From contig NZ_LGCL01000032.1 in the NCBI RefSeq assembly GCF_001306115.1, positions 1 to 64,000 on the forward strand: DNA of 64,000 nucleotides, written 5' to 3'. Position 1 is the stretch's first letter. The number at the start of each line of letters is the position of its first letter. The notes below the pieces were generated by a model. That model worked only from the letters and a program-made list of their open reading frames with translations. It searched no databases and was not told the origin of the DNA. The translations under genes were made by a program, and so were the position numbers. Positions 1 to 64,000 of the stretch are shown one piece after another. Origin of the DNA: Ornatilinea apprima. Its GTDB lineage: Bacteria > Chloroflexota > Anaerolineae > Anaerolineales > Anaerolineaceae.

Positions 1-70
1 CATCGGCTCGTTTCGGTGGTTCTGGTATAAGCGGTTTGATTACTTTCCATTGTTCGTCTGTAAGGTCCAT
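1..70 (-). mobile_element. IS5-type transposase, N-terminal fragment running off the window edge
   Basis: The minus strand reads an ATG followed by a frame that begins MDLTDEQWKVIKPLIP and continues EPPKRAD to the edge. This is the typical opening of IS5/IS4-family (DUF4096) transposases, whose first domain contains the L-T-D-x-Q-W pattern. Only 23 codons are visible, so it cannot be said whether the element is intact. The sequence between its start and plsX probably contains the outer end of the element, but no inverted repeat partner is available for comparison. The family call rests on a short but distinctive motif. Confidence 0.75.
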
Positions 71-140
71 CGGCTCGTTCCTCGTGAGGATTTGAGCCTG
101 AGTTTACCATTTTTGAGATAGCTTCTAAGGAGAGTTAATC

Positions 141-1154
141 ATGGCAATTGTTCTCGATGGAATGGGAAGTGACCAATATCCCGAACCCGAAGTTACCGGC
201 GCGCTAACAGCCGCGGAGGAACTGCAGGAAGAGATCATCCTGGTTGGGCAGCAAGAGCTGCTTGAGCCGCGTCTCAAAGCCGCTAACACCAAGGGTCTGC
301 CGGTACGAATTGTCCACGCCCCCGATGTGCTGGAAATGGGCGAAAAAGCAGTCGAATCGGCACGCAAAAAACCCAACAATTCAATGGCTATCGGCCTGGA
401 CCTTGTCAAATCAGGTGAGGCGCGCGCCTTTGTCACCGCCGGGAACACCGGCGCGGCGATGTTTAACGGCCTGCGCAAATTGGGACGCATTAAAGGCGTC
501 CAACGCCCCGCTCTCACCGCCATGTTCCCGGTGATGACCGGTTATACGGTTGTGCTAGATATTGGCGCCAACGCCGACTGCCGCCCCAATTTTCTGCAGC
601 AGTTCGCCGTGATGGGCAGCATTTACGCGCAAAAAGCCCTGGGGGTCGAAAACCCACGGATTGGCTTGCTTTCCAATGGTGAGGAAGCGGGCAAAGGCAA
701 TCAATTGATCAAAGACACCTATCACCTCATGGAAGAAATTGGTTTGAACTTCATCGGCAATGTGGAAGCTAAAGAACTCTTTGCCGGTCACGCGGATGTA
801 GTCGTTACCGACGGCTTCACCGGCAATGTGCTGCTCAAAACCAGCGAATCGGTAGCCAAAATGCTGCTGACGGTATTAAAAGAAGAATTGATGGCCTCCA
901 CCCGTACCAAGATGGGTGCCTTTCTCGCCAAACCCGCCTTTGGTAAAGTGAAGAAAATGCTCGACCCCTCCGAAGTCGGCGCGGCTCCTTTGCTGGGCAT
1001 CGACGGATTGGTGTTCGTTGGACACGGCCGGTCAGACGCGCACGCCATTCACAGTGCGCTGCGTGCCGCGCACGTCGCCGCCAACAACAACCTGCTGGAA
1101 GCCTTACGCGAGAATATCCAATCTCGCTTTGAAACCACACCTGAAAACGAATAG
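141..1154 (+). CDS. plsX: Phosphate acyltransferase PlsX
   Basis: PlsX converts acyl-ACP and phosphate to acyl-phosphate, the acyl donor for PlsY in membrane phospholipid synthesis. It acts as a peripheral cytoplasmic enzyme. The 337-residue product has the family's normal length. It opens with a D-G-M-G-S-D version of the usual DAMGGD segment and contains the conserved stretches VTAGNTGAA (near residue 99), VLDIGANADCRP (near 138), GLLSNGEEAGKG (near 175), VVTDGFTGN (near 222) and the VGHGRSDAHAI ending. An AAGGAG ribosome site lies 7-13 bases before the ATG. It is not accompanied by fab genes, unlike the usual plsX-fabD-fabG order. The membrane protein gene that follows starts 16 bases downstream, so the two are probably cotranscribed. 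Confidence 0.95.
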   Translation: MAIVLDGMGSDQYPEPEVTGALTAAEELQEEIILVGQQELLEPRLKAANTKGLPVRIVHAPDVLEMGEKAVESARKKPNNSMAIGLDLVKSGEARAFVTAGNTGAAMFNGLRKLGRIKGVQRPALTAMFPVMTGYTVVLDIGANADCRPNFLQQFAVMGSIYAQKALGVENPRIGLLSNGEEAGKGNQLIKDTYHLMEEIGLNFIGNVEAKELFAGHADVVVTDGFTGNVLLKTSESVAKMLLTVLKEELMASTRTKMGAFLAKPAFGKVKKMLDPSEVGAAPLLGIDGLVFVGHGRSDAHAIHSALRAAHVAANNNLLEALRENIQSRFETTPENE

Positions 1155-1170
1155 GACGGACTGTAATAGA

Positions 1171-1866
1171 ATGAAAATTGTTACCAACGAAAAATACGTC
1201 GTACGCAATCAAAAGATCGGGAAATACTTCTTGTGGGCCAGTCTGGCTATCTTGGGCGTGGGTCTTTACATGTCCTTTCAGCCCAGTCTGATGCTATATT
1301 CCTACATCGCCTTATTGGTTGGCTTTGTTACCTCACAGGTCAGCGTCTTTTACACCAACCGAATCGGGGTCAAATCGCGGGTAGATCACAAAATCAGCGC
1401 GGCGCTCAAAGGTCTGGACAATAAATTCACCCTCTACCATTTTGCCACGCCCGTCTCGCATTTGCTGGTCGGCCCGGCGGGCATCTGGATAATCATGCCG
1501 TACCACCAGGCTGGCACCATCACTTACGACGAGAAACGGAATCGCTGGAAACAAAAAGGCGGCAACTTCTTTATGAAGCTCTTCGCCCAGGAGAGTATCG
1601 GCCGCCCCGATTATGAAGTCAAAACCGCCATTGAAGACCTGGAACGGTACCTCACCCAAAAGCTGAACCTGCAAGAACACCCCCCTGTCAAAGCCATTTT
1701 AGCCTTCTACAATCCCAAAGCAGAGACTCAGGCCGAGAACGCCCCGCACCCCACTGTGCTGCTGGAAAAAGCCAAAGACTATTTTCGCCGCGTGACCAAA
1801 GAAAACCCGGTCAACATGGAAGAAATCAAATCCATCCAAAACCTGCTGCCAGACTCAGAAGAATAA
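1171..1866 (+). CDS. Membrane protein with a NERD-like soluble domain
   Basis: This 231-residue protein has two predicted transmembrane helices at about residues 19-35 and 41-62. A soluble domain follows, starting near residue 85. The segment around residues 90-112 (H-x-x-x-P-V-S-H-L-L-V-G-P-A-G-I-W-I-I) resembles the core strand of NERD (nuclease-related) domains, where a 'DH-hhhGP-Ghhhh-E' pattern is typical. The acidic and lysine residues expected of an active nuclease are not clearly present. The ATG was chosen because an upstream in-frame extension would overlap plsX by over 130 bases. It follows plsX closely and ends at a strong terminator. The function is unknown and the NERD resemblance is tentative. 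Confidence 0.7.
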   Translation: MKIVTNEKYVVRNQKIGKYFLWASLAILGVGLYMSFQPSLMLYSYIALLVGFVTSQVSVFYTNRIGVKSRVDHKISAALKGLDNKFTLYHFATPVSHLLVGPAGIWIIMPYHQAGTITYDEKRNRWKQKGGNFFMKLFAQESIGRPDYEVKTAIEDLERYLTQKLNLQEHPPVKAILAFYNPKAETQAENAPHPTVLLEKAKDYFRRVTKENPVNMEEIKSIQNLLPDSEE

Positions 1867-1890
1867 CCCACCACCATCACATTAAGAAAA

Positions 1891-1922
1891 CAACAACCTC
1901 ACATGGGGTTGTTGTTTTTTTT
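1891..1922 (+). terminator. Rho-independent terminator after the plsX operon
   Basis: An 8-bp stem CAACAACC/GGTTGTTG with an 8-base loop is followed by eight T residues on the plus strand. It lies 25 bases after the stop of the NERD-like gene and just before the end of the convergent pseudouridine synthase gene. Confidence 0.9.
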
Positions 1923-1924
1923 CT

Positions 1925-2872
1925 TTAAGAATCCCGCCGAAAGCGTTTTGTTCGCTCACCGGGTTTATCCGTCGGTTTCGCCACAGGTTTGCCATCTGGT
2001 TTCGAGGTTGGCTTTCCAACCGGCCGGCGAGCAGGTTTTTCCGCTGGTTTACCCGTTGGCTTCCCGGCTGGTTTCGCGCCAGGCTTACCCATTGGCTTGC
2101 GCGCGGGCCCAACCGGCCGGGCAGTCTTTCGCCCCGCCATCGATTCGGGCTTAATCCCCGCTGTGCGCTTCAAGCTCAGTTCTTCCTGCGCCGTCAGGTG
2201 ACGCCACTGCCCCACCTTCAACTTGCCCAGTTCCAGATTGGCTAACCGCACTCGGATAATTCGCTTCACCGGCAGTCCAATCCGCGCGCCTACTTCGCGG
2301 ATCTGGCGCTTGCGCCCTTCTTTCATCGTAACCGTCAGCCAGGTTTCTCCCCGGTCAGTGTGGTTCACTTCCACCGTCGCCGGCTGGGTGCGGTATCCAT
2401 CTTCCAGAACCACACCGCTGCGCCAGGCGCGAAGCTGCTGGCCGTCCGGCTCACCGATCACCAGCACTTTATATTCCTTCTCATGTCCGTAGCGCGGGTG
2501 CGTCAGGCGGTTGGCCAGCTCACCATCATTTGTCAGCAGCATCAACCCCTCGCTGTCAAAATCCAAACGCCCAACCGCAAATAAATGCCCAAAATCGGGC
2601 ACCAGATCAAACACCTTCCTGCGCTGATCGCTTTCGTCCTGCACCGACAGCACGTATTGAGGCTTGTGCACCATGATATAAACCGGTTTGGGGGCCGTGG
2701 CAGGCACATCCTTGCCATCCACCGCGATTTTATCCCGCCCGGATTCAGCCTTCGATCCAATTTCCACGATCGCGCCGTTGACCGTAACCCGCCCCTGGAT
2801 GATCAACTCCTCACAAGAGCGCCGAGAGCCATAGCCTAGTTGCGCTAAAATTTTCTGTACGCGTTCTTCCAT
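1925..2872 (-). CDS. rluB: RsuA/RluB-type pseudouridine synthase with a Lys/Pro-rich tail
   Basis: The enzyme isomerises uridine to pseudouridine in rRNA. An S4 RNA-binding domain (residues 1-55, with SRRSCEELI and GRVTVNG) precedes the catalytic domain. The catalytic Asp104 sits in GRLDFDSEGLMLLTNDG, and ELANRLTHPRYG matches the RluB/RsuA group. RluB (23S rRNA) is the likeliest specificity given adjacency to scpB, but RsuA or RluE/F-like specificity cannot be excluded. After about residue 245 the protein carries a roughly 70-residue tail of repeated x-x-G-K-P units, very basic and presumably disordered, as seen in some bacterial RluB proteins. The gene starts 11 bases after scpB in the same direction, the classic scpB-rluB pair. 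Confidence 0.9.
   Translation of the reverse strand: MEERVQKILAQLGYGSRRSCEELIIQGRVTVNGAIVEIGSKAESGRDKIAVDGKDVPATAPKPVYIMVHKPQYVLSVQDESDQRRKVFDLVPDFGHLFAVGRLDFDSEGLMLLTNDGELANRLTHPRYGHEKEYKVLVIGEPDGQQLRAWRSGVVLEDGYRTQPATVEVNHTDRGETWLTVTMKEGRKRQIREVGARIGLPVKRIIRVRLANLELGKLKVGQWRHLTAQEELSLKRTAGIKPESMAGRKTARPVGPARKPMGKPGAKPAGKPTGKPAEKPARRPVGKPTSKPDGKPVAKPTDKPGERTKRFRRDS
1960..2125 (-). repeat. Imperfect tandem repeat coding the G-K-P tail
   Basis: The 3' end of the pseudouridine synthase gene contains about a dozen degenerate units of roughly 12 bases, seen on the plus strand as GGTTT/GGCTT spaced every 12 bases. They encode K-P with small residues between. The reading frame is kept throughout. 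Confidence 0.75.
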
Positions 2873-2883
2873 TGCCTCTATCC

Positions 2884-3462
2884 TTAATCTTTCAACAATC
2901 CATTGCCTTTGGGCGTCTCTTCTGCGGTTTCTTCCTCAAACGGCGGAAGCTCGCCTAATGATCCCAATCCAAAATACTGCAAAAAGTCGGCCGTTGTCCC
3001 ATAAAGAATCGGCCGCCCCGGGCCATCTGCCCGGCCCACCTCTTCCACCAAACCTTTGCTCAAAAGACTGCGCATCACACCATCACTGTTCACACCGCGA
3101 ATCGCGTCCACCCCCGGCCGGGTAACCGGCTGGCGGTATGCAATGATCGCCAGGGTCTCCAATGCCGCGCGGCTCAGTTTCTGGGTTGCATCGAGCCCCA
3201 AAAATTTTTCCACCAGGTCCGCGTATTCCGGCGCGGTGGTGATTTGAACCCGCCCGGCATGCCACTGCAAGCGCAAACCACGCTGGGCTTGATACTCCAC
3301 CTCCAGCGCCTTGAGTTGTTCTTCCGCCTCTTTGACCTTGATCGCCAACGTCTCTGCCAATTGCCCTGGAGACACCGGACCGGCAGCCACATAAAGCAGT
3401 GCTTCGATGGCATTGCGGATATCACTCTGTGATAGATGAGAATATTGTGCCTGTTCACTCAT
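2884..3462 (-). CDS. scpB: Segregation and condensation protein ScpB
   Basis: ScpB is the winged-helix kite subunit of the SMC-ScpAB complex that organises and segregates the chromosome. The 192-residue product shows the family hallmarks: N-terminal IRNAIEALLYVAAGPVSPGQLAE, the central LSRAALETLAIIAYRQPVTRPGVDAIRGVNSDGV and the C-terminal GRPILYGTTADFLQYFGL. Its usual partner scpA is not next to it here. The start is an ATG whose codon lies just upstream of a plus-strand extended -10 element for the neighbouring lipoprotein gene, so the two divergent promoters are tightly packed. Confidence 0.95.
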   Translation of the reverse strand: MSEQAQYSHLSQSDIRNAIEALLYVAAGPVSPGQLAETLAIKVKEAEEQLKALEVEYQAQRGLRLQWHAGRVQITTAPEYADLVEKFLGLDATQKLSRAALETLAIIAYRQPVTRPGVDAIRGVNSDGVMRSLLSKGLVEEVGRADGPGRPILYGTTADFLQYFGLGSLGELPPFEEETAEETPKGNGLLKD

Positions 3463-3470
3463 GCTATAAT
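3462..3470 (+). promoter_or_regulatory. Extended -10 promoter (TGCTATAAT)
   Basis: TG-C-TATAAT gives a perfect -10 hexamer with an extended TGn. No good -35 is seen at 17 bases. Transcription would start near 3477, giving a leader of about 42 bases before the lipoprotein ATG. Confidence 0.6.
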
Positions 3471-3518
3471 ATGGCTTGTCTCCTGATCATTAAAGTCGTT
3501 TGTTCAAGGATTATTTTT

Positions 3519-4088
3519 ATGAAATCGATTTATGGAAAACTGATTCCATTCCTTCTTATTGTTACGTTTGTGTCCATCGCTTGCAACTTACCCGTCAGTG
3601 TGGCCAGTGATCCGCACAGCCCGGTGGAAGTCTCCGCGCAAGACGCGCAAAGCGCTGTCAACACTCTGGAAGAAGCCGCCGATCAATTAGGGCAGAGCGG
3701 TGCAACCACCATTCAGCTAACAGAATCGCAGCTCTCCGCGTTATTGGCAAATCAGCTTGCTGGAGCAGAAAGCGGCGGTTTTTCTAATCCGCAGGTCCAG
3801 ATCGAAGGCGAACAGATTTGGGTGGTTGGAAACATCCAACAAGGCCCCATTTCTGTCGGCGTCCAGCTCACTTTGGCCGCTGTAAAAGACGCAGCCGGAA
3901 AGCCATCCATCCAGCTTCAGTCGGTTGATTTTGGGCAGTTCCCTGCCCCTCAAAGTATGGTAGACAACCTTTCCAGCTTTGTCAACACCAGCATTAACCA
4001 GGCAATGAGCGAGACTGCCGGAGAGCTTGAAATCGTAGACCTGGTCGTTGGGAATGACGCGATCACAATTACGGTGCGCAAAAATTAA
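3519..4088 (+). CDS. Small lipoprotein of unknown function
   Basis: The 189-residue product has a hydrophobic signal (residues 7-21) ending in a lipobox V-S-I-A-C with Cys22. It is therefore predicted to be a lipid-anchored extracytoplasmic protein. After a Ser/Gln/Ala-rich helix (about 37-55), residues 60-185 form alternating strands resembling the LppX/BPI-like or 'DUF4403-like' bowl seen in small Chloroflexota lipoproteins. I cannot name a family. The ATG at this position was chosen over an upstream in-frame codon because it directly precedes the signal peptide and has an AAGGA site 8 bases upstream. The next gene, also a lipoprotein, begins about 60 bases downstream. Confidence 0.75.
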   Translation: MKSIYGKLIPFLLIVTFVSIACNLPVSVASDPHSPVEVSAQDAQSAVNTLEEAADQLGQSGATTIQLTESQLSALLANQLAGAESGGFSNPQVQIEGEQIWVVGNIQQGPISVGVQLTLAAVKDAAGKPSIQLQSVDFGQFPAPQSMVDNLSSFVNTSINQAMSETAGELEIVDLVVGNDAITITVRKN

Positions 4089-4149
4089 TTTTATCATGGA
4101 ATACCGCATCCATCGAAGGGACTGGGGAAATTCAAATCACGGTTTGCGA

Positions 4150-5772
4150 ATGAATACTGTCATCCACTACCCTGCCAACCAAAACCGGCTTTCCAAAACG
4201 CCATTCCTCTTCTACCTCATCACGGCCGTGATGCTTTTGCTTGTTGCTGCCTGCGTCCCGGCTGCCAATACTCAGCCAACCGTAACCGTAACCATTTGGG
4301 TGGACGGCGCGCAAACAACGCAGGTCTTTCCCGCCGGTTCTACCGTGCAGGCAGCGTTGCAAATGGCGGGAATACAAATTAACCCACTTGACCGCGTTTC
4401 TCCTCCCCTGGCCACCCTCCTGGCAGACAAGGACTCAGTTGTCATTATCCGCGTTACCGAAGAATTTGTTCTGGAAGAGACCACCATCCCCTTCCAGCGC
4501 CAGACGGTTCGTAATGAATCGCTTCCGGAAGGCCAAACCATGCTCATTCAGTTCGGCCAGAACGGAGTGCAGCAGATCACCCACCGCGTTGTCAAAGAGA
4601 ACGGAGTAGAGGTCTCTAATTCCGCCATTAAATCCATTACCCTGCAAGAAGCCCTGCCAGAAATTGTGATGGTGGGTATTCAAACCCCATTTACATCGGT
4701 TGAAATCAGTGGATCGCTGGTATACCTCACAGCCGGCTCTGCCTGGCTGATGAGTGAAACCACGGGCAACCGCACCCCCCTCATCACCAGCGGCGACCTG
4801 GATGGGCGGGTTTTCTCGCTCTCACCCGATGCCACATGGCTCTTATTTACCCGCACCTCACAACAAGATGGTGAGATTAACGCCCTTTGGGCGTTAAACT
4901 TGCAGAGCAAATCGGCTGAACCTATTGATTTGCGCGTGCGCAACATCATTCACTTCGCAGACTGGGTCCCCGGCCGCGGTCAAACCATTACCTACTCTAC
5001 CGTTGAGCCGCGCGAGATCGCTCCTGGTTGGCAAGCCAACAACGACCTGCAACTGCTATCCTTCAATTCTTCCGGAGTCATCACCAACCAGGAAGAAATT
5101 TTAGAAGCGAATTCTGGGGGCATTTATGGTTGGTGGGGCACTCAATTCCGCTGGTCGCCAGATGGCTCCGCGCTGGCGTTTGCCCGGCCGGATGGCATCG
5201 GCCTGGTGGATTTTGAAAACAACCAGTTACTCGCGCTGGAAGATCTGATCCCCTACCAGACCCGTGGAGATTGGGCCTGGACACCTCAACTGGATTGGGC
5301 GCCCGACAGCAGTGTGCTTTATTCCATCACTCACACGCCCATGCCGGGACTTTCCAGTGATGAAATTTCTCCGCTGTTTGACCTCTCCGCCCACATTCCA
5401 GAAGATGAACTGGCCTTTAGCCTGGCTGCACAAACGGGCATGTTTGCCAACCCGGTATGCGGCCCGTTTCAAACGAAAAACCGTTATTCACTTGCCTTTT
5501 TACAATCAATTTTTCCAGAACAGTCAGAATCTAGCCGCTACCGCCTTGTGATTGTCGAACAAGACGGCTCAAACCCGCGAACGATCTTCCCTCCCGATGG
5601 CTCACCTGGCTTGGAGCCGCAGCGAATTGTTTGGGGCAAAACCGCTAATGACCAGGCGCCCGTCTGGCTGGCGGTGATTTACCAGGGCAATTTGTGGCTC
5701 ATCCAGTCGGAAACCGGCCAATCTCAGCAGATTACCGGCGACGGCTCCATTGCGCGAGTGGATTGGAAATAA
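4150..5772 (+). CDS. Lipoprotein with DUF348, G5 and TolB-like propeller domains
   Basis: A signal peptide ends in a lipobox L-V-A-A-C (Cys35). Residues about 44-100 form the ubiquitin-like DUF348 domain (VTVTIWVDGAQTTQVFPAGS) that usually pairs with G5 domains in YabE/Rpf-like cell-wall enzymes. Residues about 105-180 form a G5 domain (from EETTIPFQRQTVRN to EIVMVGIQ). The remaining 350 residues contain TolB/WD40-like blades with S-P-D-x-x-x-L and WSPDGSALAF motifs. No catalytic peptidoglycan domain is present. The product is probably a cell-surface binding protein, with G5 adhering to amino sugars. The ATG chosen places the signal peptide correctly; an ATG at 4096 adds 18 residues. It is followed 21 bases later by the epimerase gene. 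Confidence 0.8.
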   Translation: MNTVIHYPANQNRLSKTPFLFYLITAVMLLLVAACVPAANTQPTVTVTIWVDGAQTTQVFPAGSTVQAALQMAGIQINPLDRVSPPLATLLADKDSVVIIRVTEEFVLEETTIPFQRQTVRNESLPEGQTMLIQFGQNGVQQITHRVVKENGVEVSNSAIKSITLQEALPEIVMVGIQTPFTSVEISGSLVYLTAGSAWLMSETTGNRTPLITSGDLDGRVFSLSPDATWLLFTRTSQQDGEINALWALNLQSKSAEPIDLRVRNIIHFADWVPGRGQTITYSTVEPREIAPGWQANNDLQLLSFNSSGVITNQEEILEANSGGIYGWWGTQFRWSPDGSALAFARPDGIGLVDFENNQLLALEDLIPYQTRGDWAWTPQLDWAPDSSVLYSITHTPMPGLSSDEISPLFDLSAHIPEDELAFSLAAQTGMFANPVCGPFQTKNRYSLAFLQSIFPEQSESSRYRLVIVEQDGSNPRTIFPPDGSPGLEPQRIVWGKTANDQAPVWLAVIYQGNLWLIQSETGQSQQITGDGSIARVDWK

Positions 5773-5793
5773 ACAACGAGGAGAAACGAACAC

Positions 5794-6750
5794 ATGAGAG
5801 TATTAATCACCGGAGCAGCAGGTTTTTTGGGTTCGCATTTATGCGACCGCTTACTCAAAGAAGGCCACGAAGTGATCGGCATGGATAACTTCATCACCGG
5901 CAACGCCGAAAACCTGGGACATCTTTCAGGCCATCCATCGTTTTCCTTTATCCGGCACGACGTTGCCAACTTCATCTTCGTGCCAGGGAAAATTGACGCC
6001 GTAATGCACTTTGCCTCACCTGCCAGCCCCAACCCGGCCTCTCCTTTTGGATATACCAACCTGCCCATTCAGACCATGAAAGCCGGCGCCCTGGGCACGC
6101 ACAATACCTTGGGAGTTGCCCGCGCGCATAATGCCCGGTACTTGCTGGCTTCTACCAGTGAAATCTATGGCGATCCCCTCGAGCACCCACAGAAAGAGTC
6201 GTATTGGGGCCACTGCGACCCAATCGGCGTGCGCTCTGTATATGACGAAGCCAAACGCTTTGCCGAAGCTCTGACGATGGCCTACCATCGTGCCCACGGC
6301 ATTAATACCCGCATCGTGCGCATTTTCAACACTTACGGCCCGCGCATGCGCCTGGATGATGGTCGGGTGGTGCCAAATTTCATCCAGCAAGCCCTGCGCA
6401 ACGAGCCGCTCACGATCTATGGGGACGGCGCGCAGACCCGCAGCTTTTGTTTTGTGGAAGACCTTGTCGAAGGCATCTATCGCCTGCTCATGTCCGATTA
6501 CCACGAACCTGTTAATATCGGCAATCCGGTAGAAACCTCCATCCTCGATTTCGCCAAGACCATCATCAATGTTCTTGGCAGCCAGTCTGAAATCACCTTC
6601 AAAATGGAAAAGCGCCTGGGAGACGATCCACAGCGCCGCAGACCCGATATTTCGCGTGCCAATCAAGTTCTGGCCTGGAACCCGACCATTGCACTTGCGG
6701 ATGGCATTCGCCGTACTGCACCCTACTTCAAATCCAAATTAGGTCTTTAG
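5794..6750 (+). CDS. UDP-glucuronate decarboxylase-like extended SDR
   Basis: The family converts UDP-glucuronate to UDP-xylose using bound NAD. The 318-residue protein has the Rossmann motif GAAGFLGS (7-14), the HFASPASP segment and [14 protein letters not shown] typical of UDP-xylose synthase, and the catalytic Tyr150/Lys154 pair in YDEAK. Close relatives also include dTDP-glucose 4,6-dehydratases and UDP-glucose epimerases, but the [14 protein letters not shown] combination favours the decarboxylase. A GAGGAGA ribosome site precedes the ATG. It is one base from the GtrA gene, which suggests supply and membrane handling of an envelope sugar. Confidence 0.85.
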
Positions 6751-6751
6751 C

Positions 6752-7213
6752 ATGATCCTAACAAAACGTAACGAACAAAGACGTTTTTTTCGCTTTGCCA
6801 TTGTGGGCGCCATCGGCGCGGTCGTTGATTTTGGACTGTTCAATCTCTTATCCGCAGTTCTTCATGTGGATACAGTGGTGTCCAGTGTCATATCATTCGT
6901 CGCCGCCGTGCTCAACAACTTTCTCTGGAATCGCTATTGGACCTATCCCGATTCCCGTTCCAAGTCCGTCAGCACGCAGATCATTCAATTCGCGGCCATT
7001 AATGTCATTGGCCTCCTCATCCGCACGCCGCTGTTTGCCTTCCTCGAGTCGGCCACCGTGCCCGTCTTTGAAAAGATGCTGCCCTCCAATTTCTTTTTCT
7101 CGGCCACTTTCCTGGGGCATAATCTCTCTCTGGCAACCGCGATCCTGGTAGTGATGATGTGGAATTTCTTCGCGAACCGTCTGTGGACGTATAATGATGT
7201 CAAAAGTGATTGA
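6752..7213 (+). CDS. GtrA family membrane protein
   Basis: This 153-residue protein has four predicted transmembrane helices and the GtrA pattern: RFAIVGAIGAVVDFGLFNLL at the start, NNFLWNRYWTY between helices two and three, and MWNFFANRLWTYND at the end. GtrA proteins are thought to move or help move polyprenyl-linked sugars across the membrane for surface polysaccharide glucosylation. The start is one base after the decarboxylase stop and the stop lies 8 bases before the next start, so it is cotranscribed. Confidence 0.9.
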   Translation: MILTKRNEQRRFFRFAIVGAIGAVVDFGLFNLLSAVLHVDTVVSSVISFVAAVLNNFLWNRYWTYPDSRSKSVSTQIIQFAAINVIGLLIRTPLFAFLESATVPVFEKMLPSNFFFSATFLGHNLSLATAILVVMMWNFFANRLWTYNDVKSD

Positions 7214-7221
7214 TTCAATCT

Positions 7222-8487
7222 ATGGACATAAATACGACCGACCCAGATATAAATCCTGTTGAACAGCCCGAGAACACCCCGGTTGATCCGGAAATCTTCG
7301 GTGGCCATGCGTTGGAAGAAGATCACCCCAACCACACATTACCCCCAGTCAGGTCGCTGCGCGAATTGATCGATCGGGTTACTGGCCGCGATCTGCCCAA
7401 AGATATACCCCACGAAGATATGGGCATCGCCGAGACGCTCCCCTATCCCTTCCTCGGGCTGGTTGGGCAGGATGAGATGAAACTTTCTCTCATCCTCTCC
7501 TTGGTTAATCCCATGTTGGGCGGCGTGCTGCTGGTTGGCCCGCGCGGAACCGGTAAAACCACCGCCGTCCGCAGCCTGGTTAACCTCATTCCCGATGTAC
7601 CCCGCAGCCTGTGTGTTTATGGCTGCACCGAAGCAGACGTGGAAGCCGGCGGCATGGACGCCGTGTGCCCTGATTGCGCGCGCAGATTTGCCGAAGGCAA
7701 ACCTCTCTCCTGCATGGAACCTGCCCGCCTGGTGGAATTGCCTCTTAACGCCCGCCTGGAAGACGTGATTGGCGGCGTTGATGAACGCTCACTGCTTCAA
7801 AACCGCTTGCGCCTCAAAAAAGGCATTCTGGCACAGGCCGACCAAAACCTGCTCTATCTGGATGAGGTCAACCTGTTGCAGGACGATATCATTGATGCTG
7901 TGTTAGACGCGGCCGCGCAAGGCAGCTTTACCGTGCGCCGCGGGCCGCTTTCAGCTACCTACCGTTCCCGATTCACCTTAATCGGTTCCATGAATCCCGA
8001 AGAGGGCAATCTGCGCCCACAGATTCTGGACCGCTTTGGCTTGCGGGTGATCGTAAAAGGGCTTGAGGACGAAAAAGAGCGCAAAACCGCTTATGAACGC
8101 ACAGTGGCGTACCGCAGCAACCCCCATCTCTTTACTTCCTTGTTTGAAGAAGAATCCATCCAGGCCCGTCAAGAGATCCAGGCCGCCCGCAAGTTGGTCC
8201 GCACAGTATCCATACCAGAAAAGATCGCCCGCTCAGGCATTCAACTCATCCAGCAGCTAAAGATCGACTCCCTGCGCGCTGAAATCACCCTGTTTGAATC
8301 GGCCAAGGCGCATGCCGCCGCCGATGGCCGCAAGCGGGTGGAACCCGAAGATCTCAAGGCAGTGATTCCGATGGCCTTACGGCTGCGCCGCTCGAAATAT
8401 ATGGTGGACTATATCAAAGACCGCGAGCGCGAAGACGCCGAACTGCATAAATACCTGGATAAGGTCATCACCAACGCCAGACCCTGA
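7222..8487 (+). CDS. Magnesium-chelatase subunit I (ChlI/BchI)-like AAA+ ATPase
   Basis: The protein is a ring-forming AAA+ ATPase of the helix-2-insert clade. Walker A is GPRGTGKT (residues 106-113), Walker B is LLYLDEVNLLQDDIIDAVLDA, and the helix-2 insert, sensor 1 (GSMNPEEGNLRPQILDRFGL) and C-terminal lid are present. Between Walker A and Walker B it carries five cysteines (131, 135, 149, 152, 164) in a C-x3-C...C-P-x-C...C arrangement that could bind zinc or an Fe-S cluster. No BchD/BchH partner gene is nearby, so a role in chlorophyll synthesis is not supported. Standalone relatives work with VWA proteins as chelatases or remodelling ATPases. ATG 7222 is preferred; a TTG at 7210 overlaps gtrA. 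Confidence 0.8.
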   Translation: MDINTTDPDINPVEQPENTPVDPEIFGGHALEEDHPNHTLPPVRSLRELIDRVTGRDLPKDIPHEDMGIAETLPYPFLGLVGQDEMKLSLILSLVNPMLGGVLLVGPRGTGKTTAVRSLVNLIPDVPRSLCVYGCTEADVEAGGMDAVCPDCARRFAEGKPLSCMEPARLVELPLNARLEDVIGGVDERSLLQNRLRLKKGILAQADQNLLYLDEVNLLQDDIIDAVLDAAAQGSFTVRRGPLSATYRSRFTLIGSMNPEEGNLRPQILDRFGLRVIVKGLEDEKERKTAYERTVAYRSNPHLFTSLFEEESIQARQEIQAARKLVRTVSIPEKIARSGIQLIQQLKIDSLRAEITLFESAKAHAAADGRKRVEPEDLKAVIPMALRLRRSKYMVDYIKDREREDAELHKYLDKVITNARP

Positions 8488-8507
8488 TCGTCAAGTGAGG
8501 TATTTCT

Positions 8508-9086
8508 TTGAGTAACCCCAGAATCATCGCGGGGAAAGCCCGCGGTTTACGCATCCAATCCGTTCCCGGCGACACCACTCGTCCCATCACTGATCGGGTG
8601 AAAGAAGCGCTGTTTAACATTATCGGGCAGGATATTGTTGACGCTCATTTCTTTGACCTGTTTGGCGGAACCGGCAGCGTTGGCATAGAGGCGCTCAGCC
8701 GGGGCGCGGCGTATGTCCGTTTTTCCGACATGGCGCGCGCCGCGGTGACCACCATTAAAGCCAATCTGCAGCACACCCGCCTGGAAGCCAACGCCCAGGT
8801 CATCTTTGGCGATGCCTTTGCCCTGCTAAAACAAAAACCAGATCACCGCTTTGATTACCTCTACATCGCTCCGCCGCAGTACAAGCAGTTATGGGTGCGT
8901 GCCCTGCGTGAGGTGGACGCCAACCCCGGCTGGATGGACCCCTCCGGATGGGTGATCGTCCAAATCCACCCGGTTGAGTATGAAGAAGTGCCTCTGGAAC
9001 ATTTTGTCGAATTCGACCAGCGTAAATACGGCAGCACCCTGCTGATCTTTTACGAATTCAAAAAATCCGATTCGTCATCAACCTGA
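8508..9086 (+). CDS. rsmD: RsmD-family 16S rRNA guanine-N2 methyltransferase
   Basis: RsmD methylates G966 of 16S rRNA using S-adenosylmethionine. The 192-residue protein has the family opening RIIAGKARGLRI, the TRPITDRVKEALFNI block and the SAM-binding FFDLFGGTGSVGIEALSRGA (48-67). The usual catalytic motif IV DPPY/DPPF is replaced by A-P-P-Q-Y at residues 121-125, an unusual substitution. It starts at TTG with a GAGG site upstream. In many bacteria rsmD sits beside coaD; here coaD lies 37 kb away. Its 3' end overlaps the convergent Nudix gene by 9 bases. Confidence 0.88.
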   Translation: MSNPRIIAGKARGLRIQSVPGDTTRPITDRVKEALFNIIGQDIVDAHFFDLFGGTGSVGIEALSRGAAYVRFSDMARAAVTTIKANLQHTRLEANAQVIFGDAFALLKQKPDHRFDYLYIAPPQYKQLWVRALREVDANPGWMDPSGWVIVQIHPVEYEEVPLEHFVEFDQRKYGSTLLIFYEFKKSDSSST

Positions 9087-9581
9087 AATTTCCACCCTCA
9101 ACTGGTTTTGCTCGTCATACCAATAGCGGGCTGAAAACGGAATTTGCGTTTCCCGGCTGCGCAGCACCGCCGGGATAAGCTGGTACAGGTCTTCCACCAG
9201 CGGAAGATGAATCAGCTCCGCCAAATGGACCCAATTTAACTCTCCCTCTTCTGATTCTTGCGGCTCGCCGTTTGCCGCTTCACCCCAATAAACCAGCAAA
9301 CAAATCCCGTGCTCCGCTCCAGCGTCAATCAAAACTGTGCCGCACAGACGCAGCAGCGTTGCATCCAGACCAGTTTCCTCTTTCAATTCCCGCCGGGCCG
9401 CATCCAGCGCGCCTTCTCCGCGCTCAAGATGCCCCCCAATACCGTTATAGCGGTTGGCCCATAATCGTTTCTGTGGGCTGCCTTTCAGTAAAAGCACTTC
9501 ATCCCCACGAAACAAGAAAATCAGCGTCCTGGGGATTACGGTGTAACGTTCCGCGTCAGCGCCCTGGTCTTCTCTGCCCAT
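9078..9581 (-). CDS. Nudix hydrolase
   Basis: This 167-residue protein cleaves nucleoside diphosphate-type substrates; the exact substrate cannot be read from sequence. The Nudix box is complete: G-x5-E-x7-R-E-L-x-E-E-x-G-L, within GGHLERGEGALDAARRELKE, and binds the catalytic divalent metal. The upstream strand RYNGIGGHLE resembles the MutT/8-oxo-dGTPase branch. A GAGGAGA ribosome site precedes the ATG. The 3' end overlaps convergent rsmD by 9 bases. Confidence 0.9.
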   Translation of the reverse strand: MGREDQGADAERYTVIPRTLIFLFRGDEVLLLKGSPQKRLWANRYNGIGGHLERGEGALDAARRELKEETGLDATLLRLCGTVLIDAGAEHGICLLVYWGEAANGEPQESEEGELNWVHLAELIHLPLVEDLYQLIPAVLRSRETQIPFSARYWYDEQNQLRVEISG

Positions 9582-9603
9582 GTCTGCTTCTCCTCACATG
9601 ATG

Positions 9604-9642
9604 AAAAAAACCCTGCCTGATCCAATCATCAAGCAGGGTTTA
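9604..9642 (-). terminator. Terminator after the aldolase gene
   Basis: Read on the minus strand, AAACCCTGCTTGAT pairs with ATCAGGCAGGGTTT (one mismatch) around a short loop, and a run of seven T follows. It lies about 20 bases after the fba stop codon and before the Nudix gene. Confidence 0.85.
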
Positions 9643-9661
9643 TGGTATAACCGGAAATCGG

Positions 9662-10612
9662 TTAGCCCTTGATTAACTTCCAAACGGCGTCCAACTCGCC
9701 CGCGCTGCCGAGATAATCGTTCTTCTCAGCAATGAACTTGGCATACGCGGCCATGAATTCTTTTCCTGGCGGGCGCAGATCAAAGTTCTCAGGGTGCTCT
9801 TTGAAGAATTCGCGGTGTACGCGCGTCCACACCAGGCGACCGTCAGTATCGATATTGATTTTTGTCACGCCCAATTCTGCGGCGCGACGGAACTGGGTCG
9901 CATCCACGCCCTTCGCGCCTTTCAACTGGCCGCCGGCGGCATTGATGCGCTCTACTTCTTCCTGCGGAACCGAGCTGCTGCCGTGCATCACCAGCGGGAA
10001 GCCGGGAAGTTTCTTCTGAATTTCGGATAAAATGTCGAAGCGCAGCGCCTGGCTGCCGGAAAATTTATAAGCGCCGTGGCTGGTGCCAATGGCTACGGCC
10101 AGCGAATCGCAGCCGCTGCGCTCCACAAATTCTTTCGCGGTTTCGGGGTCAGTCAGGTGAGCGTCAGCTTCAGAGACCTGAACATGTTCTTCCACGCCGC
10201 CCAGCTGGCCCAACTCTGCTTCCACAACGATTCCGCGCGCGTGAGCCGCTTCGACAACTCGCCGGGTAATTTCAATGTTCTTATCAAAGTCTTCATGGCT
10301 AGCGTCGATCATTACCGAACTGTAAAAACCGCTCTGGATGCAGTCCATACAGGTTGCCTCATCGCCATGATCCAGATGCACCGCAAAAACCGCCTCCGGG
10401 AAGATTTCGTCGGCTGCGCGGATTAATGCTTCCAGCATGTTTTTGTGCGTATAAGAACGCGCGCCCTTGCTGATTTGGATAATAAAGGGAGCTTTGCTGT
10501 CAATACAACCCCGGAACAGGCCCATCGTTTGTTCCAGGTTATTGATATTGTACGCGCCAATCGCGTACTTACCATATGCTGCTTCAAACAGCTTTTCAGT
10601 AGTAACAATCAT
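9662..10612 (-). CDS. fba: Class II fructose-bisphosphate aldolase
   Basis: The enzyme interconverts fructose 1,6-bisphosphate with glyceraldehyde 3-phosphate and dihydroxyacetone phosphate in glycolysis and gluconeogenesis. The 316-residue sequence has the zinc site motif HLDHG (catalytic Asp81, zinc ligand His82), the second ligand region VEAELGQLGG, the AIGTSHGAYK loop, MHGSSSVP and TKINIDTDGR. This is the class IIB (Fba/tagatose-type) pattern. An AAGGAGA site precedes the ATG. It lies 43 bases after the phosphofructokinase gene on the same strand, so two consecutive glycolytic steps are coexpressed. Confidence 0.96.
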   Translation of the reverse strand: MIVTTEKLFEAAYGKYAIGAYNINNLEQTMGLFRGCIDSKAPFIIQISKGARSYTHKNMLEALIRAADEIFPEAVFAVHLDHGDEATCMDCIQSGFYSSVMIDASHEDFDKNIEITRRVVEAAHARGIVVEAELGQLGGVEEHVQVSEADAHLTDPETAKEFVERSGCDSLAVAIGTSHGAYKFSGSQALRFDILSEIQKKLPGFPLVMHGSSSVPQEEVERINAAGGQLKGAKGVDATQFRRAAELGVTKINIDTDGRLVWTRVHREFFKEHPENFDLRPPGKEFMAAYAKFIAEKNDYLGSAGELDAVWKLIKG

Positions 10613-10655
10613 TTGAATTTCTCCTTAATTTCATCGGCCCGATCAACAGCCGTGC

Positions 10656-11828
10656 CTAACTTAAGAACATCGGAACGCCCAGGAAATCTTTAATGAATGG
10701 TTTGTAAGTGCTGATGTCATAGAAAGACTTCACATCCACAACTTTCTTACCCGAAAGCACCATTTCCACCGGTACCGTTGTGTACTTACCGCCATGCAGC
10801 GCGGTCAGCTTGCCAAAATCGTTGCGCTGGATCAATTGAATAGCCAGATGCCCAAAAGACATCGCCACCATCCGGTCCAGCGAATCTGGCGCGCCTGAGC
10901 GCATCAGATAGCCCAATTGCTGGTACATAATACCCTGGCCGGTCAGGCGTTTAATCTCTTCCGCAACAACTTCGCCAATCCCACCTAATTTGCGATGACC
11001 GTAGGCATCTTCCTCGCCAGATTCAATGATTGAGCCGGCTTCCATGATCGCGCCTTCTGAAATGGTCAAAATGGCGTAATTGGAAGGGTTGTTGCGTTTG
11101 TCTTCCATGATGTAGCCGGCCAACCGCTCCATATTGAAAGGCACTTCAGGGATCAAAACCCGGTCAACATAGGCCAGGTAACCGGCAATCAGACTGGTCT
11201 CACCGGCGTTGCGGCCAAACAATTCCACCACACCAATCCGCTCATGTGAGCCCACCGATGTGCGCATATTGGTGATGAAATCAACGCTGCGGGTAATGGC
11301 AGTTGAAAAGCCGATGCAGTAATCCGTGCCAAAAACATCGTTATCCATTGTTTTCGGGATGGCCACAACCGGGAAGCCTTCTTTATGCAGGCGAACCGAG
11401 TAGCTGAGGGTATCGTCACCGCCAATGGTAACCAAAATATCGATACCGAGGTGCGACAGCACCTTCATGATATAATCGGTGTAATCCATCGTGCCTTTAT
11501 CATCGATGGCTTTTCCATAAGCGGAATTCTTTAAGAAATCTGGCACATCCTGAGGCTTTACACGCTGAGGGTTGGTGCGAGACGTGTGCAAGAAAGTGCC
11601 GCCCGTTCGATCAATCCGGTGAACATCATGTAACGACAGGTCTTTCACATAATAATCATGCGTGCTGTGCTCATCCAGGTTGTAATGCAATAAACCAGCC
11701 CAACCCCGGCGAATACCAATCACACGATAATCATTCTCGAGAGCGCTCATTACCACGGACTTCATGCATGGGTTGAGGCCGGGAACATCTCCGCCACCCG
11801 TCAAGAGACCAATTACCTTTTTTGCCAC
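10656..11828 (-). CDS. pfp: Phosphofructokinase, residues of the pyrophosphate-dependent type
   Basis: The enzyme phosphorylates fructose 6-phosphate. The 390-residue protein starts with [14 protein letters not shown] and carries the donor-site signatures. GGDD (136-139) replaces the GGDG of ATP enzymes, and PKTMDND has Lys159 where ATP enzymes have Gly. In the family, Asp at position 104 and Lys at 124 (E. coli numbering) mark pyrophosphate-dependent enzymes, so a reversible PPi-PFK is inferred. [19 protein letters not shown] is the substrate-binding region. The start is GTG with a strong AAGGAGG site. It lies 61 bases downstream of the histidine kinase gene and 43 bases upstream of fba. Confidence 0.92.
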
Positions 11829-11889
11829 GAAAGCCTCCTTAATAAAAATAGAATTAATGAATGATCTTTGCGACCTGCCGCTGAGTTTT

Positions 11890-12930
11890 TTACACAGGAA
11901 TCTGCAAAGCTATTCGTGCGCCTTTTGTGGGTCCCGAATCCAATTCCATCACACCGCCCATTAATTCGACCCGTTGCTTAATAAACTTCAAACCCATTCC
12001 AGAGGTCTCATTGAGGACCCCTTCATGGAAACCTTTCCCATTATCACTGACAGAGGCGCGAACAAAATTCTCCTCAATGGACAGTTCTACTTCAATCCGC
12101 ACCTTCATAGGCATATCTTGATTATGCTTTTCGGCGTTTCCAATGAGTTCTTGCAGCGCGCGGAAAATCATCACCTCCATATAGGATTCCAGCCGGCGCT
12201 CCCGGCCTTTAATGGCCAACTGCACATCGCAGCCGGTTTGTTCTTTGAAAGTATCAACATATCGTTTCAAAGTGGGTATCAGGCCCAGGTCATCCAGCAT
12301 CATCGGACGCAGCTCAAAAATAAAACCGCGTACCTTCTGGAATGTGCTCATCGCGGCGACTTTCAGGTTATTTAATTCTTCCTTGGCACGGTTGGGGTCA
12401 ATTTCCAGCAAACGAGCCGCAATTTCGGTTTGCACAATGAAATTCGAAAGAGTTTGCGCTGGCCCATCGTGCATCTGCCGAGAGAGCCGCTGCCGGATCG
12501 ATTCCTGACCATCAATTAACATTTCCAAAAGCGCTGTTCCGTTGCCGCCTTTCGCAATTCCGGTCAGGTCGGCGCCAAAAATTTCCTGCGTGCGTTGCAG
12601 CACTTCCACCAACTTCTGCAATCCGGCACGCTCGCTTTGCAATTTTTCGAGCTGAGTTCGCATCACCAGCAGGCGTTGTTGGGCGTCTAAAGATGCGTTA
12701 TAAGCGGATACAATATCACTCCGAGGGATCGCTTCAAGCTGACCGATGATCTGCTGCACATGACCGGTAATGACCGCGTTGCGCTGGGTTAATTTTGCCA
12801 GTTCCGCCTGGCTCTGCTCCAACATCAACGTGATTTCATTCAAAGCGCGCTTCGACTCTTGCAGTTCGCTGGAAATAAACTGCTTGAAATCTTCCCAGGG
12901 ATTGGGCTCGGATTGGTTTAGCAGACCCAT
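11890..12930 (-). CDS. Soluble DegS/NarL-type sensor histidine kinase
   Basis: The 346-residue protein has no transmembrane segment. Residues about 10-115 are predicted coiled coil. A HisKA_3 dimerisation domain follows with the phospho-acceptor His154 in [14 protein letters not shown]. The C-terminal HATPase_c domain has an N box ([13 protein letters not shown]) and a G1 box (VSDNGKGF...[11 protein letters not shown]). This layout matches DegS, which phosphorylates LuxR-type regulators; no such regulator is adjacent, so its partner is elsewhere. The ATG was chosen because the upstream extension would cross a good promoter. It may drive the following pfp-fba genes, although pfp has its own strong ribosome site. 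Confidence 0.88.
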
Positions 12931-12998
12931 GCGTTTGAACTCCTGTTCTTTTCTACAAGCAGCTCCGTTGGAATGGAAGAAAAATCTCTCAATCGTGA

Positions 12999-13028
12999 AG
13001 TATAGCATATACACGTCTGAACAGGCAA
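12999..13028 (-). promoter_or_regulatory. Sigma70-type promoter of the histidine kinase gene
   Basis: On the minus strand TTGCCT is followed, 18 bases later, by TATACT, itself preceded by TGC (extended -10). The predicted start is about 60 bases before the kinase ATG. Confidence 0.7.
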
Positions 13029-13042
13029 ATACATCGCAGATT

Positions 13043-14551
13043 TCATTTCTTTTGATGGATTTCCCACCGGTATACCGCCATATTTTCACCTCCGGCGTTG
13101 GGCGCGAATTGCGCATCTGACCGGTAGACAGGCATGCGTCCCTCGCTCAACCTGGGGTACCAACCTGGAAACGTAACCAGATAATCTACGCCCCGTTCAT
13201 CCATAAAAACCGCCAGCCCATCCTCATCCCGGATATAAGGCACCACCTCCGGTGAGACCAACCCCGCCAGGTCAACCAAAGAACGTTCAGAAAAATAACC
13301 GATGGCGCCAATATCATGAACCGCGATCAGATCGCCGGGTTGCGTGTTCTCATTCAACCAATGTGCCGTATCCACCATTTCGGTTTCAATAATCGCCACA
13401 TCCTCGCCATAGGCGTTTGCCCCCACCCCCCAAAAGACCAGCAACACCCCCGCGAAGCTAAGTTTCCAGAGCGTTTTCAACCCCCAGGCCCATTTTCCCG
13501 GCAGATTCAGCCCGGCCAGGCTGAGCATCCCCGCCGCGCCAATCACAAAATAGACGCACATGGCCGGGATCAGGTAGCGCCCGTGCTGGTAAGTAACCGG
13601 CAGCCTCGCGGCATAAATTCCCGTGTACCCCAGCCACCACAAAATTGCCGACATCAGGATAAAATTGCGTTGTTTCACACTCTGATATGCGCTCGCAGCG
13701 AAACCCGGCAGCAGCAGCACCCCCGCACCCACCAGGGGTAGGCGCGCCAGATTCAAAAACCGCAGAATCAGCGGCGTCTGATACAACACCGCGTATTCAG
13801 CCTGCTTCGCGTAAAACGTATTCGGCCAGATGCTGCCAGAAATGGAAAGATTAAATCCCAGATAGGGGACGAAGGCGAGGGAAAACCCCGCCAGGGCAAA
13901 CGCGGCTTTTTTCCAGGTGGGCAGATCAGATGTTTTTTCCAGCGCAGCCACAAACAAGATGGGGCCCAACAGGGTAATGGCGTCTGGCCGCACCCATACC
14001 ATCCCTCCCGCCATCAAGCCGATCACAAGCCAATGTTTGCGCTTTCTGGCCAGCAGGTAAAAGCACACCAGAATCAGTCCCCCATAGACGCCGGTTTCCA
14101 TCCCCGAAACCGCCGCCCACACCAGATGCCATTCAAATCCCAAAAACGCCGCCACCCAGGGCCAGCGGCCCGGCGCGTCAACTTGAATCTCAGACACAAA
14201 GGCCTGTCCGGCCCAGGCTGTCAGAAATAATCCACACATGCCTAAAGCCATTGCCCATCCATACGGAGACAAGCCCAGCATATAACCAGCCGCCAGCAGA
14301 AAAGTCCACAACGGCGAAGTGGAACCCGCCGCCGGAATGCCGCGCAAGAAAGACCACTCGCCATACAACCCCAGGTTGCGCGCGAAAGTCTGGTGAATCC
14401 AGGCGTCATCCAGCGGAAAGCCCGTTTTATACACCAGGCGGCTGGCCAATATATACCCTGCCGCGCTTATCAGACAGGCCGCCGCCAGCAGGGCCAGAAC
14501 CAGCGTTTGATTTCTGATGAGCTTTTCAGGCTTGCCAGCGGATTGTGTCAT
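13043..14551 (-). CDS. GT-C-type membrane glycosyltransferase-like protein (1)
   Basis: A 502-residue protein with about ten or more hydrophobic helices and a periplasmic C-terminal domain. After the first helix, FPLDDAWIHQTFARNL contains the paired acidic residues typical of the catalytic first loop of GT-C glycosyltransferases, which use polyprenyl-phosphate sugars. The C-terminal portion (AHWLNENTQPGDLIAVHDIGAIGY) is the soluble domain often seen in this Chloroflexota family. It is the last gene of a four-gene chain on this strand and starts with a 4-base ATGA overlap. Sugar and acceptor cannot be inferred. Confidence 0.8.
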   Translation of the reverse strand: MTQSAGKPEKLIRNQTLVLALLAAACLISAAGYILASRLVYKTGFPLDDAWIHQTFARNLGLYGEWSFLRGIPAAGSTSPLWTFLLAAGYMLGLSPYGWAMALGMCGLFLTAWAGQAFVSEIQVDAPGRWPWVAAFLGFEWHLVWAAVSGMETGVYGGLILVCFYLLARKRKHWLVIGLMAGGMVWVRPDAITLLGPILFVAALEKTSDLPTWKKAAFALAGFSLAFVPYLGFNLSISGSIWPNTFYAKQAEYAVLYQTPLILRFLNLARLPLVGAGVLLLPGFAASAYQSVKQRNFILMSAILWWLGYTGIYAARLPVTYQHGRYLIPAMCVYFVIGAAGMLSLAGLNLPGKWAWGLKTLWKLSFAGVLLVFWGVGANAYGEDVAIIETEMVDTAHWLNENTQPGDLIAVHDIGAIGYFSERSLVDLAGLVSPEVVPYIRDEDGLAVFMDERGVDYLVTFPGWYPRLSEGRMPVYRSDAQFAPNAGGENMAVYRWEIHQKK

Positions 14552-16164
14552 TCATTCCCTCCCCACCCGGTAGATAGGAAATAGTGCGATTCCGCGAATG
14601 TCCCCAGGTAATGAAAGCCCGGAACATCCCGCGGGTTTTCGTACAAATCTTTTAACCCGCTCACCGCATTGCGGTCCAGCACCAAATATTGCACGTCATA
14701 ACGATCCGCCACTTCCGCCAGTGTATCCTCATTGCCATCTGGAATCACCACTGCCGGATATCCCGTTGCCGCGTGAAACCCAGGAGGGTTATTGACCATC
14801 ACGATATCCGTCTCTTGCGCCCCATACGCGGCCAACTGCCGGCCAACTTGCTGATGAACGCGCCAGGTGAGGTTCCAGTCTTCTCCGCTGGCGCCCCACA
14901 CCCGCGCCGAGAACAACATCCCGCTGATCAGCGCGCATAATACTGCCAGTCCAATCCCAAAAACCGTTCCCGCTTGCCCAGGTTTCCAGCCGCGCTTCCG
15001 CGCGCCCAGCGCAATCAACTCTTCCAATCCGGCAGGCGCCAGCGCCCATAGCAACGGCTGCAGCGCCGAACCCGAATGGAAGAACCCACCCCGCGCCCCC
15101 GAATAGGGAAAGACCAGCGTCATCACCAACACCGTGGCCAGCCAGGCCAGCAACCCGACCCAAACCATGCGTTGTTTTCTCAACCGCCAGCCCCCCAAGC
15201 TCATCAAAGGCAGCAGAACCACCAGACTCTGCACACCCAACAGAGTCATTAAATTGGATTGCAGAGCTTGCAAGCGGTCTGATAGATGCTCCCGCCAACT
15301 GGTTTGCAGCCAGGTTTCCAGTGTCAGAGAATCTGCCGGATAAACAAAAGTCTGGTTGTAATCTGTCAGGTAGATGGTTTTCGAGCCGCCCGGCGGCATC
15401 ACCTGGCCGTAAAAGCTCAAATTTCGCCCATACCAGGCTCCCATCACCAGCGCGTAACCGGCCCCGGCCAGCAACACGCCAGCCAGCACTTTTTTCCACC
15501 GGCCCGCGGGCTGGCTGGCAAGCGCGTCCAGTATAATCACGGCAGCAGCCCCCAACCCCCACAACAGACCGTCCGCGCGCGAAAGGTGCATCAACCCGGC
15601 AATCAACCCCAGTGCCGCAGCGCGTACCGGCTGCTGCGCCAGACTGCCCGAAACCGGAAACGCGGTAAGAAAAAAACCGCCGCCCAGGAGCATGTACAGC
15701 GAAAAGGATTCAGGCAGGGCAGCATACGGCAGGTAAAACCCACTAAACAGCGCCAGAACGCCTGCCAGCGTCCCCTGGCGCGTATTCAACCCCAACCGCC
15801 AGGCGATCAGCGCCGTCACCAGTGGCACCAATGCGGCCAGAGGAATAAATAGTGACCGAGCCGCGTTGAAACCATCATTTCCCTGCAAAAACATCCCACC
15901 TGCCGCGATCAGCGAAGGCAGAGGCATCCAATAAGTATGCGAGATATGCGGCAGACCCGCGGGGTCATCCAGATAATTCCATAAGAATGGCTCCCAAAAT
16001 CCATCCCCCCGGTAGAGTTGCTGGCCGCCCGCGAAGTAATATTCTGCGTCCATATAACCGGGTGTTTGCACCAGCAGCACCACACCAACCTGCAAGGCCA
16101 GGCCAGCGATTAAGAGCAGGACGAGGATGCGCTTTCGGATAGAGCCTGCCGGATCAGCGTTCAT
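14548..16164 (-). CDS. GT-C-type membrane glycosyltransferase-like protein (2)
   Basis: A 538-residue polytopic membrane protein. The first extracytoplasmic loop contains PGYMDAEYYFAGGQQLYRG, with Asp and Glu in the position expected for the GT-C catalytic acid, then HTYWMPLPSLIAA. Ten or more helices and a C-terminal soluble segment with YDVQYLVLDRNAV follow. The ATG was chosen because GGAGG lies 9 bases upstream; a TTG 24 bases earlier is less likely. It overlaps the preceding gene by 11 bases and the following gene by 4, so translation is coupled. Confidence 0.8.
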   Translation of the reverse strand: MNADPAGSIRKRILVLLLIAGLALQVGVVLLVQTPGYMDAEYYFAGGQQLYRGDGFWEPFLWNYLDDPAGLPHISHTYWMPLPSLIAAGGMFLQGNDGFNAARSLFIPLAALVPLVTALIAWRLGLNTRQGTLAGVLALFSGFYLPYAALPESFSLYMLLGGGFFLTAFPVSGSLAQQPVRAAALGLIAGLMHLSRADGLLWGLGAAAVIILDALASQPAGRWKKVLAGVLLAGAGYALVMGAWYGRNLSFYGQVMPPGGSKTIYLTDYNQTFVYPADSLTLETWLQTSWREHLSDRLQALQSNLMTLLGVQSLVVLLPLMSLGGWRLRKQRMVWVGLLAWLATVLVMTLVFPYSGARGGFFHSGSALQPLLWALAPAGLEELIALGARKRGWKPGQAGTVFGIGLAVLCALISGMLFSARVWGASGEDWNLTWRVHQQVGRQLAAYGAQETDIVMVNNPPGFHAATGYPAVVIPDGNEDTLAEVADRYDVQYLVLDRNAVSGLKDLYENPRDVPGFHYLGTFAESHYFLSTGWGGNE

Positions 16165-17641
16165 AGGTGCGAACCTCCAGGTCTCCAAACACCTCTTTGC
16201 TGGTCAGCGCATAATTCATCTCCAGCCAGCGAATCGCCGGGTGCGCGCTGCCCATTTGCGCGTACTCTTCCAGGGTTTTCGCGAACACAATAAAGCGCAG
16301 CCGGTCCGCCGAACCCGCGGCTGCCGCGATGCTGCCTTCAGCTGTCAAATCCATCGCGGCTTGCGTGGCCGGCGCCAGCGTATCATTGGCCGATCCCACC
16401 TCATCAGCCAGAAATTTCATCTCCAATTCAGGGGCATAGACTGCCAGCGGAAAGTGACTCAACTTGTTGTCATTGACAATCACATCCCCCGGCCGCTGAG
16501 ACTCACTCAGGTAAGCTGCCGCTTCCGCGAATGGCGAGCGCGGGAACGCCTGGTAAGTGATCTGGTAAGGGATCGAAATCACAGCGGCCAGCACAAACAA
16601 GCCCAACAAAAGCTTACCGCCGCCCGCCTTCCACTGCCGGGCAATCACCAACCCTGCCAGGCCTAACAACCCCGCGCTGGAAATCAGAAAGCCTCTCGGC
16701 ACAAACACCGGCCGGATCAGGTAAGACACCCCAAAAAGCAGCGCCGGCGGCAGCAAAAGCAGCAGACCGAAGAAAACCAGCGCGTCGCGCGTTTGCGCTT
16801 CCTTGCGGTAAAGCCGCGCTGCTTCAATCGCGGTCAGCACAACCACCTGCAGCGCTATCAATACACCAGCCCACAGCCACACCCCCGGCAGCGGAAGGCT
16901 GGCCACCAGCATCACCAATGCCTGCACCAGCTCGATCACCCCTGGCCGCGGGGTCCAAAAGGCTGCCTGAATCTTTTGCAATTGCCCGGGCAAATAGACC
17001 AGCCAGGGGGCAAAGAAAACACCAACCAGCAATTGCAGCGCCAGCAGCCTGCCCAGGTTTTTCCAATCCCGTTTCAACAGCAAATACGCGTTGGGAACGA
17101 TCAGCCCAAAACCAGCCAGATTGTGGCTGTAAAGCGCCGCCGCCGCGCACAGGATCATCCCCGCCGCAAACAGACTTCGCCGCCGCGCGCCGTTTTTGGC
17201 CCGGATCCAATGAAAAAAGCACACCAGGTAACCGGCTTCAGTCAGCATCACCAGGGCGTACATGCGAATATCCTGCGCGTGGTAAATTTGCAGGGGAGAG
17301 ACAGCCGCCAGAAAGGCCGCTGCCAGCCCGCCGCGCTCGCTGCCGCTGACCAGGCGCACCAGCTCATAAACCAACCAGACGGTGCCCAGGCTCAGCAAAA
17401 CGCTCAACAGACGGGCAAACACAATCCCAGGCTGAATCAAACCCCAAAAATGCAGCAAAAAATAAAACAGCGGCGGCATGGTATCGGCCGCCGTGCCTTG
17501 AACAATCTCTAGCAGGCTGCGTTCAGCCAGCAGCAGGCTAAAGGCGTCATCGTATTGGATACTGCGCGTGCCAATCAACAGCAGCCGCAGTCCAGCTGCC
17601 ATTGCCAGAATTGCCAGCAGCCAGCCCGTCTTTTTCTTCAT
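16154..17641 (-). CDS. PMT_2/ArnT-like membrane glycosyltransferase (3)
   Basis: A 495-residue protein of the dolichyl-phosphate-mannose/ArnT-like class. It has IQYDDAFSLLLAERS with the catalytic Asp pair in the first loop, MPPLFYFLLHFW, and SPLQIYHAQDIRMYAL, which is characteristic of the PMT_2 (GT39/GT83) family, followed by multiple helices. A C-terminal domain with RPGDVIVNDN is extracytoplasmic. Members transfer sugars from polyprenyl phosphate to lipids or proteins on the outer face of the membrane. The ATGA overlap with the previous gene shows it belongs to the same transcript. Confidence 0.85.
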   Translation of the reverse strand: MKKKTGWLLAILAMAAGLRLLLIGTRSIQYDDAFSLLLAERSLLEIVQGTAADTMPPLFYFLLHFWGLIQPGIVFARLLSVLLSLGTVWLVYELVRLVSGSERGGLAAAFLAAVSPLQIYHAQDIRMYALVMLTEAGYLVCFFHWIRAKNGARRRSLFAAGMILCAAAALYSHNLAGFGLIVPNAYLLLKRDWKNLGRLLALQLLVGVFFAPWLVYLPGQLQKIQAAFWTPRPGVIELVQALVMLVASLPLPGVWLWAGVLIALQVVVLTAIEAARLYRKEAQTRDALVFFGLLLLLPPALLFGVSYLIRPVFVPRGFLISSAGLLGLAGLVIARQWKAGGGKLLLGLFVLAAVISIPYQITYQAFPRSPFAEAAAYLSESQRPGDVIVNDNKLSHFPLAVYAPELEMKFLADEVGSANDTLAPATQAAMDLTAEGSIAAAAGSADRLRFIVFAKTLEEYAQMGSAHPAIRWLEMNYALTSKEVFGDLEVRTYER

Positions 17642-18906
17642 TCCAATTCAGGGTTTTCCAGCTCGTAGATGGAATCCATCCATGTGCTTGGCGGGCGCAC
17701 AGCCCACCAACGCACCCAGTACAGCATCACAAACAGCGCCAGCGGCAGGGGGATAAACATCACCGGGCTTTGAATAGGCTGGTAAGAATATTCCACTGTC
17801 GCCAGAAAAATTGCCCAGATTCCAACCATCAGCACCGCGGAAAAGGCGTAAATGATCTTTTTCCCGCCCACTCTCCAGCGTTTATCCCACAGCGAAAAGG
17901 TCAACACAATCCCCGGGAAGGCCACGATAAAATTGCCCGGGTCAGTTTGAATGCCAATCCACAGACTGGCTGCCAGTGTCAGGCAGGCCGCCCATAAAAA
18001 TCCGCGGAAATTTGCCCGCCGGGCCATATTCCATTCCAGCAATAAAACCAGGCTCAATACCCCCGTTACTGCCCAGCCAATCCGCTTACCGGCATCCGGC
18101 AGCCAGACGGCCAGCGCCGCGCCCAACGTGCCAGGCGGGTTATACCCTGGGTAGCGCAGAATTTCACGCAGATTTTGCAATATCCAATCCGGAATCAACA
18201 AAGACGCAGTCGCAACCAGCAACGCCAAAATTCCGAAGAACCAGCCCACCAGCTTCCAGCGCCGGTTGGCAACCGCCCAAAACAGGATAAAAACAATGAA
18301 CAGCGCCACAACCTGCGGCTTGATCGTTGAAAATGCCAGCAGAACCCCTGCCAGCTCATCCGCCCGCTTGCGTATCGCCAACAGAACCCCTGCCAGCATC
18401 ACGGCCACCAAAATCACCGCGTTTCCCAGAATCAGCGGGCGCACCGCGTGATACCACAGTAGGCTGAACCCCAAAAAAACGCCCAGCATCAGTAAAGAAG
18501 GTTTCCAATCCGTCAATTGAATGCTGATCAGGCTTAAGCCCACAAGACTCACTTCCAAAACGGTCATCCATAGCGCGCGCGCCAGATCAAAATCCGCCGC
18601 GGCGGCAAAGGGCATAAACAGAAACATTGAATACAGCGGGTAGGCCACCCGCAGCTCGTGTTCGCCCGGTCCGGCCGCCCGTCCGTAGGTAAATGTTTGA
18701 ATTTTCAAAGAGGTCTCGTCGCTGTAAGGGCTTAATCCGTCCATAAGATAAGTGCGCGTTCCCATCCAGTGCACCATAAAATCAGTGCCCCCCGGATTTT
18801 GTTTCGAATACTGGTAATTGGCCGAGGTTAAGAGTCCCAAAAGGATCACGGCCGATAAAATGATCCAGAGTGTATTCAAAGTCGGTTTTGTTCTTAATTG
18901 ATTCAT
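17638..18906 (-). CDS. GT87 (DUF2029)-like membrane glycosyltransferase (4)
   Basis: A 422-residue protein with about ten transmembrane helices. GTDFMVHWMGTRTYLMDGLSPY, following the first helix, has the D-F-x-x-x-W pattern of GT87 polyprenol-phosphate-mannose-dependent alpha-mannosyltransferases, and LAFSTIKPQ matches the K-P-Q motif of the same family. It heads the four-gene glycosyltransferase chain. The ATG is preferred over an upstream codon because of the compact hydrophobic N-terminus that follows. The divergent nitrilase-family gene begins 74 bases away. Confidence 0.83.
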   Translation of the reverse strand: MNQLRTKPTLNTLWIILSAVILLGLLTSANYQYSKQNPGGTDFMVHWMGTRTYLMDGLSPYSDETSLKIQTFTYGRAAGPGEHELRVAYPLYSMFLFMPFAAAADFDLARALWMTVLEVSLVGLSLISIQLTDWKPSLLMLGVFLGFSLLWYHAVRPLILGNAVILVAVMLAGVLLAIRKRADELAGVLLAFSTIKPQVVALFIVFILFWAVANRRWKLVGWFFGILALLVATASLLIPDWILQNLREILRYPGYNPPGTLGAALAVWLPDAGKRIGWAVTGVLSLVLLLEWNMARRANFRGFLWAACLTLAASLWIGIQTDPGNFIVAFPGIVLTFSLWDKRWRVGGKKIIYAFSAVLMVGIWAIFLATVEYSYQPIQSPVMFIPLPLALFVMLYWVRWWAVRPPSTWMDSIYELENPELE

Positions 18907-18964
18907 ACCATCTGCCTCTACCTGAATCGGATTCCCCCCATTCGCTTCACTGCTTGCAATCAAT

Positions 18965-18970
18965 TATAAT
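18965..18970 (+). promoter_or_regulatory. -10 element TATAAT directly before the nitrilase-family gene
   Basis: A perfect TATAAT ends 10 bases before the ATG, so the transcript would have a leader of only about 3-5 bases. No ribosome site is present. The -35 region is poor. Confidence 0.5.
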
Positions 18971-18980
18971 TCAATCATTC

Positions 18981-19766
18981 ATGAAAATTCTCGCCGCCAT
19001 TGCTCAAACCCGCATCCAGTTTGGTTCGCTGACCGCCAACCTGGCAATCACTCGCGCCCGTATGCAAGCAGCCGCCCGCCTGCACGCCCATTGGATTGTC
19101 TTTCCCGAGTTATGGCTGCATGGCTACGATTTGAAACACTTCAGCGAACACGCCCGCGGAACGCCCGCCGCCTTACAAGAAATCGCCGCTCTGGCCGCGG
19201 ATTACCAGCTCACCGTTTGGGGCACCGTTCTGCAATCGGAAGGCGACAATCTCTATAACAGTTTGGTTACCATCACGCCCCAGGGAGAAATCCGTTACAG
19301 ATACCGAAAAACACACCTCTTTCGGCCTCTCAGAGAAGACAGCTGGTTGCAAGCCGGCGGCGAGCTTGCCCCGGTGTTCACCCACCAGGGCATTTCAATT
19401 GGCCCAGCGATCTGCTATGATCTGCGCTTCCCCGAGCTGTTCCGCGCGCAAATGCTGGCCGGCGCCCAATGCGTTGTGCTGCCGGCGCAATGGTCGCGCC
19501 CGCGCCTGGAACACTGGCAAACCTTGCTGCGCGCCCGCGCCATTGAAAACCAAACCTTTGTCATTGGAGTTAACGCGGTTGGGCTGACCGGCAAAGAAAC
19601 CCTGACCGGGTCCAGCGCCATCATCTCCCCCAGAGGCCAGGTTCTTGCCCAGGCTTCGCTGGAGGAGGAAGCCCTGCTGACAGCCGAATTGGATTTTGAC
19701 GCCCTGCTGGCCTGGCGAACAGACTTCCCGGTGCTGAAAGACCGCCGCGGCGATCTCTATGGTTGA
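18981..19766 (+). CDS. Nitrilase-superfamily carbon-nitrogen hydrolase
   Basis: The 261-residue protein has the Glu-Lys-Cys triad of the family: Glu43 in IVFPELWLHGYD, Lys110 in YRYRKTHLF and Cys145 in GPAICYDLRFPEL. These hydrolyse non-peptide C-N bonds. The arrangement and length fit the omega-amidase/Nit2-like branch (branch 10), acting on alpha-ketoglutaramate-type or deaminated glutathione-type amides, but substrate cannot be fixed from sequence. It stands alone on the plus strand inside a block of minus-strand glycosyltransferases and overlaps one of them by 10 bases at the 3' end. Confidence 0.88.
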   Translation: MKILAAIAQTRIQFGSLTANLAITRARMQAAARLHAHWIVFPELWLHGYDLKHFSEHARGTPAALQEIAALAADYQLTVWGTVLQSEGDNLYNSLVTITPQGEIRYRYRKTHLFRPLREDSWLQAGGELAPVFTHQGISIGPAICYDLRFPELFRAQMLAGAQCVVLPAQWSRPRLEHWQTLLRARAIENQTFVIGVNAVGLTGKETLTGSSAIISPRGQVLAQASLEEEALLTAELDFDALLAWRTDFPVLKDRRGDLYG

Positions 19767-21283
19767 TTTTTCGCCTCACGCTGCAGAATAACTGCCTGAT
19801 CATCCGCGTAGACTGTTTTCCAGTCCTCAGCCACCAGCAGACGCGCCAGCGGACGGTTGGGCCTCAGCAGCAGTGTCTCAATCTCATACCGCTCCAGAAG
19901 TTCGTCAGCCCCCTCTCCTCCCTGAACCAGCCTAATCCAATCTCCCAGAATTTTATCGCCATACAAATCTGTCCGCCCATCGATGAACACAGGCACATCG
20001 CGCGCGAACCAGATCAGGTAACCGCCCCAATCATACTCATTGAGCAGGTTGCCCATATCGCTTTGTGAGCGCAGCCATTCCACCGCTTTAACCGGGTAGC
20101 TTTCCGAGAGATAGCGGTCCATCATCACCGGGTGAGATACGCTGTACAGTTTCCCCAGCCCTACCACACCCAAAACAGCCGCCATCCCCAGGTTAAGCCA
20201 TTTGCGCGCTCGCAGCAAAAACGGGTGCTGCGGGCGGTTGGCCTGTTGGAACCACTGCCGCATCGCCAGAGACACACGCTTCAAAGGCGACCCCGGTGCG
20301 ATCAAACCGTCCAACCCGCGGTGCAGCGCCCTTGCGGCAGCCGGCGCGGCGATCACTGCGAACGGCGCGATGTTCCTGCGCGCGTAAAAGGCCAGCAAGC
20401 TGAATGCAAAAAACTTGGCCAGATCAGCCCCGCTGACGCGCTCTTTGCAAAGCACCAATATCACCGTGCAAAACAGAAAGAACAACAAAAACAGCAGTTG
20501 GTCCAACTGGTGAAAATCCGGGGAGGCCCACTCGGAAATGAATTGCTGCAGCGCCTGCACATCCACCGTGGAAAAAACGACGCGCCAGGTGTTCAACCCG
20601 TTAGGGTTAATCAGGGTTGCCAGCCCCGCCAGCCCTGCCCACAACGCCAGCGCGCTGGCGGGTTTAAGGCTTTTCCCGGTCAGCAGCCAGTCCAATCCAT
20701 CCCCGGTCAGAATTGCCGCGATGAGAATGAACCCCAGGCTGTAACCGGCGTGCAAATTCGACCACACCGCGAACAGCAGCGGCAGCGCCCACAACCACTT
20801 CGGTTTGCCCTGCCGGGACGTTTCGATCAATTCCTCCAATACCGCCAGAAAGAGCAAAGACATAATCTGCGGGCGCGGCGCCCAGGCCAGCGAGCTGAAG
20901 ATGGCCGCCGCCAGCAGCCACACCGCCCTATACAGCGGCGGGCCTTCCAAACGAGTCCACACCATCAACATCGTCGCACACGCCGTCAGCGCCACCCAAC
21001 CCGCCAGGCCACTGTAGCCCAGACCGCGATAGGCCAGCGCCATTAGCACTTCAGAAAACCAGCTGTGATTCATCCATCCTTCGCCGCCGCGCGTAAAAGA
21101 GAAAATATCCATCAGCAACGGCTTGCCGCTGGCAAGCGTGCTTTCACCGGCGCGCAAATGCCACCACATATCGGTGTCCAGCGGCGCCCGCGCGGAGATG
21201 ATCCACACCAGCAACAGGCAGATAACCAGCATCAAGCCCTCTACTTGTTGTTCGTTGTTTTGCGGGGAACTCTTCACGCTCAT
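19757..21283 (-). CDS. Polytopic GT-C-like membrane protein (5)
   Basis: A 508-residue protein with about ten helices. LDTDMWWHLRAGESTL after the first helix is a D-T-D-M-W-W-H-L signature found in a family of bacterial membrane proteins annotated as hypothetical or glycosyltransferase-like. The C-terminal extracytoplasmic portion carries NEYDWGGYLIW and FIDGRTDLYG, also characteristic of this family. The acidic first-loop residues suggest GT-C chemistry, but this is not demonstrated for the family. It starts with an ATGA overlap with the gene before it and overlaps the convergent nitrilase gene by 10 bases. Confidence 0.78.
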   Translation of the reverse strand: MSVKSSPQNNEQQVEGLMLVICLLLVWIISARAPLDTDMWWHLRAGESTLASGKPLLMDIFSFTRGGEGWMNHSWFSEVLMALAYRGLGYSGLAGWVALTACATMLMVWTRLEGPPLYRAVWLLAAAIFSSLAWAPRPQIMSLLFLAVLEELIETSRQGKPKWLWALPLLFAVWSNLHAGYSLGFILIAAILTGDGLDWLLTGKSLKPASALALWAGLAGLATLINPNGLNTWRVVFSTVDVQALQQFISEWASPDFHQLDQLLFLLFFLFCTVILVLCKERVSGADLAKFFAFSLLAFYARRNIAPFAVIAAPAAARALHRGLDGLIAPGSPLKRVSLAMRQWFQQANRPQHPFLLRARKWLNLGMAAVLGVVGLGKLYSVSHPVMMDRYLSESYPVKAVEWLRSQSDMGNLLNEYDWGGYLIWFARDVPVFIDGRTDLYGDKILGDWIRLVQGGEGADELLERYEIETLLLRPNRPLARLLVAEDWKTVYADDQAVILQREAKNQP

Positions 21284-22905
21284 TTTGCCTCAATTAAATC
21301 AAGGTTTAGATCATCCACTCGCAGCATTGGATTCAAGTGGTAAAACACCACATAATCCCCAATGGTTTTTTCTTCCCACGCCGCCCCCAGCCGCTTAAAT
21401 TCACCGCGCAGTTGTTGGTTGAGCGGTTCGTTGTGGGTGGTAATGTAAGCAATTTGCTCCGCCTGCGCAACAATGTCATTATAAGGTGCGTAACGGTTAT
21501 CGCGCGCGGTATAGCGCAAGTCCGGGTGATATGGCAGCGCGGGGATATAAATCAGCTCTTCCTGGCTGAGAAAAGCCAGCGGGTAAGCCACCCAATAATT
21601 GGTATATCCACGAGTCAACTGATTGGCTTTCAAAAAATCAATTAATTCCGGAGCGTAACGGTGATCCACCTGCGCTGGCGCGTAAAACTGGGTGGTCAGG
21701 CCGGGCGGGTTACGCAGCGCGGACTGTACCGTTCCCACCCCGTGAAACGCCATCACCGCGCCAACCGCAGCCCAGGCCAGCCGGCGATTGGGTGCCTTCG
21801 CGGCTAAAAAGACCCCACCACACACCGCCAGAAACGCTCCCAACGGCAAAAAATACCGCCCGGAAGGGTCCACCCCAAAAGAAGTCAACAAAAATCCAGC
21901 TATCAATGCCAACGCGGAGAGGGCAAATAACAGGTAAAAACCCCGTTCTTGCCAGGTCTTTTTCGCAAAGTACGCCGCGCTGAGCCCCGCAAAGACCAGT
22001 GCCAGCGGCGCCAGCGGCAGCGCCAGCCAGCGAATTTCCCACGGCGGCCGCACACCCAGCAGCACCGGCAGCCCCAGCAGCAGAAAATTCACGGTGTGCC
22101 GCCCCAACCGGCTTAAATATGAGCCCGGCTCCACCGCCACAGCGCTGCCGGTCAGCTCGCCCAGCAGATGGTCAAACCCGTGCTCAACAGCGAACCCCCA
22201 CCACGGCAGCGCGCCAACCAGCCCGCCCGCCACAAACGTGAAAGCGAAAATCCACAAAAAATCGCCTCGCCGCTCCCGCGTGGCGCGGGCCGCTTTGAAT
22301 AGCACGATCAATGCCGCGGGCGCGGTGAAAACAAGGCTCAACGCGTTCGCCCATACTCCCAGGCCGGTTAAGAAACCCAGTCCCAGCCCGGCCAGCCACA
22401 AATACCCGCTTTTCGATTCATCCAACTCCAGGCGTTTCACAGTGATCACCGCCAGCCAGGTTTGCAACCCGCCGATCAGCAGCGCCTCACCGTACCCGCC
22501 CATGCTGACGGTGGTGTAGAGCGTCATATTGACCGTAGGAATCGCCAGCAGAAACGCCGTCCAAATACCGGCTTCGTCGCTTTCAAACGCGACCCGCACT
22601 GCCGCGGAGATGGACACCAAGAATCCCGCATACAGCAGCATCTGTACCAGGCGAATCACCATCACTTGCTCGCCCAGCAGCACGAACCCGGCTGCCGCCA
22701 GATAAGCATCGAGGCTGCCCATGTACGCCTGCCCGTAAAAGAAAACCGGCCTGGCACCCTGCAAAATATGCCGCGCCATCAGGGCCACAATCGCTTCATC
22801 TGAATTGAACGGAAATGCCTCAAATGCCAAAAAAATGGCTTTCCAGACCGTTGCCAGCGCCACTGCAACGCAAACCATGACCCAAAATCGCTGTTTTTTA
22901 ATCAT
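21280..22905 (-). CDS. GT-C-type membrane glycosyltransferase-like protein (6)
   Basis: A 541-residue protein with about eleven helices. AFPFNSDEAIVALMARHILQG gives the Asp-Glu acidic pair of the first loop, followed by FFYGQAYMGSLDAYLAA, a pattern common in ArnT-like proteins of Chloroflexota. The C-terminal soluble region contains GYTNYWVAYPLAFLS. ATG 22905 was chosen over a TTG one codon upstream. It is the first gene of a two-gene transcript and is divergent from another GT-C gene on the plus strand. Confidence 0.8.
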   Translation of the reverse strand: MIKKQRFWVMVCVAVALATVWKAIFLAFEAFPFNSDEAIVALMARHILQGARPVFFYGQAYMGSLDAYLAAAGFVLLGEQVMVIRLVQMLLYAGFLVSISAAVRVAFESDEAGIWTAFLLAIPTVNMTLYTTVSMGGYGEALLIGGLQTWLAVITVKRLELDESKSGYLWLAGLGLGFLTGLGVWANALSLVFTAPAALIVLFKAARATRERRGDFLWIFAFTFVAGGLVGALPWWGFAVEHGFDHLLGELTGSAVAVEPGSYLSRLGRHTVNFLLLGLPVLLGVRPPWEIRWLALPLAPLALVFAGLSAAYFAKKTWQERGFYLLFALSALALIAGFLLTSFGVDPSGRYFLPLGAFLAVCGGVFLAAKAPNRRLAWAAVGAVMAFHGVGTVQSALRNPPGLTTQFYAPAQVDHRYAPELIDFLKANQLTRGYTNYWVAYPLAFLSQEELIYIPALPYHPDLRYTARDNRYAPYNDIVAQAEQIAYITTHNEPLNQQLRGEFKRLGAAWEEKTIGDYVVFYHLNPMLRVDDLNLDLIEAK

Positions 22906-23026
22906 CAATCGTCACAATTCCCAAGCGAAGAAAACAAGAATTGACCTGCATATCCGTTTCGAAGTAGAATCGAATTGCAGCTCGTTCTTAATTGTAGTGT
23001 TAGCGGCATAAGCTCGCAATGACATC

Positions 23027-24325
23027 ATGAAACCACTCAGTCAAACGCCCGTTAACCGTGTATTTCTGGCATGTTTTATTCTCATCGCCAGTTATTTTTA
23101 CTGGCAGGGTGTGGATGGTGTTCCTTTCCACCCCGACGAAGCCACCCAGCTCTATATGAGCGCCGATTTCCAGCAGTATATTACCGATCCATTTTCAATG
23201 GCCTGGCGGCCCGAACAACGATACGACCCCGTCATTCATTTTCGTCTGCTCGACGCGCCGCTCACCCGCTATGCGGCTGGGGCTGTTCTCTACTTCACCG
23301 GCCGGGAGCCACTGCCTGTTGATTGGGTTTGGAGTCAGAACTGGCAGACCAACGTAAACCGCGGCGCCCTGCCCGATGCGGCTATGCTGCACGCTGGCCG
23401 ACTGGCTGTTGCCTGGGTTTTCCCTTTTTCCATGCTACTCCTCTATGCCATCGCTGCCGGGGTGATGGACTACCGCGCCGCCTGGATCAGCCTGCTGCTC
23501 TTTGCCGGCAACGCTCTGGTGTTGTTGCATACCCGGCGCGTAATGACCGAAAGTTTTCTCACCTTTTTTGTGCTCCTCAATATTTTCATGCTCATTTACG
23601 TCAAGCCACCCCATCTGCCCTGGCTGGGGCTGGCCGCCGCCTTAGCCATTTGCGCCAAGCAGTCTGCTGCGGCGCTGATTCCGCTTAACCTGCTGGCCAT
23701 CGTGTGGATTACACAAAAAGAATATCAATCCTGGAAAAGAACCTTGCGCGCCGTTTTGTTATTCCTCTTTCTTTTTGCGCTTATTTTCATGCTCCTCAAT
23801 CCGGTCTTTTGGGCACACCCAATTCCATCTCTTCAAGCCGCCGCTACAGAACGCCAGCAGCTCCTGCAATCGCAGATCGAAACCATCTCCCGCCAGGACC
23901 CCGATCAGATTTTGACCAGCGTCCCCATGCGGGCTGGCAGCCTGATCGCGCATACCTTTTTCACGCCGCCCATGATCGCCGAATCGCGCAATTATTATGC
24001 CGCCACCCTCGAAGCAGAAAGCATCTATTTCGATCAACCCCTTCACTCTCGATATCGTGCCATGTTCCCCGGAACCATCTACCTCATTTTCACGCTCATA
24101 GGCCTGGCAACCGCGGTCTACCAGACTGTAACCCGCCAAAATCCACCCGATTCACGCATTCCCTGGCTGCTTCTTTCTTTGGCATTCTTGGCTGGCGGAT
24201 TGATCGCCGTAGTTCCGCTGACCTGGCAGCGCTATGTTATGCCGTTGATCGCCTTCCCTTGCATTTTCGCGGCCTGGCCTTTTTATCGCCTGCTCTGCGC
24301 CAATCAGACCATCGGTCAGGATTAG
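23027..24325 (+). CDS. GT39/PMT-like membrane glycosyltransferase (7)
   Basis: A 432-residue protein with about ten helices. VDGVPFHPDEATQLYMSADF has the Asp-Glu pair and His-Pro typical of GT39/PMT-like enzymes, and LHTRRVMTESFLTFFVLL matches the second conserved region. Compared with the six proteins on the opposite strand it lacks a large C-terminal extracytoplasmic domain. The gene is divergent from glycosyltransferase 6 across a 121-base gap, which probably holds both promoters. It is followed by a pair of GC-rich hairpins. Confidence 0.8.
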   Translation: MKPLSQTPVNRVFLACFILIASYFYWQGVDGVPFHPDEATQLYMSADFQQYITDPFSMAWRPEQRYDPVIHFRLLDAPLTRYAAGAVLYFTGREPLPVDWVWSQNWQTNVNRGALPDAAMLHAGRLAVAWVFPFSMLLLYAIAAGVMDYRAAWISLLLFAGNALVLLHTRRVMTESFLTFFVLLNIFMLIYVKPPHLPWLGLAAALAICAKQSAAALIPLNLLAIVWITQKEYQSWKRTLRAVLLFLFLFALIFMLLNPVFWAHPIPSLQAAATERQQLLQSQIETISRQDPDQILTSVPMRAGSLIAHTFFTPPMIAESRNYYAATLEAESIYFDQPLHSRYRAMFPGTIYLIFTLIGLATAVYQTVTRQNPPDSRIPWLLLSLAFLAGGLIAVVPLTWQRYVMPLIAFPCIFAAWPFYRLLCANQTIGQD

Positions 24326-24329
24326 AAAA

Positions 24330-24367
24330 GCCCCCTTGCGGGGGCCACAGCCCCCTTGCGGGGGGGC
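24330..24367. repeat. Two tandem GC-rich hairpins
   Basis: Two near-identical units of G-CCCCC-TTGC-GGGGG-C (24330-24345 and 24350-24367) are separated by CACA. Each forms a 6-bp stem with a TTGC loop. They lie between the convergent ends of glycosyltransferase 7 and the GNAT-like gene. They could act as a two-way transcription stop or as a REP/BIME-like mRNA-stabilising element; no T-run follows. Confidence 0.7.
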
Positions 24368-24404
24368 AAGATGCTTTCGGGGGTGATTCACGGTCAGCCA
24401 GGGA

Positions 24405-25532
24405 CTAGATAGCGCGGTGATACACCCGGTGATTCTTATACTCAACACCACCCACGTTGATCAGGTCTTTACGCATTTGGCGCGTCGTCTCAGCCACCTG
24501 GGTAAGTTCGGCGTGCACAAACCCAAAATCGTGAATCGTTTTGTACATTTCGCTGTAGAGCAAGGCGTTCCCACCCCGGCCCTGGAAATCGGGCAAAATA
24601 CCCGCCCCGTTCAGCGTAACATATTTTGTCCGTTTCATCGTCGTCAGCAGATCCACAATGCCCCACGGTGTGATGCGCCCCTTTTGACGCTGCAGCGCGT
24701 CAGAAATATCAGGAAAAGCCACCAGGAAGCCGATCATTTTTTCTTCGTGCGTAATAATCTTGATCAGCCGGTAATCCAGCACCGACATTAACTGGCTCAA
24801 CAGGTATTTCACTTCCGCCGGGCTGAGCGGATAATATTCCCAGTTATTCACAAAGGTATTGTTGTAGGCTTCTCCAATGGTCGGCGCGTAATCAATTAAT
24901 TCGCGCCGGCTCTTAAAGTTTTTCACCTTCAGCGTGCCGCGTTCTTGCACGCGCCGCGCCACTTCATGAATTTTTTCCGGCAGGATGAACTTCTCCATCG
25001 GCAGCGAACAGCTCACAAAATCTACTTCTTTCTCAAATCCCATATTTTCCATCAGCTTCGGGTAATAGGGATAGTTATAGCTGCTCATGGTCATCATTTG
25101 GCGCTGGTCAAAACCGCTTTCCAGAATGCCGTAACCATCAAAAGAGCACATACCCTTCGGACCCACAACTTCATTCAGGCCTCGCTTGCGGCCCCATTCA
25201 AACCCGTATTCAAACAGGGCATTAGCCACTTCCTGGTCATCGATGCTATCAAACATGGTGAACGACATTTTCTTGCACTGGTGATAAGCATTGAATGGCT
25301 TATGCTCCATCACCATCAAGCGTCCAACCACCTCATTTCCCTTCGTGGCGATTAAGAAATCACCGTCCGATCGCTCAAAAAAGGGATGCTTGTCGCGATT
25401 CAACATGAACTTAACATCACTGATGAAGGGCGGCACCCACTGCGGGCAGTTCTTATACAAATTGAAAGGGACTGAAATAAATTGGTTAACATCTTGCTTG
25501 TTCCGCGTATCAACAACTTTGACCTGGATCAT
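24405..25532 (-). CDS. GNAT-fold acyltransferase-like protein
   Basis: A 375-residue protein seen in many anaerobes and Chloroflexota. The C-terminal half contains TLNGAGILPDFQGRGGNALLYSEM, in which Q-G-R-G-G-x-A is the acyl-CoA pyrophosphate-binding loop of the GNAT fold, preceded by the MIGFLVAFPD strand. The N-terminal half (FNLYKNCPQWVPPFISD, VVGPKGMCSFDGYGIL) is a degenerate second GNAT-like copy typical of this family. The substrate is unknown. The ATG was chosen because it begins the conserved MIQVKVVDT; a codon 33 bases upstream is possible. Transcribed alone. Confidence 0.72.
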   Translation of the reverse strand: MIQVKVVDTRNKQDVNQFISVPFNLYKNCPQWVPPFISDVKFMLNRDKHPFFERSDGDFLIATKGNEVVGRLMVMEHKPFNAYHQCKKMSFTMFDSIDDQEVANALFEYGFEWGRKRGLNEVVGPKGMCSFDGYGILESGFDQRQMMTMSSYNYPYYPKLMENMGFEKEVDFVSCSLPMEKFILPEKIHEVARRVQERGTLKVKNFKSRRELIDYAPTIGEAYNNTFVNNWEYYPLSPAEVKYLLSQLMSVLDYRLIKIITHEEKMIGFLVAFPDISDALQRQKGRITPWGIVDLLTTMKRTKYVTLNGAGILPDFQGRGGNALLYSEMYKTIHDFGFVHAELTQVAETTRQMRKDLINVGGVEYKNHRVYHRAI

Positions 25533-25741
25533 AATAACCTCACGAAGGAATAAATGGATGTACAAAATGGAAAAAATACGGAATGAACCTTAATATTGCG
25601 AGTATACACCTATTTGGAATCTTCGTCTCTGTTTTTTTATTTAACAACCCCACCATTCAGTCATTGTTTCACCACAGCACTGCCAAAAAATGATATGATG
25701 ATTATACAGACTTGATTTGTCATATTACAAAGGAAAAGCAC

Positions 25742-27814
25742 ATGCCCAACCGCCTGAAGGATTCAAACTCCCCTTACCTGCTCCAGCACGCTCACAACCC
25801 GGTTGATTGGCAGCCCTGGGACGAACAGGCGTTGCGGCTCGCGCGCGAGCAAAACAAGCCCATTTTCTTAAGCATAGGGTACGCCGCCTGCCACTGGTGC
25901 CATGTGATGGAATCAGAATCGTTCACCGACCCCGAAATTGCCAATCTTCTCAACACTCATTTCATCAGCATCAAAGTGGACCGTGAGGAGCGCCCGGACC
26001 TGGACACGATTTACATGAATGCTGTTATATCCATGACCGGGCAGGGCGGCTGGCCGATGAGTGTCTTTCTCACACCCGAGCAAAAACCCTTTTTCGGCGG
26101 TACCTATTTCCCACCCCACCCACGCAATGGCATGCCTTCTTTCAAACAGGTTCTGCTCTCCATTGTCCGCTTCTGGCAGCAAGAGCCTGAAGAAGCCCGC
26201 CGCCTGGCCGGCTCGCTGACCGAGCAGATTGCCAACGCCCTGGATTTCCAGATTGATTCATCCGCGTCCGGCGCTGCCGACGAGCAAGCCATCTCACAGG
26301 CTGCGCAGAAATTAATCGAAACGTACAACTGGAACGATGGCGGCTGGGGGTCTGCCCCCCGCTTCCCCGCGCCAATGAGCATTGAATTCCTTCTTCAGCA
26401 AGGAATGCGGGGCAACGCCGATGCCATGCGCCTGTGTTTGCACCTGCTTGATCACATGCGCCAAGGCGGCATGTATGACCTGGTCAGCGGCGGATTTCAC
26501 CGCTACAGCACAGATCGCTACTGGCATGTTCCGCACTTTGAGAAGATGCTTTACGATAACGCCCAGCTTGCCAGGGTGTATCTGCATGCGTGGATAGTGA
26601 GCGGAAACCCTGCCTACCGGCAAGTCGCCCAACAAACCCTGGACTTTATTCTCAGGGACCTGTCTCACCCGGCAGGCGGCTTCTTTAGCAGTCTGGATGC
26701 CGACTCGGAGGGTGTGGAAGGGGATTATTATACCTTCACCGCTGAAGAGATCCAATCTGCGCGATCCACACTGCCAGCCCGGGTCTTTGAGCCATTCGCC
26801 CTGACCGGGAAATTTGACAAAGCCGGCCCTTTCTTGCTGCGCTACAAAGATCAATCCGACTTGCAAACCGCCGGTGACCCAGCCGCGCTGGATGTATCAC
26901 CTCTGCTTGAATCGCTGCGCAAGATTCGCGAGAGCAAAAAACGCCCGCGCGTCGATGATAAGATCATCGTCCTCTGGAACGCCCTGGCGCTGCGCGCCTT
27001 CTCTGAAGCCGCCCGCTATCTGAACGAGCCGCGCTATCGGAAAGCCGCTCAAAAGAATGCCGCGTTTTTGCTGGAAAACCTCTATTCATCCCCTCAACTG
27101 TATCGCTCCTGGCGAAACGGCGCCGCCGCCCAGCCCGCCTTTTTGGAAGATTACACCGGGCTGGCCGTCGCGCTTTTCTCACTTTACCAGGTGGACGCCA
27201 ACCCGCGCTGGTATCAAGCCGCGATTGACCTAACCCGCCTGTGCCTGGATCGGTTCTCTGCCCCGAACGGAGGTTTTTATGAATCGCCGCCCGCCCAAGA
27301 GAACCTCATCGCTCAAATGAAGAATGTTCAGGACAACGTTACCCCCTCGGGAAACGCCCTGGCTGCCCACGCAGTATTGCTGGCCGCCCAAATGGATGCG
27401 CAATTCCCCTACCGGGCAGAAGTCATGAAGCTCTTTACCAGCCAGCAATCCCTGATATCCCGCTATCCTTCTTCATTTGCATACTGGCTTACCCTCTCCC
27501 CGCTGGTCTTGTCTCAACCCATGCAGCTAATTATTGTCTATACGCAATCTTCACAACAATCAAAAACCTTTCTCGATCTCGCCCGCCGCGTATTTCTGCC
27601 CGGCAGCGTCTTCATCGCCGCGCCAGAGCCCATCGACACCGCTCATGCTCCCCTGCTGAATAACCGCTCCGCGCAAAACGGCCAGCCCACAGCTTATCTC
27701 TGCCAGAATTTTGTTTGCCAGCTCCCGCTGATCTCGCTCTCGCAGTTCGCGCAAGCCCTCCAGCAGACGGGCGCGGTCATCGCTCCCGCAGAAACGTCAG
27801 CAAAGTCCGGTTAA
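25742..27814 (+). CDS. DUF255 thioredoxin-fold / six-hairpin protein (YyaL, SPATA20-like)
   Basis: The 690-residue protein begins with [20 protein letters not shown], the hallmark of the DUF255 family, then a thioredoxin-like domain with a C-H-W-C redox-type pair (Cys50/Cys53) in [11 protein letters not shown] and the conserved [12 protein letters not shown] loop. The rest is an (alpha/alpha)6-type domain like N-acylglucosamine epimerases, with [13 protein letters not shown] and [13 protein letters not shown] motifs. Function is unknown across all domains of life. GGAAAA precedes the chosen ATG. Its last 38 bases overlap the convergent alpha/beta hydrolase gene. Confidence 0.9.
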
Positions 27815-28589
27815 ATTCCTCCGCCTGGTCAATCAACACCGCGTGGCCGGATTGCTCAATCCGCACCTGGCGCGCGTTTGGCAGCCGGCTGGCCAGCTCG
27901 GTTTGGATCGATGGCGCAATGGTCGTGTCCTCCTCGCTGGTGACAACCAGAGCGGGCATCGATAATTTTTTTGCTTTGCGCCGCGCGTCAAAAACCGCCA
28001 GCGAGAGCATTGCCTGCCGGTAAACCCTGGGACTGGCTTGCAAAATCTTCTCTACCACCAGCTCCCGCCAAATCGTCTGGTCTTCCCGTGGAAAAACACG
28101 CTCAGCCACCTGCGCCGCCTGTTGGTCCAGTCCCCGGAAATTCAAAGTAACAAACCGCCGCGTCAGGTAGCGCGTTTCTCCGCTGAAGCGAATGCGCAGG
28201 TGAGCAAACGTGTTCACCAAAACCAATTTCTCTACGCGTTCCGCGCAGATCAATGCCAACTCTTGCGCCACGGCGCCGCCCATCGAATGCCCCACCAGGG
28301 AAAATCGTTCAACCCCCAGTGCTGCCAGCCACGCTGCCAGCTTCTCTGCTGTGCGCTTCACGCTCCAGCGTTGAGCATAGGCTGCGGAACGCCCAAACCC
28401 TGGCAGGTCGGGGGCCAGCGGCCTGAACCCCGCAGCGATGAGTACCGGATACTGAAACACCCAGCTTTCCGCGTCTGCGCCCAAGCCGTGCAGCAACACA
28501 ATCACACGCTGGCGATCAGGCGCCGGGTCCAGGTAGGCAATGCCCAGGCGTTCTTTCCAAAGGCCGGTATAATTCAAATACGGTTTCAT
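27777..28589 (-). CDS. Alpha/beta-fold hydrolase
   Basis: A 270-residue hydrolase with the oxyanion segment [13 protein letters not shown], the nucleophile elbow GHSMGG (Ser102), an acid in [12 protein letters not shown] and the catalytic His in [12 protein letters not shown]. These features match the epoxide hydrolase/MhpC/haloperoxidase-like branch of esterases. The substrate cannot be assigned. The start is divergent from murA with an 80-base gap. Its 3' end overlaps the convergent DUF255 gene by 38 bases, an unusually long antisense overlap for the window. Confidence 0.87.
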
Positions 28590-28668
28590 CCTGGATCAAT
28601 TATAGTCCTCTGGTAAAATTTATTAATAAGATCAACTCGACAGCATCCAATTGCAAAACGGAGGTGTT

Positions 28669-29952
28669 ATGGAAAAATTCATCATCGAAGGCTCTCAACC
28701 ACTTTCGGGCGAGGTTACTCCCGCAGGAAACAAAAACGCCGCCCTGCCTTTGCTCTCCGCCTGCATGCTGACCGATGAACCCATCATTCTTAAGAATGTG
28801 CCCGACATCCTGGATGTCAACGCCATGCGATCTCTGCTGGAAAGCCTGGGCGTCAGTATCCAGAATCTGGATCAACACACCTGGCAAATCCAGGCCAAAG
28901 AGATCCGCCCTGCTGATTTAGACCCCGACATGTGCCGCCGCATCCGCGCCTCCATCCTTTTAGCCGGCCCTATGACCGCCCGCATGGGCGAGCTGCAACT
29001 CCCCCCGCCCGGTGGAGATGTGATTGGCCGCCGCCGGGTGGATACGCACATCCTCGCCCTCGAAAAATTGGGCGCGCAGGTGCACTATGATCGCTCCTTT
29101 ATCTTCAAAGCCAACGGCTTGAAAGGCGCAGACATTCTACTGGACGAAGCCAGCGTTACCGCTACCGAAAATGCGATCACGGCGGCTGTTACCGCGAAAG
29201 GCACAACCACCCTGCGTAACTGCGCCTCCGAACCGCATATCCAGGAGCTTTGCCATTTCCTCAACGGTCTGGGCGCGAAGATCGAAAATATCGGTTCCAA
29301 CACCCTGCACATCACCGGCGTAGACCGCCTGCATGGCGGCGAGTTCACCATTGGCCCCGATTATTTGGAAGTCGTTTCCTTTGTCGGCGCGGCAGTCGTT
29401 ACCCGCGGACAAATTCGCATCCGCAATGCCGGTGTGCGCTACCTGGATATGATTCGCCTGGTGATGAAACGCTTGGGCGTGCATTGGATCGAGGAGGGAG
29501 AAGACATCCTTATTCCTTCCGACCAGAAGCTGGAAGTGGAACCAGATCTGGGCGGCGCCATCCCCGAAATCAGCGTCATGCCCTGGCCGGCCTTTCCCAC
29601 CGACTTAATGAGTATCGCCATTGTGATCGCCACCCAATCCAAAGGCTCCGTGCTCTTCCACGATTGGATGTACCCCTCGCGCATGTTCTTCACCGACAAA
29701 CTGGTGGGCATGGGCGCGCATATCGTCTTGTGCGACCCGCACCGCTGCATTGTGCAGGGACCCAGCCGCTTATATGGCGAAAAAATGGAAAGCCCCGATA
29801 TCCGCGCGGGTATGGCCCTTCTCCTCGCCGCCCTTTCGGCGGAAGGAAAATCAATCATTCGCAACGTCGGGCAGATTGACCGGGGCTACGAAAAGGTGGA
29901 CCAGAAATTAGCCGCCCTGGGCGCAAAAATTGAACGCTTAACCCAGGCTTAA
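28669..29952 (+). CDS. murA: UDP-N-acetylglucosamine 1-carboxyvinyltransferase MurA, Asp at the fosfomycin site
   Basis: MurA transfers enolpyruvate from PEP to UDP-GlcNAc, the first committed step of peptidoglycan synthesis. The 427-residue sequence has the catalytic Lys22-Asn23 in GNKNAALP, Arg93 in RRIRASILLAGP and TARMGELQLPPPGG. The residue equivalent to E. coli Cys115 is Asp117 (PGGDVIGRRRVD). Cys is the residue alkylated by fosfomycin, and MurA enzymes with Asp there (Mycobacterium, Chlamydia) are naturally insensitive. A CGGAGG site supports the ATG. A strong terminator follows. Confidence 0.96.
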   Translation: MEKFIIEGSQPLSGEVTPAGNKNAALPLLSACMLTDEPIILKNVPDILDVNAMRSLLESLGVSIQNLDQHTWQIQAKEIRPADLDPDMCRRIRASILLAGPMTARMGELQLPPPGGDVIGRRRVDTHILALEKLGAQVHYDRSFIFKANGLKGADILLDEASVTATENAITAAVTAKGTTTLRNCASEPHIQELCHFLNGLGAKIENIGSNTLHITGVDRLHGGEFTIGPDYLEVVSFVGAAVVTRGQIRIRNAGVRYLDMIRLVMKRLGVHWIEEGEDILIPSDQKLEVEPDLGGAIPEISVMPWPAFPTDLMSIAIVIATQSKGSVLFHDWMYPSRMFFTDKLVGMGAHIVLCDPHRCIVQGPSRLYGEKMESPDIRAGMALLLAALSAEGKSIIRNVGQIDRGYEKVDQKLAALGAKIERLTQA

Positions 29953-29975
29953 TGCCCCCCGCTAAGCAACCAAAA

Positions 29976-30015
29976 ACAACGGCTGCGGAAAATCCACAGC
30001 CGTTGTTGGTTTTTT
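29976..30015 (+). terminator. Terminator after murA
   Basis: The 10-bp stem ACAACGGCTG/CAGCCGTTGT is followed by TGG and six T. The upstream flank CCAAAAA also gives a T-run on the minus strand, so it can serve the convergent thioredoxin gene too. Confidence 0.9.
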
Positions 30016-30038
30016 ATTGGTCCTTTTTTCCGTCGAAG

Positions 30039-30395
30039 TTACGCGCCCGTCTGCGCCTGCCCGGCCACTTCCAGGAATTGCTCAACAATATCGCGCAGCA
30101 TGCCTTCCGGCAGCGCCCCGGTTTGCCGGTGAACAACTTTTCCGTTGGCCACAAACAACATGGTCGGGATGCCTTGCACATTGAACTGGGTGGCCCAGCG
30201 CGGATGTTCATCGGTATTCACTTTGGCAATCAGCAGCTTGCCTGAATACTCTTTGGCAAATTTTTCCAAAGCAGGGGCAATCATCTTGCACGGCCCACAC
30301 CAGGGGGCCCAAAAATCGACCACCACAGGGATACTGGATTTCAAAACGACTTTTTCAAACGATTCATCAGATACATGGACAGGTTCTTGGATCAT
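30039..30395 (-). CDS. trxA: Thioredoxin
   Basis: A 118-residue thioredoxin with the redox motif WCGPC (Cys33/Cys36), the buried VVDFWAPWC strand, the cis-proline loop GIPTM and the F-x-x-G-x-V strand before the last helix. It reduces protein disulfides in the cytoplasm. An AAGGAG ribosome site lies 7 bases before the ATG. It sits behind its own predicted promoter, within which an inverted repeat covers the -10 element. The FmdB zinc-ribbon gene lies upstream in the same direction. Confidence 0.95.
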   Translation of the reverse strand: MIQEPVHVSDESFEKVVLKSSIPVVVDFWAPWCGPCKMIAPALEKFAKEYSGKLLIAKVNTDEHPRWATQFNVQGIPTMLFVANGKVVHRQTGALPEGMLRDIVEQFLEVAGQAQTGA

Positions 30396-30455
30396 GAATA
30401 CTCCTTGGCCGGCAGTAAGCGCGGGCGGTAATAATTTTTTCCTAATTCAACCAAA

Positions 30456-30492
30456 TTGGTATGATTATACCAAAAGTTGGGTTATTCGTCAG
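30456..30492 (-). promoter_or_regulatory. Thioredoxin promoter overlapped by an inverted repeat
   Basis: On the minus strand CTGACG and a perfect TATAAT are separated by 17 bases. The -10 element lies inside the palindrome TTGGTAT-AATC-ATACCAA (30456-30473), a position typical of a repressor operator. Confidence 0.65.
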
Positions 30493-30695
30493 TCCTTCAC
30501 CGCTTCAGTCGATTTTTTGCGATGGTCAGTGCTGTACCACCCGCTGCCCTTAAAGACCACCGACGGCGCCGAGTATTCTCTGCGCACATTTACGTGTCCA
30601 TTCGGGCAGGTTATATTCCCGTCGCCGTCCTTAAACGAGCGCCGCTGTTCAAAACGAGCACCACATTCACTGCATATATAAGTATAAACTGGCAT
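30489..30695 (-). CDS. FmdB-family zinc ribbon protein
   Basis: A 68-residue protein opening MPVYTYICSECGARFEQRRS, the signature of the FmdB/CxxC_CxxC_SSSS family. Cysteines in C-S-E-C and C-P-N-G-H form a putative zinc ribbon; the second half uses a Cys-His pair rather than CxxC. These proteins are named for a regulator of a formamidase operon, but a general function is not established. GGAGG precedes the ATG. It lies 93 bases upstream of the thioredoxin ATG; its 3' end overlaps the thioredoxin promoter. Confidence 0.88.
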   Translation of the reverse strand: MPVYTYICSECGARFEQRRSFKDGDGNITCPNGHVNVRREYSAPSVVFKGSGWYSTDHRKKSTEAVKD

Positions 30696-30745
30696 ACATC
30701 CTCCAGAAATACGGGTATCGGCAAAAAAACCGCAGTTGAACTATC

Positions 30746-30790
30746 AAACAAAAAGATAACCCGCTCGCGTTAGAAATGCACAAGCGGTTT
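30746..30790 (-). terminator. Probable terminator of the signalling operon
   Basis: On the minus strand AACCGCT pairs with AGCGGGTT (one bulge) across an 18-base loop, followed by ATCTTTTTG. It lies just after the response regulator stop. The stem is modest. Confidence 0.5.
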
Positions 30791-30819
30791 ATTAATTTTT
30801 TGTTTGCGCGCAGCCTGCC

Positions 30820-31542
30820 TCACCCTGCTTGCTTTCGATAGTCCACAAAGCGGTACCCTACCCCCCGCTCCGTTAATATGTATTGCGGGTTGGATGGATC
30901 TTTCTCCAATTTTTGGCGCAAATAATTCACGTAGAGGCGCACATAATGGGATTCATCCCGGTATTCGTATCCCCACACCTTGGAAAGAATTTGATCATAC
31001 GTCATCACCCAGCCGGCATTTTGCACCAGATGATAGAGAAGGCGGTACTCGGTCGGCCGTAGTTGTACTTTTTCGCCTTCCACCCACACTTCCCGGCGGC
31101 CAAAATCGATTTTCAGGCGGTCATCCACCTCAATAAGCTCTTTCGAGCCCGAACCCGCCAATTCTGTGCGCCGCAAAACGGCGCGCACCCGGCTCACCAA
31201 TTCCCGTGGTGAAAACGGTTTGGTCACGTAATCATCCGCGCCAAACTCCAGCCCTTTCACGCGGTCATCTTCCTCGCCTTTTGCCGTCAGCATAATCACC
31301 GGCACATGGGTTACTTCACGCACCAGGCGCAGCACTTCAAACCCATCAATGTCCGGCATCATCACATCCAACAGCACCAGGTCGGGCATGTGGTCGCGCA
31401 CCGCCTGAATGGCGTCCATCCCCCGGTATGCCTCAATCACCTGAAAACCATCATGCTCCAGGTTAAGTCGGATAAACCTGGCCATGCGTTCTTCGTCATC
31501 CACTACTAAAATTAAACGGTTCTGGAATTGGCTCTCCTGCAT
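30820..31542 (-). CDS. OmpR/PhoB-family response regulator
   Basis: A 240-residue two-domain regulator. The receiver domain (8-122) has Asp15/Asp16, the phosphorylation site Asp59 in [13 protein letters not shown], the LTAK Thr and the Lys in YVTKPF. The winged-helix DNA-binding domain (140-236) shows [31 protein letters not shown] and [14 protein letters not shown]. No histidine kinase is adjacent. It is the last gene of the kinase/phosphatase operon, 4 bases after the 79-residue gene. This raises the possibility that its activity is linked to the Ser/Thr pathway, since OmpR-type regulators are known Ser/Thr kinase targets; here that is inference. Confidence 0.93.
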
Positions 31543-31546
31543 AAGC

Positions 31547-31786
31547 CTACTCCCTCACAAATGAAATAATCTGCTCTTCCTCCTCACCGGGAAGAACCTC
31601 AATGAAATTAATCCGGCTAATGGGCCAGATCACCGTGGTGACGCGCGCATCAATATAGGTGAGATCTTTGCCATCCCGTTTGCGCGGATTACGAACAGTG
31701 ATAATCTGGTCTGTTGGCGTGGGAAGATCCTCTACCTCGCACAGCACCGGGTCTTCATTATGGATATGAATAATAATACTGGGCAT
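31547..31786 (-). CDS. 79-residue protein of unknown function in the signalling operon
   Basis: A small acidic protein without signal peptide, transmembrane segment or cysteine pairs. Predicted mostly beta: an N-terminal strand ([12 protein letters not shown]), a middle [10 protein letters not shown] basic patch, and [17 protein letters not shown] near the end, which looks like a small barrel. I do not recognise the family. It lies 9 bases after the FHA gene and 4 bases before the response regulator gene, so it is certainly cotranscribed and may be an adaptor of that pathway. Confidence 0.78.
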
Positions 31787-31795
31787 TTTGATTCC

Positions 31796-32326
31796 CTAAT
31801 CTTTTTGATCAATCAATATTTTAATTCGCAGTTTGCCTAACGCAACCAGGTCGCCATGATTGATGGGATAATCAATATGCGGGCCAATGCGTTGGCCGTT
31901 CACCCGCGTCCCGTTGGAAGAACCAAGGTCAGAAAGGATTATGATTCTTGGGGATATTTTAATCGAAGCGTGCAGCCTGGACACCCCTTGCGAATAAGCG
32001 TCATACGGTGATAGGTCAATATCCGGCAAAATTAATTGTCCCTCCGCCACTCTCCCCAGAGAGAATTCGCGCTTGCCCGAAAGATGAATCATTTTTCCAG
32101 AATCCAGCAGCAGCAGAGAAACCTCCGACTGCGCCATCATGCTGATGTCATCTTCCAGTTCAACATCGGGCAAATCGGTCAGCGGTGACGTAAATAATTC
32201 AGGAGAATCCTCCGAATTCAAGGTTTTGAATTCAAACGCGTCCAACGAAACCAATTGAGCGCCACATTCATTACAGAATAGCGCGCCGTCAGGCTGTTCA
32301 GTGTGGCATTTTGGGCAGATCACCAT
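31796..32326 (-). CDS. Zinc-ribbon and FHA-domain protein
   Basis: The 176-residue protein opens with a zinc ribbon (Cys4, Cys7, Cys18, Cys21 in C-P-K-C and C-N-E-C-G). After an acidic linker it has a C-terminal FHA domain (about 75-173) with F-S-L-G-R, VSRLHASI and LGSSNGTRVNG, the residues that bind phosphothreonine. FHA proteins read out Ser/Thr kinase activity, and the neighbouring kinase and PP2C phosphatase are obvious partners. It starts 3 bases after the J-domain/VWA gene. Confidence 0.92.
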   Translation of the reverse strand: MVICPKCHTEQPDGALFCNECGAQLVSLDAFEFKTLNSEDSPELFTSPLTDLPDVELEDDISMMAQSEVSLLLLDSGKMIHLSGKREFSLGRVAEGQLILPDIDLSPYDAYSQGVSRLHASIKISPRIIILSDLGSSNGTRVNGQRIGPHIDYPINHGDLVALGKLRIKILIDQKD

Positions 32327-32329
32327 AGC

Positions 32330-33784
32330 TCATCTCTCCTGTCCGGAAGGAAGCAACAAAGCTCTTGTTCCATACTTAATTCGTTTATCACCTTCTTGAC
32401 TCATCCGGTGATGTTGTTCAATGTTCTCTGATTCGCGGATAACCACTTTTGCCAGGTCCAAATCACCCATACTGAGCAAGTTGGTCGCTAAATTTTTAAG
32501 ATATTGAGTCGCGCCTTCAATGTTTCCTGTTTTGATGTGGGCGCGCACTTTTTCATGCATCCTGTACAAGTTGATCTTCGACAACGCCTTCAAAATCTCC
32601 GCGGGAGGCTGCCAGTCATCACTGCTATCTGTAATTTTGAGCGTTTGATGCAAATAAATCCGCCGTGGCTGTGCCTCTCCAGGCAGGTTAAACAACAGCC
32701 ACCCATCTATTATTCTAATTTCATCTTTGTCATCAGGCAAATCATTAACCGCAAATTCGCATAAAATCGAAAGGTTTTCTTTATACCGCAGCATTCCCAG
32801 TGGCAGCACATCTTCAATCCCGATTTCGCTGGTGTTGGGGCTGATGCGGTAAGCGTAATTCATAGAAATCAGTGGGTCTTGAACACAATCCAGATGGATA
32901 TTTTTTGCAAACACCGTGCTGCGCACCCCGATTTTCTCATCCAGGTACCGGGCTAATTCTTTGGATGAGCGCACAAAGCTCGTGTTGCCGCCCGTGATGG
33001 AAGCCAATTGATCCAGGAATTCATCATTCCATTCCGCGCCAATGCCCAACCCACTGATCACAATCCCATGCAAAGCCGCATCTCTTGCCAGAGCGAAACA
33101 TTTTTCTTCATCGCCATAGGTGTGGCCGTCGGTTAAGAGGATTAAATGTGCGTCTTGATTTCCGTTCACCACCTCAAGCAGCTTTTTATACCCCAATTCA
33201 AGCCCGTGGAAAATTTCTGTGCCACCGGAAGTTTGAATAGACATCACCGGATATTCATGACGCTGCAATTCATCTGCCGGAGTTGGCGGTAACACCAGCT
33301 CGGCCCGGTCACTGAACGTGACAATGCTGATGATGTCTTGCGGATTCAGGCGTTTGAACAATTGCAGAACATTCGCCTTAACAACTTCCATGCGCTCGCC
33401 TTTCATCGAAGTGGAGCGGTCGATCACCAGCGATATGCAGCGCGGAACTTGCCTGCTAACGTCCATTTCTCCGGTGGCGGTGAATTTTAATAAGCCATAC
33501 ACCAATTGGGCTTCTTTTTTCCACGCGATCTGATCCCTCGACACAAGGAATTCAACCGAGAAAAGCGGATTAAGATCCGCTTCGCTCAGCGTCAGGTCGT
33601 ACCGCTCTCTCCGGCTGATATTGGAAAGGACCTCAAAGGCGTCCTGGATCTTGAGAAACTCTTCCCTGATAGAAGGATCGGGGTTCACATCGGGGTGCAT
33701 GCGTCGGGCCGCAAGGAAATACGCGCCTCTGATCTCCTCAAAAGTCGCGCTTGGAAGCACACCCAATATCTCATAATAATTCAA
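32330..33784 (-). CDS. J-domain and von Willebrand A-domain fusion protein
   Basis: The 484-residue protein starts with a J domain (1-65: NYYEILGVLPSATFEEIRGA, HPD at 30-32, FEVLSNISRRERYDL). That motif stimulates DnaK ATPase. A VWA domain follows (about 113-290) with a complete MIDAS: Asp122, Ser124 and Ser126 in DRSTS, Thr189 in SGGTE, Asp219 in LTDGHT. The C-terminal 190 residues are beta-rich then helical and unassigned. There is no signal peptide. A fusion of these two domains is rare in my experience. It lies between PP2C and FHA genes, recalling TerY-type VWA proteins that occur with a kinase and a PP2C in 'TerY-P' triads. Confidence 0.9.
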   Translation of the reverse strand: MNYYEILGVLPSATFEEIRGAYFLAARRMHPDVNPDPSIREEFLKIQDAFEVLSNISRRERYDLTLSEADLNPLFSVEFLVSRDQIAWKKEAQLVYGLLKFTATGEMDVSRQVPRCISLVIDRSTSMKGERMEVVKANVLQLFKRLNPQDIISIVTFSDRAELVLPPTPADELQRHEYPVMSIQTSGGTEIFHGLELGYKKLLEVVNGNQDAHLILLTDGHTYGDEEKCFALARDAALHGIVISGLGIGAEWNDEFLDQLASITGGNTSFVRSSKELARYLDEKIGVRSTVFAKNIHLDCVQDPLISMNYAYRISPNTSEIGIEDVLPLGMLRYKENLSILCEFAVNDLPDDKDEIRIIDGWLLFNLPGEAQPRRIYLHQTLKITDSSDDWQPPAEILKALSKINLYRMHEKVRAHIKTGNIEGATQYLKNLATNLLSMGDLDLAKVVIRESENIEQHHRMSQEGDKRIKYGTRALLLPSGQER

Positions 33785-33806
33785 AAATGCCCCCTTGCAT
33801 TCATAC

Positions 33807-34703
33807 TCACTCCAAATACTGGACTAAAATCACGCTGATATTATCGGGGCCGCCAGCCGCGTTGGCAGCATCCACAAGCTGCAGGCAGGCCTCGGAAGGA
33901 TCCGGGGCTTTCGTAATGATTCGGAAAATCTCCGCGTCTCCCAACACACCCCACAGTCCATCACTGCAAATCATCAAATAGCCTGGGTGCGGCAGCAAAT
34001 GCGTGTTCACTTCCGGCCGGAAGGGTTCTTGCTGGCCTAATGCCCGGTAAAGAACATTTCGCTGCGGGTGAACAGCCGCTTCATCCTCATTGATTTGGCC
34101 TAATTCAATCAAGCGCCGCACTAAAGAATGGTCTTTTGTTACCGCGCGCATCCGTCCATCGGGGTGGATAAAATACGCCCGGCTGTCGCCCACATGCGCG
34201 ATGGTCACCCGCTCCCCCATTACCAGAGCGGTTGTCAGCGTGGTGCCGCCGCCGGGTGCGTTCTTCACCACAGCCGACTGCGCCTCTTGCACACCTTCTT
34301 CAATAATTTCATGCAAACTCTCAATTTGCGTGCCAGAACGCATACCCAACACCGGAGAATACAGCCGGCTGATTAAATACTCCGCCATCGACCGGACAGC
34401 AAACGCGCTGGCCACCTCACCGTTCTGATGCCCCCCCATTCCGTCCGCCACAATGAAGACACCAAACGGAACGTCGTCCCGGCCGTCGGCGAACATGGCA
34501 TTCAACGTGAATAGCGTATCCTCATTATGGTCGCGTTGCCGGCCCACCGATTGCGCGCTGCCCACCAGTAATTGCGGCGGCGTATGAGCGATCACCTCTT
34601 TTTCCAGGCTCTTAACCTGCTCATTGGAAAGTGGTGTGGTCTGCACATCAGATTCTGATTGTGAAGATTTCTTCGTAAATAATTGTTTGATGAAATCAAA
34701 CAC
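33807..34703 (-). CDS. PP2C-family Ser/Thr protein phosphatase
   Basis: The 298-residue protein carries an approximately 45-residue N-terminal extension, then a PP2C domain with all metal-binding motifs: RDHNEDTLF, VADGMGGHQNGEVAS, GTTLTTAL, HVGDSRAYF, LMICSDGLWG and GGPDNISV. It is a cytoplasmic PrpC/Stp-like phosphatase that reverses Ser/Thr phosphorylation. The gene lies 34 bases after the Ser/Thr kinase gene, the usual kinase/phosphatase pair, and 22 bases before the J-domain/VWA gene. Confidence 0.95.
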   Translation of the reverse strand: MFDFIKQLFTKKSSQSESDVQTTPLSNEQVKSLEKEVIAHTPPQLLVGSAQSVGRQRDHNEDTLFTLNAMFADGRDDVPFGVFIVADGMGGHQNGEVASAFAVRSMAEYLISRLYSPVLGMRSGTQIESLHEIIEEGVQEAQSAVVKNAPGGGTTLTTALVMGERVTIAHVGDSRAYFIHPDGRMRAVTKDHSLVRRLIELGQINEDEAAVHPQRNVLYRALGQQEPFRPEVNTHLLPHPGYLMICSDGLWGVLGDAEIFRIITKAPDPSEACLQLVDAANAAGGPDNISVILVQYLE

Positions 34704-34737
34704 GTTCTCCTCCTTAAAGCCCGGCTTGGTCTGTGCC

Positions 34738-36606
34738 TCAGGTCATGAGTGCATACAGAATATGGTCCAAAGAACCAATGTAAAGAACGTCATTTTCAAT
34801 GTACGGCGTGCCGGTAATCGCGCCGCCTGTGCTGAATTTCCACCGCAAACGGCCGTTTTTCGCGTCCAGGCAGTACATCTTCCCATCCACCGAGCCGCAA
34901 TAAACCGCGTCTTTATAAAGAACCGGCGAACCGCTGACCTGGTGCTCGGTCGCGTACTTCCACACTTCACGCCCGCCCCCCGCCTCAATACAGTAAATAT
35001 TACCATCCGCCGACCCGATATACACATTACCAAACCCAATAGCCGGAGATGACACCGATCCTTTACCCATATGAAAACGCCAGATCATCCAGCCGCTTTT
35101 CGCTTCCAGTGCGTACACCGAAAAATCAAGCGAGGCGGCATACAGAATCCCATCGTGAAGTGTCGGCGAAGATGTGATTCCCCTCTTCGCCCGGTATTTC
35201 CACTTCAGTTCGCCCAGGAAATTGACACAATTTAGCTCACCGCTGTCGCACCCAAAATAAACCAGGTCTTTGGTCACATACGGCGTGGAACGGATCGGCT
35301 GCACCGCGTCAAACCGCCACAGGCGAGTGTGCGTGGACAGGTTGACCGCGTGCAAATACCCATCATCCGATCCGATAAAAACGCAGCCTTCGGACACCGT
35401 CGGGCTGCAGCGAATGGGGCGGTCAGTCGCATAATGCCACATCTCGCGGCCATTGCGGGTGGACACCGCATACAGCTTATGGTCTTCGGATCCAAACAGA
35501 ATCATGCCTTCGTGCAGCACCGGCCGCGAAACAATCCCGCCTTCCGCGGGAAACTTCCACAAGAATTCTCCATTGTCCGTATTGATCGCGTAAAGGTTAT
35601 TATCATACGACCCAAAGTACACGACCCCTTTATGGTACACAGGCGAGCTGCGAATTTCATCCTCACAGGTAAATGTCCACAGGGGTTTGATTCCCTGCTC
35701 ATTGTTGATCATGGGAGAGGTATGGAAGAATGCGCTTCGCAAAGCTCCCGTCTTTTTGGCCACCATCAGCAGGGCTTCTTTCATCGCCTCAGCCGAAGGG
35801 AAACGATTCTTCGGGTCGTACTGGAGCGCGGTACTGATCACCGCCTCCAACTCGGCGGAAACATTCGGGTTAATCTTTTTCACCGGCCGTTCATGAAAAG
35901 TGAATGGCGCTTCCAAGCGCGGGTCTTGCCGGGTAAGCAAATGATGCATGGTCGCCCCCAAAGCGTAAATATCGGCAACCGGGCTGGCCTCGCCGCGGTA
36001 CTGCTCTGGGGGTGAATACCCTTCAGTTCCGATCATAGTGCCTTTCTGACCGGTCTTAAAAATTTTTGCGATCCCAAAATCGACCAGCACAATATGGTTT
36101 TGCTTATTGACCATAATGTTGGACGGTTTAATATCACGGAAAATAATCGGCTCTGGTTTGTGGTTGTGCAAATAGCTGAGCACATCACACAGTTCCGTTG
36201 CCCAGACAATCACCTGGTCTTCCGGCAAGAAGGAGCCAGACTCTTCCAACACCTTCTCCAGATCCATTCCGTTGACATATTCCAATACCAGGTATGACCG
36301 GTCTTGATGGGAAAAATAATCAAAAATCTGCGGAATCGACGGATGGGACAGGGTAACCAGAATATTGGCTTCCCGCTCAAAGTTTTGCACAATCGTGTCG
36401 CGAACCAACGGGTCAGGCGCAGAGTTAATCATCTCCTTAACCGCGACAATTTTTTCCACATTCGGAAAATGCAAATCCTTTGCCCGGTAAACCGAACCCA
36501 TACCCCCCAGGCCAACCACATCACGGATCAAGTACCGATCCATCAAAACGGTGCCGGGCGCTAATTGCTTCTCAGGTCTTTGATTACTGCTAAAACTTTG
36601 TGTCAT
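34738..36606 (-). CDS. Ser/Thr protein kinase fused to an eight-bladed PQQ-type beta-propeller
   Basis: Residues about 25-285 are a bacterial Hanks-type kinase: glycine loop GLGGMGSVY, Lys57 in VAVKEM, catalytic loop FRDIKPSN (Asp158; the usual His of HRD is Phe156), DFG at 176-178 and GTEGYSPPEQ. Residues 306-622 contain eight repeats of I-x-S-S-P-x-x-x-x-x-x-V-Y-x-G-S-x-D-G-x-L-Y-A-x-x-x-x-x-G-x-x-x-W. The first strand (K-P-L-W-T-F) completes the last blade, which lacks its own W strand. No transmembrane segment separates the domains, so the propeller is predicted cytoplasmic. An ATG 60 bases upstream with AAGG is a possible alternative start. First gene of the operon. Confidence 0.93.
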   Translation of the reverse strand: MTQSFSSNQRPEKQLAPGTVLMDRYLIRDVVGLGGMGSVYRAKDLHFPNVEKIVAVKEMINSAPDPLVRDTIVQNFEREANILVTLSHPSIPQIFDYFSHQDRSYLVLEYVNGMDLEKVLEESGSFLPEDQVIVWATELCDVLSYLHNHKPEPIIFRDIKPSNIMVNKQNHIVLVDFGIAKIFKTGQKGTMIGTEGYSPPEQYRGEASPVADIYALGATMHHLLTRQDPRLEAPFTFHERPVKKINPNVSAELEAVISTALQYDPKNRFPSAEAMKEALLMVAKKTGALRSAFFHTSPMINNEQGIKPLWTFTCEDEIRSSPVYHKGVVYFGSYDNNLYAINTDNGEFLWKFPAEGGIVSRPVLHEGMILFGSEDHKLYAVSTRNGREMWHYATDRPIRCSPTVSEGCVFIGSDDGYLHAVNLSTHTRLWRFDAVQPIRSTPYVTKDLVYFGCDSGELNCVNFLGELKWKYRAKRGITSSPTLHDGILYAASLDFSVYALEAKSGWMIWRFHMGKGSVSSPAIGFGNVYIGSADGNIYCIEAGGGREVWKYATEHQVSGSPVLYKDAVYCGSVDGKMYCLDAKNGRLRWKFSTGGAITGTPYIENDVLYIGSLDHILYALMT

Positions 36607-36725
36607 GCGTAACGTATCCAGCCTAGCCTCCCAATCGAAGGACAAAAAGCACGTCCCCCATTGCATGTTGATCTACCTTGTCCGTTTTTTTGATATCAAA
36701 TTGGGTTTAACAGGAGCCTCGTTAA

Positions 36726-36754
36726 ATTATAAGCACCCTGATATATTATTGCAA
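36726..36754 (-). promoter_or_regulatory. Strong sigma70-type promoter of the signalling operon
   Basis: On the minus strand TTGCAA and a perfect TATAAT are separated by exactly 17 bases. Transcription would start near 36719, leaving a leader of about 110 bases (about 50 if the upstream ATG at 36666 is used). Confidence 0.8.
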
Positions 36755-36852
36755 CTTGCACAAAATTTACATTTTTTGATTTGGCGCACAACACTCCAAC
36801 CGGCCGCTGCTTTTTCACCCCGCTTGTGGTTACGACACAGGCACATCAGTCT

Positions 36853-37203
36853 TCATTTTTCATCGCGGCATTCAGCGCAAGAGCATAGCTCACGCAAATA
36901 ATGCCAGGTAAAAATTCCATCTGAGTGACCATCTTGCCAAGTTAACCGGATTCCATAACCACCCACAGCCTCAATTTGGGCCAGCATGGTAGCATCCGAC
37001 TCGCCCAATTCCACCAAAAAAATGTCTTCGTCCGGCTCTGAGCGCATGTTTTCGTGGCCTCCCCGGCAGCCAGCGCAAGGACAGGCGGCACGCAGCAAAG
37101 AAAAACCATACCGGCTGACGTGACCATCTCCCCATTTCACTTCCACAACCCGTTTGCTTTTACTTGCTTCAATTTGCAATGCGGTCTCACGTTGATTGAT
37201 CAT
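36853..37203 (-). CDS. DUF971 protein
   Basis: The 116-residue protein matches DUF971, the gamma-butyrobetaine hydroxylase N-terminal-like domain: VVEVKWGDGHVSRYGFSLLRAACPCAGCRGG, then VGGYGIRLTWQDGHSDGIFTWHYLRELC. Cysteines at C-P-C-x-x-C and the terminal C-S-C-x-x-C could bind zinc or an Fe-S cluster; DUF971 proteins have been linked to Fe-S cluster handling. CAGGAAAA precedes the ATG. It lies 28 bases after the SH3b gene and is cotranscribed with it. Confidence 0.9.
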   Translation of the reverse strand: MINQRETALQIEASKSKRVVEVKWGDGHVSRYGFSLLRAACPCAGCRGGHENMRSEPDEDIFLVELGESDATMLAQIEAVGGYGIRLTWQDGHSDGIFTWHYLRELCSCAECRDEK

Positions 37204-37231
37204 CTGAATTTTCCTGTATTGCTGTTAAGAA

Positions 37232-37699
37232 TTAATCCTGCCGCACTATCGCCGACAGGAAACTGCTGGCCGCCCATCCGCTGCGGCTTTCATCATATGG
37301 AGAAACAATATGCCACCAAACGTAGCCGTCTTTTTCAACAGGACCTTCAGTAATTTCAAACACCTCAGAATCCATCGCGATGAATTTCACCAGAGCGGCC
37401 GTTCCGGCATTCTCGCGCAAACGCAGGCCCGCGCCATCGGTTCCCGTGATCTGAGCCACACCGCCCACCGCCAGCCCGCCGGTTTCGATGATGGTTGCAG
37501 GGTCAACAGTGGGAGTAATGGTTGGCGTCTGCGTTTGCGTTGGGGCCGGGATGACCGTAATCAACGCCGAAGATTGGCTCACCGCGCTTGCAGAAGGCCG
37601 CGAAATCAAGAAAATTGCCGACCAGATCACACACAAACTTATAGCAAGCCCCACTGCCGCCCACGCCATCCACTTTTGAAATCTCAATCCGCTCTCCAT
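37232..37699 (-). CDS. Membrane-anchored SH3b-domain protein
   Basis: A 155-residue protein with one N-terminal transmembrane helix (about 10-33), a Pro/Thr-rich spacer (P-T-Q-T-Q-T-P-T-I-T-P-T) and a bacterial SH3 domain (about 70-150) with GAGLRLRENAG and GYVWWHIVSPYDESRSGWAASSFL. Such domains bind cell-wall peptides or polysaccharide outside the membrane. ATG 37699 was chosen because AGGAAAGG lies just upstream and a TATAAT on this strand falls only a few bases before the longer GTG alternative at 37729. It is divergent from a membrane Ser/Thr kinase gene, which suggests a shared envelope role. Confidence 0.82.
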   Translation of the reverse strand: MESGLRFQKWMAWAAVGLAISLCVIWSAIFLISRPSASAVSQSSALITVIPAPTQTQTPTITPTVDPATIIETGGLAVGGVAQITGTDGAGLRLRENAGTAALVKFIAMDSEVFEITEGPVEKDGYVWWHIVSPYDESRSGWAASSFLSAIVRQD

Positions 37700-37735
37700 T
37701 CCTGCCTTTCCTGTCTGGGTACGTTTCACTTCACC

Positions 37736-37776
37736 ATTATATCGTACCGGCAGCCGAAAAAGTTGTATGATATAAT
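37736..37776. promoter_or_regulatory. Divergent pair of TATAAT elements between SH3b and kinase genes
   Basis: The minus-strand TATAAT is at 37736-37741 and the plus-strand TATAAT at 37771-37776. The plus element ends 11 bases before the kinase ATG, implying an almost leaderless message. The -35 regions are weak for both. Confidence 0.5.
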
Positions 37777-37787
37777 TTTTAGATCAT

Positions 37788-38879
37788 ATGGAATCTTCCA
37801 AAGTGCCTAACTCGCTTGGAAATCGATACGAACTGCAACAGCCGCTCGGAACTGGTGGGATGGCTGTTGTTTATCTTGCCCGCGACCGGATGCTCGAAAG
37901 ACTGGTGGCCGTAAAAATCTTAAAACAAGACTTTTCCAAAGACGACGCCTTCCGAGAGCGTTTCCGTCTCGAAGCCCGCTCAGCCGCCAACCTTTCGCAC
38001 CCCAATATTGTAACCGTTCACGATTTTGGCATGGATGGCGACAATTTCTACTTTGTAATGGAACACATGCCGGGCAAGGATCTGAAAACCATTATCCGCG
38101 AGCGAGGACGCTTTCCTGTTAAAGAAGCCATGAGCCTGATCATCCAGGCCGCCGAAGGCCTCGGTTACGCGCATCGCGCCGGACTGGTCCACTGCGACGT
38201 GAAACCGCAGAACTTCCTGGTCACCCACGACCAGCAGTTAAAGGTGACCGATTTCGGCATCGCCCGCGCCCTCAGCACCATCCATCCCGAAGAAAAATCG
38301 GATGTGGTGTGGGGCACACCGCAGTATTTTTCCCCCGAACAAGCCGCCGGATTGGCGCCTTCGCCAGCCTCCGATGTCTATTCCCTGGGCGTGATTCTAT
38401 ACGAAATGCTCACCGGCCGCCTGCCGTTCATCGCCGATGACCCCGAAGAACTGGCGCGACTTCACCGTGAAGCCGAACCGGTTCCTCCCCGCCAGATCAA
38501 CCCCAAAATTCCCGAGCGGCTTGAAAAAGTCATTCTCAAGGTCCTTTCAAAAGAACCATCCGCCCGCTACCGCACAGCCGACCAGTTTGCCCGCATTTTG
38601 AAAACGGTCAACCTTGAAATCGCCGACCAGGCAACCATCCCTCCCCATCCGGTTGTCCAGCAGGCAGCCCCGGCCGTTTCCTACATCCCCCCACGCATTG
38701 ACCTGAACCATGCGGCTGCGACATCATCCGCTCCGATCGAGATTCCCCAGGGGGAGCCTCTCGAAGAAGTGCGCCAAATTGACTGGATTACGATCCTTCT
38801 GGGATTAGGCGCGGCTCTCGCGGTTGGCGGTCTGATCCCCTTTGGTCTGTACGTCTGGCTTACATTATCCGCTCAATGA
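37788..38879 (+). CDS. Tail-anchored Ser/Thr protein kinase with an HCD catalytic loop
   Basis: The kinase domain (14-270) has the glycine loop GTGGMAVVY, Lys43 in VAVKILK, catalytic loop HCDVKPQN (His135, Asp137; Arg of HRD replaced by Cys136), DFG 155-157 and GTPQYFSPEQ. A Pro/Ala-rich linker and one transmembrane helix (about 335-358) leave almost nothing outside, so unlike PknB-type receptors it has no sensor domain. Lack of the HRD Arg suggests it does not need activation-loop phosphorylation. The stop overlaps the start region of rpe. It is divergent from the SH3b protein gene. Confidence 0.92.
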   Translation: MESSKVPNSLGNRYELQQPLGTGGMAVVYLARDRMLERLVAVKILKQDFSKDDAFRERFRLEARSAANLSHPNIVTVHDFGMDGDNFYFVMEHMPGKDLKTIIRERGRFPVKEAMSLIIQAAEGLGYAHRAGLVHCDVKPQNFLVTHDQQLKVTDFGIARALSTIHPEEKSDVVWGTPQYFSPEQAAGLAPSPASDVYSLGVILYEMLTGRLPFIADDPEELARLHREAEPVPPRQINPKIPERLEKVILKVLSKEPSARYRTADQFARILKTVNLEIADQATIPPHPVVQQAAPAVSYIPPRIDLNHAAATSSAPIEIPQGEPLEEVRQIDWITILLGLGAALAVGGLIPFGLYVWLTLSAQ

Positions 38880-38899
38880 AATTTTACCGGAACCATATC

Positions 38900-39562
38900 A
38901 TGAACAACATTATCTTATCCGCTTCCATTCTCTCAGCTGACTTCGCCAGGCTCGGCGAAGAGCTGCGCGCAGCATCGGCCACCGATCTGGATTGGGTGCA
39001 CATTGACGTAATGGACGGGCAGTTTGTGCCCAATATTTCAATGGGTCCTTTCATTGTTGAAACTTGCAATCGCATCACCGATCTTCCCCTCGATGTCCAC
39101 CTGATGATCCAACAGCCCGAGCGCCACATTCAATCCTTCGCCAAAGCCGGCGCGGATTGGATCAGCGTTCACTACGAGGGCAACCCTAACATCCACCGCA
39201 CCCTGCAAGAAATCCGCGCCCTGGGCTGCCACCCGGGAATCGTGATTAACCCAGGCACGCCCGCCGCTGTGCTCGAATCGGTGCTGGATATGGTTGACCT
39301 GGTCTTGGTGATGAGCGTTAACCCGGGCTTCTCCGGACAGAAATTCATGCCAGAAATGGCTCGCAAAATTGCCCAGGTTGACAGCATGTTGAAACAAATT
39401 AACTCTTCCGCTATCATCCAGGTGGATGGTGGAATTACCAGCGAAACCATTTGCGCGGCATACGATGCTGGCGCGCGCAGCTTTGTGGCTGCCACAGCCA
39501 TCTTCAAACACCCCCAGGGTATCGCGGCGGGCATCGCCTCTTTGCGCAACGCGGTTCGCTGA
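38900..39562 (+). CDS. rpe: Ribulose-phosphate 3-epimerase
   Basis: Rpe interconverts ribulose 5-phosphate and xylulose 5-phosphate in the pentose phosphate pathway. The 220-residue TIM barrel shows SASILSADFARLGEE, WVHIDVMDGQFVPNIS with metal and catalytic residues, DVHLMI, ISVHYEG, LVMSVNPGFSGQKF and IQVDGGI, and ends in the phosphate-binding FVAATAIF. A CCGGAA site supports this ATG; an upstream ATG at 38876 that overlaps the kinase stop would add eight residues. Cotranscription with the kinase gene is likely. Confidence 0.95.
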   Translation: MNNIILSASILSADFARLGEELRAASATDLDWVHIDVMDGQFVPNISMGPFIVETCNRITDLPLDVHLMIQQPERHIQSFAKAGADWISVHYEGNPNIHRTLQEIRALGCHPGIVINPGTPAAVLESVLDMVDLVLVMSVNPGFSGQKFMPEMARKIAQVDSMLKQINSSAIIQVDGGITSETICAAYDAGARSFVAATAIFKHPQGIAAGIASLRNAVR

Positions 39563-39575
39563 TGATCAGTTGTTT

Positions 39576-39601
39576 AAACGAAAATCACGGCTTGCGCCGC
39601 G
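39576..39601 (-). terminator. Terminator after rpmB
   Basis: On the minus strand CGCGGC pairs with GCCGTG (one G-T) around a GCAA tetraloop, followed by ATTTTCGTTT. Confidence 0.6.
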
Positions 39602-39627
39602 ACTTTCAAAGGATGGTTTGGTCGGTA

Positions 39628-39810
39628 TTACGCGGTTTTTGCCATCGTTCGGATGCATTTCGCGCACAACACCTTCTTGACTTTCCGGCCGTTCTCAACA
39701 ACGGTCACCCGCTGGAGATTAGGGCGAAAAGTACGGTTGGTGGCTCGCATCGAAAAGCTTCGATTGTGGCCAAAAGTTGTCGCTTTTCCACAAACTTCGC
39801 ACTTTGCCAT
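39628..39810 (-). CDS. rpmB: Large-subunit ribosomal protein bL28, zinc-binding form
   Basis: The 60-residue protein has the bL28 pattern FGHNRSFSMRATNRTFRPNLQRV. It retains both cysteine pairs (Cys4/Cys7 and Cys49/Cys52), so it is the C+ zinc-ribbon version; C- paralogs replace it under zinc limitation in some bacteria. GAAAGGA precedes the ATG and a good promoter lies upstream. It is divergent from the Asp23-fakA genes, an arrangement also found in Firmicutes (rpmB-yloU-yloV). Confidence 0.95.
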   Translation of the reverse strand: MAKCEVCGKATTFGHNRSFSMRATNRTFRPNLQRVTVVENGRKVKKVLCAKCIRTMAKTA

Positions 39811-39883
39811 TTCATAATCCTTTCGTACAATAAGTGCCGATTAAACCGGAGAACAAACCGGAGATTGCTCTAACCAGGAACTG

Positions 39884-39912
39884 ATTTTACCATAATGCGA
39901 AACGATCATCAA
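39884..39912 (-). promoter_or_regulatory. rpmB promoter
   Basis: On the minus strand TTGATG and TAAAAT are separated by exactly 17 bases, about 70 bases before the rpmB start codon. Confidence 0.7.
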
Positions 39913-39959
39913 GAAGAACGGTTTTAACCATATCTAAAGAAAGCAAAAAGGGCTTGATT

Positions 39960-40316
39960 ATGACAGACGCAAACAATCCCCTTGGAAACATCTATATTTC
40001 TCACCGGGCAATTGCGACGATTGCCTGCCAATCCGCTCTCGAATCGTATGGCGTTGTTGGCCTGGCAGCCAAGAATTTTGCCGAAGGCATTACCCAGGCG
40101 ATTGTAAAGGACCCGCTAGCGGGTGTCGAAGTCAACTTCACCGGGTCTGAAATCAAAATTGATTTATACATCATCATCGAATACGGCACCCGCATCAAAT
40201 CAGTGGCTTCCAGCGTTGGCGATAGTGTGCGCTACCAGGTAGAAAAAGCCACGGGCCTTCCGGTATTACAAGTCAATGTTCATGTGCGTGGTTTGCGCAT
40301 CAGCAACCCCGATTAA
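39960..40316 (+). CDS. Asp23/Gls24-family envelope protein (YloU-like)
   Basis: The 118-residue protein matches the Asp23 family: GNIYISHRAIATIACQSALE at the start, VEVNFTGSEIKIDLYIIIEYG in the middle, and the C-terminal VNVHVRGLRI. Members are cytoplasmic, often membrane-associated, and linked to envelope stress. AAAAGGG precedes the ATG; a TTG two codons earlier is less likely. It is followed 38 bases later by fakA, reproducing the yloU-yloV pair of Bacillus. Confidence 0.9.
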   Translation: MTDANNPLGNIYISHRAIATIACQSALESYGVVGLAAKNFAEGITQAIVKDPLAGVEVNFTGSEIKIDLYIIIEYGTRIKSVASSVGDSVRYQVEKATGLPVLQVNVHVRGLRISNPD

Positions 40317-40354
40317 TTTTTTCTTATTGTATCTCTTTTTTATTTAGGAGCGTT

Positions 40355-42034
40355 ATGAGCATTAATCCGCAATTTCCGCCGGTTGCTGGTGGAAAAAATT
40401 CTGAAGAATCCACGATCGACGGACAGGAATTAAAAATTCTGGTCGAAGCAGCCCTTACCTGGCTGAAGACCAACCAGCAAACCGTCAATGCTTTGAATGT
40501 ATTCCCCGTTCCCGATGGCGACACCGGCACCAATATGCTGCTGACCATGCAAGCCGCCTACGACGAAATCAAAGATTCGGGCGAGCGCAATGTTGGCAAA
40601 ATGGCTCACGCCGTCGCCCAGGGAGCGTTGATTGGCGCGCGGGGAAATTCAGGTGTGATCCTTTCACAGCTCTGGCGCGGTTTCGCGCGCGCATTGGATA
40701 ACTATGACCGTATGGACGTCCTGAAGCTCATCGCCGCGTTTCGCGAATCACGCAACACCGCTTACAAAGGCGTTGTCCGTCCGGTGGAAGGCACCATTCT
40801 AACTGTGGCCAGCGACATCGCCGACGCGGCTGAGGGTGTCAAAGAAAGCGTTACCTGCCTTTCTGAGCTGCTGGAGCTGGTGGTTGAAGCGGCAGACGTT
40901 TCGGTCAAGCGCACGCCTGATCTGCTCCCCATCCTCAAACAAGCCGGCGTGGTCGATTCAGGTGGAAAAGGTCTTTTCTTTATCTTGGAAGGTATGTTGC
41001 GAAAGATTCAGGGGCTGCCGCTCGAAACAGCCCTCACAACCGTTCAGCCGCTTGCGGCAATGGAGTTGGACCACGCGATGGAAACAGTGGAACCCGGCCA
41101 GGACTTTGAAGTTGTTCTCGATCTTCGCCCTTCACAACCGCTTGATTTGGAATCATTCTACGACGCATTATCCGAAATGGGCACATCTATTCAGGTTGGT
41201 GAAGGCGATGGAATGTACCGCATGCACATTCATGTCCCCACCGAAAACCGCTACAAACCCATCGATTACGCTATGACTCTCGGCACAGTAACCAAAGTGG
41301 CTATAGAAAACTTGATTGCCCAGATGGAATCCCCCGAAGAGACTGAATCACACCTAACCCTTGCTCCGGTGGAACCCGGTCAAATCGCAGTGGTGGCTGT
41401 CTCTCCCGGATCGGGTATTTCGCGCATTTTTGCCAGCTTGGGTGTGGCCGCCATCGTAGAAGGCGGGCAAACTATGAACCCCAGCACCAAAGAGATATTG
41501 AACGCCTTTGAGAATCTGCCTACCGATAAAATCGTCATCTTGCCAAACAATAAAAATATTGTCATGGCTGCTCAGGCCACCACTGATCTCACTGTAAAAA
41601 AAGTGGCAGTCATACCCAGTAAAACCGTGCCGCAAGGCCTATCCGCCATGCTGCGCCTCATGCCCGACGGTGATTTAGACAATGTGGTAGCAGAAATGAC
41701 CGCGGCCCTCACCGATGTGGAAACCGGCGAAATCACAACGGCCACCCGCAGCGTGGAGATCAACGGAATTCAGGTTGACGAAGGCGAAGTGATTGCCTTG
41801 CATAATGGCAAGCTCATTCAATCCACACGCTCCCTCGAAGAAGCCTGCCTCGGCTTCCTCACCGCCGCGGAAACAGAAGACCGCGAGCGCATCACCCTCT
41901 TTTACGGTAAAGACATCTCAAAAAACGAAGTCAACAGTATTGCTGATGTCATCCGCAAAACTTACCCCTCACACGAACTGGAAATTCACGCCGGCAACCA
42001 ACCACACTACCAATTCATCATCGCCGTTGAATAA
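40355..42034 (+). CDS. fakA: Fatty acid kinase catalytic subunit FakA (DAK2 domain, YloV)
   Basis: FakA phosphorylates fatty acids bound to a FakB (DegV-type) partner, giving acyl-phosphate for the PlsX/PlsY pathway. The 559-residue protein has the DhaL-like nucleotide domain: NALNVFPVPDGDTGTNM with metal-binding Asp residues, GARGNSGVILSQLWRG and KQAGVVDSGGKG. The FakA middle domain and the C-terminal EDD-like fold (LPNNKNIVMAAQ) follow. AGGAGCG precedes the ATG. A DegV-family gene follows 3 bases later, which makes a FakA-FakB pair highly likely. Confidence 0.93.
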   Translation: MSINPQFPPVAGGKNSEESTIDGQELKILVEAALTWLKTNQQTVNALNVFPVPDGDTGTNMLLTMQAAYDEIKDSGERNVGKMAHAVAQGALIGARGNSGVILSQLWRGFARALDNYDRMDVLKLIAAFRESRNTAYKGVVRPVEGTILTVASDIADAAEGVKESVTCLSELLELVVEAADVSVKRTPDLLPILKQAGVVDSGGKGLFFILEGMLRKIQGLPLETALTTVQPLAAMELDHAMETVEPGQDFEVVLDLRPSQPLDLESFYDALSEMGTSIQVGEGDGMYRMHIHVPTENRYKPIDYAMTLGTVTKVAIENLIAQMESPEETESHLTLAPVEPGQIAVVAVSPGSGISRIFASLGVAAIVEGGQTMNPSTKEILNAFENLPTDKIVILPNNKNIVMAAQATTDLTVKKVAVIPSKTVPQGLSAMLRLMPDGDLDNVVAEMTAALTDVETGEITTATRSVEINGIQVDEGEVIALHNGKLIQSTRSLEEACLGFLTAAETEDRERITLFYGKDISKNEVNSIADVIRKTYPSHELEIHAGNQPHYQFIIAVE

Positions 42035-42037
42035 TTT

Positions 42038-42889
42038 ATGAATTCAATTTGCATTGTAACTGACGATTCAGCTCAATTTCTCACTCCCCAATACCCGGGA
42101 AGTTCATTCACGTTTATCCTTCCCAATCAAGTCCACCTGGAAGGGAAAAGCCAAAAAATATCTTCCGCGCGCGATCTGCCAAAAACCGCGGGAGAAGATT
42201 TTCATCCACGCCTCGAAGGCCCTTCCGTTGAAAGTTACCGGCAATTTTTTCAGCAGCTCGGGCAATCTTTCAATGTCATTGTGTGCATCCTGGCCAGCAG
42301 TCACCTGACCAACAGCGTAGACAATGCCCGCGAAGCGGCTTCGGGGTTTCATGGCGCGCCCGTCATTCAGATCATCGACTCAGGATCATTCGCCATCGGT
42401 CTGGGATTGATAGTTCAATCCGCCGCCAAAGCCATTCAACAAGGCGCGAACGGCATCGAGGTTGAGCGCATCGCCAGAGATTTGATCCAGCGATCTTACG
42501 CCGTGATCTGCGCGCCAGGGTTGTCTTACTTGGCCAGCAATCACTTTCTTGACCATGCACAGGCCTCTGTGGGCGAGATGCTCAGCATCTTTCCGATTTA
42601 CTCGCTTGAAGATGGCAACCTGGTTCCTGTTGATAAAGTTCGCAACCACCGCCACGCCATTATTTATTATCAAGAGTTCATTGAAGAGTTCGATGACCTC
42701 GAGAATATTGCCTTCCTGCAAAGCGCGCCTCCCAACCCGCAAGATACCCGGTTGTTGCGCGAATTTGTGCATGAAAATTTTGGCGGCGCAGTTTTTAGTG
42801 AGCACAGCATTAACCTGCCCTGCGCGTCTCTCTTTGGGCCGCGCACAACATCGCTTTTCCTGGTGGAAAGCCAGCAGGCATCCATCTAA
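42038..42889 (+). CDS. DegV-family (FakB-like) fatty-acid-binding protein
   Basis: The 283-residue protein has DegV features: N-terminal SICIVTDDSAQF, the loop ILASSHLTNSVDNAREAA in place of the usual S-S-x-L-S-G-T-x-x-S, DSGSFAIGLGLIV, and DKVRNHRHAI with the conserved Arg. FakB proteins bind a fatty acid in a deep pocket and present the carboxylate to FakA. The S-G-T stretch that contacts the carboxylate reads L-T-N here, so lipid specificity may differ. It lies 3 bases after fakA. Confidence 0.88.
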   Translation: MNSICIVTDDSAQFLTPQYPGSSFTFILPNQVHLEGKSQKISSARDLPKTAGEDFHPRLEGPSVESYRQFFQQLGQSFNVIVCILASSHLTNSVDNAREAASGFHGAPVIQIIDSGSFAIGLGLIVQSAAKAIQQGANGIEVERIARDLIQRSYAVICAPGLSYLASNHFLDHAQASVGEMLSIFPIYSLEDGNLVPVDKVRNHRHAIIYYQEFIEEFDDLENIAFLQSAPPNPQDTRLLREFVHENFGGAVFSEHSINLPCASLFGPRTTSLFLVESQQASI

Positions 42890-42989
42890 CCTCTTTGGAT
42901 ACCAGGCGCTGCCCGGAATGCTGGTTTGGCGGCGCCTTGTCTATTTAATGCTGCGCAACTAGTTTTGTTCTATGAATCCTAGATTAGGG

Positions 42990-42995
42990 TAAAAT
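42990..42995 (+). promoter_or_regulatory. -10 element immediately before recG
   Basis: TAAAAT ends 6 bases before the recG ATG, placing the expected transcription start at or next to the A of ATG. No ribosome site is visible. Confidence 0.45.
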
Positions 42996-43001
42996 TGTTT
43001 T

Positions 43002-45506
43002 ATGGTTTCATCAATCGAAAAATTACTCAAATTTGCTAAACTGGAAATTGACCGCGGTTACGATAACCGCTCTGTGTTCGGCGGCCTGAATTACATTGCC
43101 CCTTTATGGGACCAGGAAGCTAAGAGTCAAAAAATTGACTCCGCTCTGGTGGAAAACATCACCGCGATACTGGCCGCTTATGATTCTTACAACCTGGAAC
43201 AGCGCAAAGTAGCCATCGCGGAAATCATTTCCACTCTTTCTGAGGGGGCACAGGCAGGCCCCGCCGCTGCAGAATCCGCTCCAGCCTCCCGACCCACCAG
43301 CGCCACTGGTGTGGAACAGCCTACCCAACGCGCCACGCGCCCGCCAGAACCAACCGGCAGCCAACCACGCCCTGCGCCTGCTGAAACGCCATCCCAACCG
43401 GCTAAAATGGTGGAACTCTCTGCGCCGCTGACCGTTCTTAGCGGCATTGGCTCGAAAAAATACGCACAACTAAAGAAACTGGGCCTGGAAACCATTGGTG
43501 ACCTGCTCTACTTCTTCCCGCGTCGATATGATGATTACAGCAAATTAAAACCGATTAACCGTCTGGAATATGGTGAAAAAGTAACCGTCATCGGCACGGT
43601 CATGAGCGAATCCACCCGCACCTCCCGCGGTGGAAAAACCATCACCGAATTGATCGTCAGCGACACTACATCGTTCTTAAGAGTCAACTTTTTCAACAAC
43701 CCTTATGCGGCTGCTCGCTACAAAACTGGTGATCAATTGGTTTTATCTGGCAAAATTGACACCTATCTCGGCCGCCTGGTGATGAATCACCCGGACATTG
43801 AATTGATTGATCAGCAGCACCTGCACACCAACCGAATCGTCCCAGTGTATCCCTTGGTCGAAGGCATTACCCAAAAAGACATCCGCTCGCACGTCTCCAG
43901 AGTCGTCGAGCGCTACGCTCCGCTGGTTGCCGATCCGCTTCCGAGTTTTATTCGCAAAGAAGCCGGGATTCCCGATTTACGCCGGGCGCTGCAGCAGGTT
44001 CACTACCCCGATAACGAAGATCTGTTGAAGCAAGCGCGCCGCCGCTTTGCCTTTGAAGAAATTTTCTATATTCAATTGGGCGTATTAAGCCAAAAACGAA
44101 GCTGGAAAGCGGCTTCGGCAGCATCGTACTCCATAACCGATGACTACCTTGCGCAGCAGATTCAACGCCTGCCCTTTCCCCTCACCGGAGCGCAACGCCG
44201 TGTCCTCGATGAAATCCGCGCCGACCTGGCCTCTGGCTCCCCGATGAACCGCTTGCTGCAAGGCGATGTGGGCTCCGGGAAGACCATCATAGCCGCGCTG
44301 GCTGTGCTGGTTATCGCCCAGAATAACGCTCAGTCCGCCATCATGGCCCCCACCAGTATCCTGGCAGATCAGCATTACCGCAACCTCACCCGCCTGCTGA
44401 CTCAACCCATCGCCGAAGACGAACAACCTCCGCTGCGGCCGGAAGAAATCCGCCTTCTCGTTGGCGACACCCCCGAATCGGAACGCCAGGAGATCCGCGC
44501 CGGTTTGAGCAGTGGAGAGATTAAGCTGCTCATCGGCACCCACGCACTGATTGAAGACGGTGTGGAATTCAATCAATTGCAACTGGCCGTCATTGACGAG
44601 CAGCACCGCTTTGGCGTCAACCAGCGCGCGCGCTTGCGCGCCAAAGGTCAAAACCCGCACCTGTTGGTAATGACCGCCACTCCCATTCCCCGCTCAATGG
44701 CCTTGACCGTCTACGGAGATCTGGACCTATCGATCATGGACGAGATGCCCCAAGGCCGCCAGCCCGTCAACACGCATGTCCTAAGCCCGCGCGAGCGAGA
44801 GCGAGCCTACTCGCTCATTCAATCACAAATCACCAGTGGTCATCAGGCTTTCATCATCTGCCCCCTGGTAGAGCAGCCTGACGACGACCAGCCCGACCCC
44901 GACTTGGAGAAGAAAGCCGCCGTGCAGGAATATGAACGTTTGCAAACCTCCGTATTTCCACACCTCAAGCTTGGTTTGCTGCACGGCCGCATGAAGCCCG
45001 ATGAAAAAGATGCCGTCATGCGCAAATTCCAGCAGAAAGTATTCGATATTCTCGTCTCCACCTCCGTGGTTGAGGTGGGCGTCGATATACCCAATGCCAC
45101 CGTCATCCTCATTGAAGGCGCCAACCGCTTTGGCCTGGCACAGCTGCACCAATTTAGAGGCCGGGTTGGGCGCGGTGGCGACGCAGCTTATTGCATCCTC
45201 GTTCCCGAAAAAGAAGATGCCGTTGAAAATGAGCGGCTGATGGTGATGACCCAGACCAATGACGGCTTTGTCCTTGCCGAAAAAGACCTGGAACAGCGCG
45301 GGCCAGGCCAGTTCCTCGGAACCCGCCAATCGGGATTCTCAGAACTCAAAATGGCCAGCCTCAGTGACGTCCATCTCATCGAAAAAGCCCGCGGGTTGGC
45401 CCATCAGCTCTTTGAACGCGACCCAGAGCTTCAAAACCCCGAAAACCTGGAATTGTCCCGCCGTCTGCAGGCCTTCTGGAAAAGCGGCAAAGGAGACCAG
45501 AGCTGA
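43002..45506 (+). CDS. recG: ATP-dependent DNA helicase RecG
   Basis: RecG remodels stalled replication forks and branches Holliday junctions. The 834-residue protein is longer than E. coli RecG (693) because of an approximately 140-residue N-terminal extension: a helical segment (1-85) then a Pro/Ala-rich linker. After it come the wedge/OB domain (GIGSKKYAQLKKLGLETIGDLLYFFPRRYDDY), helicase motif I GDVGSGKT, motif II DEQHRFG, TATPIPRSMALT and the motif VI region QFRGRVGRGG. Similar extensions occur in other Chloroflexota and cyanobacterial RecG. Its stop overlaps the coaD start by one base. Confidence 0.95.
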   Translation: MVSSIEKLLKFAKLEIDRGYDNRSVFGGLNYIAPLWDQEAKSQKIDSALVENITAILAAYDSYNLEQRKVAIAEIISTLSEGAQAGPAAAESAPASRPTSATGVEQPTQRATRPPEPTGSQPRPAPAETPSQPAKMVELSAPLTVLSGIGSKKYAQLKKLGLETIGDLLYFFPRRYDDYSKLKPINRLEYGEKVTVIGTVMSESTRTSRGGKTITELIVSDTTSFLRVNFFNNPYAAARYKTGDQLVLSGKIDTYLGRLVMNHPDIELIDQQHLHTNRIVPVYPLVEGITQKDIRSHVSRVVERYAPLVADPLPSFIRKEAGIPDLRRALQQVHYPDNEDLLKQARRRFAFEEIFYIQLGVLSQKRSWKAASAASYSITDDYLAQQIQRLPFPLTGAQRRVLDEIRADLASGSPMNRLLQGDVGSGKTIIAALAVLVIAQNNAQSAIMAPTSILADQHYRNLTRLLTQPIAEDEQPPLRPEEIRLLVGDTPESERQEIRAGLSSGEIKLLIGTHALIEDGVEFNQLQLAVIDEQHRFGVNQRARLRAKGQNPHLLVMTATPIPRSMALTVYGDLDLSIMDEMPQGRQPVNTHVLSPRERERAYSLIQSQITSGHQAFIICPLVEQPDDDQPDPDLEKKAAVQEYERLQTSVFPHLKLGLLHGRMKPDEKDAVMRKFQQKVFDILVSTSVVEVGVDIPNATVILIEGANRFGLAQLHQFRGRVGRGGDAAYCILVPEKEDAVENERLMVMTQTNDGFVLAEKDLEQRGPGQFLGTRQSGFSELKMASLSDVHLIEKARGLAHQLFERDPELQNPENLELSRRLQAFWKSGKGDQS

Positions 45507-46030
45507 TGGTGAAAGCTGTATTCCCGGCCACCTTTGATCCGATCCACTACGGCCATATCGATATCGCCTATCGCGCCTCCAAAATGTTTGACGAGGTTGT
45601 CGTGGCCGTATACGATAAACCGCTGAAAAATCTGGTTTTTACTCCCGAAGAACGCTTGCAAATGGCTCGCCTTGCCTTTGAATCCAACTCAAAAATCAAC
45701 GTGGTGGGATATTCTGGATTAACAGTGGACTTTTGCCGTAAAATAAACGCACAGGTAATTGTACGCGGGCTGCGCGTTTTTTCTGATTTTGAATATGAAT
45801 TCCGCATGGCACTGGCAAACCACCGCCTGGCACCGGAGATTGAAGTGGTTGCGCTCATCACCAGTGAGCAACACTCTTTTCTCTCCTCGTCGACCGTTAG
45901 AGAAATTGCCGCCCTCGGGGGAGACGTAAGCAGCATGGTTCCTCCGCATGTGGAAAGGGCGTTAAAATTTCGCTATCAAGAGCTGTCGCAAGAAAAGGAA
46001 TATATTCCGCACAGCTCGCTGCGTGACTAA
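45506..46030 (+). CDS. coaD: Pantetheine-phosphate adenylyltransferase
   Basis: CoaD transfers AMP to 4'-phosphopantetheine in coenzyme A synthesis. The 174-residue protein has the nucleotidyltransferase motif TFDPIHYGHIDIA (H-x-G-H), VRGLRVFSDFEYEFRMALANHRLAPE and the SSSTVREIAALGGDVS motif. It begins within the recG stop codon (TGATG), so translation is coupled. It has about 15 more C-terminal residues than E. coli CoaD. Confidence 0.95.
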   Translation: MVKAVFPATFDPIHYGHIDIAYRASKMFDEVVVAVYDKPLKNLVFTPEERLQMARLAFESNSKINVVGYSGLTVDFCRKINAQVIVRGLRVFSDFEYEFRMALANHRLAPEIEVVALITSEQHSFLSSSTVREIAALGGDVSSMVPPHVERALKFRYQELSQEKEYIPHSSLRD

Positions 46031-46084
46031 CCAAAATTGGCCTGATTATTGCAACATATAGGGCGATTCTGTCTGGAGGACGAT

Positions 46085-46540
46085 ATGGACATACTTCATC
46101 TTGTGGATAGGCTTGAAGAGCTCTTTAATGAAAGCCGTTCAGTTCCCTTCACCCACAGCGTGATTGTGGATGAAGACCTGATGCTGGATATCATTGATCA
46201 AATGCGCGTTTCCATCCCAGAAGAGATCAAAAAAGCTCAGCAGCTTCTGGCGCAAAAAGACCGCATCCTGGCGCAAGCTCAGGAAGAGGCCAATCGCACC
46301 CTAGCGCTTGCACGCGAAAAATCAGAATCAGTTGTTGAGCGCGATTCCATCGTCCAGGCTGCTCAGGCACGCGCTGAACAAATCATCGCTCAGGCCAAGG
46401 TGGAAATCGAAAACACCAAACGCGAAGCCGATGACTATGTACTGGATACGCTCACCAAATTGGAAATGGAATTGGACCGTTCTCTTAACCAGGTACGGAA
46501 CGGCATTCGCACGCTGTCTCGCCCTCCAGAATCAGAATAA
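46085..46540 (+). CDS. Coiled-coil protein related to F0 subunit b / DivIVA-like proteins
   Basis: The 151-residue protein starts with MDILHLVDRLEELFNES and V-D-E-D-x-M-L-D-I-I-D-Q-M-R. A long Ala/Gln/Glu-rich coiled coil (about 50-140) follows, with A-Q-E-E-A-N-R and A-R-A-E-Q-I-I-A-Q-A-K-V-E repeats like ATP synthase subunit b. There is no transmembrane helix. Proteins of this kind follow coaD in several Actinobacteria and Chloroflexota; their function is unknown, with a scaffold role suspected. CTGGAGGA precedes the ATG. Confidence 0.82.
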   Translation: MDILHLVDRLEELFNESRSVPFTHSVIVDEDLMLDIIDQMRVSIPEEIKKAQQLLAQKDRILAQAQEEANRTLALAREKSESVVERDSIVQAAQARAEQIIAQAKVEIENTKREADDYVLDTLTKLEMELDRSLNQVRNGIRTLSRPPESE

Positions 46541-46568
46541 CACCGCATTCCAAACGAACAATGAGAGA

Positions 46569-46612
46569 ACCGCCGGAAACTTTGCTTGTCTCCGGCGGTT
46601 GTTTGTTTTCCA
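46569..46612 (+). terminator. Terminator after the recG-coaD transcript
   Basis: The 9-bp stem ACCGCCGGA/TCCGGCGGT is followed by TGTTTGTTTT. It sits between convergent genes. Confidence 0.85.
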
Positions 46613-49111
46613 TTACGCAGAAGGCTCAGCGCTGTCCGGCGTGGATTCAGCCTCCGGTTTGGTTTTGCCTCTTACCCGTTTCGGTTTGGGTGTATCGGCG
46701 TGCAGCGCAATATCCAAAACTTCATCCATGTGGCTCACCAGCCGGATGGACATACTTTCCCGCGCTTTCTTGGGTACATCCACCAGGTCTTTCTGGTTGC
46801 GTTCCGGCAAAATGGCGATGCTTAAACCAGCCCGGTAGGCCGCCAGAATCTTCTCGCGCACCCCGCCCACCGGCAGAACCCGCCCGCGCAGGGTGATCTC
46901 GCCGGTCATCCCCACTTCTTTTCGCACCCGGCGCCCGGTGAACGCAGAAATCATGGCTGCCGCCAGGGTGATGCCAGCGCTCGGCCCATCTTTCGGAATG
47001 GCGCCTTCAGGAATGTGTATGTGAACATCCAGGTTTTCATACACATCCGGGCTGATTCCCAGTTGTTCAGAGCGTGACTTCAGGTAAGACAAAGCCGCCT
47101 GCGCCGATTCTTGCATAATCTCGCCCACCTGTCCGGTGATTTGCAGGTTGCCCTTTCCGTCCAGCACTACCACTTCCACGGGCATAATCTCACCACCGCT
47201 CTCTGTCCAGGCCATCGCGGTGGCCACACCCACTTCATCCGCTTTTTCCGCTTCCGTCTGGAAGAACTGCGGCGGCCCCAAGAATTTTTCCACCAACGCA
47301 GATGTGATCCGGGTTGGGTAGCTGGCGCTTTCTGATTTCTTGCGCGCCACTTTCCGGCAAATCCGCCCCAATTCGCGTTCCAGGCTGCGCACACCAGCTT
47401 CGTAGGTGTACTCGCGAATCACCCGGCTGAGCGCCTGGCGTTGAAAAACCAGTTCCTTCTCTTGCAGCCCGCTCTCTTCCAACTGGCGCGGAATGAGAAA
47501 CTGCTGGGCAATTTCCACTTTGTCTTCTTCAATGTAACCGGGAAACTCAATCATTTCCATACGGTCAAGCAGCGCAGGTGGAATGCTGCCCACCGAATTG
47601 GCCGTGGTAATAAACATCACCCGCGAGAGGTCATAAGCTACTTCCAGATAATGATCAGAAAAGGCGTTGTTTTGCTCAGGATCCAGCACCTCCAACAAAG
47701 CCGCTGAAGGGTCACCGCGAAAATCAGAACCCAATTTATCGATCTCATCCAGCATGAAGAGCGGGTTGATCGAGCCTGCCCGTCGCATGGTTTGCAGAAT
47801 CCGGCCTGGCATCGCGCCAATATAGGTGCGTCGGTGTCCGCGGATTTCAGCCTCATCACGCACGCCGCCCAGTGACAAGCGCACAAAATTTCGTCCCAGC
47901 GCCTCGGCAATCGAGCGGCCTAAGGAGGTTTTGCCCGTGCCAGGGGGGCCGACGAAACAAAGAATCGGCTGGCGCAGGCGTTTGGGTTTCAGGCTGCGCA
48001 CGGCAATATATTCCAAAATACGTTCTTTGGCGCGCGGCAGACCGTAATGGTTTTTTTCTAAAACCTCAGCCGCGTGTTTCACATCCAGGTTGTCTTCGGT
48101 CTCTTCCGTCCACGGCAGGTCAAGAATCCAGTCCAGATAGGTGCGGATGATGCCCACTTCGGGTGCCATCGGCGGAACTTGCGCCAGCCGGTCTAATTCT
48201 TTCACCGCCGCCAGTTTAACCTCTTCGGGCAGCGAGCGGTTTTCAATCTTTTCGCGCAGCTCATTGAGTTCACGGGTAAAAATATCGCCTTCACCCAGTT
48301 CATTCTGGATTTGCTTTAATTGCTCGCGCAGATAGTATTCACGCTGGCTGCGATCAACCTCGCTCTGCACCCGTGTTTGAATTTCATCTTCCAGTTCCAG
48401 CACATCCAGTTCCTGCGCCAGCATGTGATTGATGCGCTTTAGCCGCTCGGCTGGGTCGGGCAGCATCAGTAAAAGCTGCCGCTCTTTGAAAGGCAGTGAA
48501 ATGGCAGTTGAAATCATATCCGAAAGCCAGCCCGGCTCATTGATGTTCATCGAAAACAGATGGGCTTCTTCGGGTAAACTGCGGTCAAGCTGCACGCAGC
48601 GCTCAAACAGATCCCGCGACGTGCGCATCAACGCCTTGGTTGTGCGGTCCACCCGCGTCGATTCGGCAATGACCTTGACTTTGACTTTGACAAACGGTTC
48701 ATATTGGGTGAATTCTAGAATTTCTACCCGCCGCCGGCCTTGCACCAGCGCGGAATTATTGCCATCGGGCAGGGTCAAAAGCCGCCCAACCGCCATTTCC
48801 ACCCCAATCGGAAGAAAATCTTCCTCACCTGGTTCATCTAAATCTTCATCGCGCTGGATCAAAGCCACTACCGTGCGATATTTATACTGCGCGTCTTGAA
48901 TCGCCAGCAGATTCGGCCCCGGTGTGATGAAGATCGGCGAGATCATGTGCGGAAAAACGACAATATCGCGCAGCATCACCGCGGCCGCTTCAAATTCTTG
49001 TTTTTCATCGGTTACACTGTCCGGGATGCGGTACAGCTCTTCGGTGCGCTGGTGCAGCGCAGAAAAGTCATCCGGGGCATCCTGTCGTTGGTACCAGTCA
49101 TCAGCTCTCAT
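46613..49111 (-). CDS. lon: ATP-dependent protease Lon
   Basis: Lon degrades misfolded and regulatory proteins in the cytoplasm. The 832-residue protein has an N-terminal LON substrate-binding domain (about 45-250: [21 protein letters not shown]), an AAA+ module with [19 protein letters not shown] and [12 protein letters not shown], and a protease domain with the catalytic Ser in [14 protein letters not shown] and the Lys in [14 protein letters not shown]. This is the LonA class. It lies 3 bases after folC on the same strand and is convergent with the coaD transcript. Confidence 0.97.
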
Positions 49112-49114
49112 ACA

Positions 49115-50506
49115 TTAACCTTTGAATTCTTTCTTCACGTCCAAACTTGCGAACCACAGCTCCCGCACTGCCGCGGCCATAAACATACTGCCGGCTACCA
49201 CAACGGCGGCGTCTGCCCCGGCTTGTTGAAGCGCGTATGCTAACGCATTTTCCACCGGTTTAACCACCACAGCCGGACGCCCAAATTGGTGCGCCAGCTT
49301 CACGATCCTTTCGGCTTCCATCGCCCGCGGATGCAGCGACTCGGAAGCCACTACCTGACAGACACGCGGCATCAGCTCGATGAACATCCCTTCCACATCT
49401 TTGTCTTCCGATGCGCCAAACAACAAAACTACGTCTTTTCCCGGAAAATAATCATCAATCGCCAGCCGCAGTTTCAAGGCGGAATCGCGGTTATGGGCTG
49501 AATCAATCACAACCGGCGGGTCTCGGCGTAAAACCTCAAAGCGCGCCGGCCAAACCACATAAGCGAACCCCTTAAGAATATCCGCTTCGGTCAGCACCAG
49601 GCCCTCTTCTTGCGCAACCTGCAGGGCCGCGTAGGCTGTCGCCGCGTTCTGCACCTGGTGCTGACCAAGCAGCGGCAAGAACACCTCCAGCGGCTCCCAG
49701 CCTTGCGGGCCATCTTCCTGCAGGTAGGCGTCCATTCGGTCTTGCTCTTCCGCCCGCCAGATCAGCATCGTCTGGCCATCCAGCGAGCTGCGCCACGGTG
49801 CGAAGCGAACATCCCGCCCCACCAGCACCATCTTGGAACCGCGTTCCTGCGCAGCGCGCGCCACGGTCTCCAGCGCTTCCGGTTTCTGCGGTGAAACCAC
49901 CACCGGCCGGCCGGGTTTGATAATGCCCGCTTTTTCAAAAGCGATCTTCTCCAGGCTGTTGCCCAAAATCGCCATGTGATCCATCGAAAGAGAAGTGATC
50001 ACCGAGACCAGTGGCTGCACCACATTCGTGGCGTCCAGTCGCCCGCCCAGGCCCACTTCCACCACGGCCACGTCCACGTTTTTTCGCGCAAAATACAAAA
50101 AACTTAGCGCCGTGGTAATCTCAAATGTGGTAATCCGCTCCACCGCTTCGACCTGCGGCTTTATCTCGTTGACCAGCGCCACCAGCTCATCTTTGCTAAT
50201 TTCTACCCCATTAACCTTGATTCGCTCGGTGTATTCCACCAGGTGCGGAGAAGTAAAAAAGCCAGTGCGGTATCCTGCCATTTGTAGCGCGCTGGCAATC
50301 ATCGCTGCAACCGAACCTTTCCCCTTGGTTCCCGCGACATGGATCACCCGGTATTTTTTGTGCGGGTTGCCTAATCGCTCCAGCAGTTCCGTGATCCGCT
50401 CCAGGTTGAACACACTCGGATCATATTGTGATGTGCGGTTTAATGAATAATCAACGTACCGGTAAAGATAATCCAGCGCCGACTGGTATTCCAGATTAAT
50501 TTCCAT
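49115..50506 (-). CDS. folC: Folylpolyglutamate synthase / dihydrofolate synthase
   Basis: FolC adds glutamate to dihydropteroate or folate with ATP. The 463-residue Mur-ligase-fold protein has the P-loop HVAGTKGKGSVAAM, the folate loop RTGFFTSPHLVEYTERIKVNG, the carbamylated-Lys region EKAGIIKPGRPVV and the C-terminal DSAHNRDSALKLRLAI. Whether it has dihydrofolate synthase activity cannot be decided from sequence. It precedes lon and is divergent from the DUF503 gene. Confidence 0.95.
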   Translation of the reverse strand: MEINLEYQSALDYLYRYVDYSLNRTSQYDPSVFNLERITELLERLGNPHKKYRVIHVAGTKGKGSVAAMIASALQMAGYRTGFFTSPHLVEYTERIKVNGVEISKDELVALVNEIKPQVEAVERITTFEITTALSFLYFARKNVDVAVVEVGLGGRLDATNVVQPLVSVITSLSMDHMAILGNSLEKIAFEKAGIIKPGRPVVVSPQKPEALETVARAAQERGSKMVLVGRDVRFAPWRSSLDGQTMLIWRAEEQDRMDAYLQEDGPQGWEPLEVFLPLLGQHQVQNAATAYAALQVAQEEGLVLTEADILKGFAYVVWPARFEVLRRDPPVVIDSAHNRDSALKLRLAIDDYFPGKDVVLLFGASEDKDVEGMFIELMPRVCQVVASESLHPRAMEAERIVKLAHQFGRPAVVVKPVENALAYALQQAGADAAVVVAGSMFMAAAVRELWFASLDVKKEFKG

Positions 50507-50557
50507 TGGCCTTTAGCTTTCTCTCTGCTTCTTTGTTATCATCATTCACAAACCATA

Positions 50558-50563
50558 ATTATA
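50558..50563 (-). promoter_or_regulatory. Probable -10 element for folC-lon
   Basis: A perfect TATAAT on the minus strand lies 52 bases before the folC ATG. The -35 region has no clear match. It is interleaved with the promoter on the opposite strand. Confidence 0.45.
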
Positions 50564-50572
50564 CGATAGGAT

Positions 50573-50601
50573 TTGACCATTGCTGGTAGATCGGGTACAT
50601 T
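50573..50601 (+). promoter_or_regulatory. Promoter of the DUF503 gene
   Basis: TTGACC and TACATT are separated by exactly 17 bases. The transcript would begin about 20 bases before the ATG, just upstream of the AAAAGAGG ribosome site. Confidence 0.7.
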
Positions 50602-50626
50602 AATTTTACAAAAAGAGGTTAATACC

Positions 50627-50911
50627 ATGCCGGTTGGGTTATTGAGTCTTCAAATTCATCTCGCGGACTGCCATTCGCTGAAGGAAAAACGCGCCCGCAT
50701 CCAGCCGATTTTGCACCGGCTTCACCGTGAATTTAATGTTTCGACTTCTGAGCTGGATTACAACGATATTTGGAAAGACGCCCTTTTGGGTATTGCCTGC
50801 GTCAGCAACGATTCCATCTTTATCCGCCAGGTGTTTCAAGAAATTCAGCACTTTTTTCAGCGCGCCTGGCCAGACGTAGAAATTGTCGACGAGCGCATCG
50901 AAATCCTATAA
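50627..50911 (+). CDS. DUF503 (YlxP-like) protein
   Basis: The 94-residue protein has the DUF503 pattern: short hydrophobic strand GLLSLQIHLADCHSLKEKRARIQPI, then FNVSTSELDYNDIWKDALLGIACVSND. YlxP of Bacillus lies in the nusA-infB-rbfA operon and has been implicated in ribosome assembly; here it stands next to folC instead. The ATG follows AAAAGAGG at 8 bases. The SDR gene begins 30 bases downstream on the same strand. Confidence 0.9.
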   Translation: MPVGLLSLQIHLADCHSLKEKRARIQPILHRLHREFNVSTSELDYNDIWKDALLGIACVSNDSIFIRQVFQEIQHFFQRAWPDVEIVDERIEIL

Positions 50912-50941
50912 ACATTTTTTAAGCCATAACAGGAGAACAAC

Positions 50942-51733
50942 ATGGATTTGAAATTGAAAGATAAAGTGGCTCTGATCACCGGTTCCAGCAAGGGATTGGG
51001 CTATGCTACTGCCCTCAAATTGGCCGAAGAAGGCGCGCGGGTGGCCATTAATAGCCGCAATCCCGAAGCCCTGCAAACAGCCGCCAACCAGATCCGCCAG
51101 CAGACCGGCGCCGAAGTGCTGGCTCTGCCCGGTGATGTTACCCAACCCGACCTGCCTGCCCACCTCGTCGAACAGGTTCTGGGGCATTTTGGCAGGCTGG
51201 ACCTGCTGGTTTGCAACGCTGGCGGCCCGCCTTCTGGCGAGTTTGAATCGTTTACAGACGAACAATGGCACCAGGCCGTTGAACTTTCCTTTCTCAGTCA
51301 GGTGCGCCTCATCCGCGCCGCCTTGCCGGCCCTGCGCCAGTCGGAATGCGCCAGCGTGCTGACCATTACATCCTATTCCGTCAAGCAACCCATCCCCAAC
51401 CTGGTGCTTTCCAACAGCGTCCGCGCCGCCACGGTGGGGCTGACCAAAAGCCTGGCACTCGAACTGGGCTCGGAAGGCATCCGCTTTAACTCCATTCTCC
51501 CTGCCTGGACGGAAACCCAGCGCGTGTACGACCTGATGAACGCCCGTGCCGCCTCCACCGGGCGCAGCGTGGAAGAAGAAATCGCTCTGCAGGCGGTCAG
51601 CAGCCCAATGGGCCGCATGGCCACCCCCGAAGAATTTGCCAACGCGGCCGTGTTTTTGCTCTCTCCCGCCGCCTCGTACATCACCGGCGTCATGCTCAGC
51701 GTGGATGGCGGCATGTACAAAGGCACCCTTTAA
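50942..51733 (+). CDS. Atypical short-chain dehydrogenase/reductase lacking YxxxK
   Basis: The 263-residue Rossmann protein has the cofactor motif TGSSKGLG (14-21), NAGG (92-95) and catalytic-type Ser144. The classical Y-x-x-x-K is replaced by S-N-S-V-R (Ser157/Arg161), within P-N-L-V-L-S-N-S-V-R-A-A. A branch of 3-oxoacyl-ACP-reductase-like SDRs shares this L-S-N-x-V-R motif, so it is not a mutation unique to this genome. What it reduces, if anything, is unknown. AGGAG precedes the ATG. A GC-rich hairpin follows. Confidence 0.88.
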   Translation: MDLKLKDKVALITGSSKGLGYATALKLAEEGARVAINSRNPEALQTAANQIRQQTGAEVLALPGDVTQPDLPAHLVEQVLGHFGRLDLLVCNAGGPPSGEFESFTDEQWHQAVELSFLSQVRLIRAALPALRQSECASVLTITSYSVKQPIPNLVLSNSVRAATVGLTKSLALELGSEGIRFNSILPAWTETQRVYDLMNARAASTGRSVEEEIALQAVSSPMGRMATPEEFANAAVFLLSPAASYITGVMLSVDGGMYKGTL

Positions 51734-51756
51734 CGGTTTATCGTCTTCAAGATCAT

Positions 51757-51785
51757 CGGCTGCCGGAAAAACCGGCAGCCGTTTG
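51757..51785 (+). terminator. Hairpin after the SDR gene
   Basis: A perfect 10-bp stem CGGCTGCCGG/CCGGCAGCCG with a 5-base A loop is followed by TTTGG. The stem is strong but the T-tail is short. Confidence 0.65.
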
Positions 51786-51838
51786 GCTTAAAAATCGGGT
51801 AAAATTACCCCGAATTTATCGTTGTAAAAGGACTTTGA

Positions 51839-53743
51839 ATGCTGCTATCAAATCAAGAAATTAAAGACCGGCTTGAACGCGTTTTACTCAGCGTGGAAAA
51901 ACCTGGCCGCTACGTTGGCGGAGAGTATAATCAGGTCGTCAAGGACTGGGACGCGATTCAAACGCGTGTCGCGCTGCTCTTCCCGGATATTTACGATATT
52001 GGTTTTCCCAACCTGGGGCTGGCTATTCTTTACGAATCACTCAATAACCGCGCAGACACCCTGGCCGAGCGCGCCTTTGTCCCCTGGATTGATATGGAAG
52101 CCGCCATGCGCCGCGCTGGCATTCCCCTCTACAGCCTGGAGACCAAACACCCCCTGGCCGCGTTTGATATTCTCGGCATCACCCTGCCGTACGAGTCGCT
52201 GTACACCAACGCCCTCAACGCCCTCGACCTGGCTGGCATTCCCCTGCACGCCGCTGATCGCGGCCTGGAGCACCCCATCGTGATCGCGGGCGGCCAGTCG
52301 TGCTACAACCCCGAGCCAATGGCGCCCTTTATCGACGCCTTCGTCATCGGCGAGGGCGAAGAGATCATCCATGAGATCGTCGCCGCTCACCAGGCCTGGA
52401 AGGCCAGCCGCGCCCCCCGCGCCGAACTGCTCAGCCGCCTGGCATCCATCTGGGGCGTCTATGTGCCGTCTTTTTACGAGCCGGCTTACAACCCCGACGG
52501 CACCCTCAGCGCGGTGAATCCCATTCACCCCGCTGCGCCCAAGCGCGTGCGCAAGCGCATTGTAGCCAAACTCCCCGAGCCGCCCACCCGCCTGCTGGTG
52601 CCCTCCATCAATATCGTGCATAACCGCGTCTCGGTGGAAATTATGCGCGGCTGCACGCGCGGCTGCCGCTTTTGCCATGCCGGCATGGTCAACCGCCCGG
52701 TGCGCGAGCGCTCGGTGGAAGACATCGTCAATGCCATCCAGAAAGCGGTGGACCAGACCGGGTTTGAAGAAATCGCCCTCCTGTCCCTGTCCTCTTCTGA
52801 CTACACGAAAATTTTTGACCTCGTCCAGCAGGTCAGCCAGCGCTTCAATGCCCGCCACCTCAAAACATCCCTGCCCTCGCTGCGCATCGAATCCTTTTCC
52901 ATCGACTTGATGGAAATGCTAAAAGATGCCCGTTCCGGCGGCTTTACCCTGGCCCCCGAGGCCGCCACCGACCACATGCGCGAGATCATCAACAAGCCCA
53001 TCGCCTCCCAGCAGCTGCTGGACACCGCCCGCGCCATCTACTCGCGCGGCTGGACCACCATCAAGCTTTATTTTATGATCGGGCATCCCTCCGAAACGCT
53101 GGAAGACGTCCAGGCTATTGCCGACTTATGCAAAGCGGTGATTGCTGAAGGCCGCAAAGCGATTGGCCGCCGCGCCAAACTTAACGCCGGGGTCAGCACC
53201 TTTGTGCCCAAACCGCACACCCCTTTCCAGTGGGTTGCCACCGACCGCCCCGAGCAGATCGCCGCCAAGCAGGCCCTTTTGCGCCGCGAGCTGCGCGAGC
53301 CGGGCATCAAACTCAACTGGACCGACCCCAACACCACCCTCTTTGAATCCTGGCTCTCTCGCGGCGACCGCCGCATGTCCGCGGTGGTAGAGCTGGCCTG
53401 GCGCAGCGGCGCGCGCTTTGACGCCTGGGACGAGCATTTCAACTTCGCCACCTGGCAGGCGGCCTTCCAACAGGCCGGCCTCGACCCCGATTTCTATTCC
53501 CACCGCCAGCGCGCCCTTGATGAAACCTTCCCCTGGGATCATATCGACCCCGGTGTGCGAAAGTCATATATTCGCCAGGAATACCAGTGGTCGCTGGAAG
53601 GGAAAACCCGCCCCGACTGCCGCGACCAGTGCTTCGCCTGCGGCATTCTGCCCGTCTTTGCCAATCTGCGGTATGAAACCCCCGGCGACTCGTGGCGCTG
53701 CCCCGAAGTTACTTCCCCTGTCGCTGAGGAGGTGCAATCATGA
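51839..53743 (+). CDS. TIGR03960-family radical SAM protein
   Basis: The 634-residue protein has an N-terminal B12-binding-like Rossmann region (FPDIYDIGFPNLGLAILYE, VIAGGQSCYNPEPMAPFID) followed by the radical SAM core. Its [4Fe-4S] ligands lie in EIMRGCTRGCRFCHAG (C-x3-C-x2-C). LAPEAATDHMREIINK and KLYFMIGHPSE are typical of YgiQ-like/TIGR03960 enzymes. A C-terminal cysteine motif C-R-D-Q-C-F-A-C-G may bind another metal. The reaction is unknown, though fused relatives are considered tRNA/rRNA or cofactor modification enzymes. It overlaps the next gene by 4 bases. Confidence 0.92.
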   Translation: MLLSNQEIKDRLERVLLSVEKPGRYVGGEYNQVVKDWDAIQTRVALLFPDIYDIGFPNLGLAILYESLNNRADTLAERAFVPWIDMEAAMRRAGIPLYSLETKHPLAAFDILGITLPYESLYTNALNALDLAGIPLHAADRGLEHPIVIAGGQSCYNPEPMAPFIDAFVIGEGEEIIHEIVAAHQAWKASRAPRAELLSRLASIWGVYVPSFYEPAYNPDGTLSAVNPIHPAAPKRVRKRIVAKLPEPPTRLLVPSINIVHNRVSVEIMRGCTRGCRFCHAGMVNRPVRERSVEDIVNAIQKAVDQTGFEEIALLSLSSSDYTKIFDLVQQVSQRFNARHLKTSLPSLRIESFSIDLMEMLKDARSGGFTLAPEAATDHMREIINKPIASQQLLDTARAIYSRGWTTIKLYFMIGHPSETLEDVQAIADLCKAVIAEGRKAIGRRAKLNAGVSTFVPKPHTPFQWVATDRPEQIAAKQALLRRELREPGIKLNWTDPNTTLFESWLSRGDRRMSAVVELAWRSGARFDAWDEHFNFATWQAAFQQAGLDPDFYSHRQRALDETFPWDHIDPGVRKSYIRQEYQWSLEGKTRPDCRDQCFACGILPVFANLRYETPGDSWRCPEVTSPVAEEVQS

Positions 53744-54375
53744 TCCGTGTGCGCTTTACTTACGCCAAAACCGAAGACCTGCGCTACACCTCCAACCTCG
53801 ACGTGCACCGCGTGTGGGAGCGCGCCCTGCGCCGCGCCGGCCTGCCTCTCGCCTACAGCCAGGGCTTCAACCCGCAGCCGCGCATTAATCAGGCCTGCCC
53901 CTTGCCGCTCGGTATCACCAGCCAGTGCGAAATCCTCGAAGCCTGGTTGGAAGAAGACCTTCCCCTGGAAGACATCGCCTGCGCCCTCAACCCGGCTTTA
54001 CCTTCCGGTTTCAAACTGCTGCGCACCGACCCAATCGACTTGCAGGCGCCCCGCGTGCAGACTCTGGTGGCCTCCTCCACCTACCGTGCCCTGCTTCTCG
54101 ACCCAGTGGACGAAGCAGCCCTGCGCCAGCGGGCAGCCGAACTGCTCGCCCAGCCCAGCCTGCCCATGAACCGCCGCGGCAAAGACTACGACCTGCGCCC
54201 CCTTATTGAAACCCTCAGCATCGAATCCGGCGCGGATGGAAGGCCCGCCATCCTCATGCGCCTATCCGCCCGCGAAAGCGCCACCGGCCGCCCCGAAGAA
54301 GTGCTCAAAGCCCTCGGCCTCGACCCTTCTCTCGCCCGCCAGGAGCGCGTGGAACTGCACCTCAAAGAAGAATAA
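53740..54375 (+). CDS. TIGR03936 (DUF2344) partner of the radical SAM protein
   Basis: The 211-residue protein begins with the DUF2344 pattern RVRFTYAKTEDLRYTSNLDVHRVWERALRRAGLPLAYSQGFNPQPRI and continues with LPLGITSQCEILE. In many bacteria this domain is fused to the C-terminus of TIGR03960; here it is a separate gene with an ATGA overlap. It probably acts with the radical SAM enzyme; its precise role is not established. The GAGGAGG-like ribosome site lies within the end of the upstream gene. Confidence 0.92.
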   Translation: MIRVRFTYAKTEDLRYTSNLDVHRVWERALRRAGLPLAYSQGFNPQPRINQACPLPLGITSQCEILEAWLEEDLPLEDIACALNPALPSGFKLLRTDPIDLQAPRVQTLVASSTYRALLLDPVDEAALRQRAAELLAQPSLPMNRRGKDYDLRPLIETLSIESGADGRPAILMRLSARESATGRPEEVLKALGLDPSLARQERVELHLKEE

Positions 54376-54497
54376 ACCTCTTTAACACCGCCCTAATCTT
54401 GTAGGTCAGGTTGAGGAAATGGGAATTTCATCAACCTGGCTTTATCCTTTTTACCCACACAAAGTGAATCAACGCACCCTTCGATTGCTTCTGTCGC

Positions 54498-54526
54498 TTT
54501 CCAATTCGCCCGTCTCGTGGTAAAAT
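54498..54526 (+). promoter_or_regulatory. tRNA-Arg promoter
   Basis: TTTCCA and TAAAAT are separated by exactly 17 bases. The -10 ends 13 bases before the mature tRNA 5' end. Confidence 0.6.
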
Positions 54527-54539
54527 CACGCCAGTACCC

Positions 54540-54611
54540 GTCCCCGTAGCTCAGTGGATAGAGCGTCGGCCTCCGGAGCCGAAAGCGGGAGTTCGAGTCT
54601 CCCCGGGGACG
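54540..54611 (+). tRNA. tRNA-Arg (anticodon CCG)
   Basis: Acceptor stem GTCCCCG/CGGGGAC, D arm GCTC-AGTGGATA-GAGC, anticodon stem TCGGC/GCCGA with loop CTCCGGA (anticodon CCG, decoding CGG), a 4-base variable loop and T arm GGGAG-TTCGAGT-CTCCC all fold fully. The discriminator is G and CCA is not encoded. The gene is single, with its own promoter and terminator. Confidence 0.96.
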
Positions 54612-54623
54612 CCTCATCAGCGC

Positions 54624-54660
54624 AAAATCTCCTTCCAGCAGGACAGGGGATTTTTTGTTT
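54624..54660 (+). terminator. Terminator after tRNA-Arg
   Basis: AAAATCTCC pairs with GGGGATTTT (9 bp, one G-T) and continues into a T-rich tail. Confidence 0.7.
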
Positions 54661-54730
54661 CCATCGCACTCATTGCGGGTATTCCAGTACAATAAAGGGA
54701 AAGTAATCAAAGAAAACATCAGCGGAAATT

Positions 54731-55522
54731 ATGCCCTCCAGCTACCCTGTCCCTCAAACCCAACCCTTTCTGCTGCCCGGCGGCAGCACCGGCGTCATCC
54801 TCGTCCACGGTTTCACCAGCACCCCCAAAGAGATGTCCCGCCTCGGCGCGTACCTCAACCAGCAGGGCTTCACCGTCATCGCGCCGCGTCTGCCCGGCCA
54901 CGCCCTCACCATTCAAGACATGCCCCGCACCCGCTACCAGGACTGGTATAACGCGCTGGAAGACGCCTACCAGCTTCTGCGTCCCCACTGCGCCCAAATG
55001 GCCATTGTCGGCGTTTCGATGGGCGGCGCGCTGAGCCTGCTCTTTGCCGCCAACCATCCTTTCGATGCCCTGGTGACCCTCTCGGCCCCCTACGACCTGG
55101 CCGATTCACCCCGCCTGCGTAAGATTTTGCCCCTGCTGCGCCTGCTCAGCCGCGTCAAGCCCTTTCTCAAAAAGCCCAAAGGCGGCCACTGGTTCAACCC
55201 CGAAGCCGGCCGCGAGCATTACAGCTACCGCTATAACCCCACCCGCTCGGCCGTGGAACTGCTGCTCATGCTGAGTGAAATGCAAGCCGCTCTGCCGCGC
55301 GTAACCGCCCCGGCCCTGCTCATTCACTCGCTGGATGACGGCTATGTACACCCCGCCAATCTGCTGCCCCTCTTTGCCCTGCTGGGCAGCCCGCAGAAAG
55401 ACATGCGCTTTATTCAAGGCTCCAGCCACTGCGTTACCATCGATGGCGACCGGCAGGCGCTCTACGAACAGATTGGCGCGTTCCTCACCGCGCGCTGCGC
55501 ATCAACTCCGCCTGCCCAATAA
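54731..55522 (+). CDS. Carboxylesterase-type alpha/beta hydrolase
   Basis: The 263-residue protein resembles Est30/monoacylglycerol-lipase-type esterases: VILVHGFTSTPKEM oxyanion region, nucleophile elbow GVSMGG, acid in LIHSLDDGYV and His in GSSHCVTIDGDR. It acts on medium-chain esters in characterised homologues. A central cap segment (FLKKPKGGHWFNPEAG) is family-specific. The ribosome site is weak. It is convergent with the cupin gene. Confidence 0.88.
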   Translation: MPSSYPVPQTQPFLLPGGSTGVILVHGFTSTPKEMSRLGAYLNQQGFTVIAPRLPGHALTIQDMPRTRYQDWYNALEDAYQLLRPHCAQMAIVGVSMGGALSLLFAANHPFDALVTLSAPYDLADSPRLRKILPLLRLLSRVKPFLKKPKGGHWFNPEAGREHYSYRYNPTRSAVELLLMLSEMQAALPRVTAPALLIHSLDDGYVHPANLLPLFALLGSPQKDMRFIQGSSHCVTIDGDRQALYEQIGAFLTARCASTPPAQ

Positions 55523-55553
55523 AAAAAGGCTCAGGCTGAAACCAACCTGAGCA
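55521..55553 (-). terminator. Terminator after the cupin gene
   Basis: On the minus strand GCTCAGG pairs with CCTGAGC across a 10-base loop, followed by a run of seven T. Confidence 0.8.
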
Positions 55554-55581
55554 AATCCCATACGAATGCTTCCCGTTTTGC

Positions 55582-55950
55582 TTATTTGGGCAGCAGCTTT
55601 TTCACCGGGATGCCGCACAAGAATTTGAAGACAGTGCTGCCCGCGTTGCGGTACTGGTGATCGGCATTCGGCGGCATAAAGACCACATCACCCGCTTTCA
55701 GGTCGTGCCAGACCCCATCCATCAGCACCTGGCCTTCTCCCTCCACCACAAAATTTTCATGCTCATAAGGGTGCGAATGGTGCGGCGAATGGCCGCCCGG
55801 AGCCAGCTCAATCATCCGCAGCGCGTAGGTCGGCGCGCCGTCGTGGTCGTCATCAATCAGCCAGCGAATGGTCGCGCCCGGTGCCACGTCGCCCATGCTC
55901 TGCCCTTCCACCTTTGAATAATGAATGACTTTTCCTTTTGCTTCTGTCAT
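55582..55950 (-). CDS. Single-domain cupin protein
   Basis: The 122-residue protein has cupin motif 1 (GGHSPHHSHPYEHENFVVEG, three His and one Glu for metal) and motif 2 (AGDVVFMPPNADHQYRN). Such small cupins bind a divalent metal and are enzymes or sensors of sugars and small acids; the activity here is unknown. ATG 55950 is favoured by the AGAGG site at 7 bases; a GTG one codon upstream is possible. Transcribed alone. Confidence 0.88.
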   Translation of the reverse strand: MTEAKGKVIHYSKVEGQSMGDVAPGATIRWLIDDDHDGAPTYALRMIELAPGGHSPHHSHPYEHENFVVEGEGQVLMDGVWHDLKAGDVVFMPPNADHQYRNAGSTVFKFLCGIPVKKLLPK

Positions 55951-56111
55951 CACATAGCCTCTTTTTCCAATTTTTTTATCATTGTACCGGATTCCTGGTG
56001 ATTCTTATCTATTTCTTGTACAACGCTAATACCGCGTAGATGAAAAATTCATAAAATTGTGGTCTAATAGGATTAAATTGTGAAATTGACTGCACTTTAG
56101 GAGAAACAAAA

Positions 56112-56822
56112 ATGGTCCCCATGTTTGGTGGTTACGGTCTTTACATTCTCTTCAGCCTGCCAGCCCTTCTTTTAGGCATGTGGGCGCAGGCCAAAGTCCG
56201 CTCCGCCTTTTCCAAGTACTCGCGTGTGCGCAGCAATGTCGGCATGAGCGGAGCTGAAGTAGCCCGCGCCATGCTCGATTCAAACGGCCTGCAAAATGTG
56301 CGCGTCGAAGAAACCCGCGGCATGCTCAGCGACCACTACGACCCGACCTCGCGCACGTTGCGCCTCAGCTCCGATGTTTACCGCTCTAACAGCATCGCTG
56401 CCGCCGGAGTGGCCGCCCACGAAGCCGGGCACGCCTTGCAGCACAAGCAGGGTTACTTCTTCCTGCAGTTCCGCTCGCTCATGGTCCCCACTGTGCAGCT
56501 CGGCAGTTGGCTGGGACCGATCATCTTCATGATTGGCATGTTTATCCAGTCCACCCTGGGCACGCAGATCGCTACCTTCGGTCTGATTCTCTTCGCCGCT
56601 ACCGCTGTTTTTGCCTTTATTACTCTGCCGGTAGAATTTGACGCCACCAAGCGCGCCAAAGCCTGGCTCTCCACCAGCGGCGTGCTGTACCAATCGGAGA
56701 TGACCGGCATCAACAGCGTGTTGGACGCGGCCGCTCTCACTTATGTAGCCGGCGCGGTTCAGGCGGTTTCAACCATCTTGTATTACCTCTTTTTACTCTC
56801 TGGCCGTCGCAGCCGCCGCTAA
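56112..56822 (+). CDS. YugP-type membrane zinc metallopeptidase
   Basis: The 236-residue protein has a helix at the N-terminus and three near the C-terminus. The zinc motif HEAGH (in VAAHEAGHALQHKQGY) follows the conserved LDSNGLQNVRVEETRGMLSDHYDP and precedes FDATKRAKAWL. These are the features of the YugP (DUF2268-independent, peptidase M-like) family. Substrates are unknown. TAGGAGA precedes the ATG. A strong terminator follows immediately after the stop. Confidence 0.92.
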   Translation: MVPMFGGYGLYILFSLPALLLGMWAQAKVRSAFSKYSRVRSNVGMSGAEVARAMLDSNGLQNVRVEETRGMLSDHYDPTSRTLRLSSDVYRSNSIAAAGVAAHEAGHALQHKQGYFFLQFRSLMVPTVQLGSWLGPIIFMIGMFIQSTLGTQIATFGLILFAATAVFAFITLPVEFDATKRAKAWLSTSGVLYQSEMTGINSVLDAAALTYVAGAVQAVSTILYYLFLLSGRRSRR

Positions 56823-56838
56823 ACCATGCGCACCCTCG

Positions 56839-56876
56839 AACCGGGTTTGAGACTGCTCAAATCCGGTTCTTTTCTG
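56839..56876 (+). terminator. Terminator after the zinc peptidase gene
   Basis: GAACCGGGTTTGAG and CTCAAATCCGGTTC form a 14-base stem with one G-T pair and an ACTG loop, followed by TTTTCTG. It lies between the stop of the peptidase gene and the ATG of the next gene, which argues against any earlier start for the latter. Confidence 0.88.
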
Positions 56877-56891
56877 TTCACCGGATCGCTC

Positions 56892-59147
56892 ATGAAAAAA
56901 CACCACCACACTCTGAAAATTGTTCCGGTTTTTCTGGTTGTCTTGATCCTGCTTTCCGCCTGCGCGATCCCAGCATCTGCGCCGCAGCCCGCCGCCGGCG
57001 AAGACAACGCCAGCGCGCTTCTGCGTCTCGACCCGCCCGACGCCGCCCCGGGTGAGCCAGACCTGGCCGCTCTTTCCGCCCGCCTGCAACCCAATTCACT
57101 CACCGTGCGATTGGATCTCCTGGAGCAGCCCCAGGTCGAGTTTTCCACAGAGCTTCACCTACAAACCCCCGCCGCGCGGGTAACCATTCTCATCGCCCCC
57201 GATCTCTCAGTGTCCATCCAACCGGCTGATTCTAATTTGCTTCACGCAGCCAACGCCCAATGGGTCACCAGTACCGGTCTGGAAGTCCAACTCAATTCGC
57301 CCAAACCTCTTCCCGCGGACACGGAGGTATCCATTACGCTGCGCGACCCGGTCAGCGGGCAAGGATTGGATGAAATTGTCCCCACTGCGCTTTCCGCGCC
57401 CGCGCCCGCCCCCGCCCAGGTCGCTCTCATCTTCTGGAATGTGATGCCCGCCAGCACGCCCGCCCAGGCGCTCCGCCGTTGGGATGGCGCACACACCGGC
57501 CCGGTTGGGCAGCGCCACGGCCTCAAACACCTGCTCAATGCTGCCAGCCAGGCAGGTCTGCCCATCACCCTGCTGGACGCCCTCACACCCCAGGCGCTGG
57601 CCGCGTTGGAGCTTCTTGGTCAGGTGGATACCCTGCGCGGCCTGCAGCAACAGGGTTTGGTTGCTTTTGCTCAACCTTCCTGGGGAGACCCGGCCGCCTG
57701 CCAGATAGCCCTTCAACTCAGCCAATCCGCCGCCGGGGACTATGGCCTTTCAGCCGCGCCAGGTGTCGTTTCTGGCCCGCTGACCGCGGAGTGCCTCACA
57801 AACCCAGCGGACTTTTCTTTTGCCTGGCTGGGCCAGTCCGCTCAAACTGTCCAGACCTTTCAGAGCGTCAGCTTGCTTCCGTTGCCTTACCCTCCCTACG
57901 ATTCTTCCGCGGCCAAAGAGTTTGCCTTTACCCAGGTGGACGGAAAACGCCTTTCGGGTGCCATCCTGCGCCAGTTGCTGCAAAACGCCCTCAGCGCAGA
58001 CCCGCGCCGCGTGCTGGTTTTAGGCGGCAGCCTGCCCGAGAGCCTCTTTGCCGAGCAATCCATCGCCACGCAGTTGATGCAGTCCATCGAGGACCTGCCC
58101 TGGGTGCGCGTGCTTTCGCTGGAAGAATTGCGGCAAATCCCTGCCGGCCAGGCGGCTGAGCTGCCCCAGGGCTGTGCGGATCTCTTTTGCTCACCCAATT
58201 CCGCCAACCTGCGCGCTTACACCCCGGCTGGTCAGCCCGCCGAGATGTCTCTGGCCGAAACTCAATCCCGTCTGCGCGAGGCATTGCAATCGCTGCCTGC
58301 CTCAAACCCCTTCACGCGTGAAACCTGGCGCGCTTACCTCACCCTCACCCAGCCCGCTTCCTCTCCCGAAAGAGCCCAGCTCCAGGCGAACTACCTCGGC
58401 CAATTGGGGTATCCGCTCTACGCCCTGCTCTGGGCGCGCCAGCCCACCCCCATCGCCCGCTGTGACATCGATCTCGATTGGGATGCCGAAGCCGAATGTG
58501 TGCTTGCCAACCAGTCCACCCTGGCCATCTTCGAGCACCGCGGCGCCGCTTTGGTCGGCCTGTACACCCTTGAAAGCCAGTCGCTCACCCGTTGGATCGC
58601 TCCATCTTCCACCCTCGCACTAGGCCTGGGGGATTCCTCCGAATGGAATCTCACCACGGGAGCTTTCAGCGATCCCGGCACCCTCCCGGGAGCTTTTACC
58701 CTTGCCCAAGACACGCGTGTATACTCATCCCAAATCACCGCCAACAGGCTCATCTTCAACCTCCCCGATTCCGCGGATGCAAAAGTCTTCGAACTGGACG
58801 ATGATGGCAGCCTGATCTTTACCTGGGCGGGAGAATCCAATCAGAACATGGATATACCTTTGATCCCTCCACGGGCTTCCACACTGTCGCCAGCCTGGGT
58901 GCAATCGGTCTCACTTCAGCAAGAACCGGATTCCATACGGCTGAATTCCGGCACGCCGGTTACGCTCACCCTAAACCATGCGGAGATGATTGACACAGTA
59001 TCATTTCTGGATACACTGAAATACATTCAAAAGCCCGAGGATGCCAACCAGGTATTTGATGAAGGGCATTTTCTTCCCTTCCCGCTGGTCCATTTCCTGG
59101 TTCAGGTGCAACCAGGGGCGACGATCCGGCTTTGGGTGGAAAAATGA
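56892..59147 (+). CDS. Large lipoprotein of unknown function
   Basis: The 751-residue protein has a basic N-terminus, a hydrophobic signal and a lipobox L-L-S-A-C (Cys24). Residues about 80-170 form beta strands. The middle portion (about 180-450) has VALIFWNVMPASTPAQALRRWDGAHTGP and LPITLLDALTPQALAALELLG and looks like a TIM-barrel or deacetylase-like hydrolase domain without clear catalytic signature. The end (about 560-750) is beta-rich. I do not recognise the family. The start was set after the terminator of the previous gene. High GC and a Pro/Ala bias match the neighbouring genes. Confidence 0.75.
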   Translation: MKKHHHTLKIVPVFLVVLILLSACAIPASAPQPAAGEDNASALLRLDPPDAAPGEPDLAALSARLQPNSLTVRLDLLEQPQVEFSTELHLQTPAARVTILIAPDLSVSIQPADSNLLHAANAQWVTSTGLEVQLNSPKPLPADTEVSITLRDPVSGQGLDEIVPTALSAPAPAPAQVALIFWNVMPASTPAQALRRWDGAHTGPVGQRHGLKHLLNAASQAGLPITLLDALTPQALAALELLGQVDTLRGLQQQGLVAFAQPSWGDPAACQIALQLSQSAAGDYGLSAAPGVVSGPLTAECLTNPADFSFAWLGQSAQTVQTFQSVSLLPLPYPPYDSSAAKEFAFTQVDGKRLSGAILRQLLQNALSADPRRVLVLGGSLPESLFAEQSIATQLMQSIEDLPWVRVLSLEELRQIPAGQAAELPQGCADLFCSPNSANLRAYTPAGQPAEMSLAETQSRLREALQSLPASNPFTRETWRAYLTLTQPASSPERAQLQANYLGQLGYPLYALLWARQPTPIARCDIDLDWDAEAECVLANQSTLAIFEHRGAALVGLYTLESQSLTRWIAPSSTLALGLGDSSEWNLTTGAFSDPGTLPGAFTLAQDTRVYSSQITANRLIFNLPDSADAKVFELDDDGSLIFTWAGESNQNMDIPLIPPRASTLSPAWVQSVSLQQEPDSIRLNSGTPVTLTLNHAEMIDTVSFLDTLKYIQKPEDANQVFDEGHFLPFPLVHFLVQVQPGATIRLWVEK

Positions 59148-59159
59148 CAAACCAAAGGA

Positions 59160-59177
59160 TTGCACTATTTTTCACAA
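59160..59177 (+). promoter_or_regulatory. Candidate Rex operator upstream of rex
   Basis: The 18-base site TTGCACTATTTTTCACAA has the Rex consensus layout TTGTGA-n6-TCACAA: the right half is perfect and the left half keeps TTG. It overlaps a -35-like TTGCAC whose -10 (TATTAA) lies 16 bases on, as expected for autorepression. Confidence 0.55.
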
Positions 59178-59271
59178 TTTATATTAAAATAATGGAAATG
59201 GAAAATACATATCGTTGAATGTATTTCTTCCGGCTTCTACTGGAATTTCATAATTGAAGAAAGATACGAAC

Positions 59272-59895
59272 ATGAATAAAGTAGATATTCCTGCCATTAT
59301 TGTTGCTCGGTTGCCTATATACCTCGAAACTCTCGAGCTGATGTACAAAGAAGGAATTTACAAAACTTCATCGCGCGAGTTGGGGGATCGCATCGGCATC
59401 ACTGCCGCCCAAATTCGCAAAGACCTCTCCCAGTTCGGAGAATTTGGTAAACAAGGCACCGGCTACTCCATCCCCAACCTGGTGGCAGAATTACGCAAAA
59501 TTTTGCATGTTGATAAGATTTGGGACGTGGCGTTGGTCGGTACGGGTAACCTGGGCACAGCCATTGCCCGCTACCCGGAATTTAACCATCGTGGTTTCAG
59601 AATCGTGATGTGCTTTGACTCCGACCCCGCTTTAATCGGCACAAAGGTCGGCGATATTACCATCGAAGACAGCGCCACCATGATAGAACGCATCCGCGAA
59701 GCGAATATAAAAATCGCCATGCTCACCGTGCCGGGCTCCATTGCCCAGCAAGTCGCAGATGACCTGGTCAAAGCCGGTGTTACCGCTATTCTTAACTATG
59801 CGCCCGTGGCCCTCAACATGCCGCCCGATATTATCCACGTCCAGCATATCGATCCTATCCTGCAACTCCAACAAATGACCTACTACATGGATTAG
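59272..59895 (+). CDS. rex: Redox-sensing transcriptional repressor Rex
   Basis: Rex binds DNA when the NADH/NAD ratio is low and releases it on NADH binding, controlling fermentation and respiration genes. The 207-residue protein has an N-terminal winged helix (SSRELGDRIGITAAQIRKDLSQFGEFGKQGTGY) and a C-terminal Rossmann domain with VGTGNLGTAIA and the conserved NYAPVAL. ATG 59272 was chosen; a TTG 18 bases upstream is possible. A candidate operator lies about 95 bases upstream, which suggests autoregulation. Confidence 0.95.
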   Translation: MNKVDIPAIIVARLPIYLETLELMYKEGIYKTSSRELGDRIGITAAQIRKDLSQFGEFGKQGTGYSIPNLVAELRKILHVDKIWDVALVGTGNLGTAIARYPEFNHRGFRIVMCFDSDPALIGTKVGDITIEDSATMIERIREANIKIAMLTVPGSIAQQVADDLVKAGVTAILNYAPVALNMPPDIIHVQHIDPILQLQQMTYYMD

Positions 59896-59910
59896 ATCAT
59901 CACACGAATC

Positions 59911-59935
59911 AAAAAGGCGAGCCAATAGCTCGCCT
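59911..59935 (-). terminator. Terminator between rex and mreB
   Basis: AGGCGAGC/GCTCGCCT with loop CAATA. The five A on its left give a T-run on the minus strand, so it serves mreB best; the plus-strand tail ATTGTTT may also stop rex transcription. Confidence 0.8.
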
Positions 59936-59955
59936 CATTGTTTAATCAAACCTGC

Positions 59956-60963
59956 TTAACCTGCGATCAGACTGCGGCGGATCGATTCGCGCATCACCAG
60001 CGCCCGCGCCGCCCCTTCGGCGGTGCAGGTGGTGGGGTTATCCACCAGGTAAGCCGGAATGCCCAGCGACTTGGTCAAAAAACGGTCCAGCCCGCGCAGC
60101 ATCGCTCCGCCCCCAGTGAGCGCTACACCGCGGTCAATAATATCCGAAATCAATTCTGGCGGAGTTTTTTCCAGCACGCGCCGGGCGGTTTGCACAATCT
60201 CACCCAGCGGCTCCTGCAGCGCGTCAATAATGTCATCGGTGGTCAGGGTCAGCGGGCGGGGCAAACCCGAAACCTGGTCTTGCCCTTGAATTTCCATCAC
60301 ATCCTGAGTGTCTTGCGGCAGGGCAGCGCCAATGCGGATTTTTAACTGCTCAGCCGTTGGCTGTCCGATGATCAGGCCATACTTTTTGCGCACATACCCA
60401 ATAATGGCCTCATCCAGCTTAATTCCGCCGGTGCGAGAGGTTTCGGCGGTAACAATGCCATTCATCGCCAACACCGCCGCTTGCGAGGTGCCACCGCCCA
60501 GGCTCAGGATCATATTACCCGATGGTGTGCCAATCGGCAAATCTACACCCAGCGCGGCGGCCAGCGGTTGTTGAATAAGGTAGACCTCACGCGAGCGCGC
60601 GCCCAAACCAGCTTCCTGCACGGCGCGACTTTCCACGCTGGTTACGCCAAACGGAACGGTCAGCATCAGGCGCGGACGTGCCAACAGCATGGGGCCGCTC
60701 AGCTTCTTCACCAGAAAGCTCAGCAAAGTTTCGGTTACGTCATATTCAGCAATCACTCCATGCTGAAGTGGGCGAACCACCTCTATGGAATCAGGAACGC
60801 GGCCCAGCATATCTTTGGCCGCCTGCCCCCATTCCACCATTTTTTGTTCATCTACGATGATCGCCACCACAGTTGGCTCTCGAACCAGAATCTGGTTCCC
60901 TTCCGCAACGGTGATGTGCGTCGTGCCCAGGTCAATTCCAAATTCTCGCGTTAAAAAAGGCAT
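59956..60963 (-). CDS. mreB: Rod-shape-determining protein MreB
   Basis: MreB is the bacterial actin that guides lateral peptidoglycan synthesis. The 335-residue protein has phosphate-1 motif FGIDLGTTH, connect and phosphate-2 motifs (MILSLGGGTSQAAVLA), the E-T-S-R-T-G-G-I-K-L-D segment and the adenosine motif ALTGGGAMLRGLDRFL. No mreC or mreD follows, so it is a lone copy in this window. It sits 20 bases downstream of atpC on the same strand, an order seen in other bacteria. Confidence 0.94.
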   Translation of the reverse strand: MPFLTREFGIDLGTTHITVAEGNQILVREPTVVAIIVDEQKMVEWGQAAKDMLGRVPDSIEVVRPLQHGVIAEYDVTETLLSFLVKKLSGPMLLARPRLMLTVPFGVTSVESRAVQEAGLGARSREVYLIQQPLAAALGVDLPIGTPSGNMILSLGGGTSQAAVLAMNGIVTAETSRTGGIKLDEAIIGYVRKKYGLIIGQPTAEQLKIRIGAALPQDTQDVMEIQGQDQVSGLPRPLTLTTDDIIDALQEPLGEIVQTARRVLEKTPPELISDIIDRGVALTGGGAMLRGLDRFLTKSLGIPAYLVDNPTTCTAEGAARALVMRESIRRSLIAG

Positions 60964-60983
60964 GCGATGTACTTTCCTCCAGG

Positions 60984-61427
60984 TTATTCTTCACCCGGTG
61001 ACAGAGGACTCTGACCGCGTCTGCGGTAGCGGCGTGCAGCGGATAAACGCAAATTGGAGCGCAAAAGCGAGGCTTGCATCGATGCATATTGCTCAGAAAT
61101 CTGCGGTATGCCACTCTTCAGCAGTTCTTCCGCCCGCTTCCTGGCCATCTCAGCCCGTTCTACATCAATTGACTCTACGCTTTCAGCGCCTTCTGCCAGC
61201 ACCGTAACCTGGTCTGGCTGAACTTCTGCCACGCCCCCATAGACCGTGAAGACGTTCTCTTTATCACCTTGTTTAATGGTGATAATACCATAAGAAAGCA
61301 TGGTTAAGAAAGGAGAATGGTTTGGTAAAACACCAATTTCACCATGAACACCGGGCAGAACCACCATATCCACGTCGCCTTCGAATATGATATTCTCAAG
61401 AGACACAATTTCACAACGGATAGTCAT
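60984..61427 (-). CDS. atpC: F-type ATP synthase epsilon subunit
   Basis: The epsilon subunit is part of the rotor stalk. The 147-residue protein has the beta-sandwich start MTIRCEIVSLENIIFEGDVDMVVLPGVHGEIGVLPNHSPF (shown in motif form: V-V-L-P-G-x-x-G-E-I-G-V-L-P-N-H), then GGVAEVQPDQVTVLAEGAE and a C-terminal helical hairpin. It is slightly longer than usual, with a basic Arg-rich end. Last gene of the ATP synthase operon. Confidence 0.94.
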   Translation of the reverse strand: MTIRCEIVSLENIIFEGDVDMVVLPGVHGEIGVLPNHSPFLTMLSYGIITIKQGDKENVFTVYGGVAEVQPDQVTVLAEGAESVESIDVERAEMARKRAEELLKSGIPQISEQYASMQASLLRSNLRLSAARRYRRRGQSPLSPGEE

Positions 61428-61438
61428 GCCAATTTCCC

Positions 61439-62881
<1,443 letters not shown>

Positions 62882-63781
62882 TTAATACGTGTTCTGCGTG
62901 AGCGATTCTGCCCCGCTGGCAATTTCGATAATATCGTCAGTAATAGTTTTCTGTCGCATTTTGTTGTAATCCAATTGCAACGAGTCAATAATATCCTTGG
63001 CGTTGTTCGTGGCGTTATTCATCGCCATACGCCTGGCCGCATGTTCGCTGGCCTGTGAGGATAAAATGGCCTCAAACACCTGCAATGCAATAAATCTGGG
63101 CACAATCATATCCAAAATGGTATCCCGGTCAGGTTCATACTCAAAAACTGCTTTCGAGGTGTGGGTAATATTAAACGAGCGTTTCTCTGGTGGTTTTTCA
63201 TACTCCAGAACCACCGGCAGCAGATCTCGAATCACAACACGCTGTTTCACCATGCTCTCAAACTCGGTATAGCACAGGTAAATCTTATCCACCTCGCCTT
63301 GCAAATACGTATCAACCAGCAGGAAGCCAATCGCGGAAACATCTGAAAATTTTGGTGGGGTCGGCAGATTGCTGAACTCAGCCAAAATCCGCATGCCGCG
63401 CCGCAACAGCATATCCCTGCCCTTGCGACCAACCGGCACATATGACACTTCTTGTTCTACATCACGAAAATGCTCCAGCGTTTGGCGAACCACGTTCACG
63501 TTGTATGCCCCTGCCAGGCCGCGATCGCTGCTGATCATCACCACCAATATTTTCTCCACCTTGCTGCGAATGGTCAGCAGTGGATGTAAGTTCTTTCGCT
63601 CAGGTTCGCGCGCCAAATGCAGCAACACCTTCCAGGCCTTCTCGGTGTATGGGTGCGATCGCTGCACCAAATTCATGGCCTGGCGCACTTTTCGCGCGCT
63701 CACCGTTTCCAGGGCGCGGGTAACCTGGGAGATATTCTTAACGCTGCGAATGCGCCTTCTTAAGTCTCGAGTTGAATTCAT
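62882..63781 (-). CDS. atpG: F-type ATP synthase gamma subunit
   Basis: The 299-residue central-stalk subunit has the conserved N-terminal helix (RDLRRRIRSVKNISQVTRALETVSARKV), the middle SSDRGLAGAYNVNVVR, and the C-terminal helix with ARRMAMNNATNNAKDIIDSLQLDYNKMRQ and ITDDIIEIASGAESL. Family length is 285-300. It lies 33 bases upstream of atpD and 15 bases after atpA. Confidence 0.96.
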   Translation of the reverse strand: MNSTRDLRRRIRSVKNISQVTRALETVSARKVRQAMNLVQRSHPYTEKAWKVLLHLAREPERKNLHPLLTIRSKVEKILVVMISSDRGLAGAYNVNVVRQTLEHFRDVEQEVSYVPVGRKGRDMLLRRGMRILAEFSNLPTPPKFSDVSAIGFLLVDTYLQGEVDKIYLCYTEFESMVKQRVVIRDLLPVVLEYEKPPEKRSFNITHTSKAVFEYEPDRDTILDMIVPRFIALQVFEAILSSQASEHAARRMAMNNATNNAKDIIDSLQLDYNKMRQKTITDDIIEIASGAESLTQNTY

Positions 63782-63796
63782 GCGCTCTTCACTCGC

Positions 63797-64000
63797 TTAC
63801 ATTTCCCAGGTACTGTTAAAGGCTTTAATTGCTTCCACTAATTGTTTTTCCAGGTCCTCGCTAATCACCCGCCTGGCGGCAATTTCCTCGCCAATTGCAG
63901 GGTAATGGCTGTTTACAAAGCGCAGCAGCTCATTTTCCCACTCGCGCACCCGGTTGACCTCAATTTGATCCGCCATACCGTGCGTGCCCGCATATAAAAT
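63797..64000 (-). CDS. atpA: F-type ATP synthase alpha subunit, C-terminal part
   Basis: Only the last 67 codons are inside the window. They read ILYAGTHGMADQI, then VNRVREWENELLRFVNSHYP and E-D-L-E-K-Q-L-V-E-A-I-K-A-F near the stop, the expected C-terminal helical bundle of the alpha subunit (compare ILYAGTNGYLD in others). The frame stays open to the window edge and its stop lies 15 bases before atpG, in the standard atpA-atpG order. Confidence 0.92.
   Translation of the reverse strand: MLYAGTHGMADQIEVNRVREWENELLRFVNSHYPAIGEEIAARRVISEDLEKQLVEAIKAFNSTWEM

Follow-up and report, generated by a model that had tools for sequence, protein, structure and literature searches.

The window analysed here is a stretch of 64,000 nucleotides from Ornatilinea apprima (contig NZ_LGCL01000032.1, positions 1 to 64,000), and it contains a row of six genes on the minus strand. 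In the order of transcription, they encode a Ser/Thr kinase that carries a PQQ/BamB-type beta-propeller (34738..36666), a PP2C phosphatase (33807..34703), a protein with a J domain and a VWA domain (J-VWA, 32330..33784), a protein with a zinc ribbon and an FHA domain, i.e., an ArnA-like architecture (Zn-FHA, 31796..32326), a 79-residue protein (31547..31786) and an OmpR-family response regulator (30820..31542), which is the final gene of the conserved block. The 79-residue protein belongs to no Pfam family, and the four other neighbours of J-VWA were assigned with Pfam. The gaps between the genes, from the kinase to the regulator, are 34, 22, 3, 9 and 4 bases. A promoter-like site, TTGCAA-17-TATAAT, is present on the same strand some 60 bases ahead of where the kinase gene starts (36726..36754), in a consensus scan that returned 13 sites in the region versus 7.4 expected; consensus scanning also places a strong terminator-like hairpin beyond a thioredoxin gene further downstream. 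Another Ser/Thr kinase gene, assigned by its Pfam Pkinase match (37788-38879), is on the plus strand, opposite and upstream of the operon.

The J-VWA gene has a TTG start and encodes 484 amino acids in a frame uninterrupted by stops. Residues 2-63 (33596..33781, minus strand, like all of the features of this gene) match the Pfam DnaJ family (PF00226) with 65.3 bits, compared to a cut-off of 27.8 (E 5.5e-18), and the HPD signature is at residues 30-32 (33689-33697). Residues 118-277 (32954..33433) match the Pfam VWA family (PF00092) with 63.2 bits and a cut-off of 23.8 (E 4.8e-17). The MIDAS of the VWA domain is complete and consists of D122-x-S124-x-S126 (33407-33421), T189 (33218-33220) and D219 (33128-33130); these five residues are invariant in all 101 aligned relatives. 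An earlier note on this DNA had described a J domain joined to a VWA domain with the HPD and five MIDAS ligands in place, had named a DnaJ profile score below threshold for the first 65 residues as a refutation and had held that both domains look functional. As indicated above, the DnaJ score is far from falling below its threshold, both domains are real and conserved and no product of chance, and their key residues are kept; judged by sequence, the two domains are apparently functional.

The kinase scores 231 bits with the NCBIfam AfsK model, which is short of the 1300-bit cut-off, the phosphatase scores 214 bits with the Stp1 model (cut-off 230), and the response regulator scores 230 bits with the MtrA model (cut-off 300). 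The four cysteines and the FHA pocket residues (GR, S-R-H and N) of Zn-FHA are invariant in all 40 aligned rows. When Zn-FHA was searched as a single sequence, a weak match in two stretches to ArnA (5a8i) was found, with an E of 0.0013; on the FHA part alone, several other FHA domains, with mycobacterial ones first, slightly outscored ArnA.

The gene for the 79-residue protein is nearly always between the FHA and the response regulator genes, and 49 aligned relatives have 49-76% identity to the window copy. The window copy has no Pfam match, and for the family of 50 members five Pfam families were listed, each for one member and at E 0.16 or worse. Its AlphaFold model is a five-stranded barrel (pLDDT 89.1), and among solved structures Sm/LSm proteins and a designed protein come nearest to it. 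These matches are weak (best Foldseek E 0.03 and best Z 7.2), and the model gives no more than a hint that the protein is Sm/LSm-like.

A scan of named genomes with two seeds, one of which was the C-terminal tail pattern described below, returned 481 relatives of J-VWA, and the best-scoring 80 were kept as named loci. These 80 include loci from Anaerolinea thermolimosa, Longilinea arvoryzae, Bellilinea caldifistulae, Thermanaerothrix daxensis and a Leptolinea sp. All six genes are present in each of the 63 well-flanked loci among the 80, and they have the same order in 62. In a second set of genomes, outside the named loci, all six genes accompany 38 of the 44 complete J-bearing copies. The earlier note had placed J-VWA within a phosphorylation operon, and this is borne out by the kinase, PP2C and FHA neighbours, which recur in all 63 of the well-flanked loci.

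Some relatives that lack the J domain display similar surroundings. For example, J-less VWA copies in Chloroflexota also adjoin kinase, PP2C and FHA genes. Five plasmid loci, four cyanobacterial and one from Deinococcus, were opened, and VWA, FHA and PP2C genes are consecutive in three of them (Trichormus variabilis, Nostoc linckia and Tolypothrix), with a kinase gene next in the last two; the remaining two loci have no such row, and one of these two stretches stops at the end of its record. In the three loci with the row, which are on Nostocales plasmids (L236, L237 and L240), the VWA gene is J-less, the kinase gene is next in L237 and L240, and an ARC6/PARC6 family gene is near the stretch in L236 and L240. 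An expanded J-less module is present at locus L074, where four VWA homologs and several FHA, PP2C and kinase genes are located within 19 kb.

Two other assignments of the neighbourhood were rejected. A defence system was dismissed because PADLOC matched the kinase and PP2C, with kinase-type and phosphatase-type models that we take to be generic, and returned no match for J-VWA or Zn-FHA. Likewise, a MoxR-VWA chaperone couple was dismissed because no AAA+ match was found among the 18 neighbouring products.

The J-VWA fusion itself is common in the vicinity of O. apprima. At a match threshold of E 1e-20, 42 of the 61 near genomes searched, the own genome included, have a match; it begins at or before residue 4, so that the J domain is covered, in 36 genomes, but not in the other six. 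The O. apprima genome has a single J-VWA gene, one full-length DnaK (a 648-residue frame) and three further J-domain proteins. Matches were found in 96 of 301 genomes drawn from the phylum, and outside Anaerolineae most of the matches listed from this draw begin past the J domain, which implies VWA plus C-terminal proteins without a J domain.

All 80 of the best-scoring relatives have a DnaJ match at E 0.1 or better. In the alignment of 101 relatives, 62 rows carry a J domain and 59 of these have the HPD. The other three (L069, L224 and L226) have a J domain that is recognizable but degraded, with the HPD gone, and these domains are apparently en route to being lost. A tree built from the VWA and C-terminal part requires five changes of J presence, and at least three of these are forced by supported branches; an unrelated cyanobacterial membrane VWA protein (P0011) was left out of both the tree and the alignment column counts. 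The J domain may have been gained a single time, with later losses. The fusion is widespread in Anaerolineae, and it is old and retained there. The earlier note had considered that the fusion might turn out to be widespread and already characterised. The first is true, with 36 of the 61 near genomes having a J-inclusive match. As for the second, the open-licence literature yielded no published account of a DnaJ-VWA fusion in bacteria, nor of the Chloroflexota operon that contains it, although such a search is weak evidence of absence. A phage origin was also rejected, because only 12 of 50,697 phage records match J-VWA and none of them spans 80% of the query.

An AlphaFold model of J-VWA, built from 80 aligned sequences, has a mean pLDDT of 87.6. 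In this model the J domain (residues 1-63) is followed by a beta-sandwich that is split by the VWA domain, with its first half formed by strands within residues 75-103 and its second by strands within residues 291-385 (32630..32914), and then by a bundle of helices at residues 395-475 (32360..32602). Foldseek and VIA-align both support the sandwich. The best structural match is a VWA protein from Catenulispora (4fx5), with Z 33.9 and an rmsd of 3.8 over 390 aligned residues. ArnB from the ArnAB complex (8s05_B), aligned with residues 73..479 of the model, gives Z 30.4 and an rmsd of 4.1 over 368 residues, and an ArnB paralog (5a8j) gives Z 26.4 and an rmsd of 4.3 over 350 residues. Sec23/24 proteins are next in the Foldseek list, with E about 1e-12 and TM-scores of 0.40-0.44 by query length. 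According to the model, the C-terminus of J-VWA thus consists of the second half of the sandwich and a helix bundle. ArnB has the same arrangement, and by fold the bundle is the counterpart of its regulatory helix bundle.

At the sequence level the resemblance is much more limited. When the family profile was compared with PDB sequences, ArnB came out best once matches to the J domain were set aside (E 2e-21), for the VWA part only. The C-terminal region has no Pfam match and the last 106 residues have no match among PDB sequences. The family profile was not significantly similar to a 62-residue piece of the ArnB helix bundle (probability 1.2%, E 0.046). The ArnB_C model (PF18677) does not match the window protein at E 1, is touched by only two of the best 80 of 481 relatives (best E 0.021) and has no match in 21 genomes of the phylum. 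It is because this sequence model fails that J-VWA is not filed as an ArnB. The earlier note had recognised no match for the C-terminal 190 residues, and this stands for the sequence, with no Pfam match and no PDB match of the last 106 residues, but not for the fold, which is ArnB-like in the model. J-VWA has the ArnB fold in this model and probably works like ArnB.

The zinc-FHA neighbour and the ArnB-like fold together suggest a parallel with ArnA and ArnB that the earlier note overlooked. The helix bundle of ArnB carries threonines that are phosphorylated by ArnC, and the FHA domain of ArnA binds the phosphorylated bundle (available part of PMC12852372; for Sulfolobus, also the available part of PMC6509490). 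The zinc finger of ArnA binds unphosphorylated ArnB (PMC12852372, same part), and dephosphorylation by PP2A dissociates the ArnA/ArnB complexes (available part of PMC7472852). By analogy, we think it rather probable that the operon encodes a bacterial ArnAB-like phosphothreonine switch that has its own kinase and phosphatase and in which the J domain of the ArnB-like scaffold recruits DnaK. The scaffold would be J-VWA, with its VWA domain set in the beta-sandwich, its helix bundle and C-terminal tail, and an added J domain at the N-terminus. The propeller-bearing kinase would phosphorylate the C-terminal region, most likely at Thr473. Zn-FHA, as the counterpart of ArnA, would dock by its zinc ribbon on the unphosphorylated scaffold and by its FHA domain once the threonine is phosphorylated, and PP2C would reset the scaffold and so close the phosphorylation cycle within the operon. 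The domains, the conserved catalytic and binding residues, the conservation of the operon and the fold are observations, and the docking steps of this cycle are the part that we infer from ArnA and ArnB. The output would probably be via the OmpR-family regulator, which is a guess from the gene order.

Thr473 is located in the C-terminal tail of J-VWA, K-x-I-K-Y-G-T-R-A-L-L-L (32351..32386), and the motif has a hydrophobic residue at +3. Many FHA domains prefer a hydrophobic residue at this position. The column is Thr in 93 of the 101 aligned relatives. In the best 80 of 481 loci a regular expression finds the tail in 76, and Thr473 is present in all 80 rows of an alignment, referred to as A2, of the window protein and 79 of these loci (L169 was omitted); these counts are biased because the tail pattern was one of the seeds of the scan. 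Among 84 VWA copies, from which three incomplete ones were left out, Thr473 is present in all 72 that have an FHA gene next to them versus four of the nine that have none (Fisher p 5e-6, with kinship among the copies ignored); P0011 was still included in this comparison. The five copies that lack it form one clade of the tree, and so may represent one event, and they have another T-x-x-L nearby; furthermore, two cyanobacterial copies have an adjacent FHA gene and no Thr at this column. For these reasons the contrast is taken as support only. In ArnB the phosphothreonines T353, T363 and T375 form a cluster in the helix bundle, and the experimentally mapped site T353 is not within a T-R-x-L motif; J-VWA has a single invariant threonine near the C-terminus and no SIETT motif. 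The structural alignment ends at residue 479 of the model and residue 381 of ArnB, a hint that Thr473 may lie near T371-T375 of ArnB. All considered, Thr473 is the leading candidate for the phosphosite of J-VWA.

DnaK recruitment by J-VWA is something that we infer from the biology of J domains in general, and the most likely role of the J domain is to bring DnaK to the assembly. The alternative is that it has no role with DnaK and has become simply a part of the phospho-scaffold that binds other proteins, docking, for example, the kinase or the Sm-like protein. The HPD, which would be superfluous for mere docking, is invariant in all 80 named loci, and J residues Y22 and F43 are kept in all 80 rows of A2, with N34 kept in 68 of them. 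Helix II argues the other way. Its DnaK-facing basic pair, K26 and R27 in E. coli DnaJ, is gone in most of the 80 rows, where position 23 is Phe in 50 and position 24 is acidic (Glu or Asp) in 51, while Arg or Lys at positions 19, 27 and 28 is kept in most rows. A DnaJ-like protein encoded in the own genome (L004) has A-Y-R-N in this comparison. The alternative also gains from the three of 62 J-bearing rows that lack the HPD and from L071 and L072, in which the entire J domain is gone and the operon is kept. Because such J-less relatives retain the rest of the operon, the core switch would not need the J domain. We consider a J domain without DnaK unlikely, and we retain the reading in which the scaffold recruits the chaperone.

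If the J domain does bring DnaK-ATP to the scaffold, the chaperone might load, remodel or dissociate the assembly, and the switch would be coupled to chaperone availability. One could tentatively go further and propose a chaperone-gated ArnAB-type switch in Anaerolineae, a possibility that we regard with some doubt. In such a switch DnaK recruited by the J domain would pull apart (or load) the complex of phospho-scaffold and FHA protein, and under folding stress the scarcity of free DnaK would freeze the switch and alter transcription via the response regulator.

A second alternative takes the six genes for a phospho-signalling operon of the ordinary sort, where VWA, PP2C and kinase merely co-occur, there is no docking of the ArnAB type and the VWA protein has some other partner. 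Such groupings exist, as in the TerY-P triad of TerY VWA, PP2C and kinase. The actinobacterial GAP1-N2 GTPase conflict systems have neighbourhoods of kinase, PP2C and stand-alone VWA genes (available part of PMC7159879), and PpkA, PppA and Fha1 of type VI secretion (T6SS) act jointly in Pseudomonas (available part of PMC3224232). However, the three-domain ArnB fold and an adjacent, conserved zinc ribbon-FHA partner are a combination that was not found in the available parts of the GAP1-N2 and T6SS papers, and so, an ordinary operon seems improbable to us. An adhesion protein with extracellular ligands, as the earlier note's phrase of metal-dependent adhesion would suggest, is hardly credible and was rejected. 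In its favour, the MIDAS is intact, and the fold search lists integrin and pilus adhesin VWA folds further down. Against it, a J domain that starts at residue 2 cannot be preceded by a signal peptide, DnaK and the types of protein to which all of the operon partners belong are cytosolic, and the nearest folds, ArnB and Sec23/24, are intracellular scaffolds that bind proteins, ArnB even with a metal-filled MIDAS (available part of PMC12852372). The label was a misreading of the MIDAS name.

The ArnAB-like switch with a DnaK-recruiting scaffold, if correct, would matter in several ways. It would say what an operon that is widely conserved in Chloroflexota is, and it would correct the adhesion label that such VWA proteins draw. 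A bacterial counterpart of ArnAB whose kinase, scaffold, reader and phosphatase are all encoded in a single operon would be a compact, testable system. ArnA and ArnB form a well-studied phospho-switch of archaea, and the mechanism downstream of them is described as unknown (available part of PMC12852372). The presence of a J domain hints at a direct link to Hsp70 that is not found in ArnAB. If the chaperone-gated form were true, the class would have a bacterial pathway of its own in which Hsp70 status and Ser/Thr phosphorylation are joined in one protein.

Of the known systems, ArnB and ArnA from the archaellum regulatory network of Sulfolobus acidocaldarius are the closest. They share with the operon a VWA protein divided into a sandwich and a helix bundle, an intact MIDAS, a partner gene for a zinc ribbon plus FHA protein, and a kinase and a phosphatase that act on the pair, the last being a prediction here. 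They differ in that ArnB has no J domain and J-VWA has no match to the ArnB_C sequence model, in that the phosphatase is PP2A there and PP2C here, with kinase and phosphatase genes in the operon here, and in that the SIETT sites of ArnB have no alignable counterpart in J-VWA, which has one tail threonine instead. The Catenulispora acidiphila VWA protein 4fx5 has the same three-domain fold (the Z of 33.9 over 390 residues given above); it and E. coli YfbK are named as structural orthologs of ArnB in the available part of PMC12852372, where no J domain or FHA partner is described for either.

The same part of that paper draws a parallel between ArnB and Sec23/Sec24 of the COPII coat, which share with J-VWA a VWA domain, a beta-sandwich and a helical core and which have a zinc finger; however, they are eukaryotic, have a gelsolin domain and lack a J domain and a phospho-switch of this kind. 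The GAP1-N2 systems resemble the operon in the kinase, PP2C and stand-alone VWA neighbourhoods noted above. Separately from these neighbourhoods, they have fusions of a DnaJ domain with FNIII proteins, encoded next to HSP70. In the available part of PMC7159879 the partners of DnaJ are of the FNIII or TPR type and not VWA, and no GTPase gene was found among the 18 neighbouring products scanned around J-VWA. The threonine phosphorylation pathway of T6SS (PpkA, PppA and Fha1) also brings together a kinase, a PP2C, an FHA reader and a VWA domain, but its VWA is on the transmembrane kinase and faces outward (available part of PMC3224232), whereas in the J-VWA operon the propeller is on the kinase and the VWA is in a separate, probably cytosolic protein. 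We judge that ArnAB itself was already known and that what is new here is an ArnAB-like module in bacteria that bears a J domain.
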